A stretch of DNA of 62,845 nt from Streptantibioticus silvisoli (lineage in GTDB: Bacteria > Actinomycetota > Actinomycetes > Streptomycetales > Streptomycetaceae). Location: NCBI RefSeq assembly GCF_027947535.2, contig NZ_JAAGKO020000051.1, positions 1-62,845 of the forward strand, in the 5' to 3' direction. The first letter of the stretch is position 1. Each line of letters starts with the position of its first letter. Below the pieces are notes generated by a model, which saw nothing but the letters and a program-made list of their open reading frames with translations, did not search any database and was not told the DNA's origin. Position numbers and translations under genes: made by a program. Of the stretch, positions 1 to 62,845 are shown piece after piece.

Positions 1-160
1 GGCGGGACGTGGGCAGGCAGCCGGGGCAAGGGGTAGCGGGCGGGCAGCGGGCGGGGTGGGGGAACGGACGGTGCGGGGCAACGGGCGGGCAGCGGGCCCG
101 GTCGCGGATCGGACGGTGCAGGGGGCAACCGGCGGGCGGCGGGCCCAGTCGCCCACCCGA
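1..160. repeat. GC-rich tandem repeat at left edge
   Basis: Two clear units of about 45 bp share the order GGACGGTGC, GGGGCAAC, GGCGGGC, GCGGGCCC and GTCGC (from about 66 and about 111). A more degenerate copy lies upstream and runs off the window. The reading frames through it are low-complexity Gly/Arg/Pro, so I do not call a gene in 1-264. It resembles the other intergenic arrays of this window. Confidence 0.55.
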
Positions 161-245
161 GAACGGGAAGGGCTCGGACCGGAGGGCGAAGGGGCAGGCG
201 GGGCAGGCGTTACGTACGACGTGGACCCTGCGGCCGAACACACAC

Positions 246-264
246 GCGGGTTAGGCTCGCCTTC
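246..264 (+). promoter_or_regulatory. candidate iron box (DmdR1/IdeR-type operator)
   Basis: The 19-mer beginning GCGGGTTAGGCTCGCC matches 13 of 19 positions of the Streptomyces iron-box consensus TTAGGTTAGGCTCACCTAA (consensus quoted from memory). It ends at the base before the GTG start codon. A repressor bound here would cover the start of the gene. The absence of a Shine-Dalgarno sequence suggests a leaderless or nearly leaderless mRNA. Confidence 0.55.
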
Positions 265-1260
265 GTGAGTACGACTGCGCCGGCCTGTGCCGCCATCTCA
301 TGGGAACTGGCCGAATCGCCGGCCGCCACCGCGTCGACCGCCCGCACCTGGCTGCTGCTGGAACAGCCGGGCCCGTGGGGCGCGAAGGCCTTCACCAGCA
401 GCCACCTCGACCCCGCGGTGGGCCGGGCCCTGGAGCAGGCGACCAAGGGCACCGGCATACGGGCGGCCCTCATCCGGCGCCCCGGCCGGCACGCCGACAG
501 CCATGACACCGCCCGGCCGCGCCGCGTCTTCCTCGCCCACACCGTCCCCGGCGCCGGCTGGCTGCGCACCGCCACGGTCGACGACCCCGCGCACCTGCTC
601 GACCTGGACTTCTCCCGGATCGGCGACGGCCACCACGACGGCTTCGGCACCGACCACACCGGCGACCCGCTGGCGCTGGTGTGCACCAACGGCCGCCGCG
701 ACCGCTGCTGCGCCCTGCTCGGCCGCCCGCTGGCCGCCGAACTGGCCGAGGCCGGCCACGGCGACGTCTGGGAGACCACCCACCTCGGCGGCCACCGCTT
801 CGCCCCGACCATGCTCGTCCTCCCGCACGGCTACGCCTACGCCCGGCAGGACACCGCCAGCGCCAAGTCGATCCTCCTCGCGGCCGCCGACGGCCGGGTG
901 ATCACCCACGACTGCCGCGGCCGCTCCGCCTGGCCCCCCGCCGGCCAGGCCGCCGAACTCGCGGTACGCGCCCTCACCGCCGAGGACCACGCCGACGCCC
1001 TCACCGTGCTGTCCGACGACGCCGTGCTCCAAGGCGCCGGCACCGTGCTCTCCGAGGGCCTCGCCGTCCAGGGCGCCCGCACCGTCCGGGTCGCCCACCA
1101 GGACGGCCGCCGCTGGACGGTCACCGTCGCCCCGCAATCCCCCGGCGCCGCCCCCGCCCGCCCGCAGAGCTGCGGCGCCACCCCGGTCGAACCGTCCACC
1201 CCGCACGTGCTGTCGGTCACGGAGGACGGCGTCGACGGGGGAGGTCCTCAGGGGCGATGA
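265..1260 (+). CDS. sucrase/ferredoxin-like family protein
   Basis: A 331-residue cytosolic protein of the Suc_Fer-like family, thioredoxin-fold proteins expected to hold a [2Fe-2S] cluster. The visible family signature is LVCTNGRRDRCCALLGRP (Cys140, Cys148, Cys149), followed by WETTHLGGHRFAPTMLVLPHG-like sequence at about 169-189, in which the conserved His residues sit. No signal peptide or membrane segment is seen. The start is the GTG at 265, directly after an iron-box-like sequence and with no Shine-Dalgarno, so iron-dependent control of a leaderless transcript is plausible. The biochemical role of the family is poorly known; electron transfer, perhaps in iron metabolism, is inference. 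The C-terminal 50 residues are Ala/Pro-rich and look like a disordered tail. Confidence 0.85.
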   Translation: MSTTAPACAAISWELAESPAATASTARTWLLLEQPGPWGAKAFTSSHLDPAVGRALEQATKGTGIRAALIRRPGRHADSHDTARPRRVFLAHTVPGAGWLRTATVDDPAHLLDLDFSRIGDGHHDGFGTDHTGDPLALVCTNGRRDRCCALLGRPLAAELAEAGHGDVWETTHLGGHRFAPTMLVLPHGYAYARQDTASAKSILLAAADGRVITHDCRGRSAWPPAGQAAELAVRALTAEDHADALTVLSDDAVLQGAGTVLSEGLAVQGARTVRVAHQDGRRWTVTVAPQSPGAAPARPQSCGATPVEPSTPHVLSVTEDGVDGGGPQGR

Positions 1261-1291
1261 CGGGGAGTCGGGCGGGGCGGGTGTCTGGTGT

Positions 1292-1327
1292 GGGTGAGGC
1301 TGCTGGCGTGGGGTGAGGCTGCTGGCG
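1292..1327. repeat. 17-bp direct repeat pair
   Basis: GGGTGAGGCTGCTGGCG occurs at 1292-1308 and again at 1311-1327, two bases apart, in the gap between the convergent sucrase/ferredoxin-like gene and the symporter gene. No terminator-like hairpin with a T-run is visible in 1261-1490. Confidence 0.7.
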
Positions 1328-1490
1328 GACGGATGGCGTCCGGCGGGGCGGCGGCGGAAGTCGGGCATATGGCGGAGGTTGAGCGGGGTTGACGGCGAAG
1401 GCCTGACCACGGGCGAACGTTGGGTGGAGCCGGCGTCGAAGCCGGGTCCGCGGTGAGTCACCGCCGGGGCCGCAATCGCGCCGCGTGCCC

Positions 1491-3152
1491 TCACACCGCT
1501 CCCGCGCCGGTCAGCGAACGCACCTCCAGCTCCGCGTGACGGCCCGGGTCGGCGGGCTCGCGGGACAGCACCGTGCCCAGCCAGCCGGCCAGGAACCCCA
1601 GCGGTATGGAGACGATCCCGGGGTTCTGCAACGGGAACCAGTGGAAGTCCATCCCGGGCAGCAGCGCGTCGGGACTGCCGGAGACCACCGGTGAGAAGGC
1701 CACCAGCACCACCGCCGGCAACAGCCCGCCGTAGATCGCCCACACCGTGCCCCTGGTGGTGAACCGGCGCCAGAACAGCGTGTACAGCAACGCCGGTACG
1801 TTCGCCGACGCCGCCACCGCGAACGCCACCCCCACCACGACCGCCGTGTTCAACTCCTGGGCCAGCAAGGTCAGCCCGATCGCCACCGCGCCGATCCCCA
1901 CCGCCGCGAACCGCGCCACCCGCACCTCCCCGGTGTCCTCCCGCGCCGTGCGCCGTTCCGTCGACCGGCGCCGCAGACTCCCGTACAGGTCGTGCGCCAC
2001 ACTCGCCGACGACGACAGCGTCAGCCCCGCCACCACCGCCAGGATCGTGGCGAACGCGATCGATCCGACCACCGCGAACAGCACCGTCCCGCCGGTCGAC
2101 CCCGCTCCCCCGCCCAGGCGCAGCGCCAGCAACGGCACCGCCGTGTTGCCCGCCGCGTTCGACGCCCGCACCGCCCCCGAACCCACCAGCGCCGCGGCCC
2201 CCAGTCCCAGCACCATCGTCATCAGGTAGAACGTCCCGATCAGCCCGACCGCCCACACCGCCGACCGCCGCGCGGCCCGCGCCGTCGGCACGGTGTAGAA
2301 CCGCGACACGATGTGCGGCAGCCCCGCCGTCCCCAGCACCAGCGCCAGTCCCAGACTGACGAAGTCCAGCCGCGCCGTCCACGAGCCCCCGTACTTCAAC
2401 CCCGGCCGGAGATACGCCGCCCCGTGCCCGCTGCCGTGCGCCGCCGACCTCAGCAGGTCGTTCACATTGCCGTGGAACCGCGCCAGCACCATCACCGTCA
2501 GCGCGACCGTACCGCCCAGCAGCAGCACCGACTTGACGATCTGCACCCACGTCGTCGCCCGCATCCCGCCGAACGCGACGTACACCACCATCAACGCCCC
2601 CACCCCCACGACCGCCCACGTCCGCGCGTGCGCACTCGTCCCGCCGGCCAGCAACGACACCAGGCTGCCCGCGCCCACCATCTGCGCCACCAGATACAGC
2701 ACCGCCACCGTGATCGACGACGTCCCCGCCGCGATCCGCACCGGCCGCTCCCGCATCCTCGCCGACAGTACGTCCGCCAGCGTGAACCGCCCGCAGTTGC
2801 GCACCAGTTCGGCCACCAGCAGCAACACCCCCAGCCACGCCACCAGGAACCCGACCAGGTACAGCACGCCGTCGTACCCGTACAGCGCGATCAGCCCCGA
2901 CACCCCCAGGAACGACCCCGCCGACAGGTAGTCCCCCGAGATCGCCAGCCCGTTCTCCAGCGGGGAGAACAACCGCCCACCGGAGAAGAACTCCTCCGAC
3001 GACCGCCTCCTGCGCCCGGCCCACACGGTGATCGCCAGCGTCACCGCCACGAACGCCGTGAACAGGCCCAGCGCCAGCCCCCGGTGCTCCGTCGCCGCGA
3101 CCGCGACCCCGGCCCCCGCGAGCTGCCATGCTCCCGCCATCGCGCCACTCAT
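1491..3152 (-). CDS. sodium:solute (cation/acetate-type) symporter
   Basis: A 553-residue integral membrane protein of the sodium:solute symporter superfamily, closest in character to cation/acetate symporters (ActP) and the corynebacterial monocarboxylate carrier MctC. It should import acetate or similar short monocarboxylates with a cation. The family pattern after the first helix is visible: RRRRSSEEFFSGGRLFSP, then ENGLAISGDYLSAGSFLG and a run of about 13 hydrophobic helices. The start is the ATG at 3152, which overlaps the stop of the upstream DUF485 gene by ATGA and implies translational coupling. The C-terminus (EPADPGRHAELEVRSLTG) is cytosolic. Substrate is inferred from family and partner only; pyruvate or propionate are equally possible. 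Confidence 0.88.
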   Translation of the reverse strand: MSGAMAGAWQLAGAGVAVAATEHRGLALGLFTAFVAVTLAITVWAGRRRRSSEEFFSGGRLFSPLENGLAISGDYLSAGSFLGVSGLIALYGYDGVLYLVGFLVAWLGVLLLVAELVRNCGRFTLADVLSARMRERPVRIAAGTSSITVAVLYLVAQMVGAGSLVSLLAGGTSAHARTWAVVGVGALMVVYVAFGGMRATTWVQIVKSVLLLGGTVALTVMVLARFHGNVNDLLRSAAHGSGHGAAYLRPGLKYGGSWTARLDFVSLGLALVLGTAGLPHIVSRFYTVPTARAARRSAVWAVGLIGTFYLMTMVLGLGAAALVGSGAVRASNAAGNTAVPLLALRLGGGAGSTGGTVLFAVVGSIAFATILAVVAGLTLSSSASVAHDLYGSLRRRSTERRTAREDTGEVRVARFAAVGIGAVAIGLTLLAQELNTAVVVGVAFAVAASANVPALLYTLFWRRFTTRGTVWAIYGGLLPAVVLVAFSPVVSGSPDALLPGMDFHWFPLQNPGIVSIPLGFLAGWLGTVLSREPADPGRHAELEVRSLTGAGAV

Positions 3153-3592
3153 CGCGTCCGCTCCTGCGTCTCCCAGCGGACATCCAACGCCGCCTGGTCC
3201 CGCCGCAACCGCGCGTGCCGGGCATACGCCCAGGTCAGCCCGAACGTCGTCACGAACTGCGCCAGCCCCGCCACCATCGCCACGTTCACCTCCCCCAGCA
3301 CGGGCCGCCCCATCAGCCCCGGCGCCGTGGTCGCGGCCACCACATACGCCAGGTACCACACGAAGAACACCGCGGACGCCGGGAACGCGAACCGCCGGTA
3401 CCTGCGCCGCACCGCGCGGAACTCCTCGCCGGCCTGCACCTCCCGGTACACCGCCGCCCGGTCACCGCCCGCTGCGACAGCCCACCCGTCCGACACCGCA
3501 TGTGGTTCCTCCCACGGACCCACGGCCGGCGCGCCGGTCCAGGGATCCTCCACCCGGAGCTGCCCCACCCGTCCACCGTCGTGATCGTCCAC
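3149..3592 (-). CDS. DUF485 membrane protein, partner of the symporter
   Basis: A 147-residue protein with two predicted membrane helices in its C-terminal half (about 70-90, beginning FAFPASAVFFVWYLAYVV, and about 103-125). This is the usual layout of DUF485/YjcH proteins, which are almost always encoded just ahead of an acetate-type symporter. The N-terminal 50 residues are polar and cytosolic. The stop codon overlaps the symporter ATG, so the two form one operon. The start at 3592 is the first ATG of a sensible length; an internal start is possible. Its function is unknown in general; a role in assembly or activity of the symporter is inference from conserved pairing. Confidence 0.85.
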   Translation of the reverse strand: MDDHDGGRVGQLRVEDPWTGAPAVGPWEEPHAVSDGWAVAAGGDRAAVYREVQAGEEFRAVRRRYRRFAFPASAVFFVWYLAYVVAATTAPGLMGRPVLGEVNVAMVAGLAQFVTTFGLTWAYARHARLRRDQAALDVRWETQERTR

Positions 3593-3804
3593 TGTGAATC
3601 TCCCTGAGCCGCCCGCCGATTGGCCGTGCGTTCAAGAATGGTCAGAGCCGAATGGTCCGATCCCGAACAATCCGTCACGTTCACTCCATCAGGTGACGTA
3701 CTCCGGAACTCCCTCACCACATCGACCGAAGTGGACTCACCCCCGCCATCCCGCCCATGCCCGCACGCTCGACTCCGGTTCCCGCCGCCCTGCTTCACCT
3801 CACC
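3593..3804 (-). promoter_or_regulatory. promoter region of the DUF485/symporter operon
   Basis: The gap contains two direct copies of GAATGGTC (3636-3643 and 3650-3657) and an inverted pair CGTCAC (3673-3678) / GTGACG (3693-3698). They lie 44 to 106 bp upstream of the DUF485 start. These are candidate activator or repressor sites. No convincing -35/-10 pair stands out. Confidence 0.3.
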
Positions 3805-4623
3805 TCACGATCCGTTCCGCTCCTTGCCGATCCCGCGCCGGTAGGCGTACCGGGCCGCCTGCACCCGATCCCGGACGCCGATCTTCGCGAACAGGTTGTT
3901 GATGTGCGTCTTCACCGTGGCCGGGCTGACGTACAGCTCCGCCGCGATCTCACCGTTCGACATGCCTTCCGCCACCAGGGCCAACACCTCCGCCTCACGC
4001 GTCGTCAGCCCGTCCGGCGCCTCCGCCTCGCCGGCGTCGACCGACGCTCCGCCCGCCACATTGCCCAAGCGGCCGCCCGACGCACCGTCCGACGTGCCGG
4101 CGCCACCCAGCGCCGGCCACCTGCCGCCCGCCCGGTCCCGCGTTCGCGGCGCGGCGGAACGCCGTTCACCCTCCGGGTCTCCCACCGCCGACTCCGCCAG
4201 TCTCTCCAGCAACCGCCGCTGCACCTTCGGCGACAGCCCCGCCTCCCCCCGCATCACGTCCTCGACCGCCCGCAGGATCTCCTCGCTGCCGGCATCCTTC
4301 GTCAGATATCCCCGCGCCCCGGCCCGCAGCGCCGCGAACAGGGAATCGTCGTCGGCGAACGTCGTCAGGATCACCACCTGTGTGCCCGGGTGGTCCCGCC
4401 GGATGATCCGGGTGGCCTCCACCCCATTGCATCTCGGCATCCGCAGGTCCATCAGCACCACGTCCGGCGCCTTGTCCGCCACCAGCCGCACCGCCTCCTC
4501 ACCGTCCGCCGCCGCACCCACCACGTCCAGCCCCGGCAACAGCCCCAGCAGCATCGCGATCCCCTCACGGACCACGGTCTGATCGTCGGCCACCACCACC
4601 CGGACCGCCCGCCCGGCCATCAC
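3805..4623 (-). CDS. NarL/LuxR-family response regulator
   Basis: A 272-residue two-component regulator. The receiver domain (about 8-125) has the acidic pair DD at 13-14, the phospho-acceptor Asp59 in VVLMDLRMP, the Thr switch in ILTTFADDD and the Lys in YLTKDAGS. A linker of about 70 residues rich in Ala, Gly and Arg (about 145-205) is longer than usual. The GerE/LuxR helix-turn-helix follows (LTTREAEVLALVAEGMSN, then ATVKTHINNLFAKIGVRDR). Two ATGs in a row at 4623/4620 overlap the TGA of the kinase gene, so it is translationally coupled to its cognate kinase. Target genes are not evident; its own operon is one candidate. Confidence 0.92.
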   Translation of the reverse strand: MMAGRAVRVVVADDQTVVREGIAMLLGLLPGLDVVGAAADGEEAVRLVADKAPDVVLMDLRMPRCNGVEATRIIRRDHPGTQVVILTTFADDDSLFAALRAGARGYLTKDAGSEEILRAVEDVMRGEAGLSPKVQRRLLERLAESAVGDPEGERRSAAPRTRDRAGGRWPALGGAGTSDGASGGRLGNVAGGASVDAGEAEAPDGLTTREAEVLALVAEGMSNGEIAAELYVSPATVKTHINNLFAKIGVRDRVQAARYAYRRGIGKERNGS

Positions 4624-5828
4624 GCCGGCACCCGCAGTCGCACCACGAACCCCTCCTCCACCGGTCCAGCCTCCAGCGTGCCGCCGAGCAACTCGGCCCG
4701 TTCACGCATCCCGAGCAGACCGTAACCCGATCCGGACACCCCCAGCTCGTTGTCCACAGGCTCGCTCCCCGAGTTATCCACAGGGCGACCGCCGAAGTCC
4801 CGCACTTCCAATTCCACCTCCTTTGTGTGGTATTGGAGCCGCACCGCGACCTTCGCCCCCCGGGCGTGCTTGCGCACGTTGGTCATCGCCTCCTGCGCGA
4901 CCCGCCGCACCGCCTGCCCGGCCTCCGCCGGCAGGTGCCGCTGGTCGCCCTCCACCTGCAACCCCGCCCCCTCCGACTCCACCAGTTCGCGCAGGAACTC
5001 CTCCGCCGAGGTCATCTCCCCCCGCAGCGCCGACAGTGCCTGCCGGGTCTCCGCGAGCCCCTGTCGCGCCATCCGCCGGGCCGCCACGACCCGTTCGAGG
5101 ACGTCGTCCCGCTCCCCGCCGCGCTCGATCAGCAACCGCGCGGCCTCCAGGTGCACCAGCTGCGCGGACAGGCTGTGCGCGAGCACGTCGTGGATCTCCC
5201 GGGCGATCCGGCCACGTTCGCGCAACGCCGCCGTCTCCGCCTCCGCCACCCGTGCGGCCCGCTCCTGGCGCAGCAACCGCTGCATGCTGCCACGGCTCTC
5301 CGCGTCCAGCCGCAGGACGTAGCCGACCAGCCCCAGGCCCAGCGTGGCGAGCAACGTGGCCCAGCCGCCGTGCCGGGTGCCGAACGCCGCGTAGGCGCCC
5401 AGGGCGATCCCGTTCAGTGGCACGGCCACGCCCAGCGGGAGCCGTTGCATCCCGATGACGGCGGAACCGCACCACAGCACGGTGGCCGCGAAGTCCATCT
5501 GGACCGACCGGGCCGCGAACGCACCGCCCAGGAGCAACAACAGGATCGCCACCGAGTACGCCACGCGGTTCAGCAGTGTGCACCGGACGAGCACCACCAC
5601 GGATCCGGCCGCCAGCAGACCGCTCGCGATCACCGCCACCGGGTGGCGGGTGGCGAAACCTCCCTGAGCGAAGGTCCCGCCGAACAGGGCGGCCAGGATC
5701 AGCAGGCGCATCACCAGGCTCATCCAGCGGTGGGTGCTGCGCCGGTAGCTGCGGGAGAGCGCCTCCTGGGAGGGCCAGGCCGTCCAGAACTCCCGCTCCA
5801 GCACGACTCCTTCCGCCGCCGAGGTCAT
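4620..5828 (-). CDS. sensor histidine kinase (HisKA_3 type)
   Basis: A 402-residue membrane kinase. About six hydrophobic helices lie between residues 38 and 172 with hardly any extracellular loop, so it may sense the membrane itself. The dimerisation box RIAREIHDVLAHSL carries the phospho-acceptor His213. A Bergerat ATPase domain follows (EAMTNVRKHA, VRDFGGRP, GYGLLGMRERAELLGG). It overlaps the membrane-protein gene upstream and the regulator downstream by ATGA, giving a tight three-gene operon. Unusually, the loop after VRDFGGR contains a tandem PVDNSGSEPVDNELG, encoded by a 24-bp duplication that places two perfect DnaA boxes inside the gene. Confidence 0.92.
   Translation of the reverse strand: MTSAAEGVVLEREFWTAWPSQEALSRSYRRSTHRWMSLVMRLLILAALFGGTFAQGGFATRHPVAVIASGLLAAGSVVVLVRCTLLNRVAYSVAILLLLLGGAFAARSVQMDFAATVLWCGSAVIGMQRLPLGVAVPLNGIALGAYAAFGTRHGGWATLLATLGLGLVGYVLRLDAESRGSMQRLLRQERAARVAEAETAALRERGRIAREIHDVLAHSLSAQLVHLEAARLLIERGGERDDVLERVVAARRMARQGLAETRQALSALRGEMTSAEEFLRELVESEGAGLQVEGDQRHLPAEAGQAVRRVAQEAMTNVRKHARGAKVAVRLQYHTKEVELEVRDFGGRPVDNSGSEPVDNELGVSGSGYGLLGMRERAELLGGTLEAGPVEEGFVVRLRVPA
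4750..4782. promoter_or_regulatory. two tandem DnaA boxes inside the kinase gene
   Basis: TTGTCCACA at 4750-4758 and TTATCCACA at 4774-4782 lie in the same orientation with starts 24 bp apart. Both are perfect matches to known DnaA-box forms. They sit in a coding duplication (residues PVDN..PVDN), in a loop that is poorly conserved in this kinase family. DnaA binding is inference. Confidence 0.5.
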
Positions 5829-6322
5829 CGCACGGCGCCCGCCCGCAGGGCTCCCGGCGAACCGTTGACCCGCCAGGCGACGACGCCCTTGCGTATGAGC
5901 AGGGTGACCGCCAGGGCCAGCATGAGGGCGCCGCGGCCCTCGTGCACCCCCATGACGGACCCCAGCCAGGCGAGAGCGATCCGCAGGGCGATTCCGCCGG
6001 CCCAGGCCAGCGCGGTGGTCTTCGTGCCCTTCATCCAGGCGGTGCCTGCCTCGTCACGCCAGATCCGGGTGGTGAGGGCCCACAGCACACCCATGCCGGC
6101 GCCTATCACCATCTCCGCCGCGAGCAGCCCCGCCGAGGCCGCCTCGTGATGGGAGTCGAGGACACCGCCCTGCTCGAGTCCGAGGTAGACCAGGACCGCC
6201 GGCAGGATCCACCAGCTCCTGCCTTCGGCGACCCGGCGGGCCCGGAGTTGGCGCACGAGGACCAGCGCGACGACGGCGACCGCGATGAGGATGTCGGTGG
6301 GGCCGGACAGGGAACCGGACAT
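5825..6322 (-). CDS. integral membrane protein, first gene of the two-component operon
   Basis: A 165-residue protein with four to five hydrophobic segments (about 8-25, 36-50, 60-85, 95-115 and 125-145) and a polar C-terminus. No characterised family is recognised with confidence; it resembles the DUF1453-type membrane proteins often found next to LuxR-type two-component systems. The start is the ATG at 6322, preceded by GGAGG at 8 nt spacing; longer readings upstream have no such site. The stop overlaps the kinase ATG. Its position suggests it either modulates the kinase or is regulated with it, possibly as a membrane-stress or transport accessory; neither is shown by sequence. Confidence 0.75.
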   Translation of the reverse strand: MSGSLSGPTDILIAVAVVALVLVRQLRARRVAEGRSWWILPAVLVYLGLEQGGVLDSHHEAASAGLLAAEMVIGAGMGVLWALTTRIWRDEAGTAWMKGTKTTALAWAGGIALRIALAWLGSVMGVHEGRGALMLALAVTLLIRKGVVAWRVNGSPGALRAGAVR

Positions 6323-6428
6323 GGAAAACGCCTCCGAACTGCGACACATGACCGCTTGGTCGATGTCTTCGAAGGTACGGCGGCGCGGACTCGGGGGGAT
6401 CGGAGCACGGGTGGAGATCAGGGTGGAG

Positions 6429-6462
6429 ATCGGTTCTCCACCCGTGGGTGGAGAACCGATCG
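6429..6462. promoter_or_regulatory. 34-bp palindrome upstream of the two-component operon
   Basis: Perfect 16-bp arms (GATCGGTTCTCCACCC and its complement) surround a 2-nt centre, 107-140 bp upstream of the 6322 start. The plus strand just before it carries two more copies of GGTGGAGATC. The arm repeats suggest a multi-copy operator, possibly for the LuxR-type regulator. A hairpin terminator is less likely because there is no T-run and parE ends 230 bp away. Confidence 0.5.
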
Positions 6463-6640
6463 GGCCGACGCGGAGGCCGGGCGGGCCGGGGCGTTGGGCC
6501 GGCCCGCCAGCCGCGGTCCGCAGCCAGCCAGCCCGCCAGCCCGGGTCGGCAGACCGGAGTCCGCAGTCCGGGGGGCCGGGCTCCGCGGGTCGAGGCCCGC
6601 GGATCAACCGGATCAGGGTCCGTCGGAGCGGGTGCGCCGA

Positions 6641-6672
6641 CGTCCGAGGGGCCGGGCGGACCGCCTCGGACG
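6641..6672 (-). terminator. parE: hairpin downstream of parE
   Basis: CGTCCGAGG (6641-6649) pairs perfectly with CCTCGGACG (6664-6672) around a 14-nt loop, beginning 23 nt after the parE stop. It has no T-run, as is common for Streptomyces terminators. Confidence 0.5.
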
Positions 6673-6694
6673 TGCCGCAGGCAAGCGGGTCGGC

Positions 6695-8818
<2,124 letters not shown>

Positions 8819-9265
8819 GCGGGCAGCTCCTCGCAAATTCTTGCCACCGGTTCCTGGATGGGCAGTTGTCGGATTCGGCGGGTGGCGGGTCGTTCGCCGA
8901 TGAGAGGGTACCGATGCCGGGGGCGGTGCCCGCGCCGCGACCCGGTTTCGGGCCCCATGCTAGCCCCGCTTCGAGCGTACGTTCGATCCTTCTTTCGAGT
9001 GATAGGCACATCACGTTCCCAAAGAGGCATGAACCATTTAGGCTCCGGGCACGTCCTTTGCAACACCGGCGCACTGCCGGGGGACGAAAAACTACATAGT
9101 GACCACACGATCACAGAGGACGCATCAAGGCCCATTCGCCGCCAACCGGCAGCATCCGGCCGCCTCGGGCTCGACTTTCGAGAAAAAGCCACGAGCGGGA
9201 ACGTTTTCGGCCTGGTTGGATGTTGACCCTGGTACGACAGCTCGTCGAGCTAGAGAAGAGGCGAC
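8819..9265. other. divergent control region between parE and the DUF7455 gene
   Basis: A 447-bp gap with clearly lower GC content than its surroundings, without a credible gene. It holds an SOS-box-like palindrome (8971-8986) and must carry the parE promoter leftward and the promoter of the small gene rightward. TTGACC at 9223-9228 is a possible -35 for the latter, but no good -10 follows at 17-18 nt. Confidence 0.5.
8971..8986. promoter_or_regulatory. SOS-box-like palindrome
   Basis: TCGAGCGTACGTTCGA differs from a perfect TCGAAC-N4-GTTCGA palindrome at one base. Actinobacterial LexA boxes follow the CGAAC-N4-GTTCG pattern, so LexA control of parE or of the small divergent gene is possible. 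It is weaker evidence than the box before lexA itself. Confidence 0.4.
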
Positions 9266-9490
9266 GTGACTACTGTTCTGACCCCCGCAAGCCCGCTGAC
9301 CGCCGCTGACCGGTGCGACCGCTGCGGCGCGCAGGCATACCTGCGCGTCGTTCTCATCAGCGGTGGCGAGCTTCTCTTCTGCGCTCATCACGGGCGCAAG
9401 TTCGAACCGGAACTGAAGAAGATCGCCGCGGAAATACAGGACGAGACCGGTCGACTCACCGCCGCGCCCGCGGCTGTGGCCGAGGACTGA
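9266..9490 (+). CDS. DUF7455-type small Cys/His protein
   Basis: A 74-residue protein with a zinc-ribbon-like arrangement: Cys17-x2-Cys20 (RCDRCGAQAYLRV), then Cys39 and His41/His42 (LLFCAHHGRKFEPEL). Small proteins of this kind lie between parE and hrdB in many streptomycetes and are usually annotated only as a DUF. GTG at 9266 is the start; AGAAGAGG lies 4 nt upstream. Metal binding is inferred from residue spacing. No function is known to me. A strong intrinsic terminator ends the transcript, so it is a single-gene unit, and its dedicated promoter and terminator suggest substantial expression. Confidence 0.85.
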   Translation: MTTVLTPASPLTAADRCDRCGAQAYLRVVLISGGELLFCAHHGRKFEPELKKIAAEIQDETGRLTAAPAAVAED

Positions 9491-9546
9491 ACTCCCACAT
9501 CGCGCACGACGACGAGCTCGGACCGGCCCGCTGGGTCGGCACGAAG

Positions 9547-9578
9547 ACGGCCACCCCGCTCCATGGGGTGGCCGTTTT
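9547..9578 (+). terminator. intrinsic terminator of the DUF7455 gene
   Basis: The 11-bp stem ACGGCCACCCC / GGGGTGGCCGT with a 7-nt loop is followed by TTTT and CC. This is the most classical rho-independent terminator on the plus strand of the window. Confidence 0.9.
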
Positions 9579-9777
9579 CCTTACCAAGCGTCAACATCCG
9601 AGCCGAAATTCATCACTCCGAGTGGTAAACGCGTCATGTTCGCGAGGAGTGAACAGATCGACCCTTCGTGATCCATCAATCACTCTCGGCGACTTCGCCG
9701 ACGCTGTTCTCGCAGAGCGAACAAGGTTTTTGATCATGTAACTGACGGCGCTTCGGCGCGGCGTCCCGCAGCACGAT
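9579..9777. other. low-GC intergenic stretch
   Basis: About 200 bp between the terminator and the protease stop with GC content near 50 %, strikingly low for this genome. It contains a hairpin TCGGCGA-CT-TCGCCGA (9686-9701) and the inverted half-sites GTTC..GAAC around 9706-9722. No ORF with Streptomyces codon bias is seen. A small RNA or decayed foreign DNA are both possible. Confidence 0.35.
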
Positions 9778-10644
9778 TCACTGGAACCGGGCGATGTCGT
9801 CCGCGACCGCCGAGACGCGGGTGTAGACGCCGGGGTGTCCGGCGTCCCCGCAACCGGTCCCCCACGACACCAGGCCGATGAGCCGCCCCTGGGCCACGAG
9901 CGGGCCGCCGCTGTCCCCCTGGCAGGCGTCGTGGCCTCCGGCGGAAGTACCGGCGCAGAGCATGGAGGGCGCCAGGTAGGTGCCGGCCACGCTGCCGGGA
10001 TAGGCGTGGGCGCAGCTTTCGTCCGGCATCACCGTCACCTGGGCGGAACGCAGTTGGGACGAGTAGCTGCCGCGCCCGCTGGTGTCCCCCCAGCCGTAGA
10101 CCGTCGCGGACGTGCCTTCCTGGAAGGCGGCGGTGTCGCTGGGACCCGCGACCGGGATGGCGGGATGCCCGGGAAGGTCCTGGTCCAATTGGATGACGGC
10201 CAGGTCGTTGGCGTTGGTACGCGCGTCGTAGGCGGGGTCGACCCAGACGTCCTTGATGCCGACCTCCTGCCCGGCGTCGGTTCCCAGGTCGGTGCGGCCC
10301 GCGACGACCTTCAGGTCGTCCAGCTCGCGCCAGGTGCCGCCGAGGACGTCGTGGCTGAAGCAGTGCGCGGCGGTGACCACGGCACCGGGCGCGACGACCG
10401 CGCCGCCGCAGAACTGTCCGGAGCGGTCGGCGCCGAATCGTTCCTTGCTGGCCAGCGCCACGACGAAGGGGTGTACGGCGGACAGGGTGGGGCTGCCGCC
10501 CACCACGCTCTCCCCCGCGCTGTCACCCGGTCGTGCCGGGTGCGCGACAGCGGGCGCCGGGGAGGTGGCGAGCGGCAGGGCTATCGAGAGCAGGGCAAGC
10601 CCGCCCCACAGGGCGGTCGTCCGACGGCGGGGGCTGGTGCGCAT
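9778..10644 (-). CDS. secreted trypsin-like serine protease (S1 family)
   Basis: A 288-residue protein with a Sec-type signal peptide (positively charged MRTSPRRR, hydrophobic core to about residue 30, cleavage likely near AVAHP or shortly after). The mature chymotrypsin-fold domain begins near VVGG at 47. The catalytic triad is His94 (TAAHC), Asp147 (NANDLAVI) and Ser245 (CQGDSGGPL). Asp239, six residues before the serine (HDACQGDSGG), predicts trypsin-like specificity for Arg/Lys. The ATG at 10644 has AGGAG upstream. The VVGG start suggests zymogen activation after a propeptide. It is transcribed toward the DUF7455 gene and lies directly downstream of the hrdB terminator, so it has its own promoter. 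Confidence 0.93.
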   Translation of the reverse strand: MRTSPRRRTTALWGGLALLSIALPLATSPAPAVAHPARPGDSAGESVVGGSPTLSAVHPFVVALASKERFGADRSGQFCGGAVVAPGAVVTAAHCFSHDVLGGTWRELDDLKVVAGRTDLGTDAGQEVGIKDVWVDPAYDARTNANDLAVIQLDQDLPGHPAIPVAGPSDTAAFQEGTSATVYGWGDTSGRGSYSSQLRSAQVTVMPDESCAHAYPGSVAGTYLAPSMLCAGTSAGGHDACQGDSGGPLVAQGRLIGLVSWGTGCGDAGHPGVYTRVSAVADDIARFQ

Positions 10645-10690
10645 GCCTTCTCCTGACCTTCCGGATCGGGTAGAACACCCAGCGTCATCC

Positions 10691-10704
10691 ACGCCGATCG
10701 GCGT
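10691..10704. promoter_or_regulatory. 14-bp perfect palindrome upstream of the protease
   Basis: ACGCCGATCGGCGT lies 47-60 bp before the protease start codon, between it and the hrdB terminator. The position fits an operator, but no regulator can be assigned. Confidence 0.35.
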
Positions 10705-10713
10705 CGCATCCGG

Positions 10714-10763
10714 AAAAACGCCCGGGCTCGGGACCTCCAGAAGAGGTACCCGGGCCCGGGCGT
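10714..10763 (-). terminator. hrdB: intrinsic terminator of hrdB
   Basis: On the minus strand, a stem of about 19 bp (ACGCCCGGGCCCGGG arm with one mismatch and a bulge) and a short loop are followed by GCGTTTTTCC. It begins 17 nt after the hrdB stop. Confidence 0.85.
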
Positions 10764-10779
10764 GTCGTTCCCGCGGGGA

Positions 10780-12360
10780 TCAGTCGAGGTAGTCGCGCAG
10801 CACCTGCGAGCGCGAGGGGTGACGCAGCTTGGACATGGTCTTCGACTCGATCTGGCGGATCCGCTCGCGGGTGACGCCGTAGACCTTGCCGATCTCGTCC
10901 AGGGTCTTGGGCTGGCCGTCGGTGAGGCCGAAGCGCATGGACACCACGCCGGCCTCCCGCTCCGAGAGGGTGTCGAGCACCGAGTGCAGCTGCTCCTGCA
11001 ACAGGGTGAAGCTGACCGCGTCGGCCGGCACGACCGCCTCGGAGTCCTCGATGAGGTCACCGAACTCGCTGTCGCCGTCCTCGCCCAGCGGCGTGTGCAG
11101 CGAGATCGGCTCGCGGCCGTACTTCTGGACCTCGATGACCTTTTCCGGGGTCATGTCGAGTTCCTTGGCCAGCTCCTCCGGGGTGGGCTCGCGGCCCAGG
11201 TCCTGGAGCATCTGGCGCTGGACGCGGGCCAGCTTGTTGATGACCTCGACCATGTGCACCGGGATACGGATGGTGCGGGCCTGGTCGGCCATCGCGCGGG
11301 TGATCGCCTGCCGGATCCACCAGGTGGCGTACGTGGAGAACTTGTAGCCCTTGGTGTAGTCGAACTTCTCGACCGCGCGGATCAGACCGAGGTTGCCCTC
11401 CTGGATCAGGTCCAGGAAGAGCATGCCGCGGCCGGTGTAGCGCTTGGCCAGCGAGACCACGAGGCGGAGGTTGGCCTCCAGCAGGTGGTTCTTGGCCCGG
11501 CGCCCGTCCTCGGCGATGATCTCCAGTTCGCGCTGGAGCTTCGGGGCGAGCTTGTCGGCGGCCGAGAGCTTGTCCTCGGCGAACAGGCCGGCCTCGATGC
11601 GCTTGGCGAGTTCCACCTCCTGCTCGGCGTTGAGCAGCGGGACCTTGCCGATCTGCTTGAGGTAGTCCTTGACGGGGTCGGCGGTGGCACCGGCCGCGGC
11701 GACCTGCTGGGCCGGGGCGTCGTCCTCGTCGTCGTCGGAGAGCACGAAGCCCTCGGACTCCGGCTGGTCGGGTCCGGCCTCACCGGGCTTGCCGGGCGTC
11801 GCCGACTCGTCCGTCAGCTCCTCGCCGTCGCCGAGGTCCTCGTCCGACTTCTTCGCCGCGGTCTTCTTGGCGGTGGTCTTCTTGACCGCCGTCTTCTTGG
11901 CCGCGGTCTTCTTGGCGGTGGTCTTCTTGGCGGCCGAGCGGCCGAGCGCGGTCTCCTCGGCCCCGTCGGCGTCGAGGGAGATCTCGGCGGTGGCGGAGGG
12001 CGCGGAGACGGTCTTGGCGGCCGCGGTCTTCTTGACCGTGGTCGTCGTGACGGTCTTGGCGGTGACGGACTTCGCGACCGGCGCGCGCTTGACCGGGGAC
12101 TTGGTGGCGACGCTCTTGCGGGTGCGCTTGGGGGCCTCGGCGGCGCTGACCATCAACGTCACGCCCTCTTCGTCGAGGACCTGGTTGAGGCTGCGCAGAA
12201 CGTTCTTCCACTGGGTTGCCGGAATCTGGTCCGCCTCGAAGGCGCGACGGACGTCGTCGCCTGCGATCTGGCCCTGTGCCTTACCCCGCTCGATGAGCGC
12301 CATCAGAGACTCGGATTCGGTGATCTCCGGCGGGAGCGTACGGGATGTGCTGGCCGACAC
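10780..12360 (-). CDS. hrdB: principal RNA polymerase sigma factor
   Basis: A 526-residue group 1 sigma-70 protein. The N-terminal 200 residues are the actinobacterial Ala/Lys-rich extension, with a run of [17 protein letters not shown]-like repeats at about 150-185 and an acidic stretch SDDDEDD. Region 1.2 begins at about [16 protein letters not shown]; region 2 has [19 protein letters not shown] and [15 protein letters not shown]; region 4.2 is [18 protein letters not shown]. The start is the GTG at 12360 ([12 protein letters not shown]), matching the S. coelicolor protein as I remember it, with GAGAGG 7 nt upstream. It directs housekeeping transcription and is essential in related species. 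Confidence 0.97.
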
Positions 12361-12520
12361 GAACAACCTCTCGGAACGATGGGAACGACTTCCGACCACG
12401 CCTGCACGCGGCAGGGCCGTCGGACGCCGGCGGGGATGGTCCGGCGATCGAGGCGGTTCCGGTCAGCAACACGGCGACTGTGATGTCCTCCGTGTTCCAG
12501 TCTCGGCACCACCTCTTAGG

Positions 12521-12547
12521 TCATCGCGCCTCCCCTGAGAGCGTTAC
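12521..12547 (-). promoter_or_regulatory. hrdB: candidate ECF-type promoter of hrdB
   Basis: On the minus strand GTAAC (12547-12543) is followed after 16 nt by CGATGA (12526-12521), an arrangement with the AAC core typical of ECF sigma promoters. It would give a leader of roughly 150 nt. In S. griseus hrdB is transcribed by the ECF factor ShbA; whether this element is its target here is inference. The rest of 12361-12730 shows nothing else that I can name. Confidence 0.35.
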
Positions 12548-12730
12548 GCGGTACTTACGTGGCCCACATCACACCCTTGTCCCCAGCGTAATCCAGACGT
12601 GCGACCGCCTCCCCCGTTCCGGCGGCCGCCGCGAGCCCCCGAACGGCGACCGCCGGGCCCGGAGACAGCGGGCCCGGCGGTGGAGAATCCGTCGGCTGGC
12701 GGGGTGACAGGGCGGCGCGTGACAGCGTCC

Positions 12731-13615
12731 TCAGTGCTCACGCGGGGCGGGGACGACGCGATCCACTTCGGGGAGGACCGCCAGCAGCTGACGCATGGCG
12801 CTCTCCGCCGCTGCGGCGTCGCCCGCCCCCAGTGCCTCCACGATCGAGGTGTGCAGCCCGGCGGACGTCTCGGTCGGCCGGTCGCAGCCGGTCACCGGGC
12901 CACCGGAGACCTGCAGGGCCGAACAGACGATGCCGGACAGGTGCTCCAGCATGCGGTTGCCGGTGACCTGGAGGAGCAGCGCGTGGAACTCGGCGTCGGC
13001 GCGCGAGAACGTCAGCGTGTCACCCTGAGCCACGGCGTGGCCCATGATCTCCGCCATGTCGGCGAGGCGCTGCTGCACGTCCTCCCGGCCGTGGCCGGCG
13101 GCGAGCCGGGCCGCCAGGGGTTCGATGGTCCAGCGCAGTTCGCTCAGTTCGCGGCGCTGCTCCTCACGCTGGGGGCCGAAGGCGCGCCATTCGATGATGT
13201 CGGGATCGAGCAGGTTCCAGTCGCTGACCGGGCGGACCCGGGTACCGACGTTGGGGCGGGCGCTGACGAGGCCCTTGGCCTCCAGCACGCGCAGGGACTC
13301 GCGGACGACGGTGCGGGAGACCTCGAACCGCTGGCCGATCTCCTCGGGGACCAGCGGGCGGTCGGCGCCCAGGTCTCCGGAGACGATCATCTGGCCGAGC
13401 TGCTGGACGAGCTGGCCGTGCAGGCCGCGGCCGCGACTGCCGCCGGAGCGGCGCCCGACCCGGTTCATCTCACTGTCCACGCCGTCCCAGTTGGGGGTGG
13501 CACGTTCGGTTCCGCGGGGGTCCGCGTAGGGGTAGCGGTCGAGTTCGCCGGGCCCGGCCATTCCGCTGTCGGCAGAGCGGGCCGCGGTCATCATGGTGTG
13601 CGCAAGGGTACTCAC
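12731..13615 (-). CDS. whiH: sporulation regulator WhiH, GntR family
   Basis: A 294-residue GntR/FadR-type transcription factor. After a variable N-terminus of about 60 residues, the winged helix spans about 68-135 (LVPEEIGQRFEVSRTVVRES is the recognition region). The FCD helical ligand domain follows (ELRWTIEPLAARLAAGH, then FHALLLQVTGNRMLEHL). The opening MSTLAHTMMTAARSADSG and location beside hrdB match WhiH, required for sporulation septation in aerial hyphae. The start is GTG at 13615, which has no Shine-Dalgarno; a WhiG-like promoter placed to start transcription at this codon would make the mRNA leaderless. WhiH is known to depend on sigma WhiG in S. coelicolor. Confidence 0.94.
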   Translation of the reverse strand: MSTLAHTMMTAARSADSGMAGPGELDRYPYADPRGTERATPNWDGVDSEMNRVGRRSGGSRGRGLHGQLVQQLGQMIVSGDLGADRPLVPEEIGQRFEVSRTVVRESLRVLEAKGLVSARPNVGTRVRPVSDWNLLDPDIIEWRAFGPQREEQRRELSELRWTIEPLAARLAAGHGREDVQQRLADMAEIMGHAVAQGDTLTFSRADAEFHALLLQVTGNRMLEHLSGIVCSALQVSGGPVTGCDRPTETSAGLHTSIVEALGAGDAAAAESAMRQLLAVLPEVDRVVPAPREH

Positions 13616-13622
13616 GCATCAT

Positions 13623-13649
13623 TTGTCGGCGATGCCGTCGGCCACCTTG
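13623..13649 (-). promoter_or_regulatory. whiH: candidate sigma-WhiG promoter of whiH
   Basis: On the minus strand CAAG (13649-13646), a 15-nt spacer and GCCGACAA (13630-13623) resemble the FliA/WhiG consensus TAAA-N15-GCCGATAA: 7 of 8 in the -10 and 2 of 4 in the -35. Transcription would begin at or next to the GTG codon. Confidence 0.45.
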
Positions 13650-13705
13650 AGGACTTTGCTGAAAAGCACACGAAAGGGTGATCGCCCCCTCCCGCACAAT
13701 TGACG

Positions 13706-13718
13706 CTTTATCGTAAAG
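13706..13718. promoter_or_regulatory. small palindrome upstream of whiH
   Basis: CTTTA-TCG-TAAAG, about 91-103 bp before the whiH start, in an AT-richer patch. It is a possible operator site. The surrounding 13616-13885 contains no gene. Confidence 0.3.
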
Positions 13719-13885
13719 AAACGTGCGATCCCTGGTTAGTTGCGGACATCCGACGGCACACCGCAGTACGTCGTTCAGACAAACGGCCTGGCCACCGCAC
13801 CGCTTGTTGCTGACGGGAGGTCAAACGTCTTGCTTGCACACGGACTTGGCCCGGCGAGCGGTACCGGTGGCCCCCGTTCCGGCGG

Positions 13886-14653
13886 TCAGACCTCCGGGCG
13901 CAGCATCGGCGGGTTCAGCAACGTGGCCCCGCCGGCCCGGAACAACTGCGCGGGCCGGCCGCCCTGCCGCGTCGTCGTCCCGCCGGCCGGCACCAGGAAC
14001 CCGGGCGTGCCGGTGACCTTGCGGTGGAAGTTGCGCGGGTCCAACGCCACGCCCCACACCGCCTCGTAGACCCGGCGCAGTTCCCCGACGGTGAACTCCG
14101 GCGGGCAGAAGGCGGTCGCCAGCGACGAGTACTCGATCTTCGACCGGGCCCGCTCCACCCCGTCGGCCAGGATGCGCCCGTGGTCGAAGGCGAGCGGCTC
14201 CGGATTGCGGGCGTCCAGCAACTCCCCCACCGGCGCCCAGCGGGCCCCCCGCGCGTCGCCGCCGGCCCGCGGTGTGGGCAGGTCCGGGGCCAGCACCAGA
14301 TGCGCGACGCTGACCACCCGCATGCGGGGGTCGCGGCCTGGGTCGCCGTAGGTGGCGAGTTGTTCCAGGTGCGCGCCGCTGGTGCCGCCGTACGGTGCCG
14401 ACGTGCCCGCCGGCGAGGCTCCGGCGCCCTGCTGGGCACGCAGCCCGGTCTCCTCGGCCAGCTCCCGCGCCGCCGCCTGCGCCAGGTTCTCCTCGGTGCG
14501 CACGAACCCGCCCGGCAACGCCCACCGGTCCTCATGCGGTGCTTCACCGCGCCGAACCGCGAGCGCGCACAAGGCGTGGCTGCGGACGGTGAGTACGACC
14601 AGGTCCACGGTGACAGCGAAGGGGGGGTAGGCCGTCGGGTCGTAGGGAGACAT
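13886..14653 (-). CDS. NrtR-like regulator (Nudix domain plus winged helix)
   Basis: A 255-residue protein. The Nudix box is complete at about 48-71 ([24 protein letters not shown]), preceded by a typical Nudix strand ([20 protein letters not shown]). The C-terminal part ([27 protein letters not shown], then [15 protein letters not shown]) is the winged helix characteristic of NrtR, the repressor of NAD-salvage genes that responds to ADP-ribose. A Gly/Ser/Thr-rich insert of about 20 residues (near 73-93) interrupts the Nudix fold. The start is the ATG at 14653; longer readings run into repeats. An imperfect palindrome of the TTAGTC type lies directly upstream, suggesting autoregulation. NAD genes are not nearby, so targets are inferred from family only. 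Confidence 0.8.
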
Positions 14654-14663
14654 GCCCGTGATC

Positions 14664-14685
14664 TTAGTCGTCTGCCTGACGATAA
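14664..14685. promoter_or_regulatory. candidate NrtR-type operator
   Basis: TTAGTCGTC-TGCCT-GACGATAA is an imperfect inverted repeat 11-32 bp upstream of the regulator's start codon. NrtR boxes in actinobacteria have a TTAGTC..GACTAA flavour (from memory). Confidence 0.4.
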
Positions 14686-15588
14686 ACGCCGCCTTCGCCG
14701 GTTCACGCCAGTGTTTCGCCCCCGGGGCCCCAGGGATGCCCCTTGCCGTGGCGTGAGGCGGGACAGGGCCGGCGTGGAGGCCCATTCCGGCGTCGAGGGA
14801 CACCGGGGCGCACGCTGGCTGGCTGGCGGGCCCAGGGGGCCGTCCACTCCGCAGGAGGGCGATGTCGACGGACGGGGTTGTGCGGGGATGGGCGGAGGTG
14901 CGCTGCCGCTGGGGACGGGCGGGGCTGCGGCTGAGGACGAACGGGGCTGCGGCTGGGCGTGGAGCGGCGAAGACGGGGAGGCACGGTTCGGGGAGGCACC
15001 GTTCGGGGAGGCGCGGTCCGGGGAGGCGCGGTCCGGGGAGGCAGGGGAACGTCGTCCGACGCCAGGGCTGGGACTGCGCCAAGGCGCGGGACGGCGAGGG
15101 CGCGGCGCACCAGGGCTTCCCGGGCCCAGGGATCGGGTTGCGCCAAGGGGGCGAGGGCACGGAGAGGCGGTCCGGGGTGGCAAGGGACCGGCCTGATGCC
15201 ACGGCTGAGGCTGCGCCAAGGCGCGGGACGGCGAGGGCGCGGAGGCGCGGTCCGGGATGGCAGATGGCAAGGGAGCGTCACCTTCTGCCACGGCTGAGGC
15301 TGCGCCAAGGCGCAGGGCGGCAACGACCGGAGGGGCGAGGGCGCGGAGGAGCGGAGGGCCGGGGTGGCAGGGAAATCTCCGCCTGAGCCAACGAGCCGCC
15401 CGTCCGCGGGAGGACCGGAGCACTCCCGGCCGCCCGCAAGCCGTCACCGGTCGCCGAGGGGCCGGCCGGGGCGCCTGCCGGGGTGGCCGGGAGGCGGGTC
15501 TCACGTCTACCGTGCCGACCGGCGGCGACATCGACAGCGCCGCCGTGCGGGCGCCCGCTGTGGCCCGCGTGGCCCGTGAAGGAGATCG
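14686..15588. repeat. 900-bp intergenic repeat field
   Basis: No gene with a Shine-Dalgarno or a recognised family is seen here. It holds two arrays. Four 15-bp units (CGGTCCGGGGAGGCG type) fill 14982-15041 exactly. About four longer units span about 15061-15372, sharing CCACGGCTGAGGCTGCGCCA, AGGCGCGGGACGGCGAGGGC and GGTCCGGGRTGGCA. The frames through it give Pro/Leu/Arg-rich peptides that change frame between units, so I treat it as non-coding. The promoter of the hydrolase gene must lie near 15480-15575. Confidence 0.7.
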
Positions 15589-16911
15589 ATGGCTGTCCAC
15601 CGGCACCCCGGTACCGTCCTGACCGACCACACGTTCCGTGTTCCGTTGGACCACTCCCGGCCGGACGGCGAGCAGATCGAGGTCTACGCCCGCGAAGCGG
15701 TCGCCGCCGGACGTGAACACGACGATCTGCCCTGGTTGTTGTACCTCCAGGGCGGTCCCGGCGGCCGTGCTCCGCGTCCGGTCGGCGCCGAGAGCTGGCT
15801 GGGCCGGGCCCTGAAGGACTACCGGGTGCTGCTGCTGGATCAGCGGGGCACCGGGCGCTCGACACCTGCCAACCGCCAGACGTTGCCCGCTCGCGGCGGT
15901 GTCCGGGAACAGGCCGACCACCTCGCCCACTTCCGTGCTGACGCGATCGTGGCGGACTGTGAGGCGATCCGCCGCGAACTGCTGGGCGAGCGGGGCCAAT
16001 GGTCGCTGCTGGGCCAGAGCTTCGGCGGATTCTGCGCGCTCACGTACCTCTCGTTCGCCCCCGAAGGGGTGCGCGAAGCTTTCATCACTGGTGGTTTGGC
16101 GGGGTTGCGGTCCTCGGCGCGGGACGTCTACCGGGCGGCCTACCCGCGCGTCGCACGCAAGAACGTCCGGCACTACGAGCGGTACCCGCAGGACGTCTCC
16201 GTGGTGCGGGAGATCGCCCGGCACCTGCGGGAACACGACGTCACGCTTCCCGACGGCGCCGCCTTCACGGTGGAGGCGTTCCAGTCGCTGGGCCTGCTGC
16301 TGGGCGGCGGGAGCGGATCGCACGCGCTGCACTACCTGTTGGAGGACGCCTTCCTGCCAGCGTCCGCGTCCGGATCTGACGGCCCGGTGCTGTCGGACAC
16401 CTTCCTGGCGGAGGCACAGCGCCACGTGTCGTTCGCGGGCAATCCGCTCTACGCGATGCTGCACGAGGCGATCTACGGGCAGCGGTCGGTCGATGGCGCG
16501 GGTACCGGGTGGGCCGCTCAGGCGGTGCGGGAGGAGTTTCCGGCCTTCGACGCGGACCGGGCGCTGTCGGGGGACGAACCGGTGCTGTTCACCGGCGAGA
16601 TGATCTACCCGTGGATGTTCACCGCCGATCCGGCGCTGAAGCCGCTGCGTGAGGTGGCGGAAGCGCTCGCCGACCGTGCGGACTGGCCGGACCTGTACGA
16701 CCTGGAGCGGCTCGCGCGGAACGAGGTGCCGGTCGCAGCGGCGGTCTACCACGATGACATGTACGTCGACGCCGCCGATTCGCTTGCCACCGCCTCCGCG
16801 GTGCGCGGCTTGCGGACGTGGGTCACCGACGAGTTCGAGCACGACGGGCTGCGGGTGAGTGACGGCCGCGTCCTGGACCGGCTCATCAAGCTCGTCCGCG
16901 GCGAGGCGTAG
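15589..16911 (+). CDS. alpha/beta hydrolase, proline iminopeptidase-like
   Basis: A 440-residue cytosolic hydrolase of the S33 type. The oxyanion segment is LYLQGGPGGRAPR (about 52-63), the DQRGTGRS turn is at 84-91 and the nucleophile elbow is GQSFGGF with Ser144. The likely acid and base come late: Asp in AVYHDDMYVD and His in FEHDGLRVSDGRVLDRLI. The large helical cap between them is typical of prolyl aminopeptidases, which release N-terminal proline from peptides. ATG at 15589 is preceded by AAGGAG. It stands alone between a repeat field and a convergent gene. The exact substrate cannot be read from sequence. Confidence 0.88.
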   Translation: MAVHRHPGTVLTDHTFRVPLDHSRPDGEQIEVYAREAVAAGREHDDLPWLLYLQGGPGGRAPRPVGAESWLGRALKDYRVLLLDQRGTGRSTPANRQTLPARGGVREQADHLAHFRADAIVADCEAIRRELLGERGQWSLLGQSFGGFCALTYLSFAPEGVREAFITGGLAGLRSSARDVYRAAYPRVARKNVRHYERYPQDVSVVREIARHLREHDVTLPDGAAFTVEAFQSLGLLLGGGSGSHALHYLLEDAFLPASASGSDGPVLSDTFLAEAQRHVSFAGNPLYAMLHEAIYGQRSVDGAGTGWAAQAVREEFPAFDADRALSGDEPVLFTGEMIYPWMFTADPALKPLREVAEALADRADWPDLYDLERLARNEVPVAAAVYHDDMYVDAADSLATASAVRGLRTWVTDEFEHDGLRVSDGRVLDRLIKLVRGEA

Positions 16912-17066
16912 CGGGCGGCCCCGCAGGTCGTCCAGGGGCAGGCCGCTACGCGCAGGGCAGCGGTGGGCGTCGGTCCGACGGTTCGGGGACCGGCGCTCAC
17001 CGGAGCGGCAGCCGGGCCCGGGGAAGCCGTCACGGGACTGACGCGGAATCGGGAGCGGAGCCGGGG

Positions 17067-18518
17067 TCAGCACGGGGTCTCCTCCCCTCCGGTGCGGTCG
17101 CTCCGACGGGTCCGCGGACGAACGCCGCCGGGGCGGGTGCTGGCGGTCGGGCGGGGCGACCGGTCGCGGCGGCCCTTGGGAGCGGTCCCCGCGCCGGTGG
17201 ACCGGGGACGCCGGACGGCCTTGGCGGTGCGGTTGACGCGTTCCTCACGCAGGCAGCTGCGCAGCGGCTCCGGGTCCAGACCGTGGTTGCACGCCTGGTG
17301 CAGGAGCCTGGCGAAGGTGTATTCGGAGTCGGCTTCGAGCGCGAGGCCGAAGGCGACCCGGGCGGCCGGCTCGTCCCCGGTGGCCCAGGCCACCCAGCCC
17401 GCCAGGGTCAGCGGGGCCGCGGCATGACCGGCGTAGGCGCCGAGACAGCGGCGGGAGAGGGCACGCCACAGGCGTAGCGCGGGCGGGGCTTCGTCGCCTT
17501 CCATCCATTCGGCGGCACGGTCACGGGTGTCCCGGTCCTGGAGGCCGAGGATGATCGTCGCCGCTTCGTCATCGCCGAGCAGGGCGTCGTCGTGCCGGTC
17601 GCCGGCTCCGGCCTCGTCCGGAGCCGGCGCGGCCCGCAGACGGTCCATCGCGGCCGACGCCAGGGCCAGGGTCTCCTCCTGCACCGTGTGGGTGTCGCCG
17701 TGGACGAGCATGCGCGGGACGAGTTCGGCGCTGGCGTCGTCGAATGCCCCCTGTTGGGCGGGAAGGAGTTCGGCTGACAGCGGAATCAGCCGGGACTGCA
17801 GATCGCGCAGGGAGCCGCGTACCTGGATTCCGGCGTAGGCGGCGGTGGCGGCCATGACGGAGGTGCCGTCGCAGTTGAGCGGGGCGCCGCCGGGCGGACA
17901 GCAGGCGGCGGAGACGCAGGTGTAGGACCACCAGTGCCCTCCGGCGACGCACACCGCCTCGATGACGGGAACGTCCAGCGCTCCGCAGGCCCGGCGCAGG
18001 TACTGGGCGAGCGGCCGGAGGCGTTCCATCACCCCGGTCGGGCTCTTGCCGGGCGCGGGGTCCTGGCAGAGGAAGAGTGCGACGGCGTCGGGGCGGCGGG
18101 CGGGGCCGGCGCCGTTGACGAGGTTGTCGGCCAGCCCGGTGGCGAACGGCGGCCAGCCGGCCGGGTCGGCGGGGATGTCGACTCGCAGACGGGCGCCGAA
18201 CCTGCCGCGCGATCCGTGCAGTCCGATCAGGACGACGCTGTCGTCCGGGTGGAATCCGAGGAGGTAGGGCAGCGCGTCCGCGAGGTCGGCCGGGCTGCGG
18301 AGGACGACCTGCGGTTCGGTGCCCGCCGTTTCTTCCGCGAGGGCGCCGGCGGAGTCGGTGGGAAGTGCGTCGCGGGACGGGAGGGGCCTGCCCGAAGCCT
18401 GGGAGCGACCGCGGGCACGGGGCTCGCGGGGGAGTCCGGAGAGACCGTGGGTTGGGGAATCCGAGGGGTGGAAGGGGTCGGAGGGGAAGGGGGACGCGGA
18501 GTCGATGTGTCCAGTCAT
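17067..18518 (-). CDS. DUF4192 domain protein
   Basis: A 483-residue actinobacterial protein. After a disordered Ser/Pro-rich N-terminus of about 70 residues the DUF4192 core begins (VVLRSPADLADALPYLLGFHPDDSVVLIGL), continues with ADPAGWPPFA and GHWWSYTCVSAACCPPGGAPL, and ends in a helical repeat segment (WVAWATGDEPAARVAFGLALEADSEY). The C-terminus is an Arg/Lys/Pro-rich basic tail. The family has no established function. The ATG at 18518 is chosen because the conserved domain lies downstream and upstream codons fall in the shared promoter. It is divergent from the recQ-type helicase across 166 bp that carry a DnaA-box inverted repeat, which suggests a chromosome-related role, as inference only. 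Confidence 0.85.
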   Translation of the reverse strand: MTGHIDSASPFPSDPFHPSDSPTHGLSGLPREPRARGRSQASGRPLPSRDALPTDSAGALAEETAGTEPQVVLRSPADLADALPYLLGFHPDDSVVLIGLHGSRGRFGARLRVDIPADPAGWPPFATGLADNLVNGAGPARRPDAVALFLCQDPAPGKSPTGVMERLRPLAQYLRRACGALDVPVIEAVCVAGGHWWSYTCVSAACCPPGGAPLNCDGTSVMAATAAYAGIQVRGSLRDLQSRLIPLSAELLPAQQGAFDDASAELVPRMLVHGDTHTVQEETLALASAAMDRLRAAPAPDEAGAGDRHDDALLGDDEAATIILGLQDRDTRDRAAEWMEGDEAPPALRLWRALSRRCLGAYAGHAAAPLTLAGWVAWATGDEPAARVAFGLALEADSEYTFARLLHQACNHGLDPEPLRSCLREERVNRTAKAVRRPRSTGAGTAPKGRRDRSPRPTASTRPGGVRPRTRRSDRTGGEETPC

Positions 18519-18549
18519 GACCCGAAGATCCCGCGCGCACCAAGATCGC

Positions 18550-18640
18550 GCCAGCCCTGTGGATAACTGCGGCGCTTCATCGGATGACCTGCATAAAAAG
18601 CCGTCACTCCTGCGAGCGACAAGTTGTCCACAGGGCTGGC
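18550..18640. promoter_or_regulatory. 19-bp inverted repeat carrying two DnaA boxes
   Basis: GCCAGCCCTGTGGATAACT (18550-18568) and AGTTGTCCACAGGGCTGGC (18622-18640) are complementary at 18 of 19 positions. Each contains a perfect DnaA box: TGTGGATAA at 18558-18566 and TTGTCCACA at 18624-18632. The 53-bp spacer is relatively AT-rich and includes CATAAAAAG. The element occupies the divergent promoter region of the DUF4192 and helicase genes, so DnaA or a dimeric factor could control both. Confidence 0.7.
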
Positions 18641-18684
18641 GGTGGGGTTGGCGCGATGTCGGTGGCATCAGGTTGCATGGGGGC

Positions 18685-20859
18685 ATGAGCGATTCATTGC
18701 GGACCGACGCCGATGCCGTGCTGCGCCGCCTGGTGGGCGACCAGAGCGGCTCCGCCCGGCTGCGCGAGGACCAGTGGCGGGCCATCGAGGCGCTGGTAGC
18801 CGACCGGCGCCGGGCGCTGGTCGTGCAGCGGACCGGGTGGGGGAAGTCAGCGGTCTACTTCGTGGCCACCGCTCTGCTGCGGGAGCGGGGCAGCGGTCCC
18901 ACCGTGATCGTCTCCCCCCTGCTGGCCTTGATGCGCAACCAGATCGAGGCGGCCGGGCGGGCCGGGATCCGCGCGCGCACGATCAACTCGGCCAACCTGG
19001 AGGAATGGGACCAGGTGCAGGCCGAGGTCGCCGCGGGACAGGTGGACCTGCTGCTCGTGAGTCCGGAACGGCTGAACAACCCGGACTTCCGCGACGAGGT
19101 CCTGCCAAGGCTGGCGGCCACCACGGGTCTGCTGGTGGTCGACGAGGCGCACTGCATCTCCGACTGGGGCCACGACTTCCGCCCGGACTACCGGCGACTG
19201 CGGACCATGCTCGCCGAACTCCCCTCCGGAACACCGGTGTTGGCCACGACGGCCACGGCCAACGCACGGGTGACCGCCGATGTGGCCGAGCAGTTGGGGA
19301 CCGGTGGCCAGGGAGCGGCGGCTGATGGCACCGCCCTGATTCTGCGGGGGGAACTGGACCGCGAGAGCCTCGCGCTGAGCGTGCTGACGCTGCCGGACGC
19401 GGCGCACCGGCTGGCCTGGCTCGCCGACCACCTCGGCGAGCTGCCCGGGTCGGGGATCATCTACACCCTGACCGTCGCCGCGGCGGACGAGGTGACGGCG
19501 TTCCTGCGGCAACGGGGATATCCGGTGGCCGCCTACTCGGGCCGGACCGAGGACGCGGACCGGCGCGGCGCGGAAGCGGACCTCATGGCGAACCGGGTCA
19601 AGGCGCTGGTGGCGACGTCAGCCCTGGGGATGGGGTTCGACAAGCCGGACCTGGGCTTCGTGGTGCACCTGGGCTCCCCCTCCTCCCCCATCGCCTACTA
19701 CCAGCAGGTGGGGCGTGCCGGACGTGGGGTGGACCACGCGGAGGTCCTGCTGCTGCCGGGGCGGGAGGACGAGGCGATCTGGCGGTATTTCGCTTCGCTG
19801 GCCTTCCCCGAGGAGACGTTGGTCCGGCGGACGCTGGAGGTGCTCGCCGCCTCCGACCGCCCGGTGTCGCTGCCCGCGCTGGAGGCGAGGGTGGAACTGC
19901 GGCGCTCCCGGCTGGAGACCATGCTGAAGGTGCTGGACGTGGACGGGGCGGTGCGCCGGGTGCGCGGCGGATGGACGTCGACGGGGCAGCCGTGGAACTA
20001 CGACACGGACCGCTATGCCTGGGTGGCCCGGCAGCGGGCCGCGGAGCAGCAGGCGATGCGGGACTACGCGTCGGGCACCGGATGCCGGATGGAGTTCCTG
20101 CGGCGCCAGTTGGACGACGAGGCCGCGAAGCCGTGCGGTCGGTGCGACAGCTGCGCGGGGGCGCGCTTCACCGCTGAGGTCTCCCCGGACGGGATGGACG
20201 CCGCGCGATCGGCACTCGGGCGGCCCGGTGTGGAGGTGGAGCCGCGGCGGATGTGGCCGACCGGGATGCCGGCGCTCGGGATCGAACTGAAGGGCCGTAT
20301 CCCCGCCGGGGAGCAGGCCTCCGGCGGACGGGCCCTCGGCCGGCTCTCGGACATCGGCTGGGGCAACCGGCTGCGGCCGCTGTTCGCCGAGGGCGCACCG
20401 GACGTACCGGTGACGGGCGAGATGGTGGACGCGGTGGTGCGGGTGCTGGCCGACTGGGCGAAGGGGCCCGGCGGGTGGGCCAGCGGGGAGGCCGGGGCGA
20501 CGGCCCGGCCGGTGGGTGTGGTGACGGTGGCCTCGCGGACCCGGCCGGTGCTGGTGGAGAGCCTGGGGGCGCGCATCGCCGAAGTCGGCCGGATGCCGGT
20601 ACTCGGGCGGATCGAGCCGCTGGAAGGGCCGGACCAGGGGCGGATACCTCGAAGCAACAGCGCGCAGCGGTTGCGTGCCCTGCACGGGACGCTGTCGGTC
20701 CCGGCCGGTCTGGCGGCGGAGTTGGGGCAGGCACGGGGTCCTGTGCTGCTGGTGGACGACCTGGTCGACACGGGGTGGACGCTGGCGGTGGCGGCCCGGC
20801 TGCTCCTGCGAGCCGGGGCGACGGGGGTACTTCCGCTGGTGCTGGCCACGGAGGGCTGA
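18685..20859 (+). CDS. recQ: RecQ-family DNA helicase fused to a phosphoribosyltransferase-like domain
   Basis: A 724-residue superfamily 2 helicase. Visible motifs are Gln30 of motif 0 (LREDQWRAIEAL), Walker A RTGWGKSAV (Lys54), DEAH at 153-156 (VVDEAHCISDWGHDFRPDY), TATANARV and motif VI QQVGRAGRG. The RecQ zinc site is present (CRMEFLRRQL, then CGRCDSCAG). The last 120 residues instead carry a phosphoribosyltransferase fold signature, GPVLLVDDLVDTGWTLAVAA, with the two Asp of the PRPP loop. This fusion is common in actinobacteria; the PRTase part may act in nucleotide recognition. The ATG at 18685 follows a G-rich tract. Role: unwinding at stalled forks or recombination intermediates. Confidence 0.92.
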   Translation: MSDSLRTDADAVLRRLVGDQSGSARLREDQWRAIEALVADRRRALVVQRTGWGKSAVYFVATALLRERGSGPTVIVSPLLALMRNQIEAAGRAGIRARTINSANLEEWDQVQAEVAAGQVDLLLVSPERLNNPDFRDEVLPRLAATTGLLVVDEAHCISDWGHDFRPDYRRLRTMLAELPSGTPVLATTATANARVTADVAEQLGTGGQGAAADGTALILRGELDRESLALSVLTLPDAAHRLAWLADHLGELPGSGIIYTLTVAAADEVTAFLRQRGYPVAAYSGRTEDADRRGAEADLMANRVKALVATSALGMGFDKPDLGFVVHLGSPSSPIAYYQQVGRAGRGVDHAEVLLLPGREDEAIWRYFASLAFPEETLVRRTLEVLAASDRPVSLPALEARVELRRSRLETMLKVLDVDGAVRRVRGGWTSTGQPWNYDTDRYAWVARQRAAEQQAMRDYASGTGCRMEFLRRQLDDEAAKPCGRCDSCAGARFTAEVSPDGMDAARSALGRPGVEVEPRRMWPTGMPALGIELKGRIPAGEQASGGRALGRLSDIGWGNRLRPLFAEGAPDVPVTGEMVDAVVRVLADWAKGPGGWASGEAGATARPVGVVTVASRTRPVLVESLGARIAEVGRMPVLGRIEPLEGPDQGRIPRSNSAQRLRALHGTLSVPAGLAAELGQARGPVLLVDDLVDTGWTLAVAARLLLRAGATGVLPLVLATEG

Positions 20860-21274
20860 CCTGCGGGGGGATCGGAATCGCGCCGGGATCGCCGCCTTCC
20901 GGACGGTCGATCTCCGGTGCTGCCGGGGCGGACGGGTTGCTCGCGCTCCGCGGTGGACGGTGTCACGAGGCCCGCGGTGGACGGGGCACGAGGCAGCGGA
21001 CTCGGCGTCCCGGCAACCCCGTTGGAAAGAACGGACGCGGCGACGTTTCAACCGCAGCCGGCGCGGGTTCGATCCGTCGAACCCGCGGAAGGGGCGCAGG
21101 GCGGAACGGCGTCCGTTGCGTAAGAGGAAGTTGAGAACTCGTCGAGGACGGCGATTGGACATTGCCGCCCGCTCCGAGGGGAGGAAGAATTGAGTACGAA
21201 CCCTGTCCGGCTCGTTGGGCCAAGCCAGCGGTGTGCCGTGTCCGGACGCCGGGCGCCCGCGCGAAGGGAGGACC
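20860..21274 (+). other. intergenic region with a perfect hairpin
   Basis: No gene is seen. CGCGGGTTCGA-TCCG-TCGAACCCGCG (21062-21087) is an 11-bp perfect hairpin whose left half reads like a tRNA T-arm (GGTTCGATCC). It may be a distal recQ terminator or a tRNA-derived relic. AGGGGAGGA followed by TTG at 21190 could open a short leader peptide; I do not call it. Confidence 0.4.
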
Positions 21275-21868
21275 GTGGCATTCGGCTTCGCCGCGCTTGC
21301 CCGTACCGAGACCGCCGCCCCTTTGAGCAGAACGCTGGGCCCCGACGACTGGACACGCCGTTCTGTCCCGTTGCTGGGGAACCCGCGCGAATTGGTGAAG
21401 GACCTCTGTGCCCGGCACCTGCCGTCGACGGGCACGGCGGTGGTGGCCGTGCTGGGGCTGGACGGTCGGCTGGTGGCGAGCGCGTCCTTCGCGTCCGTGT
21501 CGTCCCGTGGGGACGGCTGGGAGCGGCGCAACGCGGTGCTCGACCATCTGCGCCGGGTGACCACGCACGACTTGCGGTTGCGGGCGCCCGTGCGGACCGG
21601 AGTGCTGATGGTCTGCCGGGAGGGAGGGCCGAACTGGATGCCGGCCGACGGGGCGTGGATGTGGGGCCTCAGCGACGCGTGCACGCTGCACGGGCTGCGG
21701 TGCGGCGCCTATGTGACGCTGTCCGACGGCGGTTGGCAGGTACTGGGCGAAGGGCGGTCCGGCCGGACTCCGCACGCGGGGTCGTGGACAGCGCGGCCGG
21801 TGCCGAACGCCTGGTCCGGCGGTCCGACGGCGATGCCGGACGCGCCGAGGCGGCATGTGGCGCGCTGA
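21275..21868 (+). CDS. conserved hypothetical protein
   Basis: A 197-residue soluble protein without a family I can name. Its middle has a regular alpha/beta pattern (AVVAVLGLDGRLVASASFASV, then RTGVLMVCREGGPNWMPADG and HGLRCGAYVTLSDGGWQVLG), consistent with a small enzyme-like domain. The C-terminal 35 residues are Pro/Gly/Arg-rich. GTG at 21275 is chosen because AGGGAGG stands 4 nt upstream; earlier starts lack a site. It is transcribed in the recQ direction but 415 bp away, so probably as a separate unit. From memory a gene of similar size lies at this place in other streptomycetes. Confidence 0.72.
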   Translation: MAFGFAALARTETAAPLSRTLGPDDWTRRSVPLLGNPRELVKDLCARHLPSTGTAVVAVLGLDGRLVASASFASVSSRGDGWERRNAVLDHLRRVTTHDLRLRAPVRTGVLMVCREGGPNWMPADGAWMWGLSDACTLHGLRCGAYVTLSDGGWQVLGEGRSGRTPHAGSWTARPVPNAWSGGPTAMPDAPRRHVAR

Positions 21869-21919
21869 CCGCGGGCCGAGAGCGCGCGCCGGCGCTCGTC
21901 GCCCCGCGGAAGGCGGGCG

Positions 21920-22522
21920 TCACATCAGGGTGTTCACACGCTCCGGGTCACCGCAGACGACCAGGATCTCCCCGGCCAGGGCCAGGGCGGCGGGCAGGGC
22001 GGCGGAAGTCGCCTCGTCGGTGCCATCGTTCATGGCGAGCACCACCACGGGACGCTTGACGGCCTGCGCGGCGGTCGCGGCGGCGTAGAAGACGTCGCCC
22101 GCCTCGTCCTGCTGGCGCCAGTAGGACTCGGCACCGAAGGACAGCTCGTGCTGGGCCCACGGGTGCTGGTCACCGCTGGTGAGCACCAGGATGTCGGTCG
22201 GGGCACGGCCGGAGTCCAGCAGATTGTCGACCGCGTCGTCAGCGGCGGAGACCGCCGTGGCGACGGTGGCGGACACCAGCTGGATCTGCGGCGAGCCGCC
22301 GGTCTGCTGGGGCTGCGGATTGGCCTGGGCGGGCCGGACCGGGCCGGGGCGGCCGGGCGACGAGTGGGTACGAGTCGCGCGGGGCGGCGCCGGGCGGGGG
22401 CCGGGTCGGGGACCGGGAACCGGAACGGGTCGGGGTGCCTGCGGGGTACGGGTACCCCCCGCTGCGGCAAGCGGGCCCGTGACGCTCTCGTGAATCTGTG
22501 GCTCCTCGGGGATGAGAGGCAT
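21920..22522 (-). CDS. hypothetical protein with proline-rich N-terminus
   Basis: A 200-residue protein in two parts. Residues 1-80 are disordered and rich in Pro, Arg and Gly (repeated PRPGPRPAP-like sequence). Residues 85-200 form an alpha/beta domain (VDNLLDSGRAPTDILVLTSGD, AESYWRQQDEAGDVFYA, RPVVVLAMNDG, AGEILVVCGDPERVN). The strand-turn pattern loosely recalls the C-terminal RecA-like domain of UvrD-type helicases without its catalytic residues; that is a weak impression. It follows rnhB by 46 bp on the same strand and may share its transcript. No clear Shine-Dalgarno precedes the ATG at 22522, which fits translation from a longer mRNA only poorly. Confidence 0.7.
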   Translation of the reverse strand: MPLIPEEPQIHESVTGPLAAAGGTRTPQAPRPVPVPGPRPGPRPAPPRATRTHSSPGRPGPVRPAQANPQPQQTGGSPQIQLVSATVATAVSAADDAVDNLLDSGRAPTDILVLTSGDQHPWAQHELSFGAESYWRQQDEAGDVFYAAATAAQAVKRPVVVLAMNDGTDEATSAALPAALALAGEILVVCGDPERVNTLM

Positions 22523-22568
22523 GGTGTGTTCTCAATCGAACGCGCCGCGCGATGCGGGCGGCGGGTGG

Positions 22569-23273
22569 TCAGAAGTCGAAGCCCAACTGCTCGGCTCCAT
22601 CGGCCGCGTCCAGCGCACCGGCGAGGATACGGACCTTCTTGAGGTGACTCCAGCGCGGCAGATTGTCGAGGTAGGCCCACGACAACCGGTGGTGTGGGGT
22701 CGGCCCCAACTCCTCCAACGCGGAACGGTGCACCGGCGAAGGGTACCCCGCGTTGTCGCCGAAGCAGAAGGCGGAGTGCTCGGCGCCGAGTTCGGCCATG
22801 TGCGCGTCGCGGTGCACCTTGGCGATGACCGAGGCGGCGGCGACCGAGACGCAGGACTGGTCGCCCTTGATCACGGTACGGACGCGCCACGGACCACCGA
22901 GGTAGTCGTGCTTGCCGTCCAGGATGATCGCGTCGGGCCGCACGGACAGTCCGTCCAGCGCGCGCACGGCGGCCAGCCGCAGGGCGGCCGTCATGCCGAC
23001 CTCGTCGATCTCCTCCGGGGAGGCGTGCCCCAGGGCGTGGTCGGCGACCCAGCCGAGGAGTTGGGCCGACAGCGCGTCGCGGCGTTTGACGGTGAGGAGC
23101 TTGGAGTCGGTCAGGCCGTCCGGCGGGCGGCGCAGGCCGGTGACGGCGGCGCACACGGTGACGGGACCCGCCCAGGCACCGCGGCCGACCTCGTCGATTC
23201 CGGCGACGACCTTGACGCCGAGTGTGGCGCGCATCGAGCGTTCGACGGTGTGGGTGGGCGGTTCGTATGCCAT
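22569..23273 (-). CDS. rnhB: ribonuclease HII
   Basis: A 234-residue enzyme that removes misincorporated ribonucleotides and RNA primers from DNA. The active-site carboxylates are visible: GIDEVGRG (Asp27, Glu28), the Asp in [10 protein letters not shown] and the Asp in [18 protein letters not shown], conserved in type 2 RNases H, is also present. The C-terminus ([26 protein letters not shown]) is the substrate-binding segment; typical enzymes have GYGTxxH, and here GYPSPVH is the actinobacterial form. The ATG at 23273 sits in front of the conserved start of the fold. It lies in a neighbourhood of replication and repair genes and may be cotranscribed with the hypothetical gene downstream. Confidence 0.93.
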
Positions 23274-23329
23274 GACGGTGCCCAGCCTACGCCTGGCCCC
23301 GGCCACCGCAGCGGGGGGTGGGCAACGGC

Positions 23330-23710
23330 GTTGACGCGGAGACCGCTTTCGCCGCGCCGACCACCGCACGCGTCCCGTCAACCACGGCACCCCGCGTCAG
23401 CCGCCGCACCGTGAACCCCGGACCGGTCAACCACCGCATCGCGAACACCCGGCCACGCCCGTCAACCACCGCACGGCCGGCACGCGGCCACGCCCGTCAA
23501 CCACGGCGCCCCGCGCCGACCCCACCCGGTCGGCCACCGCACCGGCCGCCCCCATAACCCCAACCGGTCGGGCCGGGCCACCGCACCGCCTGCCCCCGTA
23601 CCCCATCACCCCGCACCCCCACCCGATCGGGCCAGGCCACCGCACCGCCCGCACCCCGCAACCCCGCAACCCGGCAGCCCCACAACCCCACAACCCTCAT
23701 CCGCCGCTCC
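23330..23710. repeat. intergenic repeat field upstream of rnhB
   Basis: Two families alternate. The first is CCCGTCAACCACSGCAC-type units at about 23370-23510. The second has three units of about 55-60 bp containing CCGRTCGGGCC, GGCCACCGCACCG and CCCCCRTAMCCC between about 23520 and 23660. The right end becomes CCCCGCAACC / CCCCACAACC short repeats. It fills the whole gap between the ADP-ribosylglycohydrolase and rnhB, so the rnhB promoter must lie in or beside it. No gene is supported. Confidence 0.7.
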
Positions 23711-23719
23711 GCTCCCGTG

Positions 23720-24649
23720 TCAGCCGTTGTCGGACCGCGCTTCGGGGGTCCAGGCCGGGAGGGGTTCCGTGCGGTGGAGCCAGGTGTCGGGGGGCGTGCC
23801 GGTGGGGCGGGAGGACAAGACGCCGCCGACGATGGCGCAGGTGGTGTCGACGTCGCCGCCCGCGCCGGCAGTGGCCCAGAAGGCGCCTTCGAAGTCGTCG
23901 AGGTGGCGGGCGGCGGCCCACAGGGCGAAGGGGACGGTGTCGTGGGCGGTGGTGCGACGGCCGCAGCCGAGGACGGCGGCGACGGTGGAGACGTCGGCGT
24001 AGTCGAGGATGCCGCGGGCCCGCAGGAGTCCGGCGCGGACCGAGGAGGGCGGGACGAGTTCGAGCACGGCGGTGAGCAGGGAAACCGGCGAGCACGGGCC
24101 GTCGGGCCCGGCGACCAGGGCGGCAGCGGCGGCGACCGCCATCGCACCGGCAACGCCCTCGGGGTGGGTGTGCGTGGTGAGCGCTGACAACTCACCCTGG
24201 CGGGCGGCGCGTTGGGGATCGTCGGCGTACCAGGCGCCGAGCGGGGCGACGCGCATGGCGGCGCCGTTGCCCCAGGAGCCCTGGCCGTTGAACAGCGCGG
24301 CCGCCAGGGTTCGCCAGTCCGCGCCTTCCTGGCGGACGAGCCGGAGCATGCGGTTGACGGCCGGGCCGTAGCCGCGGTCGAAGTCGTGGTGCTCGGCGAA
24401 GGCGTGGGCCAGGGCGTCCTGGTCGAGGTCGCCGCCCCCGTCGGACGCGGCGAGGACGGCGAGGACGGAGCAGGCCATCTCGGTGTCGTCGGTCCACTGC
24501 CAGGGGCCGGGCGGCAGCTCACGGCGTTGCAGGGCCGGATAGTTGGCGGGAACGAAGAACTGCGAGCCGAGGGCGTCGCCCACGGAGAGTCCGCGGAGGC
24601 TGGCAAGAGCCCGGCGGAATCGTTCGGGCGAAGGAGAGGCAGCGGTCAT
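23720..24649 (-). CDS. ADP-ribosylglycohydrolase family protein
   Basis: A 309-residue helical enzyme of the DraG/ADPRH family, which removes ADP-ribose from proteins or small molecules using two divalent metals. Metal ligands are visible in WTDDTEM (Asp54, Asp55) and in GAGGDVDTTCAIVGG near the C-terminus, the two family signatures. ALRGLSVGDALG-type sequence at the N-terminus and GNGAAMRVAPLG in the middle also fit. The ATG at 24649 is preferred; an in-frame extension upstream exists without a ribosome site. No ADP-ribosyltransferase gene lies nearby, so the substrate is unknown. Nearby rnhB, recQ and lexA hint at DNA damage biology but this is inference. Confidence 0.88.
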   Translation of the reverse strand: MTAASPSPERFRRALASLRGLSVGDALGSQFFVPANYPALQRRELPPGPWQWTDDTEMACSVLAVLAASDGGGDLDQDALAHAFAEHHDFDRGYGPAVNRMLRLVRQEGADWRTLAAALFNGQGSWGNGAAMRVAPLGAWYADDPQRAARQGELSALTTHTHPEGVAGAMAVAAAAALVAGPDGPCSPVSLLTAVLELVPPSSVRAGLLRARGILDYADVSTVAAVLGCGRRTTAHDTVPFALWAAARHLDDFEGAFWATAGAGGDVDTTCAIVGGVLSSRPTGTPPDTWLHRTEPLPAWTPEARSDNG

Positions 24650-25543
24650 GGCGTCGAAACTCTGACATCGCCACCCATCCGGGTCAATCACCTTGTGCGG
24701 AAACTCACCGGTGGCGGCGCGCGCGACGTCCGTCGGCGATGAGCCGGCCCAGGCGACCGGACCCCGCGCAGGCCGCATCACTCAAGTACTGCCAGCCGTT
24801 CCCGACCATCCGCGTCGCCCGTCCGTCCGCGGCGGCATCCGTGATCGTCAACGCCACGTCGATCAGGCGTCAACACAACGTCACCGGTCACTGTCGCAGT
24901 CGCCGCGAGGGCCGACAGCATGGGGAGCTGATGCCACGGGCCACGGCCTCGGGAGGCGGATGTCACGGGCAGGGGGGAAGCGGGCGGGAGAGTGCGCGAC
25001 GGCGGCGGAGGCGCACGGGACGGCGCGTACGGGTCCGGCGAACCCCGGCGGACGCGGACCACCCCGGTCGGGGACTCGTGCGGCCGGGTGGCCGGGAACG
25101 GGGTCGGCCGGGAAATCGGCCGCCTCGCTGACGCTGGCAAGCCGGGCGGCACCCCCGGTCGGCGCCGGTGCCGCTGACGGCCGAACCGTTTGCTGGCGGA
25201 CGGTGGCGAGCGCGAGGTCACGTAATGCGGCGGCGGGCGGCTTCGTAAGGACTGTCCTCCAGCGGGCATTCGACGGGCAGATCGGCTTGGCGCGAACCGA
25301 GCGGCACGTTGTCGATGCCGACGGCCGGAAGGTGAACAGGGTCGGGCGAGCCGGCTGCGCGTACTGCGTCGGGCATGAGGCGGGCGGCTATGACGCCGTC
25401 GACCTCGTTCGCCGGCGGCTCGCTGCGCCTCGTCCGGCGCCGTGCGCATGGGCGGTCCGGTCGTCGGCCCGACCGCGTTCCCGGCCTCGCGCGGTCGGGA
25501 CGTCTGCCCCGCACCGCAGCCGGAGCGTCATCGTGGCGGGAGT
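24650..25543. other. gene-poor 894-bp region
   Basis: No intact gene is supported between the ADP-ribosylglycohydrolase and the DUF4937 gene. The stretch 24780-24925 has two TTGAC motifs on the minus strand 22 bp apart and could contain the promoter of the ADP-ribosylglycohydrolase. The part near 25218-25412 has coding-like base use on the minus strand and is listed separately as a possible gene remnant. The remainder is Arg/Pro-rich in every frame. Confidence 0.5.
25218..25412 (-). pseudogene. possible remnant of a regulator-like gene
   Basis: Sixty-odd residues read ANEVDGVIAARLMPDAVRAA then PAVGIDNVPLGSRQADLPVE and end with a TGA. About three quarters of third codon positions are G or C, as in real genes here. 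The strand 'AVGIDNVPL' recalls the sensor domain of LacI-type repressors ('VVGFDDIPLA'). No start codon with ribosome site and no DNA-binding domain exists upstream in this frame; the reading seems to shift frame above 25412. Family assignment is weak. Confidence 0.3.
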
Positions 25544-26149
25544 TCACACCGTCCACTCGGGTACCAGGTCGACCACGTCGCCGGCGACGGAGAGGACGTC
25601 GTCGTCGAGGCCGGCGCGGGCTTCGAGGCGGTCGACGGCGGCGTCGCGGTATTTGCCGCGTTCGGTCGCGGAATCCCACATGGACAGGACCAGGAATTCG
25701 CTGCCGGCCCCCTCGGCGAAGATGCCGCGGAGCATGCCGGGCGATCCGGCCATGGCGGGGTTCCAGACCTTCTCCTGCATGCGCATGAAGTGCTCGATCT
25801 GCGCGGGGCGGACCCGGCAGTGGGCGGCGCGCAGCAGGTCCGCGTCGGCGAAATGCACCTGGAAGCCGACCTTGACCTCCTGGCGTTCTTCGAAAAGTCG
25901 CACGTCGGCGCGGTCGTAGGTGCTGTTCTGCTCAGCGGCGAGGCCGTCGTGCGGACCTGCCATGAACATGTCGTAGTGCAGCCGGCTCTCCCAAAAGCAG
26001 AAAATGTGGGCCTCGTCCGGACGCCCGCGCCCCCAGCCGCCGCCTTGACCCCGGAATCCGGGTTCGCCGAGCAGTCCCGCCCACTCACGCTGACCGCGCT
26101 CGAACCCCGTTCGGTCCTCGACACGGCAGCGAATCCACTTCACCAGCAC
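25544..26149 (-). CDS. DUF4937-type protein
   Basis: A 201-residue soluble protein. The opening MLVKWIRCRVEDRTGFERGQ and the following GEPGFRGQGGGWGRGRPDEA agree with the DUF4937 family (related to B. subtilis YdbC in my memory), which has a ferredoxin-like dimeric alpha/beta barrel appearance. A second similar half follows (VGFQVHFADADLLRAAHCRVRPAQIEHF, then FLVLSMWDSATERGKYRDAAVDRL), so the protein looks like two tandem ABM-type modules. The GTG at 26149 is the only start in frame before the motif, with AGGA upstream. Function is unknown; dimeric alpha/beta-barrel proteins often handle small reactive molecules or heme. Confidence 0.75.
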   Translation of the reverse strand: MLVKWIRCRVEDRTGFERGQREWAGLLGEPGFRGQGGGWGRGRPDEAHIFCFWESRLHYDMFMAGPHDGLAAEQNSTYDRADVRLFEERQEVKVGFQVHFADADLLRAAHCRVRPAQIEHFMRMQEKVWNPAMAGSPGMLRGIFAEGAGSEFLVLSMWDSATERGKYRDAAVDRLEARAGLDDDVLSVAGDVVDLVPEWTV

Positions 26150-26630
26150 CGCGCCATCCTAAGTCCGCGTTCCGCAGCCGATGTGACCTCACCTCTTCAT
26201 CGTCAATTCCCCCTGGGCAGAGGGAAAACGCATCCATACGATCATCCGCATGGATGCTCTGTCATCGGCGGCCTCCGGGTGACGGCCTCGGCACGACGGC
26301 CCGCCTTCCGGGCGGCGGCAGGGAGGACGGGTAGAGCGGAGCAACGCGATGCCGGTCCGGCGGTCGACGAACCGGGCGACCCGGCGGACGCAGCGCGGAT
26401 CAGGGCTCCCACATCGCCGAGCCGCTCACAACCCGCACAAAACCCGCCCTTCCTGGGTCCCGGTCCGTCCATCGCGCACCTGCACGATCCGAACAGTCGA
26501 CGGTCGTCCGATCGAACTTCAGTCGTACTGGACGACCACCGCCGACCATCCCACCCCCACCCCGGGCCCGGCCACACCGGCCCCAGCCCCAGCGACCCTG
26601 CACCCAGCTCCCCCCGCTGCGAACCCGCCC
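26150..26630. other. intergenic region with candidate operator
   Basis: No gene is seen in these 481 bp. GCATCCAT (26230-26237) and ATGGATGC (26250-26257) are perfect 8-bp inverted arms with a 12-nt spacer, 81-108 bp upstream of the DUF4937 start, and look like a repressor site. The right part (26300-26630) is featureless and includes the 3' flank of the next gene. Confidence 0.4.
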
Positions 26631-28493
26631 CTACTTACTGGCCGACTTCGTCCGGTACAGCTTCACGCCCACGTGGTCGACGATCCACCGGTGTGCCGTC
26701 TTGTCTATCGCGAAGTAGATCCGCCCGACCCGGTCTGGGGTGGTGTGGTCGTCGAGTTTGATGTGCGGCTGACGGTCCCATTTCGCGTTCTCGAACGTGA
26801 AATGGCTCAGGCCCTTCCGGCGCAGCGGTTCGTCGGAATTCGCGTAGTCGAGGGGGGTCTGGTCGCCGATCCAGGAGACGAGGGAGGTGCCGAGTTCACC
26901 GTCGCGCCGGCGCCATTCGCCGGCGAGTTCGGCGAGGGTGTCGAGGGCCTCGCGCATGCGTTCCGGATAGGGGTAGGAACTGCGCTGCCATTCCTCCTTG
27001 GCGTTCGCGGTGAACACCAGGGCGCCTTCGGAATCCCTGGTCCACGCGTCCCAGGCGGTGGAGAAATCGTGCGGCTCGGCGATCGGGGGCTCCGGGGAGA
27101 CGGCGGGTTCGACTCCGCCGCCGGCCAGGGCCGCGTGCAGTTGGGCCTCCAGGTTGACCTTGTCGATTTCCAGCCGGGCGATCTTGGCTTCGAGTTCGAT
27201 GTTGAGTTCCAGGAGTTCGACCTGGAGGGCGCGTTCCTCCTCCAGGCGTTCGCGCAGTACCGCCAGGTGCGCGCTGTCGTTGCCGGAAGCCCGTTTGACC
27301 AGGGCGTCCGCGCGCGCGACGGCCTCCGCGGCCCGGACCGCGTCCCAGAGGCGGTCCCGCCCGCGGGCCACCACGCTCAGCGGGGCCAGCAGCCGGCCGA
27401 GTTGCCGCATCAGCGCCTCGTGGTCGCCGGCCACCTCGGCCGGCCCCCACCACGGCGAACGGCCGGCCGTTCCCGGCCAGTACAGCCGGGCGCCGTCCCG
27501 CGGCAGCACGAGCGCGTCCGCCGCCTCGTGCGCCGCGTTGAACGAGTCGAGGGCCAGCCAGCTCGACATGAGGACCACGTGGGCCAGTCCGGCCAGCCGG
27601 TGGGCCGCTTTGCGGGCGAAACGCGCGGCGGGGCCCATCGTGCGCGGCGAGCAGACCACGAGCACCGGCAGCCGCCGGTCCGGAGCCGCCAGCAGCCGGC
27701 GCACCGCTTCCACATGGGCGGCGTGCGCGGGGGCGGCCAGCGCCGTGACGATGTCGTTGCCGTCGGTGCACCGCAGCGCGGGGTCGCGCAGGATGGCGGA
27801 CAGCGAGCGCGGCGGGAAGAGCTGCTCGACCCGCGCGGGGGCGAGTGATCCGTCGCTCTGCCGCCCCATCGAGACGCGGAAGCCGGTGGACCCGGCCGCC
27901 TCGCTCGCCGTCAGCCGGCAGGAGAACCGGCCACCGGGCGGCAGTTCGTGTTCGATCATCATGCGCAACGCGCGGGTCCCGGCGTCGACCACCACCGGCG
28001 TCCAGGACACCAGTTGTTCCGGCCGCCCTTCCGCGTGGCGCGGCAGCATCACCTGCCCGGGCGCGGACATCAGCACGTCGGCGGTCAGGCCGGTGGTGGT
28101 GGCCGAAACGTGCTGCTCCATATGGGCGAGCAGACGTTCGAAGACGGGCACACGAACCGGCGACGACGGATACTGCGGCGACTGTTCGGCCGCCTGACCT
28201 GCGGGGTTCCGCGCCGGCTGCCGCGCAAGGGCTCGCTCCGACTGCCCCGCAGGGTGCCACGCCGACCGCCCTGCGAGGTCCCGCGCCGGCTGCCCCGCGG
28301 GGGTTGCGGGCGAGCCCGCGGCGTTGCCCGCCTCCTCATCCGTTACCTGCGCGAGATCCGTTACGTGCGCGGGCCGGTCACCGCCCGTGACGTCCGCCGG
28401 GTTCCGGGCTCCCGCATGGGCCACGGCGTTCGTATGACTGTCGGCGTACGAGGCGTCGGAGACCTCGAATCCGACCACGTAGAGCTGCTGCAC
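26631..28493 (-). CDS. multidomain coiled-coil protein with RelE-like C-terminal domain
   Basis: A 620-residue protein not assigned to a named family. Order: a short strand MQQLYVVGFEVSD; a disordered insert (about 20-110) with 16-residue repeats starting PAGQ; an alpha/beta region (about 115-350) with CRLTASEAAGSTGFRVSMGR, then VLVVCSPRT, GLAHVVLMSSWLA (near 302) and GARLYWPG (near 336); an Ala-rich helix; a coiled coil (about 407-455, leucine heptads); and a C-terminal domain (about 490-620) ending GRIYFAIDKTAHRWIVDHVG. That last pattern resembles RelE/ParE-fold toxins. Proteins combining a LAHV..YWPG region, coiled coil and this tail recur in bacteria as uncharacterised proteins. GTG at 28493 has GGGGAGGA 6 nt upstream. 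It ends in TAA, rare here. Confidence 0.75.
   Translation of the reverse strand: MQQLYVVGFEVSDASYADSHTNAVAHAGARNPADVTGGDRPAHVTDLAQVTDEEAGNAAGSPATPAGQPARDLAGRSAWHPAGQSERALARQPARNPAGQAAEQSPQYPSSPVRVPVFERLLAHMEQHVSATTTGLTADVLMSAPGQVMLPRHAEGRPEQLVSWTPVVVDAGTRALRMMIEHELPPGGRFSCRLTASEAAGSTGFRVSMGRQSDGSLAPARVEQLFPPRSLSAILRDPALRCTDGNDIVTALAAPAHAAHVEAVRRLLAAPDRRLPVLVVCSPRTMGPAARFARKAAHRLAGLAHVVLMSSWLALDSFNAAHEAADALVLPRDGARLYWPGTAGRSPWWGPAEVAGDHEALMRQLGRLLAPLSVVARGRDRLWDAVRAAEAVARADALVKRASGNDSAHLAVLRERLEEERALQVELLELNIELEAKIARLEIDKVNLEAQLHAALAGGGVEPAVSPEPPIAEPHDFSTAWDAWTRDSEGALVFTANAKEEWQRSSYPYPERMREALDTLAELAGEWRRRDGELGTSLVSWIGDQTPLDYANSDEPLRRKGLSHFTFENAKWDRQPHIKLDDHTTPDRVGRIYFAIDKTAHRWIVDHVGVKLYRTKSASK
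28195..28315. repeat. in-frame 48-bp repeats in the coiled-coil protein gene
   Basis: Read on the minus strand, units PAGQPARDLAGRSAWH, PAGQSERALARQPARN and PAGQAAEQ follow one another. They lie in a low-complexity insert between the first strand and the folded domain. The length is a multiple of three, so the frame is kept. Confidence 0.55.
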
Positions 28494-28770
28494 GTCATTC
28501 CTCCCCCGTCGGCGCCCCCTCGGAGGGCCATGCGCCAGCACCCGTCGCACGCCTGACGTCATGTCATCATCCGACGATCTGCTCGCCAGGACCATGCGCA
28601 GGCGGATACCGCGAAGTCCGGCGCCCCGGGCCGACCCCGCGCGTTCGCCACCCACCGCGCGGCGGCTCACCGCTCACGTCGCGCCGGCCCACCGCTCGCC
28701 GACCCCGAATCGCCACGCCCCCGCATCCGCCCACCCCGTGCCCGCGCCCCGCGCCCCGCGCCCGGATACG

Positions 28771-28805
28771 CCCGAGGGGGCCGACCAGTGGTCGGCCCCC
28801 TCGGG
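28771..28805 (-). terminator. nrdJ: perfect hairpin terminator of nrdJ
   Basis: Arms of 17 bp (CCCGAGGGGGCCGACCA and complement) around a single G form a perfect hairpin, 45 nt beyond the nrdJ stop. Being symmetric it could also act on the other strand. The rest of 28494-28849 holds the promoter side of the coiled-coil gene and no other gene. Confidence 0.8.
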
Positions 28806-28849
28806 GTGCGTGCGCGCGGCCGGCCGGAGCCGACCGTACGACGCGGGTG

Positions 28850-31780
28850 TCAGCTGCAGCCGCTGGTGGAGCCGCAGCCCTCGCAGACGTAGCAGCTACC
28901 GGCGCGGCGCATCTTGGTGCCGCAGGAGAAGCACAGCGGGGCGTCGGCGTTCAGGCCGAGCTGGATCTCCATCAGCTCGGTGCTGTTGTGCGCCTCCTTG
29001 GGCGCCGGTGCGGCGGCCGCGACGGGCGGGGCGCCGACCGGGGCGGCCGGCAGCGGGGCCTGCGGCTGGAGCGGCGCGGACTGGGCCAGGCCCTCCACGT
29101 CGACGTCCTCACCCTCCGGCTCGTAGGAACCGGTGTCGAGGTGGCGCTGGCGTTCCTCGGCGGAGTGGATGCCGAGGGCGGAGCGGGTCTCGAAGGGCAG
29201 GAAGTCCAGCGCCAGGCGGCGGAAGATGTAGTCGACGATCGACTGGGCCATCCGCACGTCCGGGTCGTCGGTCAGACCGGCCGGCTCGAAGCGCATGTTG
29301 GTGAACTTCGAGACGTACGTCTCGAGCGGAACGCCGTACTGCATGCCGACCGAGACCGCGATGGAGAAGGCGTCCATCATGCCCGCGAGGGTGGACCCCT
29401 GCTTGGACATCTTGAGGAAGACCTCGCCGAGACCGTCGTCCGGGTAGGAGTTGGCGGTCATGTAGCCCTCGGCGCCGCCGACCGTGAAGGAGGTGGTGAT
29501 GCCGGGACGGCCCTTCGGAAGGCGCTTGCGGACCGGCCGGTACTCGACGACCTTCTGCACCGGGGCCTCGACGGCGGCCGGCGCCGCGGCGGGCTCGGCC
29601 TCCTTCTTCTTCGCGGACAGCGGCTGGCCGACCTTGCAGTTGTCGCGGTAGATCGCCAGCGCCTTGATGCCCAGCTTCCAGCCCTGGTGGTAGATCTCCT
29701 CGATCTCCTCCACCGAGGCGGTCTCCGGCATGTTGACGGTCTTGCTGATCGCGCCGGACAGGAACGGCTGGGCGGCCGCCATCATCCGCACATGGCCCAT
29801 CGGGGAGATGGCCCGCTCGCCCATGGCGCAGTCGAACACCTCGTAGTGCTCGGGCCGCAGCCCGGGGGCGTCGATGACGTTGCCGTGCTCGGCGATGTGG
29901 GCGACGATCGCCTCGACCTGCTCGACCTGGTACCCGAGGCGCTTGAGCGCCTTGGGCACGGTGTTGTTGACGATCTGCATCGAGCCGCCGCCGACGAGCT
30001 TCTTGAACTTGACCAGGGCGAGGTCGGGTTCGACGCCGGTGGTGTCGCAGTCCATCATCAGGCCGATGGTGCCGGTCGGCGCGAGCACGCTGGCCTGCGC
30101 GTTGCGGAACCCGCTCGTCCCGCCGAACCGCAGTACGTCCTGCCACGCCTCGCTGGCAGCGGCCCACACCGGAGTGTCGAGGTCGTCGACGCGGTGGGCG
30201 GCCTCGTTGGCCTCGGCGTGCTGCCGCATGACGCGCTGGTGGGCGTCGGCGTTGCGGGCGTAGCCGTCGTACGGGCCGACGACGCCGGCCAGCTCGGCGG
30301 AACGGCGGTAGGAGGTGCCGGTCATCAGGGAGGTGATGGCGCCGGCGAGCGCGCGGCCGCCGTCGGAGTCGTAGGCGTGACCGGTGGCCATCAGCAGGGC
30401 GCCGAGGTTGGCGTAGCCGATGCCGAGCTGGCGGAAGGCGCGGGTGGTCTCGCCGATCTTCTGGGTGGGGAAGTCGGCGAAGCAGATGGAGATGTCCATC
30501 GCGGTGATGACCAGCTCGACGACCTTGGCGAACCGGCCGGCGTCGAAGTGCTGGTGCCCCTGGCCGTCATCACGCAGGAACTTCATCAGGTTCAGCGAGG
30601 CGAGGTTGCACGAGGAGTTGTCCAGGTGCATGTACTCCGAGCACGGGTTGGACGCGGTGATGCGGCCGGACTCGGGCGAGGTGTGCCAGTGGTTGATCGT
30701 GTCGTCGTACTGGATGCCCGGGTCGGCGCAGGCCCAGGCGGCCTCGGCCAGCTTCCGGAACAGCCCTCTGGCCTCGACCTCTTCGATGACCTCGCCGGTC
30801 ATCCGGGAGCGCAGGCCGTACTTCTCGCCCTTCTCGTACGCCGTCATGAACTCGTCGTTGACGCGGATCGAGTTGTTGGCGTTCTGGTACTGGACCGAGG
30901 TGATGTCGTCGCCACCGAGGTCCATGTCGAAGCCCGCGTCACGCAGGGCGCGGATCTTCTCCTCCTCCTTCACCTTGGTCTCGATGAAGGCCTCGACGTC
31001 GGGGTGGTCGACGTCGAGCACGACCATCTTGGCGGCGCGGCGGGTGGCACCACCGGACTTGATGGTGCCGGCCGAGGCGTCGGCGCCGCGCATGAAGGAG
31101 ACCGGGCCGGAGGCGTTGCCGCCGGAGGAGAGCAGTTCCTTGGAGGAACGGATGCGGGAGAGGTTCAGGCCGGCGCCGGAGCCGCCCTTGAAGATCATGC
31201 CCTCTTCCTTGTACCAGTCGAGGATCGACTCCATGGAGTCGTCGACGGACAGGATGAAGCAGGCGCTGACCTGCTGCGGCTGGGTCGTGCCGACGTTGAA
31301 CCAGACCGGGGAGTTGAAGCTGAAGATCTGGTGGAGCAGGGCGTGGGCCAGCTCGTGCTCGAAGATCTCGGCATCGGCCGGGGAGGCGAAGTACTCGTGC
31401 TTCTCGCCGGCCGCACGGTAGGTCTTCACCACCCGGTCGATGAGCTGCCGCAGGCTGTTCTCGCGCTGCGGGCTGCCGACCGCGCCGCGGAAGTACTTGC
31501 TGGTGACGATGTTGACCGCGTTCACCGACCAGGAGTCGGGGAACTCGACGCCGCGCTGCTCGAAGTTGATCGAGCCGTCGCGCCAGTTGGTCATGACGAC
31601 ATCGCGACGTTCCCAGACCACCTCGTCGTACGGGTGGACACCGGGCGTCGTGTGGATGCGCTCGATCCGCAGGCCCTTCACCGCCTCGGTCGCCTCCGGC
31701 TTGTCAGCCTTGGCGGCCGCGTCGGCCTTGGCGCCCTTGGCGCGTGAGCCACGTGCTGAGCCGCTCGTCGTCTCTGTCAT
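28850..31780 (-). CDS. nrdJ: vitamin B12-dependent (class II) ribonucleotide reductase
   Basis: A 976-residue enzyme that makes deoxyribonucleotides with adenosylcobalamin, independent of oxygen. Landmarks are FNSPVWFNVGTTQPQQVSACF, the GGSGAGLNLSRIRSS loop, NPCSEYMHLDNSSCNLASLN with the active-site Cys, and MMDCDTTGVEPDLALVKFKK. A Pro/Ala-rich linker follows, with the C-terminal zinc-type tail (CFSCGTKMRRAGSCYVCEGCG) that carries the redox cysteines. The N-terminus is Lys/Ala-rich. The ATG at 31780 has GGGAGG upstream. It lies downstream of nrdR on the same strand and forms the nrdRJ operon, controlled by NrdR boxes ahead of nrdR. No cobalamin riboswitch is seen, in line with this enzyme using B12 itself. 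Confidence 0.96.
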   Translation of the reverse strand: MTETTSGSARGSRAKGAKADAAAKADKPEATEAVKGLRIERIHTTPGVHPYDEVVWERRDVVMTNWRDGSINFEQRGVEFPDSWSVNAVNIVTSKYFRGAVGSPQRENSLRQLIDRVVKTYRAAGEKHEYFASPADAEIFEHELAHALLHQIFSFNSPVWFNVGTTQPQQVSACFILSVDDSMESILDWYKEEGMIFKGGSGAGLNLSRIRSSKELLSSGGNASGPVSFMRGADASAGTIKSGGATRRAAKMVVLDVDHPDVEAFIETKVKEEEKIRALRDAGFDMDLGGDDITSVQYQNANNSIRVNDEFMTAYEKGEKYGLRSRMTGEVIEEVEARGLFRKLAEAAWACADPGIQYDDTINHWHTSPESGRITASNPCSEYMHLDNSSCNLASLNLMKFLRDDGQGHQHFDAGRFAKVVELVITAMDISICFADFPTQKIGETTRAFRQLGIGYANLGALLMATGHAYDSDGGRALAGAITSLMTGTSYRRSAELAGVVGPYDGYARNADAHQRVMRQHAEANEAAHRVDDLDTPVWAAASEAWQDVLRFGGTSGFRNAQASVLAPTGTIGLMMDCDTTGVEPDLALVKFKKLVGGGSMQIVNNTVPKALKRLGYQVEQVEAIVAHIAEHGNVIDAPGLRPEHYEVFDCAMGERAISPMGHVRMMAAAQPFLSGAISKTVNMPETASVEEIEEIYHQGWKLGIKALAIYRDNCKVGQPLSAKKKEAEPAAAPAAVEAPVQKVVEYRPVRKRLPKGRPGITTSFTVGGAEGYMTANSYPDDGLGEVFLKMSKQGSTLAGMMDAFSIAVSVGMQYGVPLETYVSKFTNMRFEPAGLTDDPDVRMAQSIVDYIFRRLALDFLPFETRSALGIHSAEERQRHLDTGSYEPEGEDVDVEGLAQSAPLQPQAPLPAAPVGAPPVAAAAPAPKEAHNSTELMEIQLGLNADAPLCFSCGTKMRRAGSCYVCEGCGSTSGCS

Positions 31781-31947
31781 GCCGCCTCCCTATATGGGCG
31801 AAACGCCCGGATGTACGGCGGTTGTTCCCGCCGCACGATGGTGTCTGCCGCCTCGGCGCGCTCGGCGCCTCGGCAAGTTCATGGGTCGCTGGGTACGACG
31901 CGGCGGGCGCCCCGGTCGATCGGGGCGCGCGGGGCCTCGTCGGCCGC

Positions 31948-32502
31948 TCAGCCGGCCGCGGGCCCGGCCGGCACGGGGGCGGCGTCGGCCCCGTCGGCGG
32001 CACGGTCCGCGGGTGGTCGCCCGGGGTCGGGGTCCGCCTGTCCGGCGGCCACCGCCCCGGCGCGTTCGCGCAGTTCGACGATGGCCGACTCGAAGTCCTC
32101 AAGGGAGTCGAAGGCCCGGTATACGGAGGCGAAGCGCAGGTAGGCGACCAGGTCCAGGTCGCGCAGGGGGCCGAGTATCGCCAGTCCGACGTCGTGGGCG
32201 GACAGTTCGGCGCTTCCGGTGGCCCGGACGGCCTCCTCGACCCGCTGGCCCAGCTGGGCGAGGGCGTCCTCGGTCACCGGGCGCCCCTGGCACGCCTTGC
32301 GCACTCCGGCGATGACCTTGTCGCGGCTGAACGGCTCGGTGACGCCGCTGCGCTTGATGATCATCAGGGAGGCGGTCTCGACGGTGGTGAACCGCCGACC
32401 GCAGTCGGGACACTGGCGGCGCCGCCGGATCGACGTACCGTCGTCGGTGGTGCGACTGTCGACCACGCGGCTGTCGGGGTGCCTGCAGAAGGGGCAGTGC
32501 AT
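31948..32502 (-). CDS. nrdR: transcriptional repressor NrdR
   Basis: A 184-residue regulator that senses ATP/dATP and represses ribonucleotide reductase genes. The N-terminal zinc ribbon is [17 protein letters not shown] with the second pair CPDCGRRF. The ATP-cone follows ([26 protein letters not shown] to about residue 135). The C-terminal 40 residues are an Ala/Pro/Asp-rich tail, longer than the usual 150-residue family length. ATG at 32502 with AAGGAGGAG upstream. It is the first gene of the nrdRJ operon, 167 bp ahead of nrdJ, and should repress its own operon through the tandem boxes at 32648-32695. Confidence 0.96.
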
Positions 32503-32647
32503 CTGTCTCCTCCTTCACCCTGTGTGGAACCGCGGTACGCGCGAGTCACCGCCGTACGGCATACGAAACAACGCTTCGCCCGGCCCGTGAGGGCGCCGCG
32601 CGACTGGCTCAAGCATAGGCGATCCCGGGATCAGGGGGCCCATCGGG

Positions 32648-32695
32648 ACCACTACCCATAGGACGCCGGTCCATATGTAACCACTACATGTGGTG
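32648..32695 (-). promoter_or_regulatory. nrdR: tandem NrdR boxes of the nrdRJ operon
   Basis: Box A ACCACTACCCATAGGA (32648-32663) and box B ACCACTACATGTGGTG (32680-32695) start 32 bp apart, three helical turns, the spacing known for cooperative NrdR binding. Box B is nearly palindromic. TTACATAT between them on the minus strand may include the -10 region. Confidence 0.75.
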
Positions 32696-32956
32696 GCAGT
32701 GGAGGAACCCGAGCCATCGCGTGTCGCGCGTTCTCCCGGCGACCGAGAGCCTACGCGAGAGTCCGGGCGCCGCGCGAACGACCCCGGGGCCGAACGGGCC
32801 GGTCACGTACGGTGACGATCGGAAACGCCGAAATGGCAGCGGGCGCGGGTACGCCGGGCGAACGCCTTACCCGCCGGGACGGACGTTATAGCGCCGGATA
32901 AGCGGGCGGGAAAGACTCCGGCCGCCACCGCGGGGGCGGTCGGCCGGCGGCACGCG

Positions 32957-33064
32957 GAAACCCGGGCGCCACCCCGGCACCGGGGAGCGGAAACCCCGCC
33001 GGGGGCGCTCCCGCACCGGCGCGGGGAAACCCCGGGGGCGCCCGGCGAGGGTGTACGCAAACCC
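32957..33064. repeat. four-unit repeat between nrdR and lexA
   Basis: The core GGAAACCCCGG or a close variant recurs with anchors at 32957, 32990, 33026 and 33058, i.e. every 32-36 bp. Each unit can fold as CGGGG-AAA-CCCCG. It sits in the divergent region 32503-33261, between the NrdR and LexA sites, and no gene is seen there. Confidence 0.6.
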
Positions 33065-33183
33065 CGGGGCGTGCGGCGGATGAGTGGGAACTACGCTGGG
33101 TTTACGAAGTTTCACCGAAGGCGCTTCCCGGCCGTCAATACACCCAATATCTTGATCACGTCAGGCCATTCCTAAAACATCAC

Positions 33184-33225
33184 TCGAACGTGTGTTTGGC
33201 GCAACCTTTCGAAAGCAACTACCGT
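33184..33225 (+). promoter_or_regulatory. lexA: LexA (SOS) box and promoter of lexA
   Basis: TCGAACGTGTGTTTGG at 33184-33199 fits the actinobacterial SOS box (CGAAC-N4-GTTYG). It overlaps a -35 TTGGCG (33196-33201), which is followed after 18 nt by TACCGT (33220-33225). This arrangement gives autorepression. Confidence 0.75.
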
Positions 33226-33261
33226 TGTCCTACTAGGGAGAACAGCCAGAGAGGGGCCGCC

Positions 33262-34032
33262 GTGACCACGACCGCAGACAGCGCCATCATCACTTCCCAG
33301 GACCGCTCCCAGGGCCGGCTCGATGACATGAACAAGATGAACGACGAGACACTCAAGCCAGGACGCTCGTTGCCCGGACGACCGCCAGGAATCCGTGCGG
33401 ACAGTTCGGGACTGACGGACCGCCAGCGGCGAGTCATCGAGGTGATCCGGGATTCCGTGCAGCGACGCGGATATCCCCCCTCCATGCGGGAGATCGGTCA
33501 GGCGGTCGGCCTGTCGAGCACGTCGTCGGTCGCGCATCAGCTGATGGCCCTGGAGCGCAAGGGATTCCTGCGCCGCGACCCGCACCGGCCGCGCGCCTAC
33601 GAGGTCCGCGGCTCGGACGCACCGCTGAGCCAGACCACCGACACCACCGGAAAGCCGTCGGCGTCCTACGTGCCGCTGGTGGGCCGGATCGCGGCCGGCG
33701 GGCCGATCCTCGCCGAGGAGTCGGTGGAGGACGTCTTCCCGCTGCCACGCCAACTGGTGGGCGACGGCGAGCTGTTCGTGCTCAAGGTGGTCGGCGACTC
33801 GATGATCGAGGCCGCCATCTGCGACGGCGACTGGGTGACGGTACGCCGTCAGCCCGTGGCGGAGAACGGCGACATAGTGGCGGCCATGCTGGACGGCGAG
33901 GCCACCGTCAAGCGCTTCAAGCGCGAGGACGGTCACGTCTGGCTGCTGCCGCACAACGCGGCGTACCAGCCGATCCCCGGTGACGAGGCGACCATCCTGG
34001 GCAAGGTCGTGGCGGTACTGCGCCGGCTCTGA
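33262..34032 (+). CDS. lexA: SOS repressor LexA
   Basis: A 256-residue repressor-protease. The winged helix starts at about 51 ([16 protein letters not shown]), with recognition helix region [20 protein letters not shown]. The autocleavage site Ala145-Gly146 lies in [10 protein letters not shown], the catalytic Ser180 in VGDSMIEA and Lys217 in ATVKRF. The N-terminal 45-residue extension is usual for streptomycete LexA. GTG at 33262 with GAGAGGGG upstream is the start, as the SOS box and promoter lie 37-78 bp before it; an internal ATG (MNKMNDE) is an alternative. It is convergent with the DinG-type helicase and the two share a terminator. Confidence 0.95.
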
Positions 34033-34047
34033 CCCGCCGGCGGCCCT

Positions 34048-34098
34048 GACGCCACCCCGTAATCCCGGCCGCGCTGGCCGGGGTTACAGGGTGGCGTC
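34048..34098. terminator. bidirectional terminator between lexA and the helicase gene
   Basis: A long stem (GACGCCACCC, GTAA, CCCGGCC against GGCCGGG, TTAC, GGGTGGCGTC) with a 5-nt loop and only small mismatches is followed on the plus strand by GTTTC. It serves both convergent genes. Confidence 0.85.
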
Positions 34099-34133
34099 GT
34101 TTCAGCCGCCTGACGCGGCGTCCGGCGACCGCG

Positions 34134-36128
34134 TCAGCTCTGCCCGTCCGCCTTCGCGGCGATGGCGGACAGGGAGCGGCGCACCTGGGCGCCGTCGACG
34201 GTGTACCAGAACTCCGGCATGGAGGCCCGCAGGAAGCTGCCGTAGCGGGCGTTGGCCAGCCGCGGGTCCAGGACGGCGACGACACCGCGGTCGTCGGTCG
34301 CGCGGACCAGGCGGCCGGCGCCCTGGGCCATCAGCAGCGCGGCGTGGGTGGCGGCGACCGCCATGAAGCCGTTGCCGCCGCGCTCCTCCACGGCCTTCTG
34401 CCGGGCGCTCATCAGCGGGTCGTCGGGGCGGGGGAACGGGATACGGTCCATGACCACCAACTGGCAGTTGGGGCCCGGCACATCGACGCCCTGCCAGAGC
34501 GACAGGGTGCCGAACAGACAGGTCCCGGCGTCGTTGGCGAACGTCTTGATCAGTTCGCCCAGCGTCTCCTCGCCCTGAAGCAGGATGGGGAAGTCCAGCC
34601 GGCCGCGCAGCGCGTCGGCGGCGGCCTGCGCGCCACGCATGGAGGAGAACAGGCCGAGGGTGCGGCCGCCGGCGGCGGTGATCAGGTCGGCCAGCTCGTC
34701 GAGCATGTCGGCGCGGTTGCTGTCCCGGCCGGGCTGGGCGAGGCCGCGCGCGACGTAGAGGATGCCCTGCTTGGGGTAGTCGAAGGGCGAGCCGACGTCG
34801 ATGCCCTGCCAGGGCGGGGGAGCCTCGTCGGCGGAGCCGTCCGCCGGCTCGTCGCGGGCGCCCTGCGGGCCCAGGCCCAGGGAGGCGGCCACCCCGTTGA
34901 AGTCGCCGCCGAGCTTGAGGGTGGCCGACGTCAGCACGACCGAACGGTCGGTGAACAGCTTCTCGCGCAGCAGCCCGGAGACCGACAGCGGCGCCACCCG
35001 CAGCGAGGCGCCGAAGCGGTCGTGGCGCTCGCACCAGACGACGTCGAACTCCGACTCCTCCAGCAGGCGTTCGGCGACCGAGTGGACGTGCTCGATGGCG
35101 GCCCTGGCCTGCTTGCGGACCGCGTCCTCGTCCTGGTCGGACTTCTCGCGGCTGTCGCCGAGAGCGGTGATCACCAGGCGGGAGGCGTCGCGCAGCGCGG
35201 CGAGCACGAAGGCCAGATCCTCCGGGATCTCCTCCAGGCGGCCGGGCAGCGCCAGCTCCATCACCCGCTCGAAACCCTCGCCGGCACTCATCAGGGCGTC
35301 GGCGGCCTTCTCGTTGACCAGCTTGGCCGACCGCTTGACGGCGCGGCTGACGGCGCCCGGGGTCAGCTCGCCGGTGGCGACACCGGTGACGCGGGAGACG
35401 AGTTCGTGGGCCTCGTCGACGATCAGCACCTCGTGGCTGGGCAGCACCGGGGCGCCCTGGATGGCGTCGATGGCCAGCAGGGCGTGGTTGGTGACGACGA
35501 CGTCGGCCAGCTTGGCGCGTTCCCGGGCGGCCTCGGCGAAGCACTCGGCGCCGTAGGCGCACTTGGAGGCGCCGACGCATTCGCGCGAGGTGACCGACAC
35601 CTGGGACCACGCCTTGTCGGACACGCCGGGCGTGAGGCCGTCGCGGTCACCGGTGTCGGTCTCGCCGGCCCACTCCCGCAACCGCATCAGGTCCTTGCCG
35701 AGCTTGCTGCTCGGGCCGCCCATCTGCTCCAGGGGGTCGAAGAGGCCGTCCTCCTCGTCGCTGGGCACCCCCTCGTGCAGGCGGTGCAGGCACAGGTAGT
35801 TGGACCGGCCCTTGAGCATCGCGTAGAGCGGATGGCGGCGCAGCAGCGGGGCGAGGGACTCGACGGTGCGGGGCAGGTCGCGTTCGACCAGCTGGCGCTG
35901 GAGGGCGAGGGTGGCGGTGGCGACCACCACCCGCTCGCCGTGCGCGAGGGCGGGCACCAGGTAGCCGAGGGACTTGCCGGTGCCGGTGCCGGCTTGGACC
36001 AGCAGGTGCGAACCGTCGTCGACGGCGGTCCTGACGGCTTCGGCCATGGCCACCTGACCAGGCCGTTCCACGCCACCGACGGCGGTGACGGCGGCATGGA
36101 GGAGATCGGGGAGGGCGGGCTTTTCCAT
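34134..36128 (-). CDS. DinG/XPD-family ATP-dependent DNA helicase
   Basis: A 664-residue superfamily 2 helicase. Walker A is QAGTGTGKSLGYLVP (Lys near 52). An Fe-S cluster domain is indicated by Cys in NYLCLHRL, CVGASKCAYGAECF and surrounding residues. VDEAHEL is the DEAH box, and LTSATLKLGGDF, GTLSLWQGVDVPG and AQGAGRLVRATDD are later motifs. Such helicases unwind D-loops, R-loops and other branched DNA during repair. The ATG at 36128 has GGAGG 4 nt upstream. It faces lexA, but no SOS box is visible before its start; the upstream gap is filled by a 39-bp repeat array. YoaA/DinG distinction is not possible by eye. Confidence 0.92.
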   Translation of the reverse strand: MEKPALPDLLHAAVTAVGGVERPGQVAMAEAVRTAVDDGSHLLVQAGTGTGKSLGYLVPALAHGERVVVATATLALQRQLVERDLPRTVESLAPLLRRHPLYAMLKGRSNYLCLHRLHEGVPSDEEDGLFDPLEQMGGPSSKLGKDLMRLREWAGETDTGDRDGLTPGVSDKAWSQVSVTSRECVGASKCAYGAECFAEAARERAKLADVVVTNHALLAIDAIQGAPVLPSHEVLIVDEAHELVSRVTGVATGELTPGAVSRAVKRSAKLVNEKAADALMSAGEGFERVMELALPGRLEEIPEDLAFVLAALRDASRLVITALGDSREKSDQDEDAVRKQARAAIEHVHSVAERLLEESEFDVVWCERHDRFGASLRVAPLSVSGLLREKLFTDRSVVLTSATLKLGGDFNGVAASLGLGPQGARDEPADGSADEAPPPWQGIDVGSPFDYPKQGILYVARGLAQPGRDSNRADMLDELADLITAAGGRTLGLFSSMRGAQAAADALRGRLDFPILLQGEETLGELIKTFANDAGTCLFGTLSLWQGVDVPGPNCQLVVMDRIPFPRPDDPLMSARQKAVEERGGNGFMAVAATHAALLMAQGAGRLVRATDDRGVVAVLDPRLANARYGSFLRASMPEFWYTVDGAQVRRSLSAIAAKADGQS

Positions 36129-36169
36129 AGGACCTCCACCCTAAGGGGCGCCACCGACACCGGTGCGAC

Positions 36170-36425
36170 GACGGCCGCCGGTGCGGGCCGCTCCGCGGGG
36201 GTACGGCAAGGGGCACGGCGGTGCGGACGGCTCCGCGGGTACGGCGGACGAAGCGGCACGTACGGGCTGCTCCGCAGGTGGGGCAGGCGGTGCGGGCTGC
36301 TCCGCAGGGGCGACAGGCTGTGCGGACGGTGCGGGCTGCTCCGCGGGTACGGCAAGGGGCGCGGACGGTGCGGACGGCTCCGCGGGTACGACACCCACTG
36401 CCGACCGCGTCCACCGCTCCGCGAC
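36170..36425. repeat. 39-bp tandem repeat array upstream of the helicase gene
   Basis: The anchor GCTCCGC recurs at 36190, 36230, 36269, 36299, 36338, 36377 and 36416: spacing 40, 39, 30, 39, 39, 39. The consensus unit contains GGTGCGGRCKGCTCCGCGGG and TACGGCAAGGGGCG-like filler. Every frame gives Arg/Ala/Pro or Val/Arg/Thr repeats; none has a ribosome site or family, so I call no gene in 36129-36586. Confidence 0.8.
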
Positions 36426-36586
36426 CACGGCGGCACGTCGGCCACGTCGACCACGTCAGCCAGCGCCGACGGCACCCACGCCCCGCGACACGACGAATCC
36501 GCGCAGACAAGCCATCCGTCGGATGAACGTGCCCGTGAACCGCCCGTCGGATGAACGTGCCGGCGGTCCGCAGAAGAACCCGGCCG

Positions 36587-37399
36587 TCACATGAAATGAC
36601 TGGTGCGGCGGTCGCGGACCATGAGGGCGGCACGTTTGTCCGGCAGGTCCAGCTCGGCGGCGAAGCGGAAGCCGGCGGTGAGGAACGCGGCGACCGAGGG
36701 GGTGTTGCGCAGATCGGGCTCGGCGACCACCCGGGCGCAGGCCGGGCGGCGGAGCAGGATCAGGTCGGCGACCGCCCGCAGCAGCGCGCCGCCGAGGCCG
36801 CGGCCGCGATCGGCGACCGTGCCGAGCAGCAGGTGGAGGCCGGTGTCGTGCGGGCGGGCCGGGTAGAAGCGGGCCAGCGGGTCGAGGTCGGCGCGGTAGA
36901 CCTCCCAGTAGCTCATGGGGGTGCCGTCGAGCACGCCGAGGCAGGGCGCGCTACGGCCGTCGCCGCCGAGCTGGCCGTCCAGATGGCGCCGGGTGGCCTC
37001 CTCCGGGCCGGCCAGCGCCCAGAACTCGGCGACGGACGGGTCGTTCATCCACCGGGTGATCAGCCGCAGATCGCGGCCCGGCTCGACGGGCAGCAGCTGG
37101 AACGTGCCGCGTTCGGTGTCCACCGGGCCCCAGCCGGGCAGGCCGTCGAGCAGGTCGCCGTAACGGCCGCCGCCGGGTTCGGCGGGCCAGGCGGTCCCCG
37201 TCGTGTCGAGCGGTCCGGCCAGGTCGGCGAGGTCGTCCGGCAGGGCCAGGTCCAGCGTGTCGTCCTCCGCGTCGAGCGCGAGGGCGCCGCCGCTGTCGCC
37301 GGGGGCGGAGCACTGCCGGTCGGCGGCCGGTGTGCCGGGTCCGTGGCGGGCGCCGGGGTCACCGTCGGAGGTGGTCGCGCTGAAGTCGGTGGGTGGCAT
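36587..37399 (-). CDS. siderophore-type GNAT acyltransferase (IucB/AlcB family)
   Basis: A 270-residue acyl-CoA transferase. The N-terminal 90 residues are low-complexity (Asp/Leu/Ala-rich). The catalytic domain follows with the family pattern: MNDPSVAEFWALAGPEEA, PMSYWEVYRADLDPLARFYP, DTGLHLLLG, DRGRGLGGALLRAV (acetyl-CoA loop) and ARVVAEPDLRNTPSVAAF then DKRAALMVRDR. Such enzymes acylate an N-hydroxylated diamine during siderophore assembly. The ATG at 37399 has GGAGG some way upstream (11-12 nt). It is the third gene of an operon with an NIS synthetase and a class III aminotransferase, 26 bp behind the synthetase. Confidence 0.87.
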   Translation of the reverse strand: MPPTDFSATTSDGDPGARHGPGTPAADRQCSAPGDSGGALALDAEDDTLDLALPDDLADLAGPLDTTGTAWPAEPGGGRYGDLLDGLPGWGPVDTERGTFQLLPVEPGRDLRLITRWMNDPSVAEFWALAGPEEATRRHLDGQLGGDGRSAPCLGVLDGTPMSYWEVYRADLDPLARFYPARPHDTGLHLLLGTVADRGRGLGGALLRAVADLILLRRPACARVVAEPDLRNTPSVAAFLTAGFRFAAELDLPDKRAALMVRDRRTSHFM

Positions 37400-37425
37400 C
37401 GGCGGCACACCCTCCTTGCCGTGGT

Positions 37426-39519
37426 TCACGCCGCTGGCGCGGCGAGGGGGTTGGTGAGGGTGACGTAGACGGACTGCGTGTCGACCGGGCCGACGAGCTC
37501 GTCCAGGCCGTTGAGGCGGGTGAGCAGGTTGGCCTTGCAGCGCAGGGTGGGGCTGTCGAGCAGCGTCCCGGGCAGCCCCGAGGCGTCCGGCACCGCGGCC
37601 TCGCGGGCCAGGAAGCGGCGGAACGCGGCCAGCAGGACGCGTTCGTCGGCGAGCCGCTGGGCACCGAACGCGCCGATCAGGCCGAGGACGTTGTTGATGC
37701 CCAGGTAGTACGCGAACCGCTCGTCGGCGACCGCGTCGTCGACGAAGGTCTCGCTGGCGGTGCCGATGCCGGGCAGCGCGCGGTCGAGCGCGGCGCGGCG
37801 GGAGGCGCGGAAGTAGTAGCCCTGGTTGTCGCGGAACCAGCCGCCGCGCGGCCAGCCGAGCGGGTCGAGGGCGACCAGGGTGTTCTGCTGGTGTGCCTCC
37901 AGAGCGATGCCCGCCTGGCCGTCGAGCCGCAGGATCGGGCGTACGACGGTGTCCAGGTAGCGCAGGAACCACTCGGTGCCGACCGCGCCGACCGGCCGCC
38001 CGGTGCGTTCGGCCAGTCGCAGCGTCAGCTCGGCCAGCCCGGAGCGCCACTCGCCGTGCGGTCCCGCGGCGGTCAGGCCGGCCAGGCAGACGACGGCGTC
38101 GCGCGGACCGAACGGGACGTGCCGCAGCACGACGTCCAGGCCGGTGACCGGTTCGCCGGACGGGCCGTCGACGGCGATCCAGGCGGGGTCGCGGACGATG
38201 TCGAAACCGGGGCACCCGGCCCGCCAGCGCCGGCCGACCGGACCGCGCAGCAGCCGGTTGACCTCGGCGCCGCGCAGGAGTTCCTTGCGCAGGTTCTCCC
38301 GGCGTGAGTTGGTGATGCGCAGCGCCAGCGACAGCTTCAGCATGGTGTCGGCGCCGGCCCGGTAGAGGGTGCGGACCGACGAGGTGGGGCGCCATGCCTC
38401 GCCCAGCGGGCCCAGGTCGCGCAGCAGTCCGGCGTTGAGCAGCGCGCGTACCCGTGGCCGTTCGCCCAGTTCCCGGGCCTGCCACGGGTGGACCGGCAGC
38501 GCGGCGGTGCCTTCGGGCAGCCGCAGACCGGGGCCGGCCAGCCGGGCGGTGAGAACGTCGGCGGGCACCGGGCGGCCGCCCTCCCGCCAGCCGGAGTCCA
38601 TCGCCAGGACCGAGCGGTCGACCGCCCACCAGTGCACCTGGAAGGCGCCGCGCGTCTCCGGGGAGTACGCGGACGTCTCGGCGTCGGACAGGCCCACGCG
38701 GCTCTTGGGCGACGGGTGCGCGGGGTGGCCGAGCACCAGCGCCTGCTCGGCGGCGAGGAACGGCGGGGTGCCCGGCGGCGCGGCCGGGCGGGCACGCCGG
38801 TCGGCGACGAACAGCGCGGTCCTGCGCACCGAGTCGGCGACCCGGGCCACCAGATCCGTCCGGTCCGCCACCGCTCCCCCGGCCGCTCCGGCCTCCCGGG
38901 CCAGCAGGGCGGCCAGCGTCACGGCGTCCACGGGGGCGCGCGGCGGAGCGGCATCGGGGGCGGGGGCGGAACCGGTGGCGCGCGGCGGCTCGGCGTCGGG
39001 GGCGGGGGCGGCGCCCGGGGAGCTGTCGGTCACCGGGGAGTCGGCGGCCACCGGCGGACCGTCGATCAGCGGTGGGCCGAACCGGTGGGTGCCGGCCGGC
39101 GACCAGTAGCGCACCGGTACCCGCAGGACGCACCCGGTGGCGGTCAGCGAAAGGCGCAGTACACCGTCGGCTCCGGGAACGGCGCCGGTCTCCCGGACCC
39201 AGCAGCGCAGCAGGTTTTCGGTGCCGACGGCGTCCGCGGTGGTGTAGGCGGCGGACAGGGCACCGCTGGCGCCGCCGGTGGGCACCGCCGCGGAAAGCCC
39301 GTTACCGGTACCGGCAGCGGCACCGCGCGTCGCGTCAGCGGTCGTCCGGGGCCGCCCGACCGCCCGCGCGGGCGACGTCGGCAGGCTCGTCGCGTCGGCC
39401 GCCCGGCTCGCCCCGATGTCGCCGGGTACCCGGCCCGTACCGGTGTCCCCCGTCGGTGCCGGTGACGAACGGGGCTGAGGAACGGCGGGGGACGCAGCGA
39501 GCGTGTCGGGGGTGGTCAT
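37426..39519 (-). CDS. NIS siderophore synthetase (IucA/IucC family)
   Basis: A 697-residue ATP-dependent synthetase that condenses a carboxylic acid (citrate or similar) with an amine or hydroxylamine. ATP-site motifs are GHPAHPSPKSR (264-274), TALPVHPWQ, SSVRTLYR, KLSLALRITNSRREN and LEAHQQNTLVAL with GWFRDNQGYYF. The first 100 residues are disordered. Residues 169-196 contain a 14-residue tandem duplication (APAPDAEPPRAT / APAPDAAPPRAP). The family norm is about 580-620 residues, so the extra length is the N-terminal disorder. Its ATG overlaps the stop of the aminotransferase (ATGA), which couples translation. Substrate class cannot be assigned by eye. Confidence 0.92.
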   Translation of the reverse strand: MTTPDTLAASPAVPQPRSSPAPTGDTGTGRVPGDIGASRAADATSLPTSPARAVGRPRTTADATRGAAAGTGNGLSAAVPTGGASGALSAAYTTADAVGTENLLRCWVRETGAVPGADGVLRLSLTATGCVLRVPVRYWSPAGTHRFGPPLIDGPPVAADSPVTDSSPGAAPAPDAEPPRATGSAPAPDAAPPRAPVDAVTLAALLAREAGAAGGAVADRTDLVARVADSVRRTALFVADRRARPAAPPGTPPFLAAEQALVLGHPAHPSPKSRVGLSDAETSAYSPETRGAFQVHWWAVDRSVLAMDSGWREGGRPVPADVLTARLAGPGLRLPEGTAALPVHPWQARELGERPRVRALLNAGLLRDLGPLGEAWRPTSSVRTLYRAGADTMLKLSLALRITNSRRENLRKELLRGAEVNRLLRGPVGRRWRAGCPGFDIVRDPAWIAVDGPSGEPVTGLDVVLRHVPFGPRDAVVCLAGLTAAGPHGEWRSGLAELTLRLAERTGRPVGAVGTEWFLRYLDTVVRPILRLDGQAGIALEAHQQNTLVALDPLGWPRGGWFRDNQGYYFRASRRAALDRALPGIGTASETFVDDAVADERFAYYLGINNVLGLIGAFGAQRLADERVLLAAFRRFLAREAAVPDASGLPGTLLDSPTLRCKANLLTRLNGLDELVGPVDTQSVYVTLTNPLAAPAA
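38932..39015. repeat. 42-bp in-frame tandem duplication in the NIS synthetase gene
   Basis: Copies at 38932-38973 and 38974-39015 share GGCGCGCGGCGG and CGGGGGCGGGGGCGG blocks in the same order. They encode two 14-residue Pro/Ala/Asp units in a loop of the N-terminal region. Confidence 0.75.
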
Positions 39520-40973
39520 GTCGTGCTCCGGTGGGTGGTGCGTTCCGCGGCGGCGATGGCGTCGGAGAGGCGGTCGAGGACGGCCTCGGCCTGCTCGTCG
39601 GTGATGGTCAGCGGCGGCAGCAGGCGAACGACGGCACTGTGGCGGCCGCCGAGTTCGACGATGAGGCCGCGGCGCAGGGCCTCGGCGCGGACGGCGGCGG
39701 CCAGTCGGGGGGCGGCGGGCAGGGCGCCGTATTCGTCACGATCGGCCTCGGCGTCGACCAGTTCGACGCCGATCATCAGACCGCGGCCGCGGACGTCGCC
39801 GATGCCGGGGTAGTGCGCGGCCAGTCCCCGCAGCCGGGTGGTCATGCGGGCGCCGAGCACGTCGGCGCGGTGGGCGAGGTTGTTCGCGGCGACGTACCGC
39901 AGGGTGGCGGTGCCGGCGGCCATGGCCAGCTGGTTGCCGCGGAAGGTGCCGGCGTGGGCGCCCGGCCGCCAGACATCGAGTTCCTCGCGGTAGACGATGA
40001 CGGCCAGCGGGAGGCTGCCGCCGATGGCCTTGGACAGCACCATCACGTCGGGCACGACACCGGCGTGGTCCACCCCCCAGAACGTGCCGGTACGGCCGAC
40101 GCCGGTCTGCACCTCGTCGGCGATGAGCGGGATGCCGCGTTCGGCGGTGACGCGGCGCATGTCGCGCAGCCAGGCGTCCGGGGCGGGGATGACGCCGCCT
40201 TCGCCCTGCACCGGTTCGACGATCATCCCGGCGGGGGGCTGGATGCCGCCCTTGGGGTCGTCGAGCAGGCTGGTCGTCCAGCGGGTGGCCAGCCGGGCGC
40301 CCTGGGTGCCGCCGACGCCGAACGGGCAGCGGTAGTCGTAGGGGTAGGGCAGCCGGGTCACCCCGGAGTCGGCCCCGCCGGCCGCGCTCCGCGCCTCGGT
40401 GTCCGCCGTGACGGCCAGCGCGGCGGACGTCATGCCGTGGTAGGCACCGGTGAACGCCAGCAGTCCGCCGCGGCCGGTGGCGGTGCGGACCAGCTTGACG
40501 GCGGCCTCGACCGCGTCGGTGCCGGCCGGGCCGCAGAACTGCACGCGGGCGTGGTCGGCGAGTTCGGGCGGGAGCGTCTCGAACAGGGCGGTGGTGAAGG
40601 CGTCCTTGACCGGGGTGGCGAGGTCGAGCGTGTGCAGGGGGGCGCCGGAGTCGAGGACGGCGCGGATGGCCTCCAGGACGACGGGGTGGTTGTGGCCCAG
40701 GGCCAGGGAGCCGGCGCCGGTCAGGCAGTCGAGGTACCGGCGGCCGTCGGCGCCCTCGATCATCATGCCGCGGGCCCGTACCGGGACGATCGGCAGCGAC
40801 GTGGCGTAGGTGCGGGCGGCGGACTCGCGGGCGGCCTGCCGGCCCAGGATGGCGGCCGGCCCGGTGTCCCCGGCCGGTTCCGGTGCGCCGGGCGCCGCGG
40901 CTTCCGGCACGCCGGGCGCCGCCGGGGTCGGGCCGCGACGCGGTGGCGGTGCGAGTGACGGCGATCCGGTCAC
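39516..40973 (-). CDS. class III aminotransferase (diaminobutyrate-2-oxoglutarate type)
   Basis: A 485-residue PLP enzyme. After a Pro/Ala-rich leader of about 40 residues the fold shows GAGSLALGHNHPVVLEAI, FCGPAGTDAVEAAVKL (cofactor phosphate), GAYHGMTSAAL, IADEVQTGVGRTG with Asp286 and the Schiff-base Lys315 in LSKAIGGSLPLAVI. This is the signature of 2,4-diaminobutyrate transaminases, which supply diamine precursors for siderophores of the schizokinen/rhizobactin kind. A decarboxylase and an N-monooxygenase expected for such a route are not in this window. The start is GTG at 40973 with GGGAGGT upstream; that site lies in a perfect palindrome. First gene of the trio. Confidence 0.9.
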   Translation of the reverse strand: MTGSPSLAPPPRRGPTPAAPGVPEAAAPGAPEPAGDTGPAAILGRQAARESAARTYATSLPIVPVRARGMMIEGADGRRYLDCLTGAGSLALGHNHPVVLEAIRAVLDSGAPLHTLDLATPVKDAFTTALFETLPPELADHARVQFCGPAGTDAVEAAVKLVRTATGRGGLLAFTGAYHGMTSAALAVTADTEARSAAGGADSGVTRLPYPYDYRCPFGVGGTQGARLATRWTTSLLDDPKGGIQPPAGMIVEPVQGEGGVIPAPDAWLRDMRRVTAERGIPLIADEVQTGVGRTGTFWGVDHAGVVPDVMVLSKAIGGSLPLAVIVYREELDVWRPGAHAGTFRGNQLAMAAGTATLRYVAANNLAHRADVLGARMTTRLRGLAAHYPGIGDVRGRGLMIGVELVDAEADRDEYGALPAAPRLAAAVRAEALRRGLIVELGGRHSAVVRLLPPLTITDEQAEAVLDRLSDAIAAAERTTHRSTT

Positions 40974-40981
40974 GGTGCGCT

Positions 40982-40995
40982 ACCTCCCGGGAGGT
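40982..40995. promoter_or_regulatory. palindrome covering the ribosome site of the siderophore operon
   Basis: ACCTCCCGGGAGGT is a perfect 14-bp palindrome; on the minus strand its GGGAGGT half is the Shine-Dalgarno of the aminotransferase gene. A protein bound here, or base-pairing in the mRNA, could block the operon. No iron box (TTAGGTTAGGCTAACCTAA type) was found in 40974-41211. Confidence 0.4.
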
Positions 40996-41161
40996 TGACG
41001 GAGTGGGGTCTCCCTCAGGTATCAACGCCCGGCCGCGCGACGGGCAACGGTCTGGCGGGCGTGACGTTGACCGCCGGTGACCCCCATGGCGTCGAGCCTT
41101 CACAGGGGAACCACCGGCCCGCCCCGAACCGTCCCCGATCACGAAGGCATCATGGGGGCGG

Positions 41162-41177
41162 CCCCGGCATGCCGGGG
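41162..41177. promoter_or_regulatory. 16-bp perfect palindrome upstream of the exported protease
   Basis: CCCCGGCATGCCGGGG lies 35-50 bp before the protease start. It is a candidate operator or transcript hairpin. Confidence 0.35.
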
Positions 41178-41211
41178 TGATGTCAAAGACACAACAGGGG
41201 GGCACAACTCC

Positions 41212-42390
41212 ATGTCACGCATTCGCCGTTCCGGTGTGGCGGCGGTCGCCGTCGCCGCGGCGCTCGCCATGTCGGCCACGGCGTGCGGCGCCAAGGACAC
41301 CAGCGCCGGCGCCGCACCGAGCGTCACCGCGTCACCGTCGACCGCCGCGCCGACAGCGCACCTTCCGCACCTGCCGCTGCCCAGCGGTCTGCCGACCAGC
41401 CTGAAGGACCTGCGCAAGTGGCAGGACGGCGACTGGAAGAACTGGAAGGACTGGGGCCAGCTCGCGCACGCGGCGGCGGCGTTCGCCAACCCGATCATCA
41501 AGGACCTGTGGAAGCCGGCGCGGATGAGCCAGGCCCGGCCGGAGACGCCGGACCAGGTGCCGGCCAGTGTCGGGCGGGACAAGGGCGTGACGGACCCCGA
41601 GCCGGCGCCGGTGACCGCGCAGGCCGTGGCCACGCCCTACCACCAGTACCAGGCGGCGGTGGGCAAGGTCTTCTTCGACAGCCCGCAGGGGCCGATGGTG
41701 TGCTCCGGCACGGTGGTCCAGGACCCGGCGCACCCGGGCAAGTCCGACCTGGTGTGGACCGCGGGCCACTGCGTGCACCGCGGTGCGAAGGGCGGCTGGT
41801 ACCGCAACATCGCGTTCGTGCCGTCGTACAACGATCACGCGCTGCCGTCCTCGCAGGTCAGTACCGCACCCGAGTCGCAGGTCGCGCCGTACGGCGTGTG
41901 GTGGGCGGACTGGGCGCAGACCTCGAACCAGTGGATATCCACCGGTGAGGAGACCGGCGGGACCGGTTCACCCTACGACTACGCGATCCTGCACGTGAAG
42001 CCGGAGAAGGGCACGGGCAAGTCGTTGCAGGAGACCGTCGGCGCGGCGATGCCGGTGTGGTTCGACGCGCCCTCCGCGTCGGCGCTCCCGTCACTGACCG
42101 CGTTCGGGTACCCGGCGGCCCCGCCGTTCGACGGCCAGCGGATGTACGACTGCCCGGCCAGGCCCGGACGTCTGTCGCTGGACACCTCCGCGCCCACCGA
42201 GTACCGCATCGGCTGCACGATGACCGGCGGTTCGTCCGGCGGCGGCTGGTTCGCCAAGAAGCCCGACGGCACGGTGGCGCTGGTGTCGAACACCTCGATA
42301 GGCCCGCAGGCCAACACCTGGCTGGCCGGCCCGTACCTGGGCCCGGTCGCACAGGGCGTATTCGACGCGATGGAGAAGAAGATCGGCTAG
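41212..42390 (+). CDS. exported trypsin/V8-like serine protease, probable lipoprotein
   Basis: A 392-residue protein. The export signal (MSRIRRSGVAAVAVAAALAMSA..) ends in ATAC with Cys25, which makes a lipoprotein plausible although the lipobox lacks the usual Leu. A Pro/Ser/Thr linker precedes a Trp-rich segment (WQDGDWKNWKDWGQ) and the protease domain with His186 (TAGHCVH), Asp256 (YDYAILHV) and Ser342 (GGSSGGGW). The active-site serine context GSSGG rather than GDSGG is seen in S1 enzymes of the glutamyl/V8 type. Additional Cys pairs (Cys164-Cys187; Cys314-Cys335) likely form disulfides. ATG at 41212 has AGGGGGG 9-10 nt upstream. It is divergent from the siderophore operon. Confidence 0.9.
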   Translation: MSRIRRSGVAAVAVAAALAMSATACGAKDTSAGAAPSVTASPSTAAPTAHLPHLPLPSGLPTSLKDLRKWQDGDWKNWKDWGQLAHAAAAFANPIIKDLWKPARMSQARPETPDQVPASVGRDKGVTDPEPAPVTAQAVATPYHQYQAAVGKVFFDSPQGPMVCSGTVVQDPAHPGKSDLVWTAGHCVHRGAKGGWYRNIAFVPSYNDHALPSSQVSTAPESQVAPYGVWWADWAQTSNQWISTGEETGGTGSPYDYAILHVKPEKGTGKSLQETVGAAMPVWFDAPSASALPSLTAFGYPAAPPFDGQRMYDCPARPGRLSLDTSAPTEYRIGCTMTGGSSGGGWFAKKPDGTVALVSNTSIGPQANTWLAGPYLGPVAQGVFDAMEKKIG

Positions 42391-42489
42391 TCGCACCGCA
42401 GCACCTCGGGCGTTCGGGGGCCCGGCCCGCACGAGGCCGTCCCCGGACGTCACCGGGACCCGGCGCGATGCCAGGGCCCGGCGCGACGA

Positions 42490-42530
42490 CGAGGGCCCGT
42501 ACCCCCGGTGACCGGGGGTACGGGCCCTCG
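42490..42530. terminator. perfect 41-bp bidirectional terminator
   Basis: Arms CGAGGGCCCGTACCCCCGGT and its exact complement flank a single G. It stands 100 bp after the protease stop and 17 bp after the hflX stop on the other strand, so it separates two convergent genes. Confidence 0.85.
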
Positions 42531-42546
42531 TGGTGTGCGGGCCGGG

Positions 42547-44064
42547 TCAGCCCTGGGCGGCGGTGAGCGCGTAGGGGCTGAGCTCGGCCGCGAGGTCGTC
42601 GTGGACCAGGGCGGTCAGCAGCGTGCCCTCCGCGGTGTGCTCCTCGCTCAGTACCTCGCCGGCGGCGTGCACCCGGGAGACCAGGCCGCCGTGGGTGTAC
42701 GGCACGAGGGCCTCGACGCGGGCCGCCGGGCGCGGGAGGCGCTCGTCGATGATCGCCAGGAGTTCCTCGATGCCGAGGCCGGAGCGGGCCGAGACGGCGA
42801 TCGCGTTCCGCTCCTCGCGCAGCAGGCGCTGCAGGACGAGCGGGTCGGCGGCGTCGGCCTTGTTGACGATGACGATCTCCGGCACGTCGATGGCGCCCAC
42901 CTCGCGCAGCACCTCGCGGACGGCGGCCAGTTGCTCCTCCGGAACCGCGTGGGAACCGTCGACGACGTGCAGCACCAGGTCGGCGTCGCCGACCTCCTCC
43001 ATGGTGGAGCGGAACGCCTCCACCAGGTGGTGCGGCAGATGCCGGACGAATCCGACGGTGTCGGCCAGGGTGTACAGCCGCCCGCTGGGGGTCTCGGCGC
43101 GGCGCACGGTCGGGTCCAGGGTGGCGAACAGCGCGTTCTCCACCAGGACGCCGGCGCCGGTGAGCCGGTTGAGCAGCGAGGACTTGCCGGCGTTGGTGTA
43201 GCCGGCGATGGCGACCGACGGCACCTGGTGGCGCTTGCGTTCCTGGCGCTTGAGGTCGCGGCTGGTCTTCATCTCCGCGATCTCCCGGCGCATCTTCGCC
43301 ATCTTCTCGCGGATACGGCGCCGGTCGGTCTCGATCTTCGTCTCACCGGGACCACGGGTGGCCATGCCGCCACCGGAGGAGCCGGAGCCACCGCCACCCA
43401 TCTGCCGGGACAGCGACGCGCCCCAGCCGCGCAGCCGCGGCAGCATGTACTGCATCTGGGCGAGCGAGACCTGCGCCTTGCCCTCCCGGGACTTGGCGTG
43501 CTGGGCGAAGATGTCCAGGATCAGGGCGGTGCGGTCGACCACCTTGACCTTGACGACGTCCTCCAGGTGGATGAGCTGACCGGGGCTCAGCTCGCCGTCG
43601 CAGACCACCGTGTCCGCGCCGGTCTCCAGGACGATGTCGCGCAGCTCCTGGGCCTTGCCGGAGCCGATGTACGTGGCGGCGTCGGGCTTGTCGCGGCGCT
43701 GGATGACGCCGTCGAGCACCATGGCGCCGGCGGTCTCGGCCAGGGCGGCGAGTTCCGCGAGGGAACCCTCGGCCTCCTGGGCGGTGCCGTCGGTCCACAC
43801 GCCGACCAGCACCACGCGTTCCAGGCGCAGCTGCCGGTACTCGACCTCGGTGACGTCCTCGAGTTCGGTGGACAGGCCCGCCACCCGGCGCAGTGACGCG
43901 CGGTCGGAGCGGTCGAGCTGGTCACCGTCACGGTCACCGTCGGTGAGCCGGCTCCACTGTGCGTCCTCCTCCATCAAGGCCTTGGCCCGCAGGCCCTCCG
44001 GAAGACGCCGGCCCGGGGCCGGGTTGGATGCGGAAGAGGAAGAGGAAGAGGAGGAGAAGGTCAT
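42547..44064 (-). CDS. hflX: GTPase HflX
   Basis: A 505-residue ribosome-associated GTPase that helps rescue or split stalled ribosomes. The N-terminal HflX domain includes ERVVLVGVWTDG, DAATYIGSGKAQEL and LSPGQLIHLEDVV. A linker with GGGGSGSSGGG follows and then the conserved RGPGETKIETDRRRIREK. The G domain has AIAGYTNAGKSSLLNRL (P-loop), DTVGFVRHLPHHLVEAF (switch II), NKAD and a C-terminal tail. Residues 4-11 are a poly-serine run encoded by a TCTTCC hexanucleotide repeat. The ATG at 44064 is the first in frame; its ribosome site is weak (TGGGA), and a start further in (MEEDAQW) would remove the serine run. Confidence 0.95.
   Translation of the reverse strand: MTFSSSSSSSSASNPAPGRRLPEGLRAKALMEEDAQWSRLTDGDRDGDQLDRSDRASLRRVAGLSTELEDVTEVEYRQLRLERVVLVGVWTDGTAQEAEGSLAELAALAETAGAMVLDGVIQRRDKPDAATYIGSGKAQELRDIVLETGADTVVCDGELSPGQLIHLEDVVKVKVVDRTALILDIFAQHAKSREGKAQVSLAQMQYMLPRLRGWGASLSRQMGGGGSGSSGGGMATRGPGETKIETDRRRIREKMAKMRREIAEMKTSRDLKRQERKRHQVPSVAIAGYTNAGKSSLLNRLTGAGVLVENALFATLDPTVRRAETPSGRLYTLADTVGFVRHLPHHLVEAFRSTMEEVGDADLVLHVVDGSHAVPEEQLAAVREVLREVGAIDVPEIVIVNKADAADPLVLQRLLREERNAIAVSARSGLGIEELLAIIDERLPRPAARVEALVPYTHGGLVSRVHAAGEVLSEEHTAEGTLLTALVHDDLAAELSPYALTAAQG
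44030..44056 (-). repeat. hflX: hexanucleotide repeat encoding poly-Ser in hflX
   Basis: On the plus strand GAAGAG/GAGGAA units follow one another (about four copies plus GAGGAG). Read on the minus strand they give consecutive Ser codons at the N-terminus of HflX. Length change by slippage would not break the frame. Confidence 0.7.
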
Positions 44065-44336
44065 CGGGTCCCATCGTCGAGGAAGGTCGGCGGGCGGGTG
44101 CCGCCGCTCAGAGGCAGTGTGCCCCGTTGTCAGCCGTACGGAACAACGCGTCAGGCTCCAGGGGGATTCCCGCGGCCGCCACCGGGGCGGCCCGGCGTCG
44201 ATGGTCGCACGGCCGCCCCCGCCCGGTCACGCGGGTTTCGGCGACGGAGGCGCCGGTGGTTCTCGTGACGTGATACGTCCGGTTCGCGCACGCCGCCCCA
44301 CGTGATGTCCCGTCCGTCGAGACCGCTTCTCCGACG

Positions 44337-44580
44337 CCATACGTCATGATTCCGCCGGTCCCCGGGCCAGGAGTCTCCGCCGTGTACGTCACGATCCCAC
44401 CGGACCCGAGGCCGGATCTCCCCCACGTATACGTCACGATTCCCGGGGCGCCGGCCCCGGCTTTCCCCACGTGTACGTCACGATCCCGCCGGAGCCCGAG
44501 CCGGGCCTCCGCACGTGTACGTCACGATTCCCGGGGCACTGGCGGCGCATTCCGCACGTGTACGTCACGATCCCGCCGCG
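44337..44580. repeat. 44-bp period array with TACGTCA core between rshA and hflX
   Basis: CACGTGTACGTCACGATCCC or a near variant recurs. The TACGTCA core begins at 44340, 44385, 44430, 44474, 44518 and 44561, spacing 45, 45, 44, 44, 43. Fillers alternate between CCGCCGGAGCCCGAG-like and CGGGGCRCYGGC-like sequences. Two degenerate cores occur nearer hflX (about 44274 and 44305). The core CGTG-TACGT-CACG is an inverted repeat. The array covers most of 44065-44619, where no gene is supported, and could bind a regulator of hflX. Confidence 0.8.
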
Positions 44581-44619
44581 CCCCCAGGACGTTTCCGCCG
44601 GCCCGCCGCGCCGCGGGCG

Positions 44620-46806
44620 TCAGCGGGACGCGGCGGCGAGCGGGTGACGGGTGCGGTAGACGTCGTAGACGCCGTCGACGCCGCGCATGGCGCGCATGAG
44701 GGCGCCGAGCGCGCCGGGTTCGGCCAGCTCGACGGTGTAGGTGTGCCGGACGCGGTGCTCCTGGGGGGGTTCGACCTCGGCGGCGACGATGCCGACGCCT
44801 TCGGCCGAGATGGCCTCGGTGAGGTCGGCCAGCAGCCGGGGGCGGCCCAGCGCCTCGGCGCGCAGCGTGACGCGGAACGCGGCGGCGGGCGATCGGCCGC
44901 CCCAGCGCACCGCCCGCTGGTCCCGGCCGTCCTGCGTCATCCGGTCCGCCGTCGCGCATTCGTCACGGTGGACGGTGACGGTGTTGCCGCGGGTGACGAA
45001 GCCGGTGACGGTGTCCGGCGGTACCGGGGTGCAGCAGCCGGCGAGGCGGACCGCGGCGCCGGGCAGGTCGGTGACCGCGACCGGTTCGGCGGCCTCCGCC
45101 GGCTGCGGGGCCCGCGCGGGCCGGACCGGCACCGGTGCCGTCGGCTCGCCGCCCGGCCCGTCCGCCGCCGAGACCGCCGGGTGGGCGGCGAGCCAGCGGC
45201 TGATGGCGATGCGGGCGGCCGGGGTGCGGGCGTGGTCGAGCCATTCCGGGGAGGGCGCGGAGCCGGCGGCCATCAGCAGGTCGAGGCTGTCGCCGTCGCC
45301 GAGCGTGGTGCCCAGTGAGGCGAGGCGGCCGTTGATCATGGCGCCGACGCAGGCGTGGGCGCCCTCGCCGTGCAGCGCGTACGCGGCGTCGACGCAGGTG
45401 GCCGCCTCGGGCAGGCCGAGGGTGGTGCCGTCGGCGGTGACGACGGTGATCTCGTGGTCCTGGGCGAGTTCGTCGCGCAGCGCGGTCCAGAACGTCTCGG
45501 GGTCGGAGGCGTCGCCCTGCCAGCGCAGCAGCCGGGAGAGCCAGCCGGGGCGGGTGGGGTCGCTGCGCTCGCCCTCCGGGACGGCGGCGGTCTGCTCGTC
45601 GGGTCCGGCGACGGCGGTGAGGTTGCCGAGGGCGATGACGCCGGCCTCGGCGACCAGGTGCATGCGACGGGTGCGCACCAGTACTTCGGTGATGGCGCCG
45701 CCACGGTCGGCGACCGCGGTGTGCAGCGACTGGTAGAGGTTGAACTTCGGCGCGGCGATGAAGTCCTTGAACTCGGAGATCACCGGAGTGAAACAGGTGT
45801 GCAATTCCCCCAGAACGGCGTAGCAGTCGGCGTCCTCGGCGACCAGTACCAGCAGTCGGCCGAAGTCGCTGCCGCCGAGGTCGCGGCCGCGTTTGAGCCG
45901 GGCGCGGTGCACCGACAGCACGTGCCGGGCACGTACGGCGACCTCGGCGGCGATGCCGGCGTCGCGCAGTACGGCCCGCACCTCGCGGGCGCAGCGTTCC
46001 AGCGGGTCGGGGAGCTTGGCGTGCCGGGCCATCAGCTCCCGCGCCGCGGCGTACTCGCCGGGGTGGAGGATGGCGAAGACCAGGTCCTCCAGCTCGGTCT
46101 TGAGGGCCTGGACGCCGAGGCGTTCGGCGAGCGGGATGAGCACGTCGCGGGTGACCTTGGCGATGCGGGCCTGCTTTTCGGGGCGCATCACACCGAGGGT
46201 GCGCATGTTGTGCAGCCGGTCGGCCAGCTTGATCGACATGACCCTGACATCGTTGCCGGTCGCGACGAGCATCTTGCGGAACGTCTCGGGCTCGGCGGCC
46301 GCGCCGTAGTCGACCTTCTCCAGCTTGGTGACGCCGTCGACGAGGTAGCGGACCTCCTCGCCGAACGCGGCACCGACCTGGTCGAGCGTCACGTCGGTGT
46401 CCTCGACGGTGTCGTGCAGCAGGGAGGCGGTCAAGGTGGTGGTCTCCGCGCCGAGTTCGGCGAGGATGAGGGTGACCGCCAGCGGGTGCGTGATGTACGG
46501 CTCGCCGCTCTTGCGGGTCTGCCCGCGGTGCGAGGACTCGGCGAGCACATAGGCGCGGCGCAGGATGTCGAGGTCCGCGCGGGGGTGGTGGGCGCGGTGC
46601 GTCTTGGCGACGTGTTCGATCGCGTCCGGCAGCCGGTCGCGGCCGCCGGCGGCGCCCACCGCGGCGCGGCCGAGCCTGCGCAGGTCGAGACGGGTCAGTC
46701 CGCGCCGCGGGCGCGCGGCGGGAAACGCCGCCGACGTGGCCGGGGCCGCCTCGGAAGACGGCAGGGGGGTGGCGGGGACCGCGTCCATCGCGTTGTCTGC
46801 GCTCAT
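44620..46806 (-). CDS. rshA: RelA/SpoT-homologue (p)ppGpp synthetase/hydrolase
   Basis: A 728-residue stringent-response enzyme. After a 60-residue disordered N-terminus, the HD hydrolase domain shows SLLHDTVEDTDVT (131-136 is HDTVED) and KLADRLHNMRT. The synthetase domain contains RARHVLSVHRARLK, SDFGRLLVLVAEDADCYAVLGELH, ISEFKDFIAAPKFNLYQSLHTAV and EVLVRTRRMH. A TGS domain (ITVVTADGTTLGLPEAATCVDAAYALH), a zinc-finger region with CCTPVPPD and a C-terminal ACT domain follow. The usual synthetase Lys in RPKH-type sequence is Arg here. ATG at 46806 with GGAGGT 7 nt upstream. The location and divergent sequence match S. coelicolor RshA rather than RelA. Confidence 0.92.
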   Translation of the reverse strand: MSADNAMDAVPATPLPSSEAAPATSAAFPAARPRRGLTRLDLRRLGRAAVGAAGGRDRLPDAIEHVAKTHRAHHPRADLDILRRAYVLAESSHRGQTRKSGEPYITHPLAVTLILAELGAETTTLTASLLHDTVEDTDVTLDQVGAAFGEEVRYLVDGVTKLEKVDYGAAAEPETFRKMLVATGNDVRVMSIKLADRLHNMRTLGVMRPEKQARIAKVTRDVLIPLAERLGVQALKTELEDLVFAILHPGEYAAARELMARHAKLPDPLERCAREVRAVLRDAGIAAEVAVRARHVLSVHRARLKRGRDLGGSDFGRLLVLVAEDADCYAVLGELHTCFTPVISEFKDFIAAPKFNLYQSLHTAVADRGGAITEVLVRTRRMHLVAEAGVIALGNLTAVAGPDEQTAAVPEGERSDPTRPGWLSRLLRWQGDASDPETFWTALRDELAQDHEITVVTADGTTLGLPEAATCVDAAYALHGEGAHACVGAMINGRLASLGTTLGDGDSLDLLMAAGSAPSPEWLDHARTPAARIAISRWLAAHPAVSAADGPGGEPTAPVPVRPARAPQPAEAAEPVAVTDLPGAAVRLAGCCTPVPPDTVTGFVTRGNTVTVHRDECATADRMTQDGRDQRAVRWGGRSPAAAFRVTLRAEALGRPRLLADLTEAISAEGVGIVAAEVEPPQEHRVRHTYTVELAEPGALGALMRAMRGVDGVYDVYRTRHPLAAASR

Positions 46807-47109
46807 CGGGGCACCTCCGGCAGCCTCCACCGACTGCGGAGCGGGACACCGCGCCGGTGCTTGATGCTATCGACCCCACCACGCCCGTTCTCCGGCGTCC
46901 CGGTCGGTGAGACCTGGTTCACCTGTTGGAGGGAACCTCGGCCCGAACCGGCATCCGACGGCCGTTCGGCTGCCTGCGGCCCGTCAACCGCGCTTCGCGG
47001 CGGGCGGATGACGTCCCACCGGCGCGGATGACGCCGCGTCACCGGAGCCCACCCGGCGCCGGGTGGCGGAGGACCGGGGCGCCTTGCGCTGCCGCAGGCC
47101 GGACCGGGC

Positions 47110-47420
47110 GTCGCGTCAGCCCCCGGATCGTCAGCCCGGTTCGCCCTCGAACCGTCAACCTCGCCGGCCCTCGAACCGTCAGTCCGCCGGCTCCGGTCAG
47201 CCCCGAACCGTCAACCTCCGACAGCCCTGGACCGTCAACCCGCCGACCCCGGCCACCCCTCGAACCGTCAACCTCCGACAGCCCTGGACTGTCGACTTGC
47301 CGACTCCGGTCAGCCCCCGAAACCGTCAACCCGCTGACCCCCGACAGCCTCCGAATCGTCAACCCACCGCTCCCTGAAAGCCTCCGAGCCGCCAACCCCG
47401 AATCCCCTCGGCCCGTCGCC
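47110..47420. repeat. intergenic CCGTCAACC repeat field between dapF and rshA
   Basis: About eleven units, alternately about 24 and 33 bp long, share CCCTCGAACCGTCAACCTCC or CCCTGGACCGTCAACCCGCC with fillers GACAG and CCGGCTCCGGTCAG. It decays into CCCCTCAACC short repeats up to 47500. Nothing in 46807-47496 supports a gene, so the rshA promoter must sit right of the start codon at 46830-47100. Confidence 0.75.
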
Positions 47421-47496
47421 CCCGAAACCCCTCCACCGTCAACCGGCCGACATCGACAGCCCTCAACCCCTCAACCCCACCCCTCAACCCCACCCC

Positions 47497-48408
47497 TCAG
47501 CCCCTCAGCCAGGCGGGGTCGATGAAGCCTTCGGCGACGATGACGGCGGGGCCGGTCATCTCCACGGTGCCGTCGGGGTGTTCGGTGATGACGAGCCGGC
47601 CGCCGGGCACGTCGACGGTGTACGTGGCCGGTTCACCGGTGACCGACGGGTCGACGCCGTCGCGGCGGGCCGCGGCGACCATGACGGCGCAGGCGCCCGT
47701 ACCGCAGGAGCGGGTCTCGCCGGAACCGCGTTCGTGCACCCGCAGGGCGACGTGCCTCGGGCCGCGCCGGACGACGAACTCGACGTTGACGCCGTCGGGG
47801 TAGGCGTCGCCGGCGTCGACGGCCGGGGCGTCGAGCAGCGGGCCGGCGTGGCTGAGGTCGTCCACGAAGGTCACGGCGTGCGGGTTGCCCATGTTGACGT
47901 GGTGGGAGGGCCAGGTGCGGGCGCCCACGGTGACGTTGACCTCGCCGCCCGGCAGGGTCGCGCGGCCCATGCCGACGGTCACCTCGCCCGGGGCGCCGCC
48001 GGCGGCGGGCGGTGCGACCCGTACCCGGCGGATGCCGGCCCGGGTGGCGACGGCCACCTCACCGGGGCCCGCCGCGCCGATACGTTCCAGGTAGCGGGCG
48101 AAGACCCGGACGCCGTTGCCACACATCTCGGCGACGCTGCCGTCACCGTTGCGGTAGTCCATGAACCACGCGGCCTCGCCGGCCAGGGCGGCGGCCTCGG
48201 GGTGGGCGGCGGAGCGGACCACGCGCAGGACGCCGTCGCCGCCGATGCCGGCCCGCCGGTCGCACAGCCGGGCGACGGCCGCGGCGGACAGGTCGAGCAG
48301 GCCGTCCGGGTCGGGAAGGATGACGAAGTCGTTCTCGGTCCCGTGGCCCTTGAGGAAGGCGATGCCGTCCGCGTCGGGGGCGGCGGGACCGGACCATGCG
48401 CTGTTCAC
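47497..48408 (-). CDS. dapF: diaminopimelate epimerase
   Basis: A 303-residue cofactor-free epimerase that converts LL- to meso-diaminopimelate for lysine and peptidoglycan. Streptomyces walls use LL-DAP, so it chiefly serves lysine synthesis. Both catalytic Cys are visible: Cys96 in EMCGNGVRVF and Cys235 in RSCGTGACAVM. Other family elements are KGHGTENDFVI at the N-terminus, RRAGIGGDGV, GNPHAV and GVNVEFV. GTG at 48408 is chosen for the length expected of the family; longer ATG readings run into GC-rich spacer. It follows a membrane-protein gene and miaA in the same direction. Confidence 0.95.
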   Translation of the reverse strand: MNSAWSGPAAPDADGIAFLKGHGTENDFVILPDPDGLLDLSAAAVARLCDRRAGIGGDGVLRVVRSAAHPEAAALAGEAAWFMDYRNGDGSVAEMCGNGVRVFARYLERIGAAGPGEVAVATRAGIRRVRVAPPAAGGAPGEVTVGMGRATLPGGEVNVTVGARTWPSHHVNMGNPHAVTFVDDLSHAGPLLDAPAVDAGDAYPDGVNVEFVVRRGPRHVALRVHERGSGETRSCGTGACAVMVAAARRDGVDPSVTGEPATYTVDVPGGRLVITEHPDGTVEMTGPAVIVAEGFIDPAWLRG

Positions 48409-48552
48409 GGGTCCGATCGTACGGGGAGCGGCCGGGTCGGCGCAGTGCGGGCGACCGGCGCCGCGGACCTCGGGACCACGGGACCTCGGCACCGCGGGGA
48501 CCACGGAACCCGGCCACCGGGCGTACCCGGGTGGGGGCGGGGTCCGGGCCGG

Positions 48553-49104
48553 TCAGCGCAGTCGGGCGACCCGCCACACGGCGAGCAGGGCGAGCAGCGC
48601 GGCGAAACAGGTGTATCCAGCGATGAAGCGCCAGTCCGGGCGGCCGCCGGAGCCGCGCGGCGGCAGTCCCGGCCAGCTGTAGCCGACCCGCCGGGCCGCC
48701 ATCAGGGCCCAGCCGGCCGCGCAGCAGCTGAGCAGCAGGCCGAGCATGGCGACCACCGGGCCGCCGTCGCCGAACTCGAAGGCGAGCGGGAAGGCGAACA
48801 TCAGCGAGCCGAGCGCGCCGATGGCGATGATGGGGATGAGCTGCCAGATCCGCATCCGCAGCGGGGGCCGCAGGTCGCGGAAGTCGTTCTCCGCGGGCGG
48901 GTCGGCGGACAACAGGTCCGGGTCGAGGCCGTCGGCGCGGATGCCGGGGTCGGTGCGGCTGCCGTCGTCGTCCAGCCCGTTGTCCGCACCACCTGGTTCC
49001 TCGTCCAGTCCGGCCAGTTCGGCGGCGTCGGAGTCCGGTCCCAACTCGCTGTCGAGCGGCTCCCGTTGGTCGTGACGCGGATCGCTGCGAGGGCCGGCTT
49101 CCAT
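48553..49104 (-). CDS. membrane protein of unknown function
   Basis: A 183-residue protein. Residues 1-90 are acidic and disordered (many Asp, Glu, Pro). Three hydrophobic segments follow at about 90-110 (IWQLIPIIAIGALGSLMFAF), 118-140 (VVAMLGLLLSCCAAGWALMAA) and 160-178, with a short basic end. ATG at 49104 is selected because GGGAGGG lies 9 nt upstream; a GTG 30 nt earlier has no site. No family is recognised. It lies between miaA and dapF, 144 bp ahead of dapF, a position where streptomycetes usually keep a small membrane gene. Confidence 0.75.
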   Translation of the reverse strand: MEAGPRSDPRHDQREPLDSELGPDSDAAELAGLDEEPGGADNGLDDDGSRTDPGIRADGLDPDLLSADPPAENDFRDLRPPLRMRIWQLIPIIAIGALGSLMFAFPLAFEFGDGGPVVAMLGLLLSCCAAGWALMAARRVGYSWPGLPPRGSGGRPDWRFIAGYTCFAALLALLAVWRVARLR

Positions 49105-49210
49105 CGCCACACGCCCTCCCACCTTGTCCGACACGGTAGCTCGATGCTCGATGATGGCACGGGCGGAGCGTGAGCACGCCCCTACGAGGCGTCCCGTGGC
49201 CAGGACGTGA

Positions 49211-50149
49211 TCAGGCTGTGACCGCCCGTTCGAGCAAGGTGATCGCCCGCTCCGCGAGTTCCGTTCCGGAGGCCGTCAGCCAGTGCACACGGGGGTCGCG
49301 GCGGAACCAGGAGTCCTGGCGGCGGGCGAAGCGCTTGGTGGCGCGGACGGTCTCGGCGCGGGCCTCGTCCTCGGTGCGCTCCCCCGCGAAGTGGGACAGC
49401 ACCTGCTGGTACCCCAGCGCCCGGGACGCGGTGAGCCCGTCGCGCAGGCCGACCGCCTCCAGGGCGCGGACCTCGTCGAGCAGACCGGCCTCCCACATGC
49501 GGTCCACCCGGGTCGCGATGCGTTCGTCCAGCTCCGGCCGGGGCACCTCGACGCCGATCTGCACGGCGTCGTAGTGCGCCTGATGACCGGGAAGGTTCGC
49601 GGTGAACGGGCGGCCGGTGATCTCGATGACCTCCAGCGCGCGCACGATGCGCCGGCCGTTGCCCGGGAGGATGGCGGTGGCGGCGGCCGGGTCGAGGGCG
49701 GCCAGCCGTTCGTGCAGCGGGCCGCTGCCGTGTTCGGCCAGTTCCGTCTCCAGCCGGGCGCGGACCGCCGGGTCGGTGCCGGGGAACTCCAGCGCGTCGA
49801 TGGTGGCGCGCACGTAGAGCCCGCTGCCGCCGACCAGCACCGGCAGGCGGCCGGCGGCGAGCAGCCGGTCGATCTCGGCGCGAGCCATGCGCTGGTACTC
49901 CGCGACGCTGGCCGCCTCGGTGACCTCCCAGACGTCCAGCAGGTGGTGCGGGACGCCGCCGCGCTCGGCCGGGGCGAGCTTGGCGGTGCCGATGTCCATG
50001 CCCCGGTACAGCTGCATCGAGTCGCTGTTGATCACCTCGCCGCCGAAGGCCCGCGCCAGCGCGATGCCCAGGTCCGACTTGCCCGCCGCGGTGGGGCCGA
50101 CGACGGTGATGACCTTGGGGGCTCCGGCGCCCCGCACCTCGTTGTTCAC
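49211..50149 (-). CDS. miaA: tRNA dimethylallyltransferase
   Basis: A 312-residue enzyme that adds a dimethylallyl group to A37 of tRNAs reading UNN codons. MiaB, encoded nearby, then methylthiolates the product. The P-loop VVGPTAAGKSDLGIALA is at the N-terminus, SDSMQLYRGMDIGTAKL and GGVPHHLLDV follow, then GGSGLYVRA and NGRRIVRALEV, with the C-terminal RATKRFARRQDSWFRRD RNA-binding element. GTG at 50149 begins the fold directly (MNNEVRGAGAPKVITVVG). The ribosome site is poor, as with several GTG starts here. Transcribed toward dapF. Confidence 0.95.
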   Translation of the reverse strand: MNNEVRGAGAPKVITVVGPTAAGKSDLGIALARAFGGEVINSDSMQLYRGMDIGTAKLAPAERGGVPHHLLDVWEVTEAASVAEYQRMARAEIDRLLAAGRLPVLVGGSGLYVRATIDALEFPGTDPAVRARLETELAEHGSGPLHERLAALDPAAATAILPGNGRRIVRALEVIEITGRPFTANLPGHQAHYDAVQIGVEVPRPELDERIATRVDRMWEAGLLDEVRALEAVGLRDGLTASRALGYQQVLSHFAGERTEDEARAETVRATKRFARRQDSWFRRDPRVHWLTASGTELAERAITLLERAVTA

Positions 50150-50289
50150 CGGCCCAGTCTCCCAAACGCGGAATGCGGCGCGCGCGAGTATGGTTTCCAT
50201 TGATAACGGGATGTTTTCGGGCATTCGGACCCCGGAAGCCGAGACCAGACTCGACACTCCACACTCGTCACGTCAAGGACGGTGACTCC

Positions 50290-50514
50290 ATGGGTTTCAT
50301 GGACTCGATCAAGGAACGCTTCGGCAACAAGAGCAAGGCGCAGGACCTGGCACGCCAGCACTCGGACAAGATCGACGACGGTATCGACCGCGGCGGGCAC
50401 ATGGCCGACGAGCGCACCGGCGGCAAACACTCGGACCAGATCGGCAAGGGCACCGACCGGGCCAAGGACTCCATGGGCAAGTACACCAGCGAAGGCGGCG
50501 ACGACACGCGCTGA
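50290..50514 (+). CDS. MT0933-like antitoxin protein
   Basis: A 74-residue, strongly hydrophilic protein: MGFMDSIKERFGNKSKAQDL, then QHSDKIDDGIDRGGHMADE and GGKHSDQIGKGTDRAKDSMG. This duplicated HSDKIDDGI / HSDQIGKGT layout is the MT0933-like (Rv0909-type) antitoxin family. In mycobacteria such genes sit beside a toxin; here the neighbours are miaA (divergent) and an unrelated hypothetical gene, so no toxin is evident. ATG at 50290 is chosen; AAGGA is about 11 nt upstream. It may be an orphan antitoxin or simply a small stress-related protein of the same fold. Confidence 0.82.
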   Translation: MGFMDSIKERFGNKSKAQDLARQHSDKIDDGIDRGGHMADERTGGKHSDQIGKGTDRAKDSMGKYTSEGGDDTR

Positions 50515-50532
50515 GCACCGGTAGGTCGGGCG

Positions 50533-51090
50533 GTGGCCCCGGGGCGTGAAGCTCCGGAGCCGCCGTGTGATCGTGTGACGGTGACGAGCGTGCCGCACGA
50601 CAACGCCCCCTACGCGCAGGCCCCGCCGCCGGAACGGGAGTCGGCCTGGCTGGCGGACCCCGCCCGCCGCTACCGGCACGGCCCCCGGCTGCGCGGCGCC
50701 GGCCACGACTCCGACGCCCGCGAGTACGCGCTGCGCCGTGCGGCGGCCGCCGACCGCGCCGCCCTCGCCGACCCCGCGCCGGCCGCCCTGCGCGCCGCGG
50801 AGGCCGCCGCCGACGCGCTGTGGTTCGAGGACGGCTGGGACGAGAACTGGGAGGGCCGCTCCCGCCGTGGCTACGTGCGCTGGGCGTACGGGCACTGGCT
50901 GACGGCGACGAGTGCTCCGCGGGGCGGCGTCGGGGGCGGGGGCGCGGCTGCTGCCGAGGAGGGCGGCTCCGCCGGGGAGGCCGACCGGGACGGAGGGGCC
51001 AGCTCTGCCGGAGAACACGGCCGGCACGGGGAGGCCGGCCAGGACGGGGAGGCCGGCTCCGCCGGAGAAGCCGAGGACCGGGACGGCTAG
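50533..51090 (+). CDS. hypothetical protein with Gly/Glu/Ala repeats
   Basis: A protein of up to 185 residues. A conserved-looking helical core is visible (DAREYALRRAAAADRAALADPA, RAAEAAADALWFEDGWDENW, YVRWAYGHWLTATS). The last 50 residues are an acidic repeat (GEADRDGG, GEHGRHGEAGQDGEAGSAGE) in which GEAG/AGE units recur, another in-frame repeat of this region. The start is uncertain: GTG at 50533, 50575 or 50581 are all possible and none has a strong ribosome site. It follows the antitoxin-like gene by 18 bp and may share its mRNA. Function unknown. Confidence 0.6.
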   Translation: MAPGREAPEPPCDRVTVTSVPHDNAPYAQAPPPERESAWLADPARRYRHGPRLRGAGHDSDAREYALRRAAAADRAALADPAPAALRAAEAAADALWFEDGWDENWEGRSRRGYVRWAYGHWLTATSAPRGGVGGGGAAAAEEGGSAGEADRDGGASSAGEHGRHGEAGQDGEAGSAGEAEDRDG

Positions 51091-51198
51091 ACCGACCGGG
51101 GCACCGTCGAGGACGCGGCCCCCGCCGGGCACGCCGACTCACCGGAGCAAGCCGGCCCGTCCCCCGTCCCCCGTCATCGGCCCCCGTCAGCGATGACG

Positions 51199-52056
51199 TC
51201 AGCGGTCCGAACGGGCCGCCGCGCCGGGGAACTTGAGCGCCCGCACCTCGTCGAGGACCGCGCGGGCCTCGGCGACCTGGTGGACGCGGAAGATGCGGGC
51301 GCCCTCCCAGGCGCAGACCGCGAGGGTGGCGAGCGTGCCGGCCAGCCGGCGTTCCACCGGCAGGTCGAGGGTCTCGCCGATGAAGTCCTTGTTGCTGACC
51401 GCGACCAGTACCGGCCAGCCGGTGCCGGTCATCTCCCGCAGCCGGCGGGTGACTTCGAGGGAGTGGACGGTGACCTTGCCGAAGTCGTGGGCGGGGTCGA
51501 TGATGACGCATTCGCGCGGCACGCCGAGGGCGACGGCGCGTTCGGCCAGCGCCAGCGTGCGGTCCAGGACGTCGGCCATCACGTCGTCGTAGACGACCCG
51601 TTTGGGGTCGGTGCGCACCGCCTGGCCGCCGACGTGCGCGCACAGCAGTCCGGCGCCCCACTCGGCGGCGACCACCGCGGTCAGCGGGTCGGCGCCGCCC
51701 CAGGAGTCGTTGATGAGGTCGGCGCCGGCCGAGCAGACCGCCTCGGCGACCTCGTGCCGCCAGGTGTCGACGCTGACGGCGGTGCCGGGGTGGCGCCGTT
51801 TGACCTCGCGGGCGAATGCGGCGACGCGGGCGATCTCCTCCTCGACACCGACGTACTCCTTCAGCTCGCCGGCGCTGATCCCGCCGATGTCGATGATGTC
51901 GGCGCCGTCGGCGACCGCCTGGTCCACGGCGGCCAGCGCCGCCTCCTCGGAGAAGGTCGCGCCCTGGTCGAAGAAGGAGTCACGGGTACGGTTCACCACC
52001 GCCATGACCAGGAACTCCTCGTCCCCGTAGTGGCGTCCGCCCAGTCGCAGCCCCAT
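51199..52056 (-). CDS. dihydropteroate synthase homologue (FolP2-like)
   Basis: A 285-residue TIM-barrel protein of the pterin-binding family: LVMAVVNRTRDSFFDQGATF, GADIIDIGGISAGE, VSVDTWRHEVAEAVC, GADLINDSWGG, CVIIDPAHDFGK and VAVSNKDFIGET. It departs from true DHPS in key places: GGxSTRPG is GGISAGEL, and the usual DPGIGFGK is DPAHDFGK. This agrees with FolP2-type proteins of actinobacteria, reported in mycobacteria to lack synthase activity. It is not inside a folate cluster. ATG at 52056; a weak GGGGTGGG precedes. It lies 102 bp downstream of miaB on the same strand. Confidence 0.85.
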   Translation of the reverse strand: MGLRLGGRHYGDEEFLVMAVVNRTRDSFFDQGATFSEEAALAAVDQAVADGADIIDIGGISAGELKEYVGVEEEIARVAAFAREVKRRHPGTAVSVDTWRHEVAEAVCSAGADLINDSWGGADPLTAVVAAEWGAGLLCAHVGGQAVRTDPKRVVYDDVMADVLDRTLALAERAVALGVPRECVIIDPAHDFGKVTVHSLEVTRRLREMTGTGWPVLVAVSNKDFIGETLDLPVERRLAGTLATLAVCAWEGARIFRVHQVAEARAVLDEVRALKFPGAAARSDR

Positions 52057-52158
52057 CGTCACCCACCCCAAGACTCACCCGAAAACCGGCAACTCGCGCG
52101 ATCCTAGACCGCGACCGGGCGGCCCTCCACGGGGACGGGCCGCCACCCGCCGGACGGA

Positions 52159-53676
52159 TCAGTCGCAGCCGCAGCCGCCCGCCGGGGCCGGAACGGGTGC
52201 CGGGGCGCCGACGGACGGCAGGCCGAGCATGACGCCGGCGGACTTGGCGGCCGTCGCGGCGGTGCGGCGCTCCCACGCGTCGCCGGCCCGGGTGCGGCGC
52301 ACGGCGAGGGCGGGGCGCTCGGCCAGCAGGTGGTGCGGGGCGGCGTAGGTGATCTCGGCGGTGACGACGTCGCCGGGGCGCGGGGCCGGCCCCGCGGGGC
52401 GCTCGAAGTGCACCAGGCGGTTGTCGGGGGCGCGGCCGGACAGCCGGGCGGTGCGCTCGTCCTTGCGGCCCTCGCCCTCGGCGACCAGCACCTCGAGGGT
52501 GCGGCCGACCTGCTTCTTGTTCTCCTCCCAGGAGATCTGCTCCTGCACGGCGACCAGCCGCTCGTAGCGCTCCTGGACGACCGCCTTGGGGATCTGGCCG
52601 TCCATGGTGGCGGCCGGGGTGCCGGGGCGCTTGGAGTACTGGAAGGTGAAGGCCTGGGCGAAGCGCGCCTGCCGGACCACGTGCAGGGTCTGCTCGAAGT
52701 CCTCGTCGGTCTCGCCGGGGAAGCCCACGATGATGTCGGTGGAGATGGCCGCGTCCGGCATGGCGGCCCGGACCTTCTCGATGATGCCCAGGTAGCGGTC
52801 CTGGCGGTACGAGCGGCGCATCGCCTTCAGCAGGCTGTCGGAGCCGGACTGGAGCGGCATGTGCAGCTGGTGCATGACGTTGGGGGTGGCGGCCATCGCG
52901 TCGATGACGTCGTCGGTGAAGTCGCGCGGGTGCGGGGAGGTGAACCGCACGCGTTCCAGTCCCTCGACGGCGCCGCAGGCCCGCAGCAGCTTGCTGAACG
53001 CCTGGGGGTCGCCGATGTCGGAGCCGTAGGCGTTGACGTTCTGCCCGAGCAGCGTGACCTCGATGACGCCTTCGGCGACCAGCGCCTCGACCTCGGCGAG
53101 GACGTCGCCGGGGCGGCGGTCCTTCTCCTTGCCGCGCAGGGCGGGCACGATGCAGAAGGTGCAGGTGTTGTTGCAGCCGACCGAGACGGCCACCCAGGCC
53201 GCGTAGGCCGACTCGCGCCGGGTCGGCAGCGTGGAGGGGAAGGCCTCCAGCGACTCGGCGATCTCCACCTGCGCCTCGTCGGCGATCCGGGCGCGCTCCA
53301 GCAGCACCGGCAACTGTCCGATGTTGTGGGTGCCGAAGACGACGTCGACCCAGGGGGCCTTCTTGACGATGGTCTCGCGGTCCTTCTGCGCCAGGCAGCC
53401 GCCGACGGCGATCTGCATGCCGGGCCGGGCGGCCTTCTTCGGCACGAGCTGGCCGAGGTTGCCGTAGAGCCGGTTGTCGGCGTTCTCCCGCACGGCGCAG
53501 GTGTTGAAGACGACGACGTCCGCGCCGTCCGCGCCCTTGGGCGCCGCGACGTATCCGGCGGCCTCCATCAGCCCCGCCAGACGTTCGGAGTCGTGGACGT
53601 TCATCTGGCACCCGTAGGTGCGGATCTCATAGCTTCGCTCAACGTCCACTGACTGACTCCGGTCGCCGCTGTTCAC
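52159..53676 (-). CDS. miaB: tRNA-2-methylthio-N6-dimethylallyladenosine synthase
   Basis: A 505-residue radical-SAM enzyme that adds a methylthio group at A37 after MiaA action. The N-terminal UPF0004 domain carries three cluster cysteines ([24 protein letters not shown]). The radical-SAM motif is [13 protein letters not shown] (CxxxCxxC). [10 protein letters not shown] and [15 protein letters not shown] are typical; a C-terminal TRAM domain follows ([14 protein letters not shown] to about 440), then a tail ending GGCGCD. GTG at 53676 gives the usual length; an alternative GTG at 53649 has GGAG at 7 nt spacing and is a serious rival. Divergent from the metallophosphoesterase. Confidence 0.95.
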
Positions 53677-53901
53677 GCGTCCAGGGTAGGTGCTTCCGAC
53701 GGCACCGCGATCCCACGACCCCCTCGATCCGCGCGCGGGGCCTTCCTGGGTGATCGCCTGGAGACTTCCGCCGGTCGCCGCCGGTCCGCCCGCGGGGGCA
53801 CCGGCCGGGGCGGGGGGTGTGGTTGGCTGCGGGGAGCCCGGGCATCCCGGCCGGGACACGACGGGTCGGCCCCGGGCCGGTCGAAGAGAGGAAACCGTCA
53901 G

Positions 53902-54759
53902 GTGGATAGCGCGGAGGCCGGCAGTGGTCGGCTGTTGGCCATCAGTGACCTGCATGTGGCGTACCAGGAGAACCGGGACATCGTCAGCGGCCTGCGGCCG
54001 ACGGCGCCCGGTGACTGGCTGATCCTCGCCGGTGACGTGGCCGAGCGGGTCGAGGACATCGCGTGGGCGCTGGGTGTGCTGGCCGAACGTTTCGAACGGG
54101 TCATCTGGACGCCGGGCAACCACGAGCTGTGGACGCCGCGGGAGGACACCCTTCAGCTGCGCGGGGTGGAACGCTACGAGCACCTGGTCAAACTGTGCCG
54201 TGAGCTCGGGGTGACGACGCCGGAGGATCCGTATCCGGTGTGGAACGGCACGGGCGGCCCGGTGCGGATCGCCCCGCTCTTCCTGTTGTACGACTACACG
54301 TTCCGCCCGGAGGGCAAGGACACCGAGCGCGCGGCGATGGAGTACGCGTACGAGACCGGCGTGGTGTGCAACGACGAGTTCATGCTGCACCCGGACCCCC
54401 ACCCGGACCGGGCCACCTGGTGCCGCGAGCGGGTGGCGCTGACCGAGCGCCGGCTGGCGCAGTGCGACCCGGCGGTGCCGTTGCTGCTGGTCAACCACTA
54501 TCCGCTGGTGCGTGAACCGACCCGGATCCTGCGGTACCCGGAGTTCGCGCTGTGGTGCGGGACCGAGGCCACCGCGGACTGGCACAAGCGGTTCAACGTG
54601 CGGGCGATGGTCTACGGGCACCTGCACATCCCGCGCACCACCTGGTACGACGGGGTGCGGTTCGACGAGGTCTCGCTCGGCTACCCGCGCGAGTGGCGAC
54701 GACGGCAGGCGGGCCCGGCCCAGCCGCGCGACGTGCTGCGGGCGGGGGAGCCGGCGTGA
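53902..54759 (+). CDS. metallophosphoesterase
   Basis: A 285-residue calcineurin-like phosphoesterase. The metal and phosphate motifs appear in order: [12 protein letters not shown] (DxH), LILAGDVAE (GD), TPGNHELW (GNHE), LLVNHYPL and VYGHLHIP (GHxH). GTG at 53902 with AGAGAGGAAA upstream is the start. The stop overlaps the GTG of the next gene (GTGA), so it is translationally coupled to the phosphopantetheinyl transferase. The same pair is frequent in Streptomyces. A role in cutting phosphopantetheine from carrier proteins or in handling CoA would fit the pairing, but is inference. Confidence 0.9.
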
Positions 54760-55565
54760 TCGAGGAACTGCTGCCCGGGAAGATCAGCGTCGCGGAGGTC
54801 TTCGGCGAACTGCCGGACGCGGTGCTCTTCCCGGAGGAGGAGGCGTTCATCGCCCGGGCCGTGGAGAGCCGGCGCCGCGAGTTCGCCACCGTGCGGGCCT
54901 GCGCGCGGCGGGCACTGGCCGGCCTCGGCGTGGCACCGGCGCCGATCCTGCCGGACGGCCGCGGCGCCCCGGGCTGGCCGGCCGGGGTGGTGGGCAGCAT
55001 GACGCACTGCCGCGGCTACCGCGCCAGCGCGGTCTCCACCGCCGACGACCTCGTGTCGCTCGGCATCGACGCGGAACCGGCCGGCCCGCTGCCGGACGGC
55101 GTGCTGGAGGCGGTGTCGCTGCCCTCGGAACGACGGCGGATGGCCGAACTCCAGCAGTGGGAGAGGGAGTCGGGAGGCGGAACCGGGCTCGGGACGGGAG
55201 CCGGGGCCGGGGCCGGGACGACGGGCGGAACGGGAGCCGGCCCCGGAGCCGGGACGGCGGGCGTTCCGGCGGGCGGGACGGCGGGCGGGACGGCGGCGCG
55301 CGGGGGCCCGGCGCAGGGGCAGGTCACGCACTGGGACCGGCTGCTGTTCTCCGCCAAGGAGTCGATGTTCAAGACCTGGTATCCGCTGATGAAGCGGCAA
55401 CTGGACTTCTCCGAGGCCGAGTTCGTCTTCCGGACCGACGGCACGTTCGACGCGCGGCTGCTGGTGCCCGGCCCCGTGGTCGACGGCCAACGCCGGGAGC
55501 ACTACACCGGCGCCTGGCTGTCCCGTGACGGCTTCGTCCTGACCGCGCTCACGCTGCGGCGCTGA
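54756..55565 (+). CDS. Sfp-type 4'-phosphopantetheinyl transferase with low-complexity insert
   Basis: A 269-residue enzyme that activates carrier proteins of polyketide, peptide or siderophore synthases by adding phosphopantetheine from CoA. Motifs: [23 protein letters not shown] (103-110, Mg ligands Asp105 and Glu107) and [14 protein letters not shown] (198-211, Glu202 and Lys). Between them residues 139-188 form a Gly/Ala/Thr-rich run, encoded by GC-rich repeats, absent from the usual family of about 220-230 residues. The catalytic motifs remain intact, so it may be active with a floppy insertion. GTG at 54756 overlaps the stop of the metallophosphoesterase gene. Confidence 0.92.
55160..55320 (+). 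repeat. in-frame minisatellite in the phosphopantetheinyl transferase gene
   Basis: GGGACGGGAGCCGGGGCCGG, GGAACGGGAGCCGGCCCCGG and GGGACGGCGGGCG blocks repeat, coding for GTGAGAG-like sequence. All units are in frame. Confidence 0.75.
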
Positions 55566-55841
55566 GCCGGGCGGCGGGACCGGGCGGCGGGGCCGGGAGG
55601 GGGAGGGCCGTCCGCCGCGGGCTTGCGCTGCGGGCTTGCGCTGCGGCGCTGAAGCCGGGCGGCGGCGGGACGGCCTTCCCCGGCGCGCTCACCCGCCGGC
55701 GCTGAACGCGGGCGCCGGCGGGAGGCCGTTCCCCGGGACGGGCGACGCCAGGAGGGCCGTTCCCCGTGCGGGCGGCGGCGGGAGGGCCGTCGCCCGTCCT
55801 GCCTTCCGCCGGGTCGCGATCTGCTGGCAGGATCGCGGGCG
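55566..55841. repeat. intergenic repeat field after the transferase gene
   Basis: GGGAGGGCCGTTCCCCG-type units recur at about 55600, 55668, 55720, 55750 and 55783, with CTTGCGCTGCGGG repeated near 55622. No gene is supported; the promoter of the TAXI protein must lie at its right end. Confidence 0.65.
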
Positions 55842-56852
55842 ATGGACCTTCCGCCGACCCGTCCGCTTGCGGGCGGCCACCGACCGGCGCGGCGCCGTGC
55901 CGCGTGGGCGCTGGCCGCCGTGGTCGTGGCGCTCGCGACGCTGGTGTGGTGGCTGTCGCCGATGGGCCGCGGCTCCTTGCGGCACGGCACCGTGACGGTG
56001 GCCACCGGCGTGCCCACCGGGGTCTACGACCTCTACGGCAAGCTGCTGGCGCCGGTGCTGCGCGCGGACCTGCCGGGCGACCGGGTGCGGCTGCTGTCGT
56101 CGCAGGGGTCGGTGCAGAACATCGACTACGTGGCGTCGGGCCGGGCGGACTTCACCTTCGCCCAGGCCGACGCGGTCGCCGACTACCACGGCCCGGCGCG
56201 CTCCCGGCTGCGCGCGGTGGCCCGGCTGTACGACGACTACGCGCAGCTCATCGTGCCGGCCGGCTCCGGCGTCACCTCGGCGCGCGGCCTGCGGGGGCTG
56301 CGGGTGGGCCTGGGCCAGTCCGGTTCCGGGGTCAACCTGATCGCGCGGCGGATACTGACCGCCGCGGGGCTCGACCCGGACCGCGACATCACCGCGGTCC
56401 CGGCCGGCATCGACACCGCGCCGGGCATGCTGCGGTCCGGCCGGCTCGACGCGTTCTTCTGGTCCGGCGGCCTGCCGACCGGGGCCGTCCAGACGCTCTC
56501 CGAGCACTTCCCCGTCAAGCTGGTCCAGCTCGGCGACCTCATCGGCCCGCTGAACGCACTGGGCGCCGCCGCCCGGTACTACCGCTCCGCGGTCATGCCG
56601 TCCGACGCCTACCCCGACTTGCGCGACTCCCGTGCGGTGCCCACGATCGCGGTGGCCAACCTGCTCATCACCACCGACCACGAGGACCCCGCCGTCGTCC
56701 AGCGCGTCACCCAGGCGGTCATCGACAGCCGCGACCGCATCGGCGCGGTCGTCCACCCCGCCCAGCAGGTCGACCTGCGCACCGCGATCTACACCGACCC
56801 CCTCCCCCTCGACGAAGGCGCCCGCCGCTATTACCTGTCGGTCAAGCCGTAG
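55842..56852 (+). CDS. TAXI-family periplasmic-type binding protein
   Basis: A 336-residue protein with an N-terminal signal anchor (AAWALAAVVVALATLVWWL, about 20-38) and the TAXI domain of TRAP-type systems: TVTVATGVPTGVYDLYGKLLA, LLSSQGSVQNIDYVASGRAD, FTFAQADAVADY, VGLGQSGSGVNLIARRIL and AFFWSGGLPTGAV. Such proteins bind small anions or amino acids such as glutamate. No TRAP permease is encoded in the window. It is convergent with the gluK-type sensor, and S. coelicolor has a similar neighbour, so it may deliver the ligand to the sensor. The ATG at 55842 has AGGATCGCGGG upstream. The C-terminus is complete. Confidence 0.87.
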   Translation: MDLPPTRPLAGGHRPARRRAAWALAAVVVALATLVWWLSPMGRGSLRHGTVTVATGVPTGVYDLYGKLLAPVLRADLPGDRVRLLSSQGSVQNIDYVASGRADFTFAQADAVADYHGPARSRLRAVARLYDDYAQLIVPAGSGVTSARGLRGLRVGLGQSGSGVNLIARRILTAAGLDPDRDITAVPAGIDTAPGMLRSGRLDAFFWSGGLPTGAVQTLSEHFPVKLVQLGDLIGPLNALGAAARYYRSAVMPSDAYPDLRDSRAVPTIAVANLLITTDHEDPAVVQRVTQAVIDSRDRIGAVVHPAQQVDLRTAIYTDPLPLDEGARRYYLSVKP

Positions 56853-57005
56853 TCGGGGGGAGCCGGACGGGGTCGAGGGCGCCGGGGCGAAGCCGGACGG
56901 GGTCGGGGGCGCCGGGGCAGGGCGTGACGGTTCGCAGCGGGAAACGCCGGGGCAGAGCGTGACGTTCGCAGCGGGAAGCGCCGGGGCGGGGCCGACGTAC
57001 CCCGG
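56853..57005. repeat. two tandem duplications between the TAXI protein and gluK
   Basis: First a 30-bp unit (AGCCGGACGGGGTCG, GGGCGCCGGGGC) occurs twice, then a unit of about 35 bp (GCGTGACG, TTCGCAGCGGGAA, CGCCGGGGC) occurs twice. Confidence 0.7.
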
Positions 57006-58421
57006 TCAGTCCTCCGGTTCGGAACGCGGCACGGTGACGGTGACCCGCAGGCCGTGCGGGGTGTGCGGGGCGAAGGCGAGGGAGCCGCCGGCCTGGCGCA
57101 GCAGGATGCGGGCGATGGACAGGCCCAGGCCGGAGCCGCTGACGTTCTGGTGGCGGGGGGAGCGCCAGAAGCGGTCGCCGACGCGGGTGAGTTCGTCCTC
57201 CGTCAGCCCGGGGCCGCTGTCGGTCACCGTGACGGTGACCGCCTCGCCCCGGGCCGCGACCGCGACGGTGACCGGCGCGCCGGGCGGGGTGAACTTCACC
57301 GCGTTGTCGACGACCGCGTCCAGCGCGCTGGAGAGCGTCACCGGGTCGGCCCAGCCGGTGACCGCGACCGCGCCGGTCCGGGTCAGCGCCACGTCGCGCT
57401 GGGCGGCGGCCGGGCTCCAGGCGGCGACCCGTTCGGCGGCGAGCGCGGCGACGTCCGTCAACTGCGGCAGCGCGACGGTGTGTTCGGCCAGGGCGAGGCC
57501 GAGCAGGTCGTCCAGGACGGTGGCCAGCCGCTTGCCCTCCTCGCGCACCGAGCCCATCTCCTCGTGCCCCTCCGGCAGTTCGAGGCCGAGCAGTTCGATG
57601 CGCAGCAGCAGCGCGGACAGCGGATTGCGCAACTGGTGCGAGGCGTCCGCCACGAACGCCCGCTGCTGCTCCAGCGCCTGTTCGACGTTGTCCGCCATCT
57701 CGTTGAACGACCGTGCCAGCAGCCGCAGTTCGGGCGGACCGCCGGCCTCGGCGACCCGGGAGGCGAGCCGGCCGGTGGCGATGTCGTGGGTCGCCCGGTC
57801 CAGGACCTTGATCGGGCGCAGCACCCAGCCGGTGAGCCGGACGGCGGCCACCACGGCGAGGATCGTTGCGGCCAGTTCGGTGGCCGCGATGATCAGCCAG
57901 TCGCGCAGGACGACCGACCGCATCGCGCCGGTCGGCGATTCGGTGAGCACCACCGCCACCACGTCGCCGTCCCGCACGATCGGCGAGGCGACGGTGATCC
58001 GGGACCGCTGCCAGGGCCACACCTGCCGGGGGTTGTGGCTGCGGCGGCCGGCCAGCGCCTCCTGGAACGCCTGGTCGGCGGTGATCTGGGCGCGGGTGCG
58101 CCAGTTGCGGGGCGCGGCGGCCATCGCGGTGCCGTCGCGGTAGAAGACGCCGACGCGGATGCCGTACAGGTCCTCGTAGCGGTCGAGTTCGCTGCTGAGG
58201 GTGGCCAGCCGGTCGGAGGCGTCGTCCGGCGTGCCGCCGTCGACCGCGGCGCCGGGGGCGACGTACTGCGCGAGGGCGCCGAAGCGGGCGGTGTCGTCGA
58301 TCCGGTCGATGACGAGTTTCTGCTGCTGGGCGACGGCCAGACTGGCCGCGAGCGGCAGGCCAAGGGCCAGCAGGACCGCCGCCATCAGCACGAGCAGCAG
58401 CGGCAGGAGCCGGGAACGCAC
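57006..58421 (-). CDS. gluK: sensor histidine kinase, GluK-like
   Basis: A 471-residue transmembrane kinase. Two helices (about 7-30 and 173-199) enclose an extracytoplasmic sensor of about 140 residues. The HAMP linker (LRPIKVLDRATHDIATGRL) leads to the H-box FVADASHQLRNPLSAL with His262. The ATPase domain has the N box (VVDNAVKFTPPGA), the G1 box DSGPGLTEDEL and the G2 box GSGLGLSIARI. It is preceded by the OmpR-type regulator, and the pair is divergent from an amino-acid ABC ATPase, as in the S. coelicolor GluR-GluK glutamate-sensing system. GTG at 58421 lies 14 nt behind the regulator stop. The gene name rests on synteny and needs an alignment. Confidence 0.87.
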   Translation of the reverse strand: MRSRLLPLLLVLMAAVLLALGLPLAASLAVAQQQKLVIDRIDDTARFGALAQYVAPGAAVDGGTPDDASDRLATLSSELDRYEDLYGIRVGVFYRDGTAMAAAPRNWRTRAQITADQAFQEALAGRRSHNPRQVWPWQRSRITVASPIVRDGDVVAVVLTESPTGAMRSVVLRDWLIIAATELAATILAVVAAVRLTGWVLRPIKVLDRATHDIATGRLASRVAEAGGPPELRLLARSFNEMADNVEQALEQQRAFVADASHQLRNPLSALLLRIELLGLELPEGHEEMGSVREEGKRLATVLDDLLGLALAEHTVALPQLTDVAALAAERVAAWSPAAAQRDVALTRTGAVAVTGWADPVTLSSALDAVVDNAVKFTPPGAPVTVAVAARGEAVTVTVTDSGPGLTEDELTRVGDRFWRSPRHQNVSGSGLGLSIARILLRQAGGSLAFAPHTPHGLRVTVTVPRSEPED

Positions 58422-58435
58422 CGCCGGGCCGCCGG

Positions 58436-59152
58436 TCAGGCGGCCGGTACGACGAGACGGTAACCGACTCCTCGTATCGTCTCGATCAGCGCGGGCAGCC
58501 CCAGCTTGGCCCGCAACGAGGCCACGTGCACCTCCAGGGTGCGGCCGGTGCCCTCCCAGTTGGTGCGCCAGACCTCACTGATGATCTGCTCGCGCCGGAA
58601 GACCACGCCGGGCCGCTGCGCCAGCAGCGACAGCAGGTCGAACTCCTTGCGGGTCAGCGTGATCACCGCGCCGTCCACCTCGACCTGCCGGGACGCCGGT
58701 TCGATCAGCACCGGCCCGAACCGCACCGGCTCGCCCACCGCGTCCGCTCCCCCGGCCGCCGACTCCGCCTCCCGCTCGTCACCGGCCGCCCGGCGCCGGC
58801 TCACCGCGTGGATACGGGCCAGCAACTCCCCGGTGTCGTAGGGCTTGACCACGTAGTCGTCGGCGCCCAGGTTCAGCCCGTGGATGCGGGAGCGCACGTC
58901 CGCCCGCGCGGTCACCATGATCACCGGTGTGCCGCTGCCGCGCCGGATCTTCCCGCAGACCTCGAACCCGTCCTGGTCGGGCAGCCCCAGGTCCAGCAGC
59001 ACCACGTCGACCGGCGGTCCGGCGTCCGGCAGCAGCGCCGCCAGTGCCTCCTCGCCACTGCCCGCCTGCACGACCTCGAAGCCGTGCCGGCCGAGCACCG
59101 CCGACAGCGCCGAGGCGACCCGGTCGTCGTCCTCGACCAGCAGCAGCCGCAT
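58436..59152 (-). CDS. gluR: OmpR-type response regulator, GluR-like
   Basis: A 238-residue regulator. The receiver domain (1-115) has EDDD at 7-10, the phosphoacceptor Asp54 in VVLLDLGLP, the Thr in IMVTARAD and the Lys in YVVKPYDTGELLARI. A Gly/Ala/Glu linker of about 25 residues follows, then the winged helix (FGPVLIEPASRQVEVDG, LTRKEFDLLSLLAQ, GRTLEVHVASLRAKLG, IRGVGYRLV). ATG at 59152 with AGGGGAA upstream. It is the promoter-proximal gene of gluR-gluK. The family is known to activate the glutamate transporter genes adjacent; the ATPase gene opposite is the obvious target. Confidence 0.9.
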   Translation of the reverse strand: MRLLLVEDDDRVASALSAVLGRHGFEVVQAGSGEEALAALLPDAGPPVDVVLLDLGLPDQDGFEVCGKIRRGSGTPVIMVTARADVRSRIHGLNLGADDYVVKPYDTGELLARIHAVSRRRAAGDEREAESAAGGADAVGEPVRFGPVLIEPASRQVEVDGAVITLTRKEFDLLSLLAQRPGVVFRREQIISEVWRTNWEGTGRTLEVHVASLRAKLGLPALIETIRGVGYRLVVPAA

Positions 59153-59596
59153 GGTTCCCCTATCGCCTCGTCCGTCCACACCGTCTCACCGGCCCCAGGC
59201 GTCACCGCCCGCCCCCGAATCCACCCCCACCCCGGGGTTCCGCGTCAAGGGGCCAGGTTCGGTCGGGGCGGAGGGTGGCGGGGTGAATACGGAGCGCAGC
59301 GGGGGCCGGGACGACGAGGGGCGGGGGGTGGTTCGGGGCCACGGGCGGCGACGGCAGCGGGGGCGCCAGATGTCATATGGTCACCCGCAACAGTTGCGCG
59401 CTCAACGGCTCTCCTCGTTACTCTGGGGTACGCAGCCGCGCCGGCCTCGTCCGGCCGACGTCGACGTGCCGCTGAACTGGTACGCCGCACGGTGCTGCCG
59501 GGCGCGGGGGATGCTCAAGTTCCGCTCATATGTACTGCCCGCGCCCCTGGCGATCGTTACCGTCTGGGGGATTCGCCGAGGATGGAGCGCCTTCCC
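59153..59596. other. divergent control region between gluR and the ABC ATPase gene
   Basis: 444 bp without a gene. The gluR half (59240-59380) is G-rich and low complexity. The ATPase half is AT-richer, with CATATG at 59375-59380 and 59527-59532. The promoter of the ATPase and a regulator site are expected at about 59500-59580, but I see no clear palindrome. Confidence 0.45.
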
Positions 59597-60451
<855 letters not shown>

Positions 60452-60974
60452 GCCGCACGGCATGGGGTCACGGGGGACGTCGCGGGCACTCGGAGGCGTA
60501 GTGGGGACGAGGGCGGCGGCCGGAGGTCCGACGCGGGCGGGGCAGGGGCCGGATGCGTGGCGCGGGCGGGGCGGCGTCCGGACGTGTGGCGGGGCGCCGG
60601 GGCACGGGGTGCGGGCGGGCAGCTGGGGCGCATGGTGCGGGCGGGCGGTGGTCGTTGGCGTTGCGCGGGCGCCCTGCCCCCGGTGCGGCCGCCGGCGCGA
60701 GGCCCCGTACCGCGAACCGCACTGCCCCTCGTACCGTTGATGCCATGGCGTCATGGTCTGTACCACAGTGGTCCGGTGACGGCGCGTCACCAGGCGTGCC
60801 CCCACGCGCGTGGCGCGTCCTCACCCGGGGACCGGCTCGCTTGACGCACGCACCGGCAGTGGGTTGCATACGCTATGTGACCGAACCCCGGACTGGAACC
60901 TTCCCCATTCCCTCCCCGCTCCCCGCCGTCCCGGGCGAGCGGAACCGCGTGACGCAGTCCGGAGGGTCCGCCGC
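60452..60974. other. repeat-rich gap with palindromes before the monooxygenase
   Basis: 60470-60670 is G-rich with recurring GGTGCGGGCGGGC and GGCGCGGGCGGGGC units. Upstream of the monooxygenase are perfect inverted repeats: ACCAC-A-GTGGT (60762-60772), GGTGACG-GCG-CGTCACC (60775-60791) and CCACGCGCGTGG (60802-60813). The cluster looks like operators for a TetR/MarR-type regulator not present in the window. No gene in this stretch. Confidence 0.5.
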
Positions 60975-62845
60975 ATGGACCCGGTGATCGTCGCCGGCGC
61001 CGGCCCCACGGGACTGACGCTGGCGCTGTGCCTCATCCGTCACGAGGTCCCGGTCATCCTGCTCGACGAGGGCAACCCCGCCGACGTCGAACCGCACCCC
61101 GAACGCACCGTGGTCCTGCGTCCCGGGACCGCCGGCCTGCTCGCCCGCCTCGGTTACCGCAAGGTCCACACCGACGCCGCCCGCTGGACCGCCTGGCGCA
61201 CCCTCAGACGCCGCCAGGAGATGCAGTACGTCCACTTCACCCCCGAACCGGAATCCGCCGCACGGGCCTTTGGAAGCCGTTCTTCCGCAGGCATGCCCGG
61301 TTTTCCCGGCTCCACCGGCTTCCCCGGCGGCGTTCCGGGAGGCGTTCCCGGGCAGGGCGCCGCTTTCGAGGGCAGGGGCACAGGCTTCGAGGGCAGCAGT
61401 GCGGGCTTCGAGGGCAGAGGTGCGGGCGGAACGGGAGGCCGGGGCGACGGGCCGGCCGAGGCATCGTGGGACGAGCCGTCGCCGCTGCACCTGTCGCAGG
61501 ACCGGTTGCGCCACGGTCTGCTCGCCGCGCTGGACGGCCACGAACTGCTCACCGTCGCCTACGGTGCCCGTATCGACGCCGTCGAGCAGGACGAACGCGG
61601 TGTCAACGTCCACACCCGGCCCGGCGAGGACACGCCCGACACGTGGTGGCGCGGCGCGTTCCTGGTCGGCTGCGACGGCCCGCGATCCACCGTCCGCAAA
61701 CTGCTCGACATCCGCTTCCCGGGCCGCACCGCCGTCGACCGCTACGCCGTCGCCGCGCTGCGCACCGCCCTGCCCGATCCCGGCGTCGCCCTCCTGCACC
61801 GCGACCCGTCCGGCGCCCGCGGCACCGAGGTCACCGCCCGCCCGCTGCCCCGCGGCGTGTGGCGCGTCGACTGGTCGCTGCGCGCCGGCACCCCGCCGCT
61901 GACCGCCGACGCGCTGGTCTCCCGGATCCGCGGCACCCTCGCCGGCTGGTGCGCCGGGACCGTGCCGCCCTACGAGCTGCTGGGGTCGGCCGAGTACGCC
62001 GTCCACCAGCGCCTGGCCCGGCGGTGGCGGAACGGCCGCGCGTTCCTGGCCGGCGACGCCGCCCACCTGCTGGGGGCGCTCGGCACCCAGGGCCTGGAGG
62101 AGGGCCTGCGCGACGCCGACAACCTCGCCTGGAAGCTCGCCCTGGCCTGGCACCAGGGCGCCTCCGAGACGCTGCTGGACAGCTACGAGTCCGAACGCCG
62201 CGGCGCGGTCGGCGCCCGCCTGCGCGCCGCCGACCAGGCCCTGCCGCTGCTGCGCACGGACGGCGCCTGGCACTCCCTGCGGCACTCCGTCCTGTCCGGG
62301 CCGGCCGGCCGGCACGCCGAACTCCTCACCGACGGCCACCTCGGCCGCGGCCTGCTCGGCGCCCCGCCGGCCTACCAGCGCTCCCCGCTGTCCCTCGCCG
62401 CCGCCCGCGACGGCGGCCGGTCCGGCGCCTCCCCCCTGGTCACCCCGCGCGGCAGCGCCTCCGGCACCCTCGTCGACGACGTCGCGGTGATCGACCTGAC
62501 CGGCGAACGCGCCCTGCTCTCCGACCGCCTCGGCCGCGGCCTGCTCGTCCTGCTCGTCGCCCCCGGCACCGGCGTCTGGGAGAGCCGCCACTGGCTGACG
62601 GCCGGCCTCATGCCCCAGCTCTCCGCCGCCGTCGCGGCCCTTCCCGCCCCGGCGGAACTACTGATCACCGAGTCCTACCCGGGCGCAACCGCCCACACCG
62701 TCCTGCTCGTCCGCCCCGACGGCCACCTCGTCGCCGCGATGACCGGCTGCCGCCCCGCCGAGCTCTACGCCTACGCCGACCTGGCCCGCGGCGGCCCACC
62801 CCACGCCACCCCACCCGCCCCCGAACCCCCTGACCAGTACGCCAC
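60975..62845 (+). CDS. FAD-dependent monooxygenase, 3' end beyond the window
   Basis: At least 623 residues without a stop before the right edge. It is a class A flavoprotein of the PheA/TfdB type: dinucleotide-binding VIVAGAGPTGLTLAL (4-18), LLDEG at the second strand, FLVGCDGPRSTVRKLL and the ribityl-phosphate motif FLAGDAAHLLGALGTQGLEEGLRDA (about 355-380), then a C-terminal thioredoxin-like part. Such enzymes hydroxylate aromatic substrates with NAD(P)H and often tailor polyketides. Residues 96-163 are a foreign-looking collagen-like and GFEG-repeat insert. ATG at 60975 with GGAGGG 10 nt upstream. It occupies the place where gluB is expected after gluA. Confidence 0.88.
   Translation, partial: MDPVIVAGAGPTGLTLALCLIRHEVPVILLDEGNPADVEPHPERTVVLRPGTAGLLARLGYRKVHTDAARWTAWRTLRRRQEMQYVHFTPEPESAARAFGSRSSAGMPGFPGSTGFPGGVPGGVPGQGAAFEGRGTGFEGSSAGFEGRGAGGTGGRGDGPAEASWDEPSPLHLSQDRLRHGLLAALDGHELLTVAYGARIDAVEQDERGVNVHTRPGEDTPDTWWRGAFLVGCDGPRSTVRKLLDIRFPGRTAVDRYAVAALRTALPDPGVALLHRDPSGARGTEVTARPLPRGVWRVDWSLRAGTPPLTADALVSRIRGTLAGWCAGTVPPYELLGSAEYAVHQRLARRWRNGRAFLAGDAAHLLGALGTQGLEEGLRDADNLAWKLALAWHQGASETLLDSYESERRGAVGARLRAADQALPLLRTDGAWHSLRHSVLSGPAGRHAELLTDGHLGRGLLGAPPAYQRSPLSLAAARDGGRSGASPLVTPRGSASGTLVDDVAVIDLTGERALLSDRLGRGLLVLLVAPGTGVWESRHWLTAGLMPQLSAAVAALPAPAELLITESYPGATAHTVLLVRPDGHLVAAMTGCRPAELYAYADLARGGPPHATPPAPEPPDQYA
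61260..61464 (+). repeat. in-frame collagen-like and 21-bp repeats in the monooxygenase gene
   Basis: Residues GMPGFPGSTGFPGGVPGG form a Gly-X-Y-like run. They are followed by three 21-bp units ending GGCTTCGAGGGCAG (GAAFEGR, GTGFEGS, SAGFEGR). They lie between two conserved parts of the flavoprotein fold, keep the frame and are absent in usual homologues. Confidence 0.75.

Follow-up and report, generated by a model that had tools for sequence, protein, structure and literature searches.

A long inverted repeat with a DnaA box in each arm, lying between two divergent genes of Streptantibioticus silvisoli, raises the question of what DnaA would do at such a place. The original prediction, made from the letters alone, offered either a DnaA-controlled promoter region that ties helicase expression to the replication cycle, or a site at which DnaA is titrated or reactivated. 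We have therefore asked which features of this site are kept in relatives, and to which of them the boxes are tied. The window, here and below, is the whole stretch of DNA that was analysed, 62,845 nucleotides in length.

The inverted repeat and its flanking genes

The features of the 166-bp intergenic region and of the two genes are as follows.

17067-18518, minus strand: gene for a DUF4192 protein of 483 aa (PF13830, E 2.5e-82)
18549-18568, no strand: left arm of the inverted repeat, CGCCAGCCCTGTGGATAACT, 20 nt
18558-18566, minus strand: DnaA box A, TTATCCACA, perfect, with the orientation of DUF4192, whose ATG lies 39 bp downstream
18622-18641, no strand: right arm of the inverted repeat, AGTTGTCCACAGGGCTGGCG, 20 nt
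18624-18632, plus strand: DnaA box B, TTGTCCACA, perfect, with the orientation of the recQ-like gene, whose ATG lies 52 bp downstream
18685-20859, plus strand: gene for a RecQ-like helicase (724 aa) whose C-terminus weakly resembles phosphoribosyltransferase/ComF

The two near-complementary arms of the original prediction were confirmed and are now read as 20 nt each, complementary at 19 of 20 positions (95%) and separated by 53 nt, and the perfect DnaA box reported within each of them was found again. The boxes are 57 bp apart and divergent, and they are the only two DnaA boxes with at most one mismatch within 260 bp. The strict box word, TTRTCCACA, has four occurrences in the window, where shuffles predict 0.18, and the genome as a whole (8.7 Mb) contains 65, compared with 14 of the reversed word. 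A second pair of strict boxes in the window, at 4750-4758 and 4774-4782, has both members on the plus strand, 24 bp apart, and seems, as judged by eye, to lie inside a coding region. The spacer had been described as AT-rich; with an A+T content of 42% compared with 27% for the window, the 57-nt stretch between the boxes is indeed richer in A+T than its surroundings, but moderately so. The distance from oriC also held, since in a relative with a closed genome (G079) the recQ-like gene is 1.9 Mb away from the box that precedes dnaA.

The placement between divergent genes, DUF4192 on the minus strand and the helicase on the plus strand, stands as well, whereas the name of the helicase needs to be softened: it scores 216.7 bits against the RecQ family model TIGR00614, about 3 bits under the cut-off of 219.8, and for this reason "RecQ-like" is safer than "RecQ". 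The DUF4192 name was met in a single paper of the literature that was searched. Its sequence had no match in NCBIfam or PHROGs and no significant match among PDB sequences (best E 0.032). In the fold modelled by AlphaFold2, which was run on 29 proteins (mean pLDDT 81.3), residues 70-203 resemble RadC of Chlorobium (2qlc; Z 11.1, 121 aligned, rmsd 2.9; Foldseek E 2.7e-3) and residues 260-414 match TPR-like repeats. DUF4192 is thus predicted to consist of a RadC-like domain plus TPR-like helices, a likeness of fold that is no proof of function.

Conservation of the boxes and their distances to the genes

A set of 110 recQ-like loci was compared, which was made up of this genome, 29 others from its family and 80 named records (30 loci from 297 genomes, plus 80 of 591 confirmed relatives). 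Among the matches listed, DUF4192 is divergent from the recQ-like gene in 79 of the 110 loci, and in 75 of these 79 a strict box lies no more than 300 bp from recQ; a strict box on the recQ side is present in 34, and a strict divergent pair in only 31; the loci are kin by descent, and such counts are not independent events. The intergenic stretches concerned hold 113 strict boxes, compared with a single one in 526,239 bp outside them at the same loci, and the reversed word is absent from both. When the divergent arrangement is missing (31 loci), a box precedes recQ in two cases. The box follows DUF4192, because all 10 loci in which DUF4192 lies after recQ have a strict box ahead of the stretch that aligns with DUF4192, and for eight of these boxes a candidate ATG is 39-40 or 51 bp away. 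An exclusive focus on the helicase, as in the original prediction, is therefore not supported; the box is tied to DUF4192 no less than to the helicase.

The association extends beyond the Streptomycetaceae for some families. A sample of 60 DUF4192 loci from 26 other actinomycete families, hand-picked from the listed matches in order to spread the families, included 18 loci, in 7 families, with a strict box no more than 450 bp upstream of the DUF4192 domain, and in the 19 other families sampled the box was absent. At these 18 loci all 20 boxes have the DUF4192 orientation, in 13 of the loci the box is 50-53 bp from a candidate start codon, and strict boxes were not found elsewhere in these non-Streptomycetaceae stretches. 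One family (f19) has the box in eight of nine loci. A further 30 loci were read with TTTTCCACA also allowed. All 12 of these that belong to the Streptomycetaceae have a box, the exceptions in placement being one locus with the box 469 bp off (L151) and one with two boxes that point away from DUF4192 (L145); the 18 further non-streptomycete loci have a box within 450 bp in three cases, two in DUF4192 orientation and one opposite.

The distances between boxes and genes were more informative than the repeat itself. On the DUF4192 side of the 79 divergent loci, the box is 39-41 bp from the ATG in 53, 50-52 bp in 12 and at an odd distance in 2, with 12 loci left out of the measurement. Start codons had here, as at the loci with DUF4192 after recQ and in the other families, been picked among in-frame candidates, which favours agreement, and a run in which they were picked blind to the box served as a check: out of 48 loci, 36 were at 39-41 bp, 3 at 51-52 bp and 2 at odd distances, and 7 were without a box in range. 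The two distances, about 40 and about 51 bp, differ by about one helical turn. On the recQ side, the strict box is 51-53 bp from the ATG in all 22 of the 34 loci in which the ATG was placed by the motif described below; the other 12, with starts extrapolated from the alignment, gave 47-52 bp in 3, 61-64 bp in 5 and 80-88 bp in 4, one of the last group having a second box at 125 bp. In contrast to these gene-anchored distances, the gap from box to box in the 31 pairs varies from 1 to 58 bp, and eight relatives have the boxes 1-2 bp apart and still divergent. The outer 8 nt beyond the boxes match between the arms at all 8 positions in this genome only; each of the 30 other pairs has from 1 to 7 matches. 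Conservation of both arms and of the spacer length had been set beforehand as the support for the original prediction, and neither was found; what is kept in relatives is the boxes, while the outer ends of the arms are not. Judging from these alignments, the palindrome is not the functional unit, and the gene-anchored gaps, the variable distance between the boxes and the unconserved arm ends argue for two anchored sites in its place.

A damage-type promoter motif and other boxed genes

Downstream of box B, and at the equivalent place before DUF4192, two promoter-like elements can be read.

18656-18678, plus strand: RecA-NDp (PafBC-type) promoter-like motif of the recQ-like gene, ATGTCGGTG-N8-TTGCAT, starting 23 bp after box B
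18525-18530, minus strand: candidate -10 element GATCTT of the DUF4192 gene, 7-12 nt before the ATG

RecA-NDp is a mycobacterial LexA-independent damage promoter with the published consensus tTGTCRgtg-8nt-TannnT (PMC5656591; mycobacterial RecA-NDp/PafBC promoters are also treated in PMC8151990 and PMC8223512), and according to a review such promoters extend to other Actinobacteria (PMC8223512). The motif in the window keeps the spacing of this consensus, and differs from it at the first T and at the A of TAnnnT. A motif of the type nTGTCRGTG-N8-TTGCAT was found in 47 of the 79 divergent loci (among the matches listed). A box-like word, T[TC]NTCCACA, lies within 60 bp in 32 of these 47, with a gap of 22-24 bp in 31 and of 36 bp in one; the remaining 15 are without a box-like word in reach. 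Because the -10-like hexamer ends 6 bp ahead of the recQ-like ATG, a leaderless transcript is possible for this gene. Before the DUF4192 ATG, each of the three letters of GAnnnT at positions -12 to -7 is present in 32 of 36 aligned upstream regions, and the presence of GAnnnT here and of TTG[CT]AT in the corresponding position upstream of recQ suggests that both transcripts may be leaderless.

The same spacing was found at other genes when the 65 strict boxes of this genome and the 63 of G079 (128 in all) were scanned. The motif core lies within 75 bp downstream of a box in six cases, against 1.1 expected, and four of the six have a gap of 22-23 bp, namely those at recQ (both genomes), lhr (this genome) and recA (G079), the others being at 15 and 39 bp. 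For gaps of 22-24 bp among the 128 boxes, 0.04 would be expected (P for three or more, 1.3e-5), and four sites at three genes were found. For recA, 20 stretches were chosen by synteny with lhr, of which 15 contained recA, two of them cut off upstream; with L425 and L359 added, there were 15 readable loci (among L359, L425 and L435-L448). In 12 of the 15 the box is 22-24 bp from the motif (10 strict boxes and 2 of the form TTTTCCACA), and in this genome and two others it is 94-107 bp away, 94 bp in this genome. The recA motif, nTGTCAGTG-N8-TAGCGT, is present in all 15 and agrees with the published consensus, its first base being T in 13 (TTGTCAGTG-N8-TAGCGT) and A and C in one each. For lhr, the motif core is present in 30 of 30 loci (L164, L263-L292), nearly all of which have CA[CG]GAT instead of TAnnnT, and a box was found in 10 of these best 30, each time at 22-24 bp from the motif.

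Some attempts to make more of the motif were abandoned. The pattern TGTCRGTGN8TNNNATG was dropped as a finder of regulon members, being too strict: it has two matches in the genome itself, one of which is recQ. An apparent trade-off between a strong motif and a box was seen at lhr (perfect motif in 1 of 10 loci with a box and in 15 of 20 without; Fisher p 0.0014) and at recQ (2 of 25 with and 12 of 31 without; Fisher p 0.012; 10 loci with a one-mismatch box, 4 of them perfect in the motif, were left out). We do not rely on it, because the test takes no account of kinship and few genera contribute the lhr boxes.

Several replication and repair genes also carry boxes. Four sets of 30 loci were read, the best 30 from 61 genomes each for UvrD-family, lhr and mdh and from 41 for dnaB. 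A UvrD-family helicase gene has a box in 29 of its best 30 loci; in 20 of these the box has the opposite orientation and stands at exactly -48 relative to the start. The figure for dnaB is likewise 29 of the best 30 (L323-L352), the one miss being at a contig end, and most of these loci have a convergent strict pair upstream, 79-80 bp apart from start to start. The control, mdh, has an upstream box in none of its best 30, and its box in this genome is downstream of the gene. TTRTCCACA is also found between dnaA and dnaN, and a box before dnaA, the open frame that holds the DnaA match, is common to this genome and G079, which share 17 box sites, one of them inside dnaJ. The idea that all box pairs of the genome form one regulon was dropped, as the mdh box is not conserved and that of lhr is conserved in part (10 of 30). 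At least one divergent pair 0-30 bp apart occurs in 39 of 81 family genomes and in 0 of 81 for the control; since this list mixes the DUF4192/recQ site with others, the count was not used for that site.

Two further arrangements were observed in passing. Clusters of three to four strict boxes, common to this genome and G079, occupy the pheA-serS gap (L155/L380) and the crgA-rhomboid gap (L157/L374); in this genome they are on the contig of dnaA and dnaN, and they are candidate titration clusters. We have named crgA, pheA and serS from their sequences. Separately, a divergent TTATCCACA pair flanks AGAGGTCTAGACCTCT elsewhere in the genome (G000:C97:16298-16338, L165), and this unit is a perfect 42-bp palindrome in four relatives (G013:C57, G016:C17, G027:C67 and G034:C58). 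The gene downstream is presumably of the D-aminopeptidase type, and AGAGGTCTAGACCTCT looks to us like a GntR-type operator nested between DnaA boxes.

Interpretation and comparison with known systems

These results bear on three other ways to explain the site. The complementarity of 19 of 20 positions in this genome might suggest that the repeat works as a structure, such as a hairpin, a cruciform, a terminator or a dimer site that needs both arms; however, neither the arm ends nor the spacing are conserved in the other 30 pairs, so the repeat was rejected as a structural element, and we regard this explanation as very improbable. A DnaA titration or reactivation site of the datA or DARS kind, at which the boxes store or recharge DnaA and any control of the genes is incidental, is an unlikely explanation as well. 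The boxes are perfect, opposite in orientation and far from oriC, the DARS arrangement has box I opposite to boxes II and III (PMC5742627), and clusters of boxes in S. coelicolor are described as repressing untimely initiation (Smulczyk-Krawczyszyn et al. 2006, as cited in PMC5742627). The DARS core as given there, however, consists of three equally spaced boxes, whereas two boxes with at most one mismatch are present here at gaps that vary among relatives, and a DARS-like site was rejected on the number and the spacing of the boxes. With two boxes in 260 bp, no fixed spacing between them and positions that are set by the genes, so that the box stays with DUF4192 when recQ is elsewhere, the titration or reactivation role that the original prediction had allowed for is not favoured.

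It could also be that TTRTCCACA is read at these promoters by a protein other than DnaA. That the RecA-NDp motif follows at a set distance in front of recQ, recA and lhr would fit a 9-mer that is part of a larger site for a damage regulator, but the same 9-mer is found between dnaA and dnaN, before dnaA and before dnaB, and the motif core follows few of the strict boxes in this genome and G079. Moreover, TTGTCCACA is listed as the high-affinity box of S. coelicolor (PMC4285127), and we consider a different reader to have a small chance of being right.

The explanation that we consider likely is that the inverted repeat consists of two gene-anchored DnaA operators, one for each divergent gene, one of which forms a composite with a damage promoter. 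The box sequences, their conservation and their geometry are read directly from the genomes, and the strong conservation of the boxes and their gene-anchored placement support the DnaA-controlled promoter region of the original prediction, with DnaA as the inferred binder. Box A would act for DUF4192 at one of two distances (about 40 or about 51 bp) a helical turn apart, and box B would act for the recQ-like gene from about 52 bp upstream of its start and 22-24 bp upstream of the RecA-NDp/PafBC-type motif, where PafBC may be the co-regulator. Bound DnaA would be an upstream regulator of RNA polymerase at both promoters, probably as an activator or co-activator rather than a repressor, because the set distances to the genes, the helical phasing and the set spacing to the -10 region fit such a role. 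The RecQ-like helicase and the DUF4192 protein might in this way respond to how much DnaA is present or to its nucleotide state, as part of a wider set of replication and repair genes that have conserved boxes, namely recA, the UvrD-family helicase gene, dnaB and dnaA.

A wider reading, which we put forward tentatively and at somewhat less than even chances, is that replication and repair genes of streptomycetes form a regulon linked to DnaA. In it DnaA, from a constant 22-24 bp upstream of RecA-NDp/PafBC-type promoters, would co-control the LexA-independent damage response (recA, recQ-like, lhr), and the RadC-like/TPR-like DUF4192 would be an older actinomycete target of DnaA, perhaps a replication or repair factor. 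The spacing at recA, the RecQ-like gene and lhr makes a DnaA input into the RecA-independent damage response directly testable, and DUF4192 is flagged as a candidate replication or repair protein. Streptomyces may also make use of the PafBC motif; in an initial search reported by one study the motif was not found conserved in S. venezuelae (PMC9380542), with which the motifs at recA, lhr and recQ described here fit uneasily.

In the literature that was searched, no paper was found on the DUF4192/recQ-like site, and none that contained both of the terms "RecA-NDp" and "DnaA". The DUF4192/recQ-like site may already be on the S. coelicolor cluster list of 2006. With those clusters (Smulczyk-Krawczyszyn et al. 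2006) the present site shares the feature of Streptomyces boxes outside oriC.

DnaA is described as a transcription factor in E. coli and B. subtilis, where this role is well studied, in Caulobacter, and in Streptomyces at its own gene. For Streptomyces dnaA is the sole confirmed direct target named in that account, the published case being the dnaA promoter of S. lividans (PMC8203912). The DnaA regulon of E. coli, as determined by ChIP-seq, includes replication and DNA repair genes (PMC11317965). The present boxes resemble these systems in being upstream of replication and repair genes, and differ from the known DnaA regulons in the genes that adjoin them, which are those for DUF4192, the RecQ-like and UvrD-family helicases and lhr. 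E. coli prefers pairs of boxes 2-3 bp apart (PMC11317965), whereas the boxes here are anchored to genes, at about 40 or about 51 bp from the start codon, and the two at this site, divergent and 57 bp apart, do not form a double box of the E. coli type. A known parallel for boxes in damage-response promoters is E. coli uvrB and recN, which are co-regulated by DnaA and LexA (PMC6015884, PMC8203912); there the partner is LexA, whereas at the three genes described here the box is accompanied by a RecA-NDp/PafBC-type motif at 22-24 bp. The motif of the mycobacterial RecA-NDp/PafBC promoters is matched in full by recA of most relatives; TAnnnT is replaced by TTG[CT]AT in the recQ copy and by CA[CG]GAT in the lhr copy. 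What sets the promoters described here apart from the mycobacterial ones is the DnaA box that lies upstream of the motif at a set spacing.
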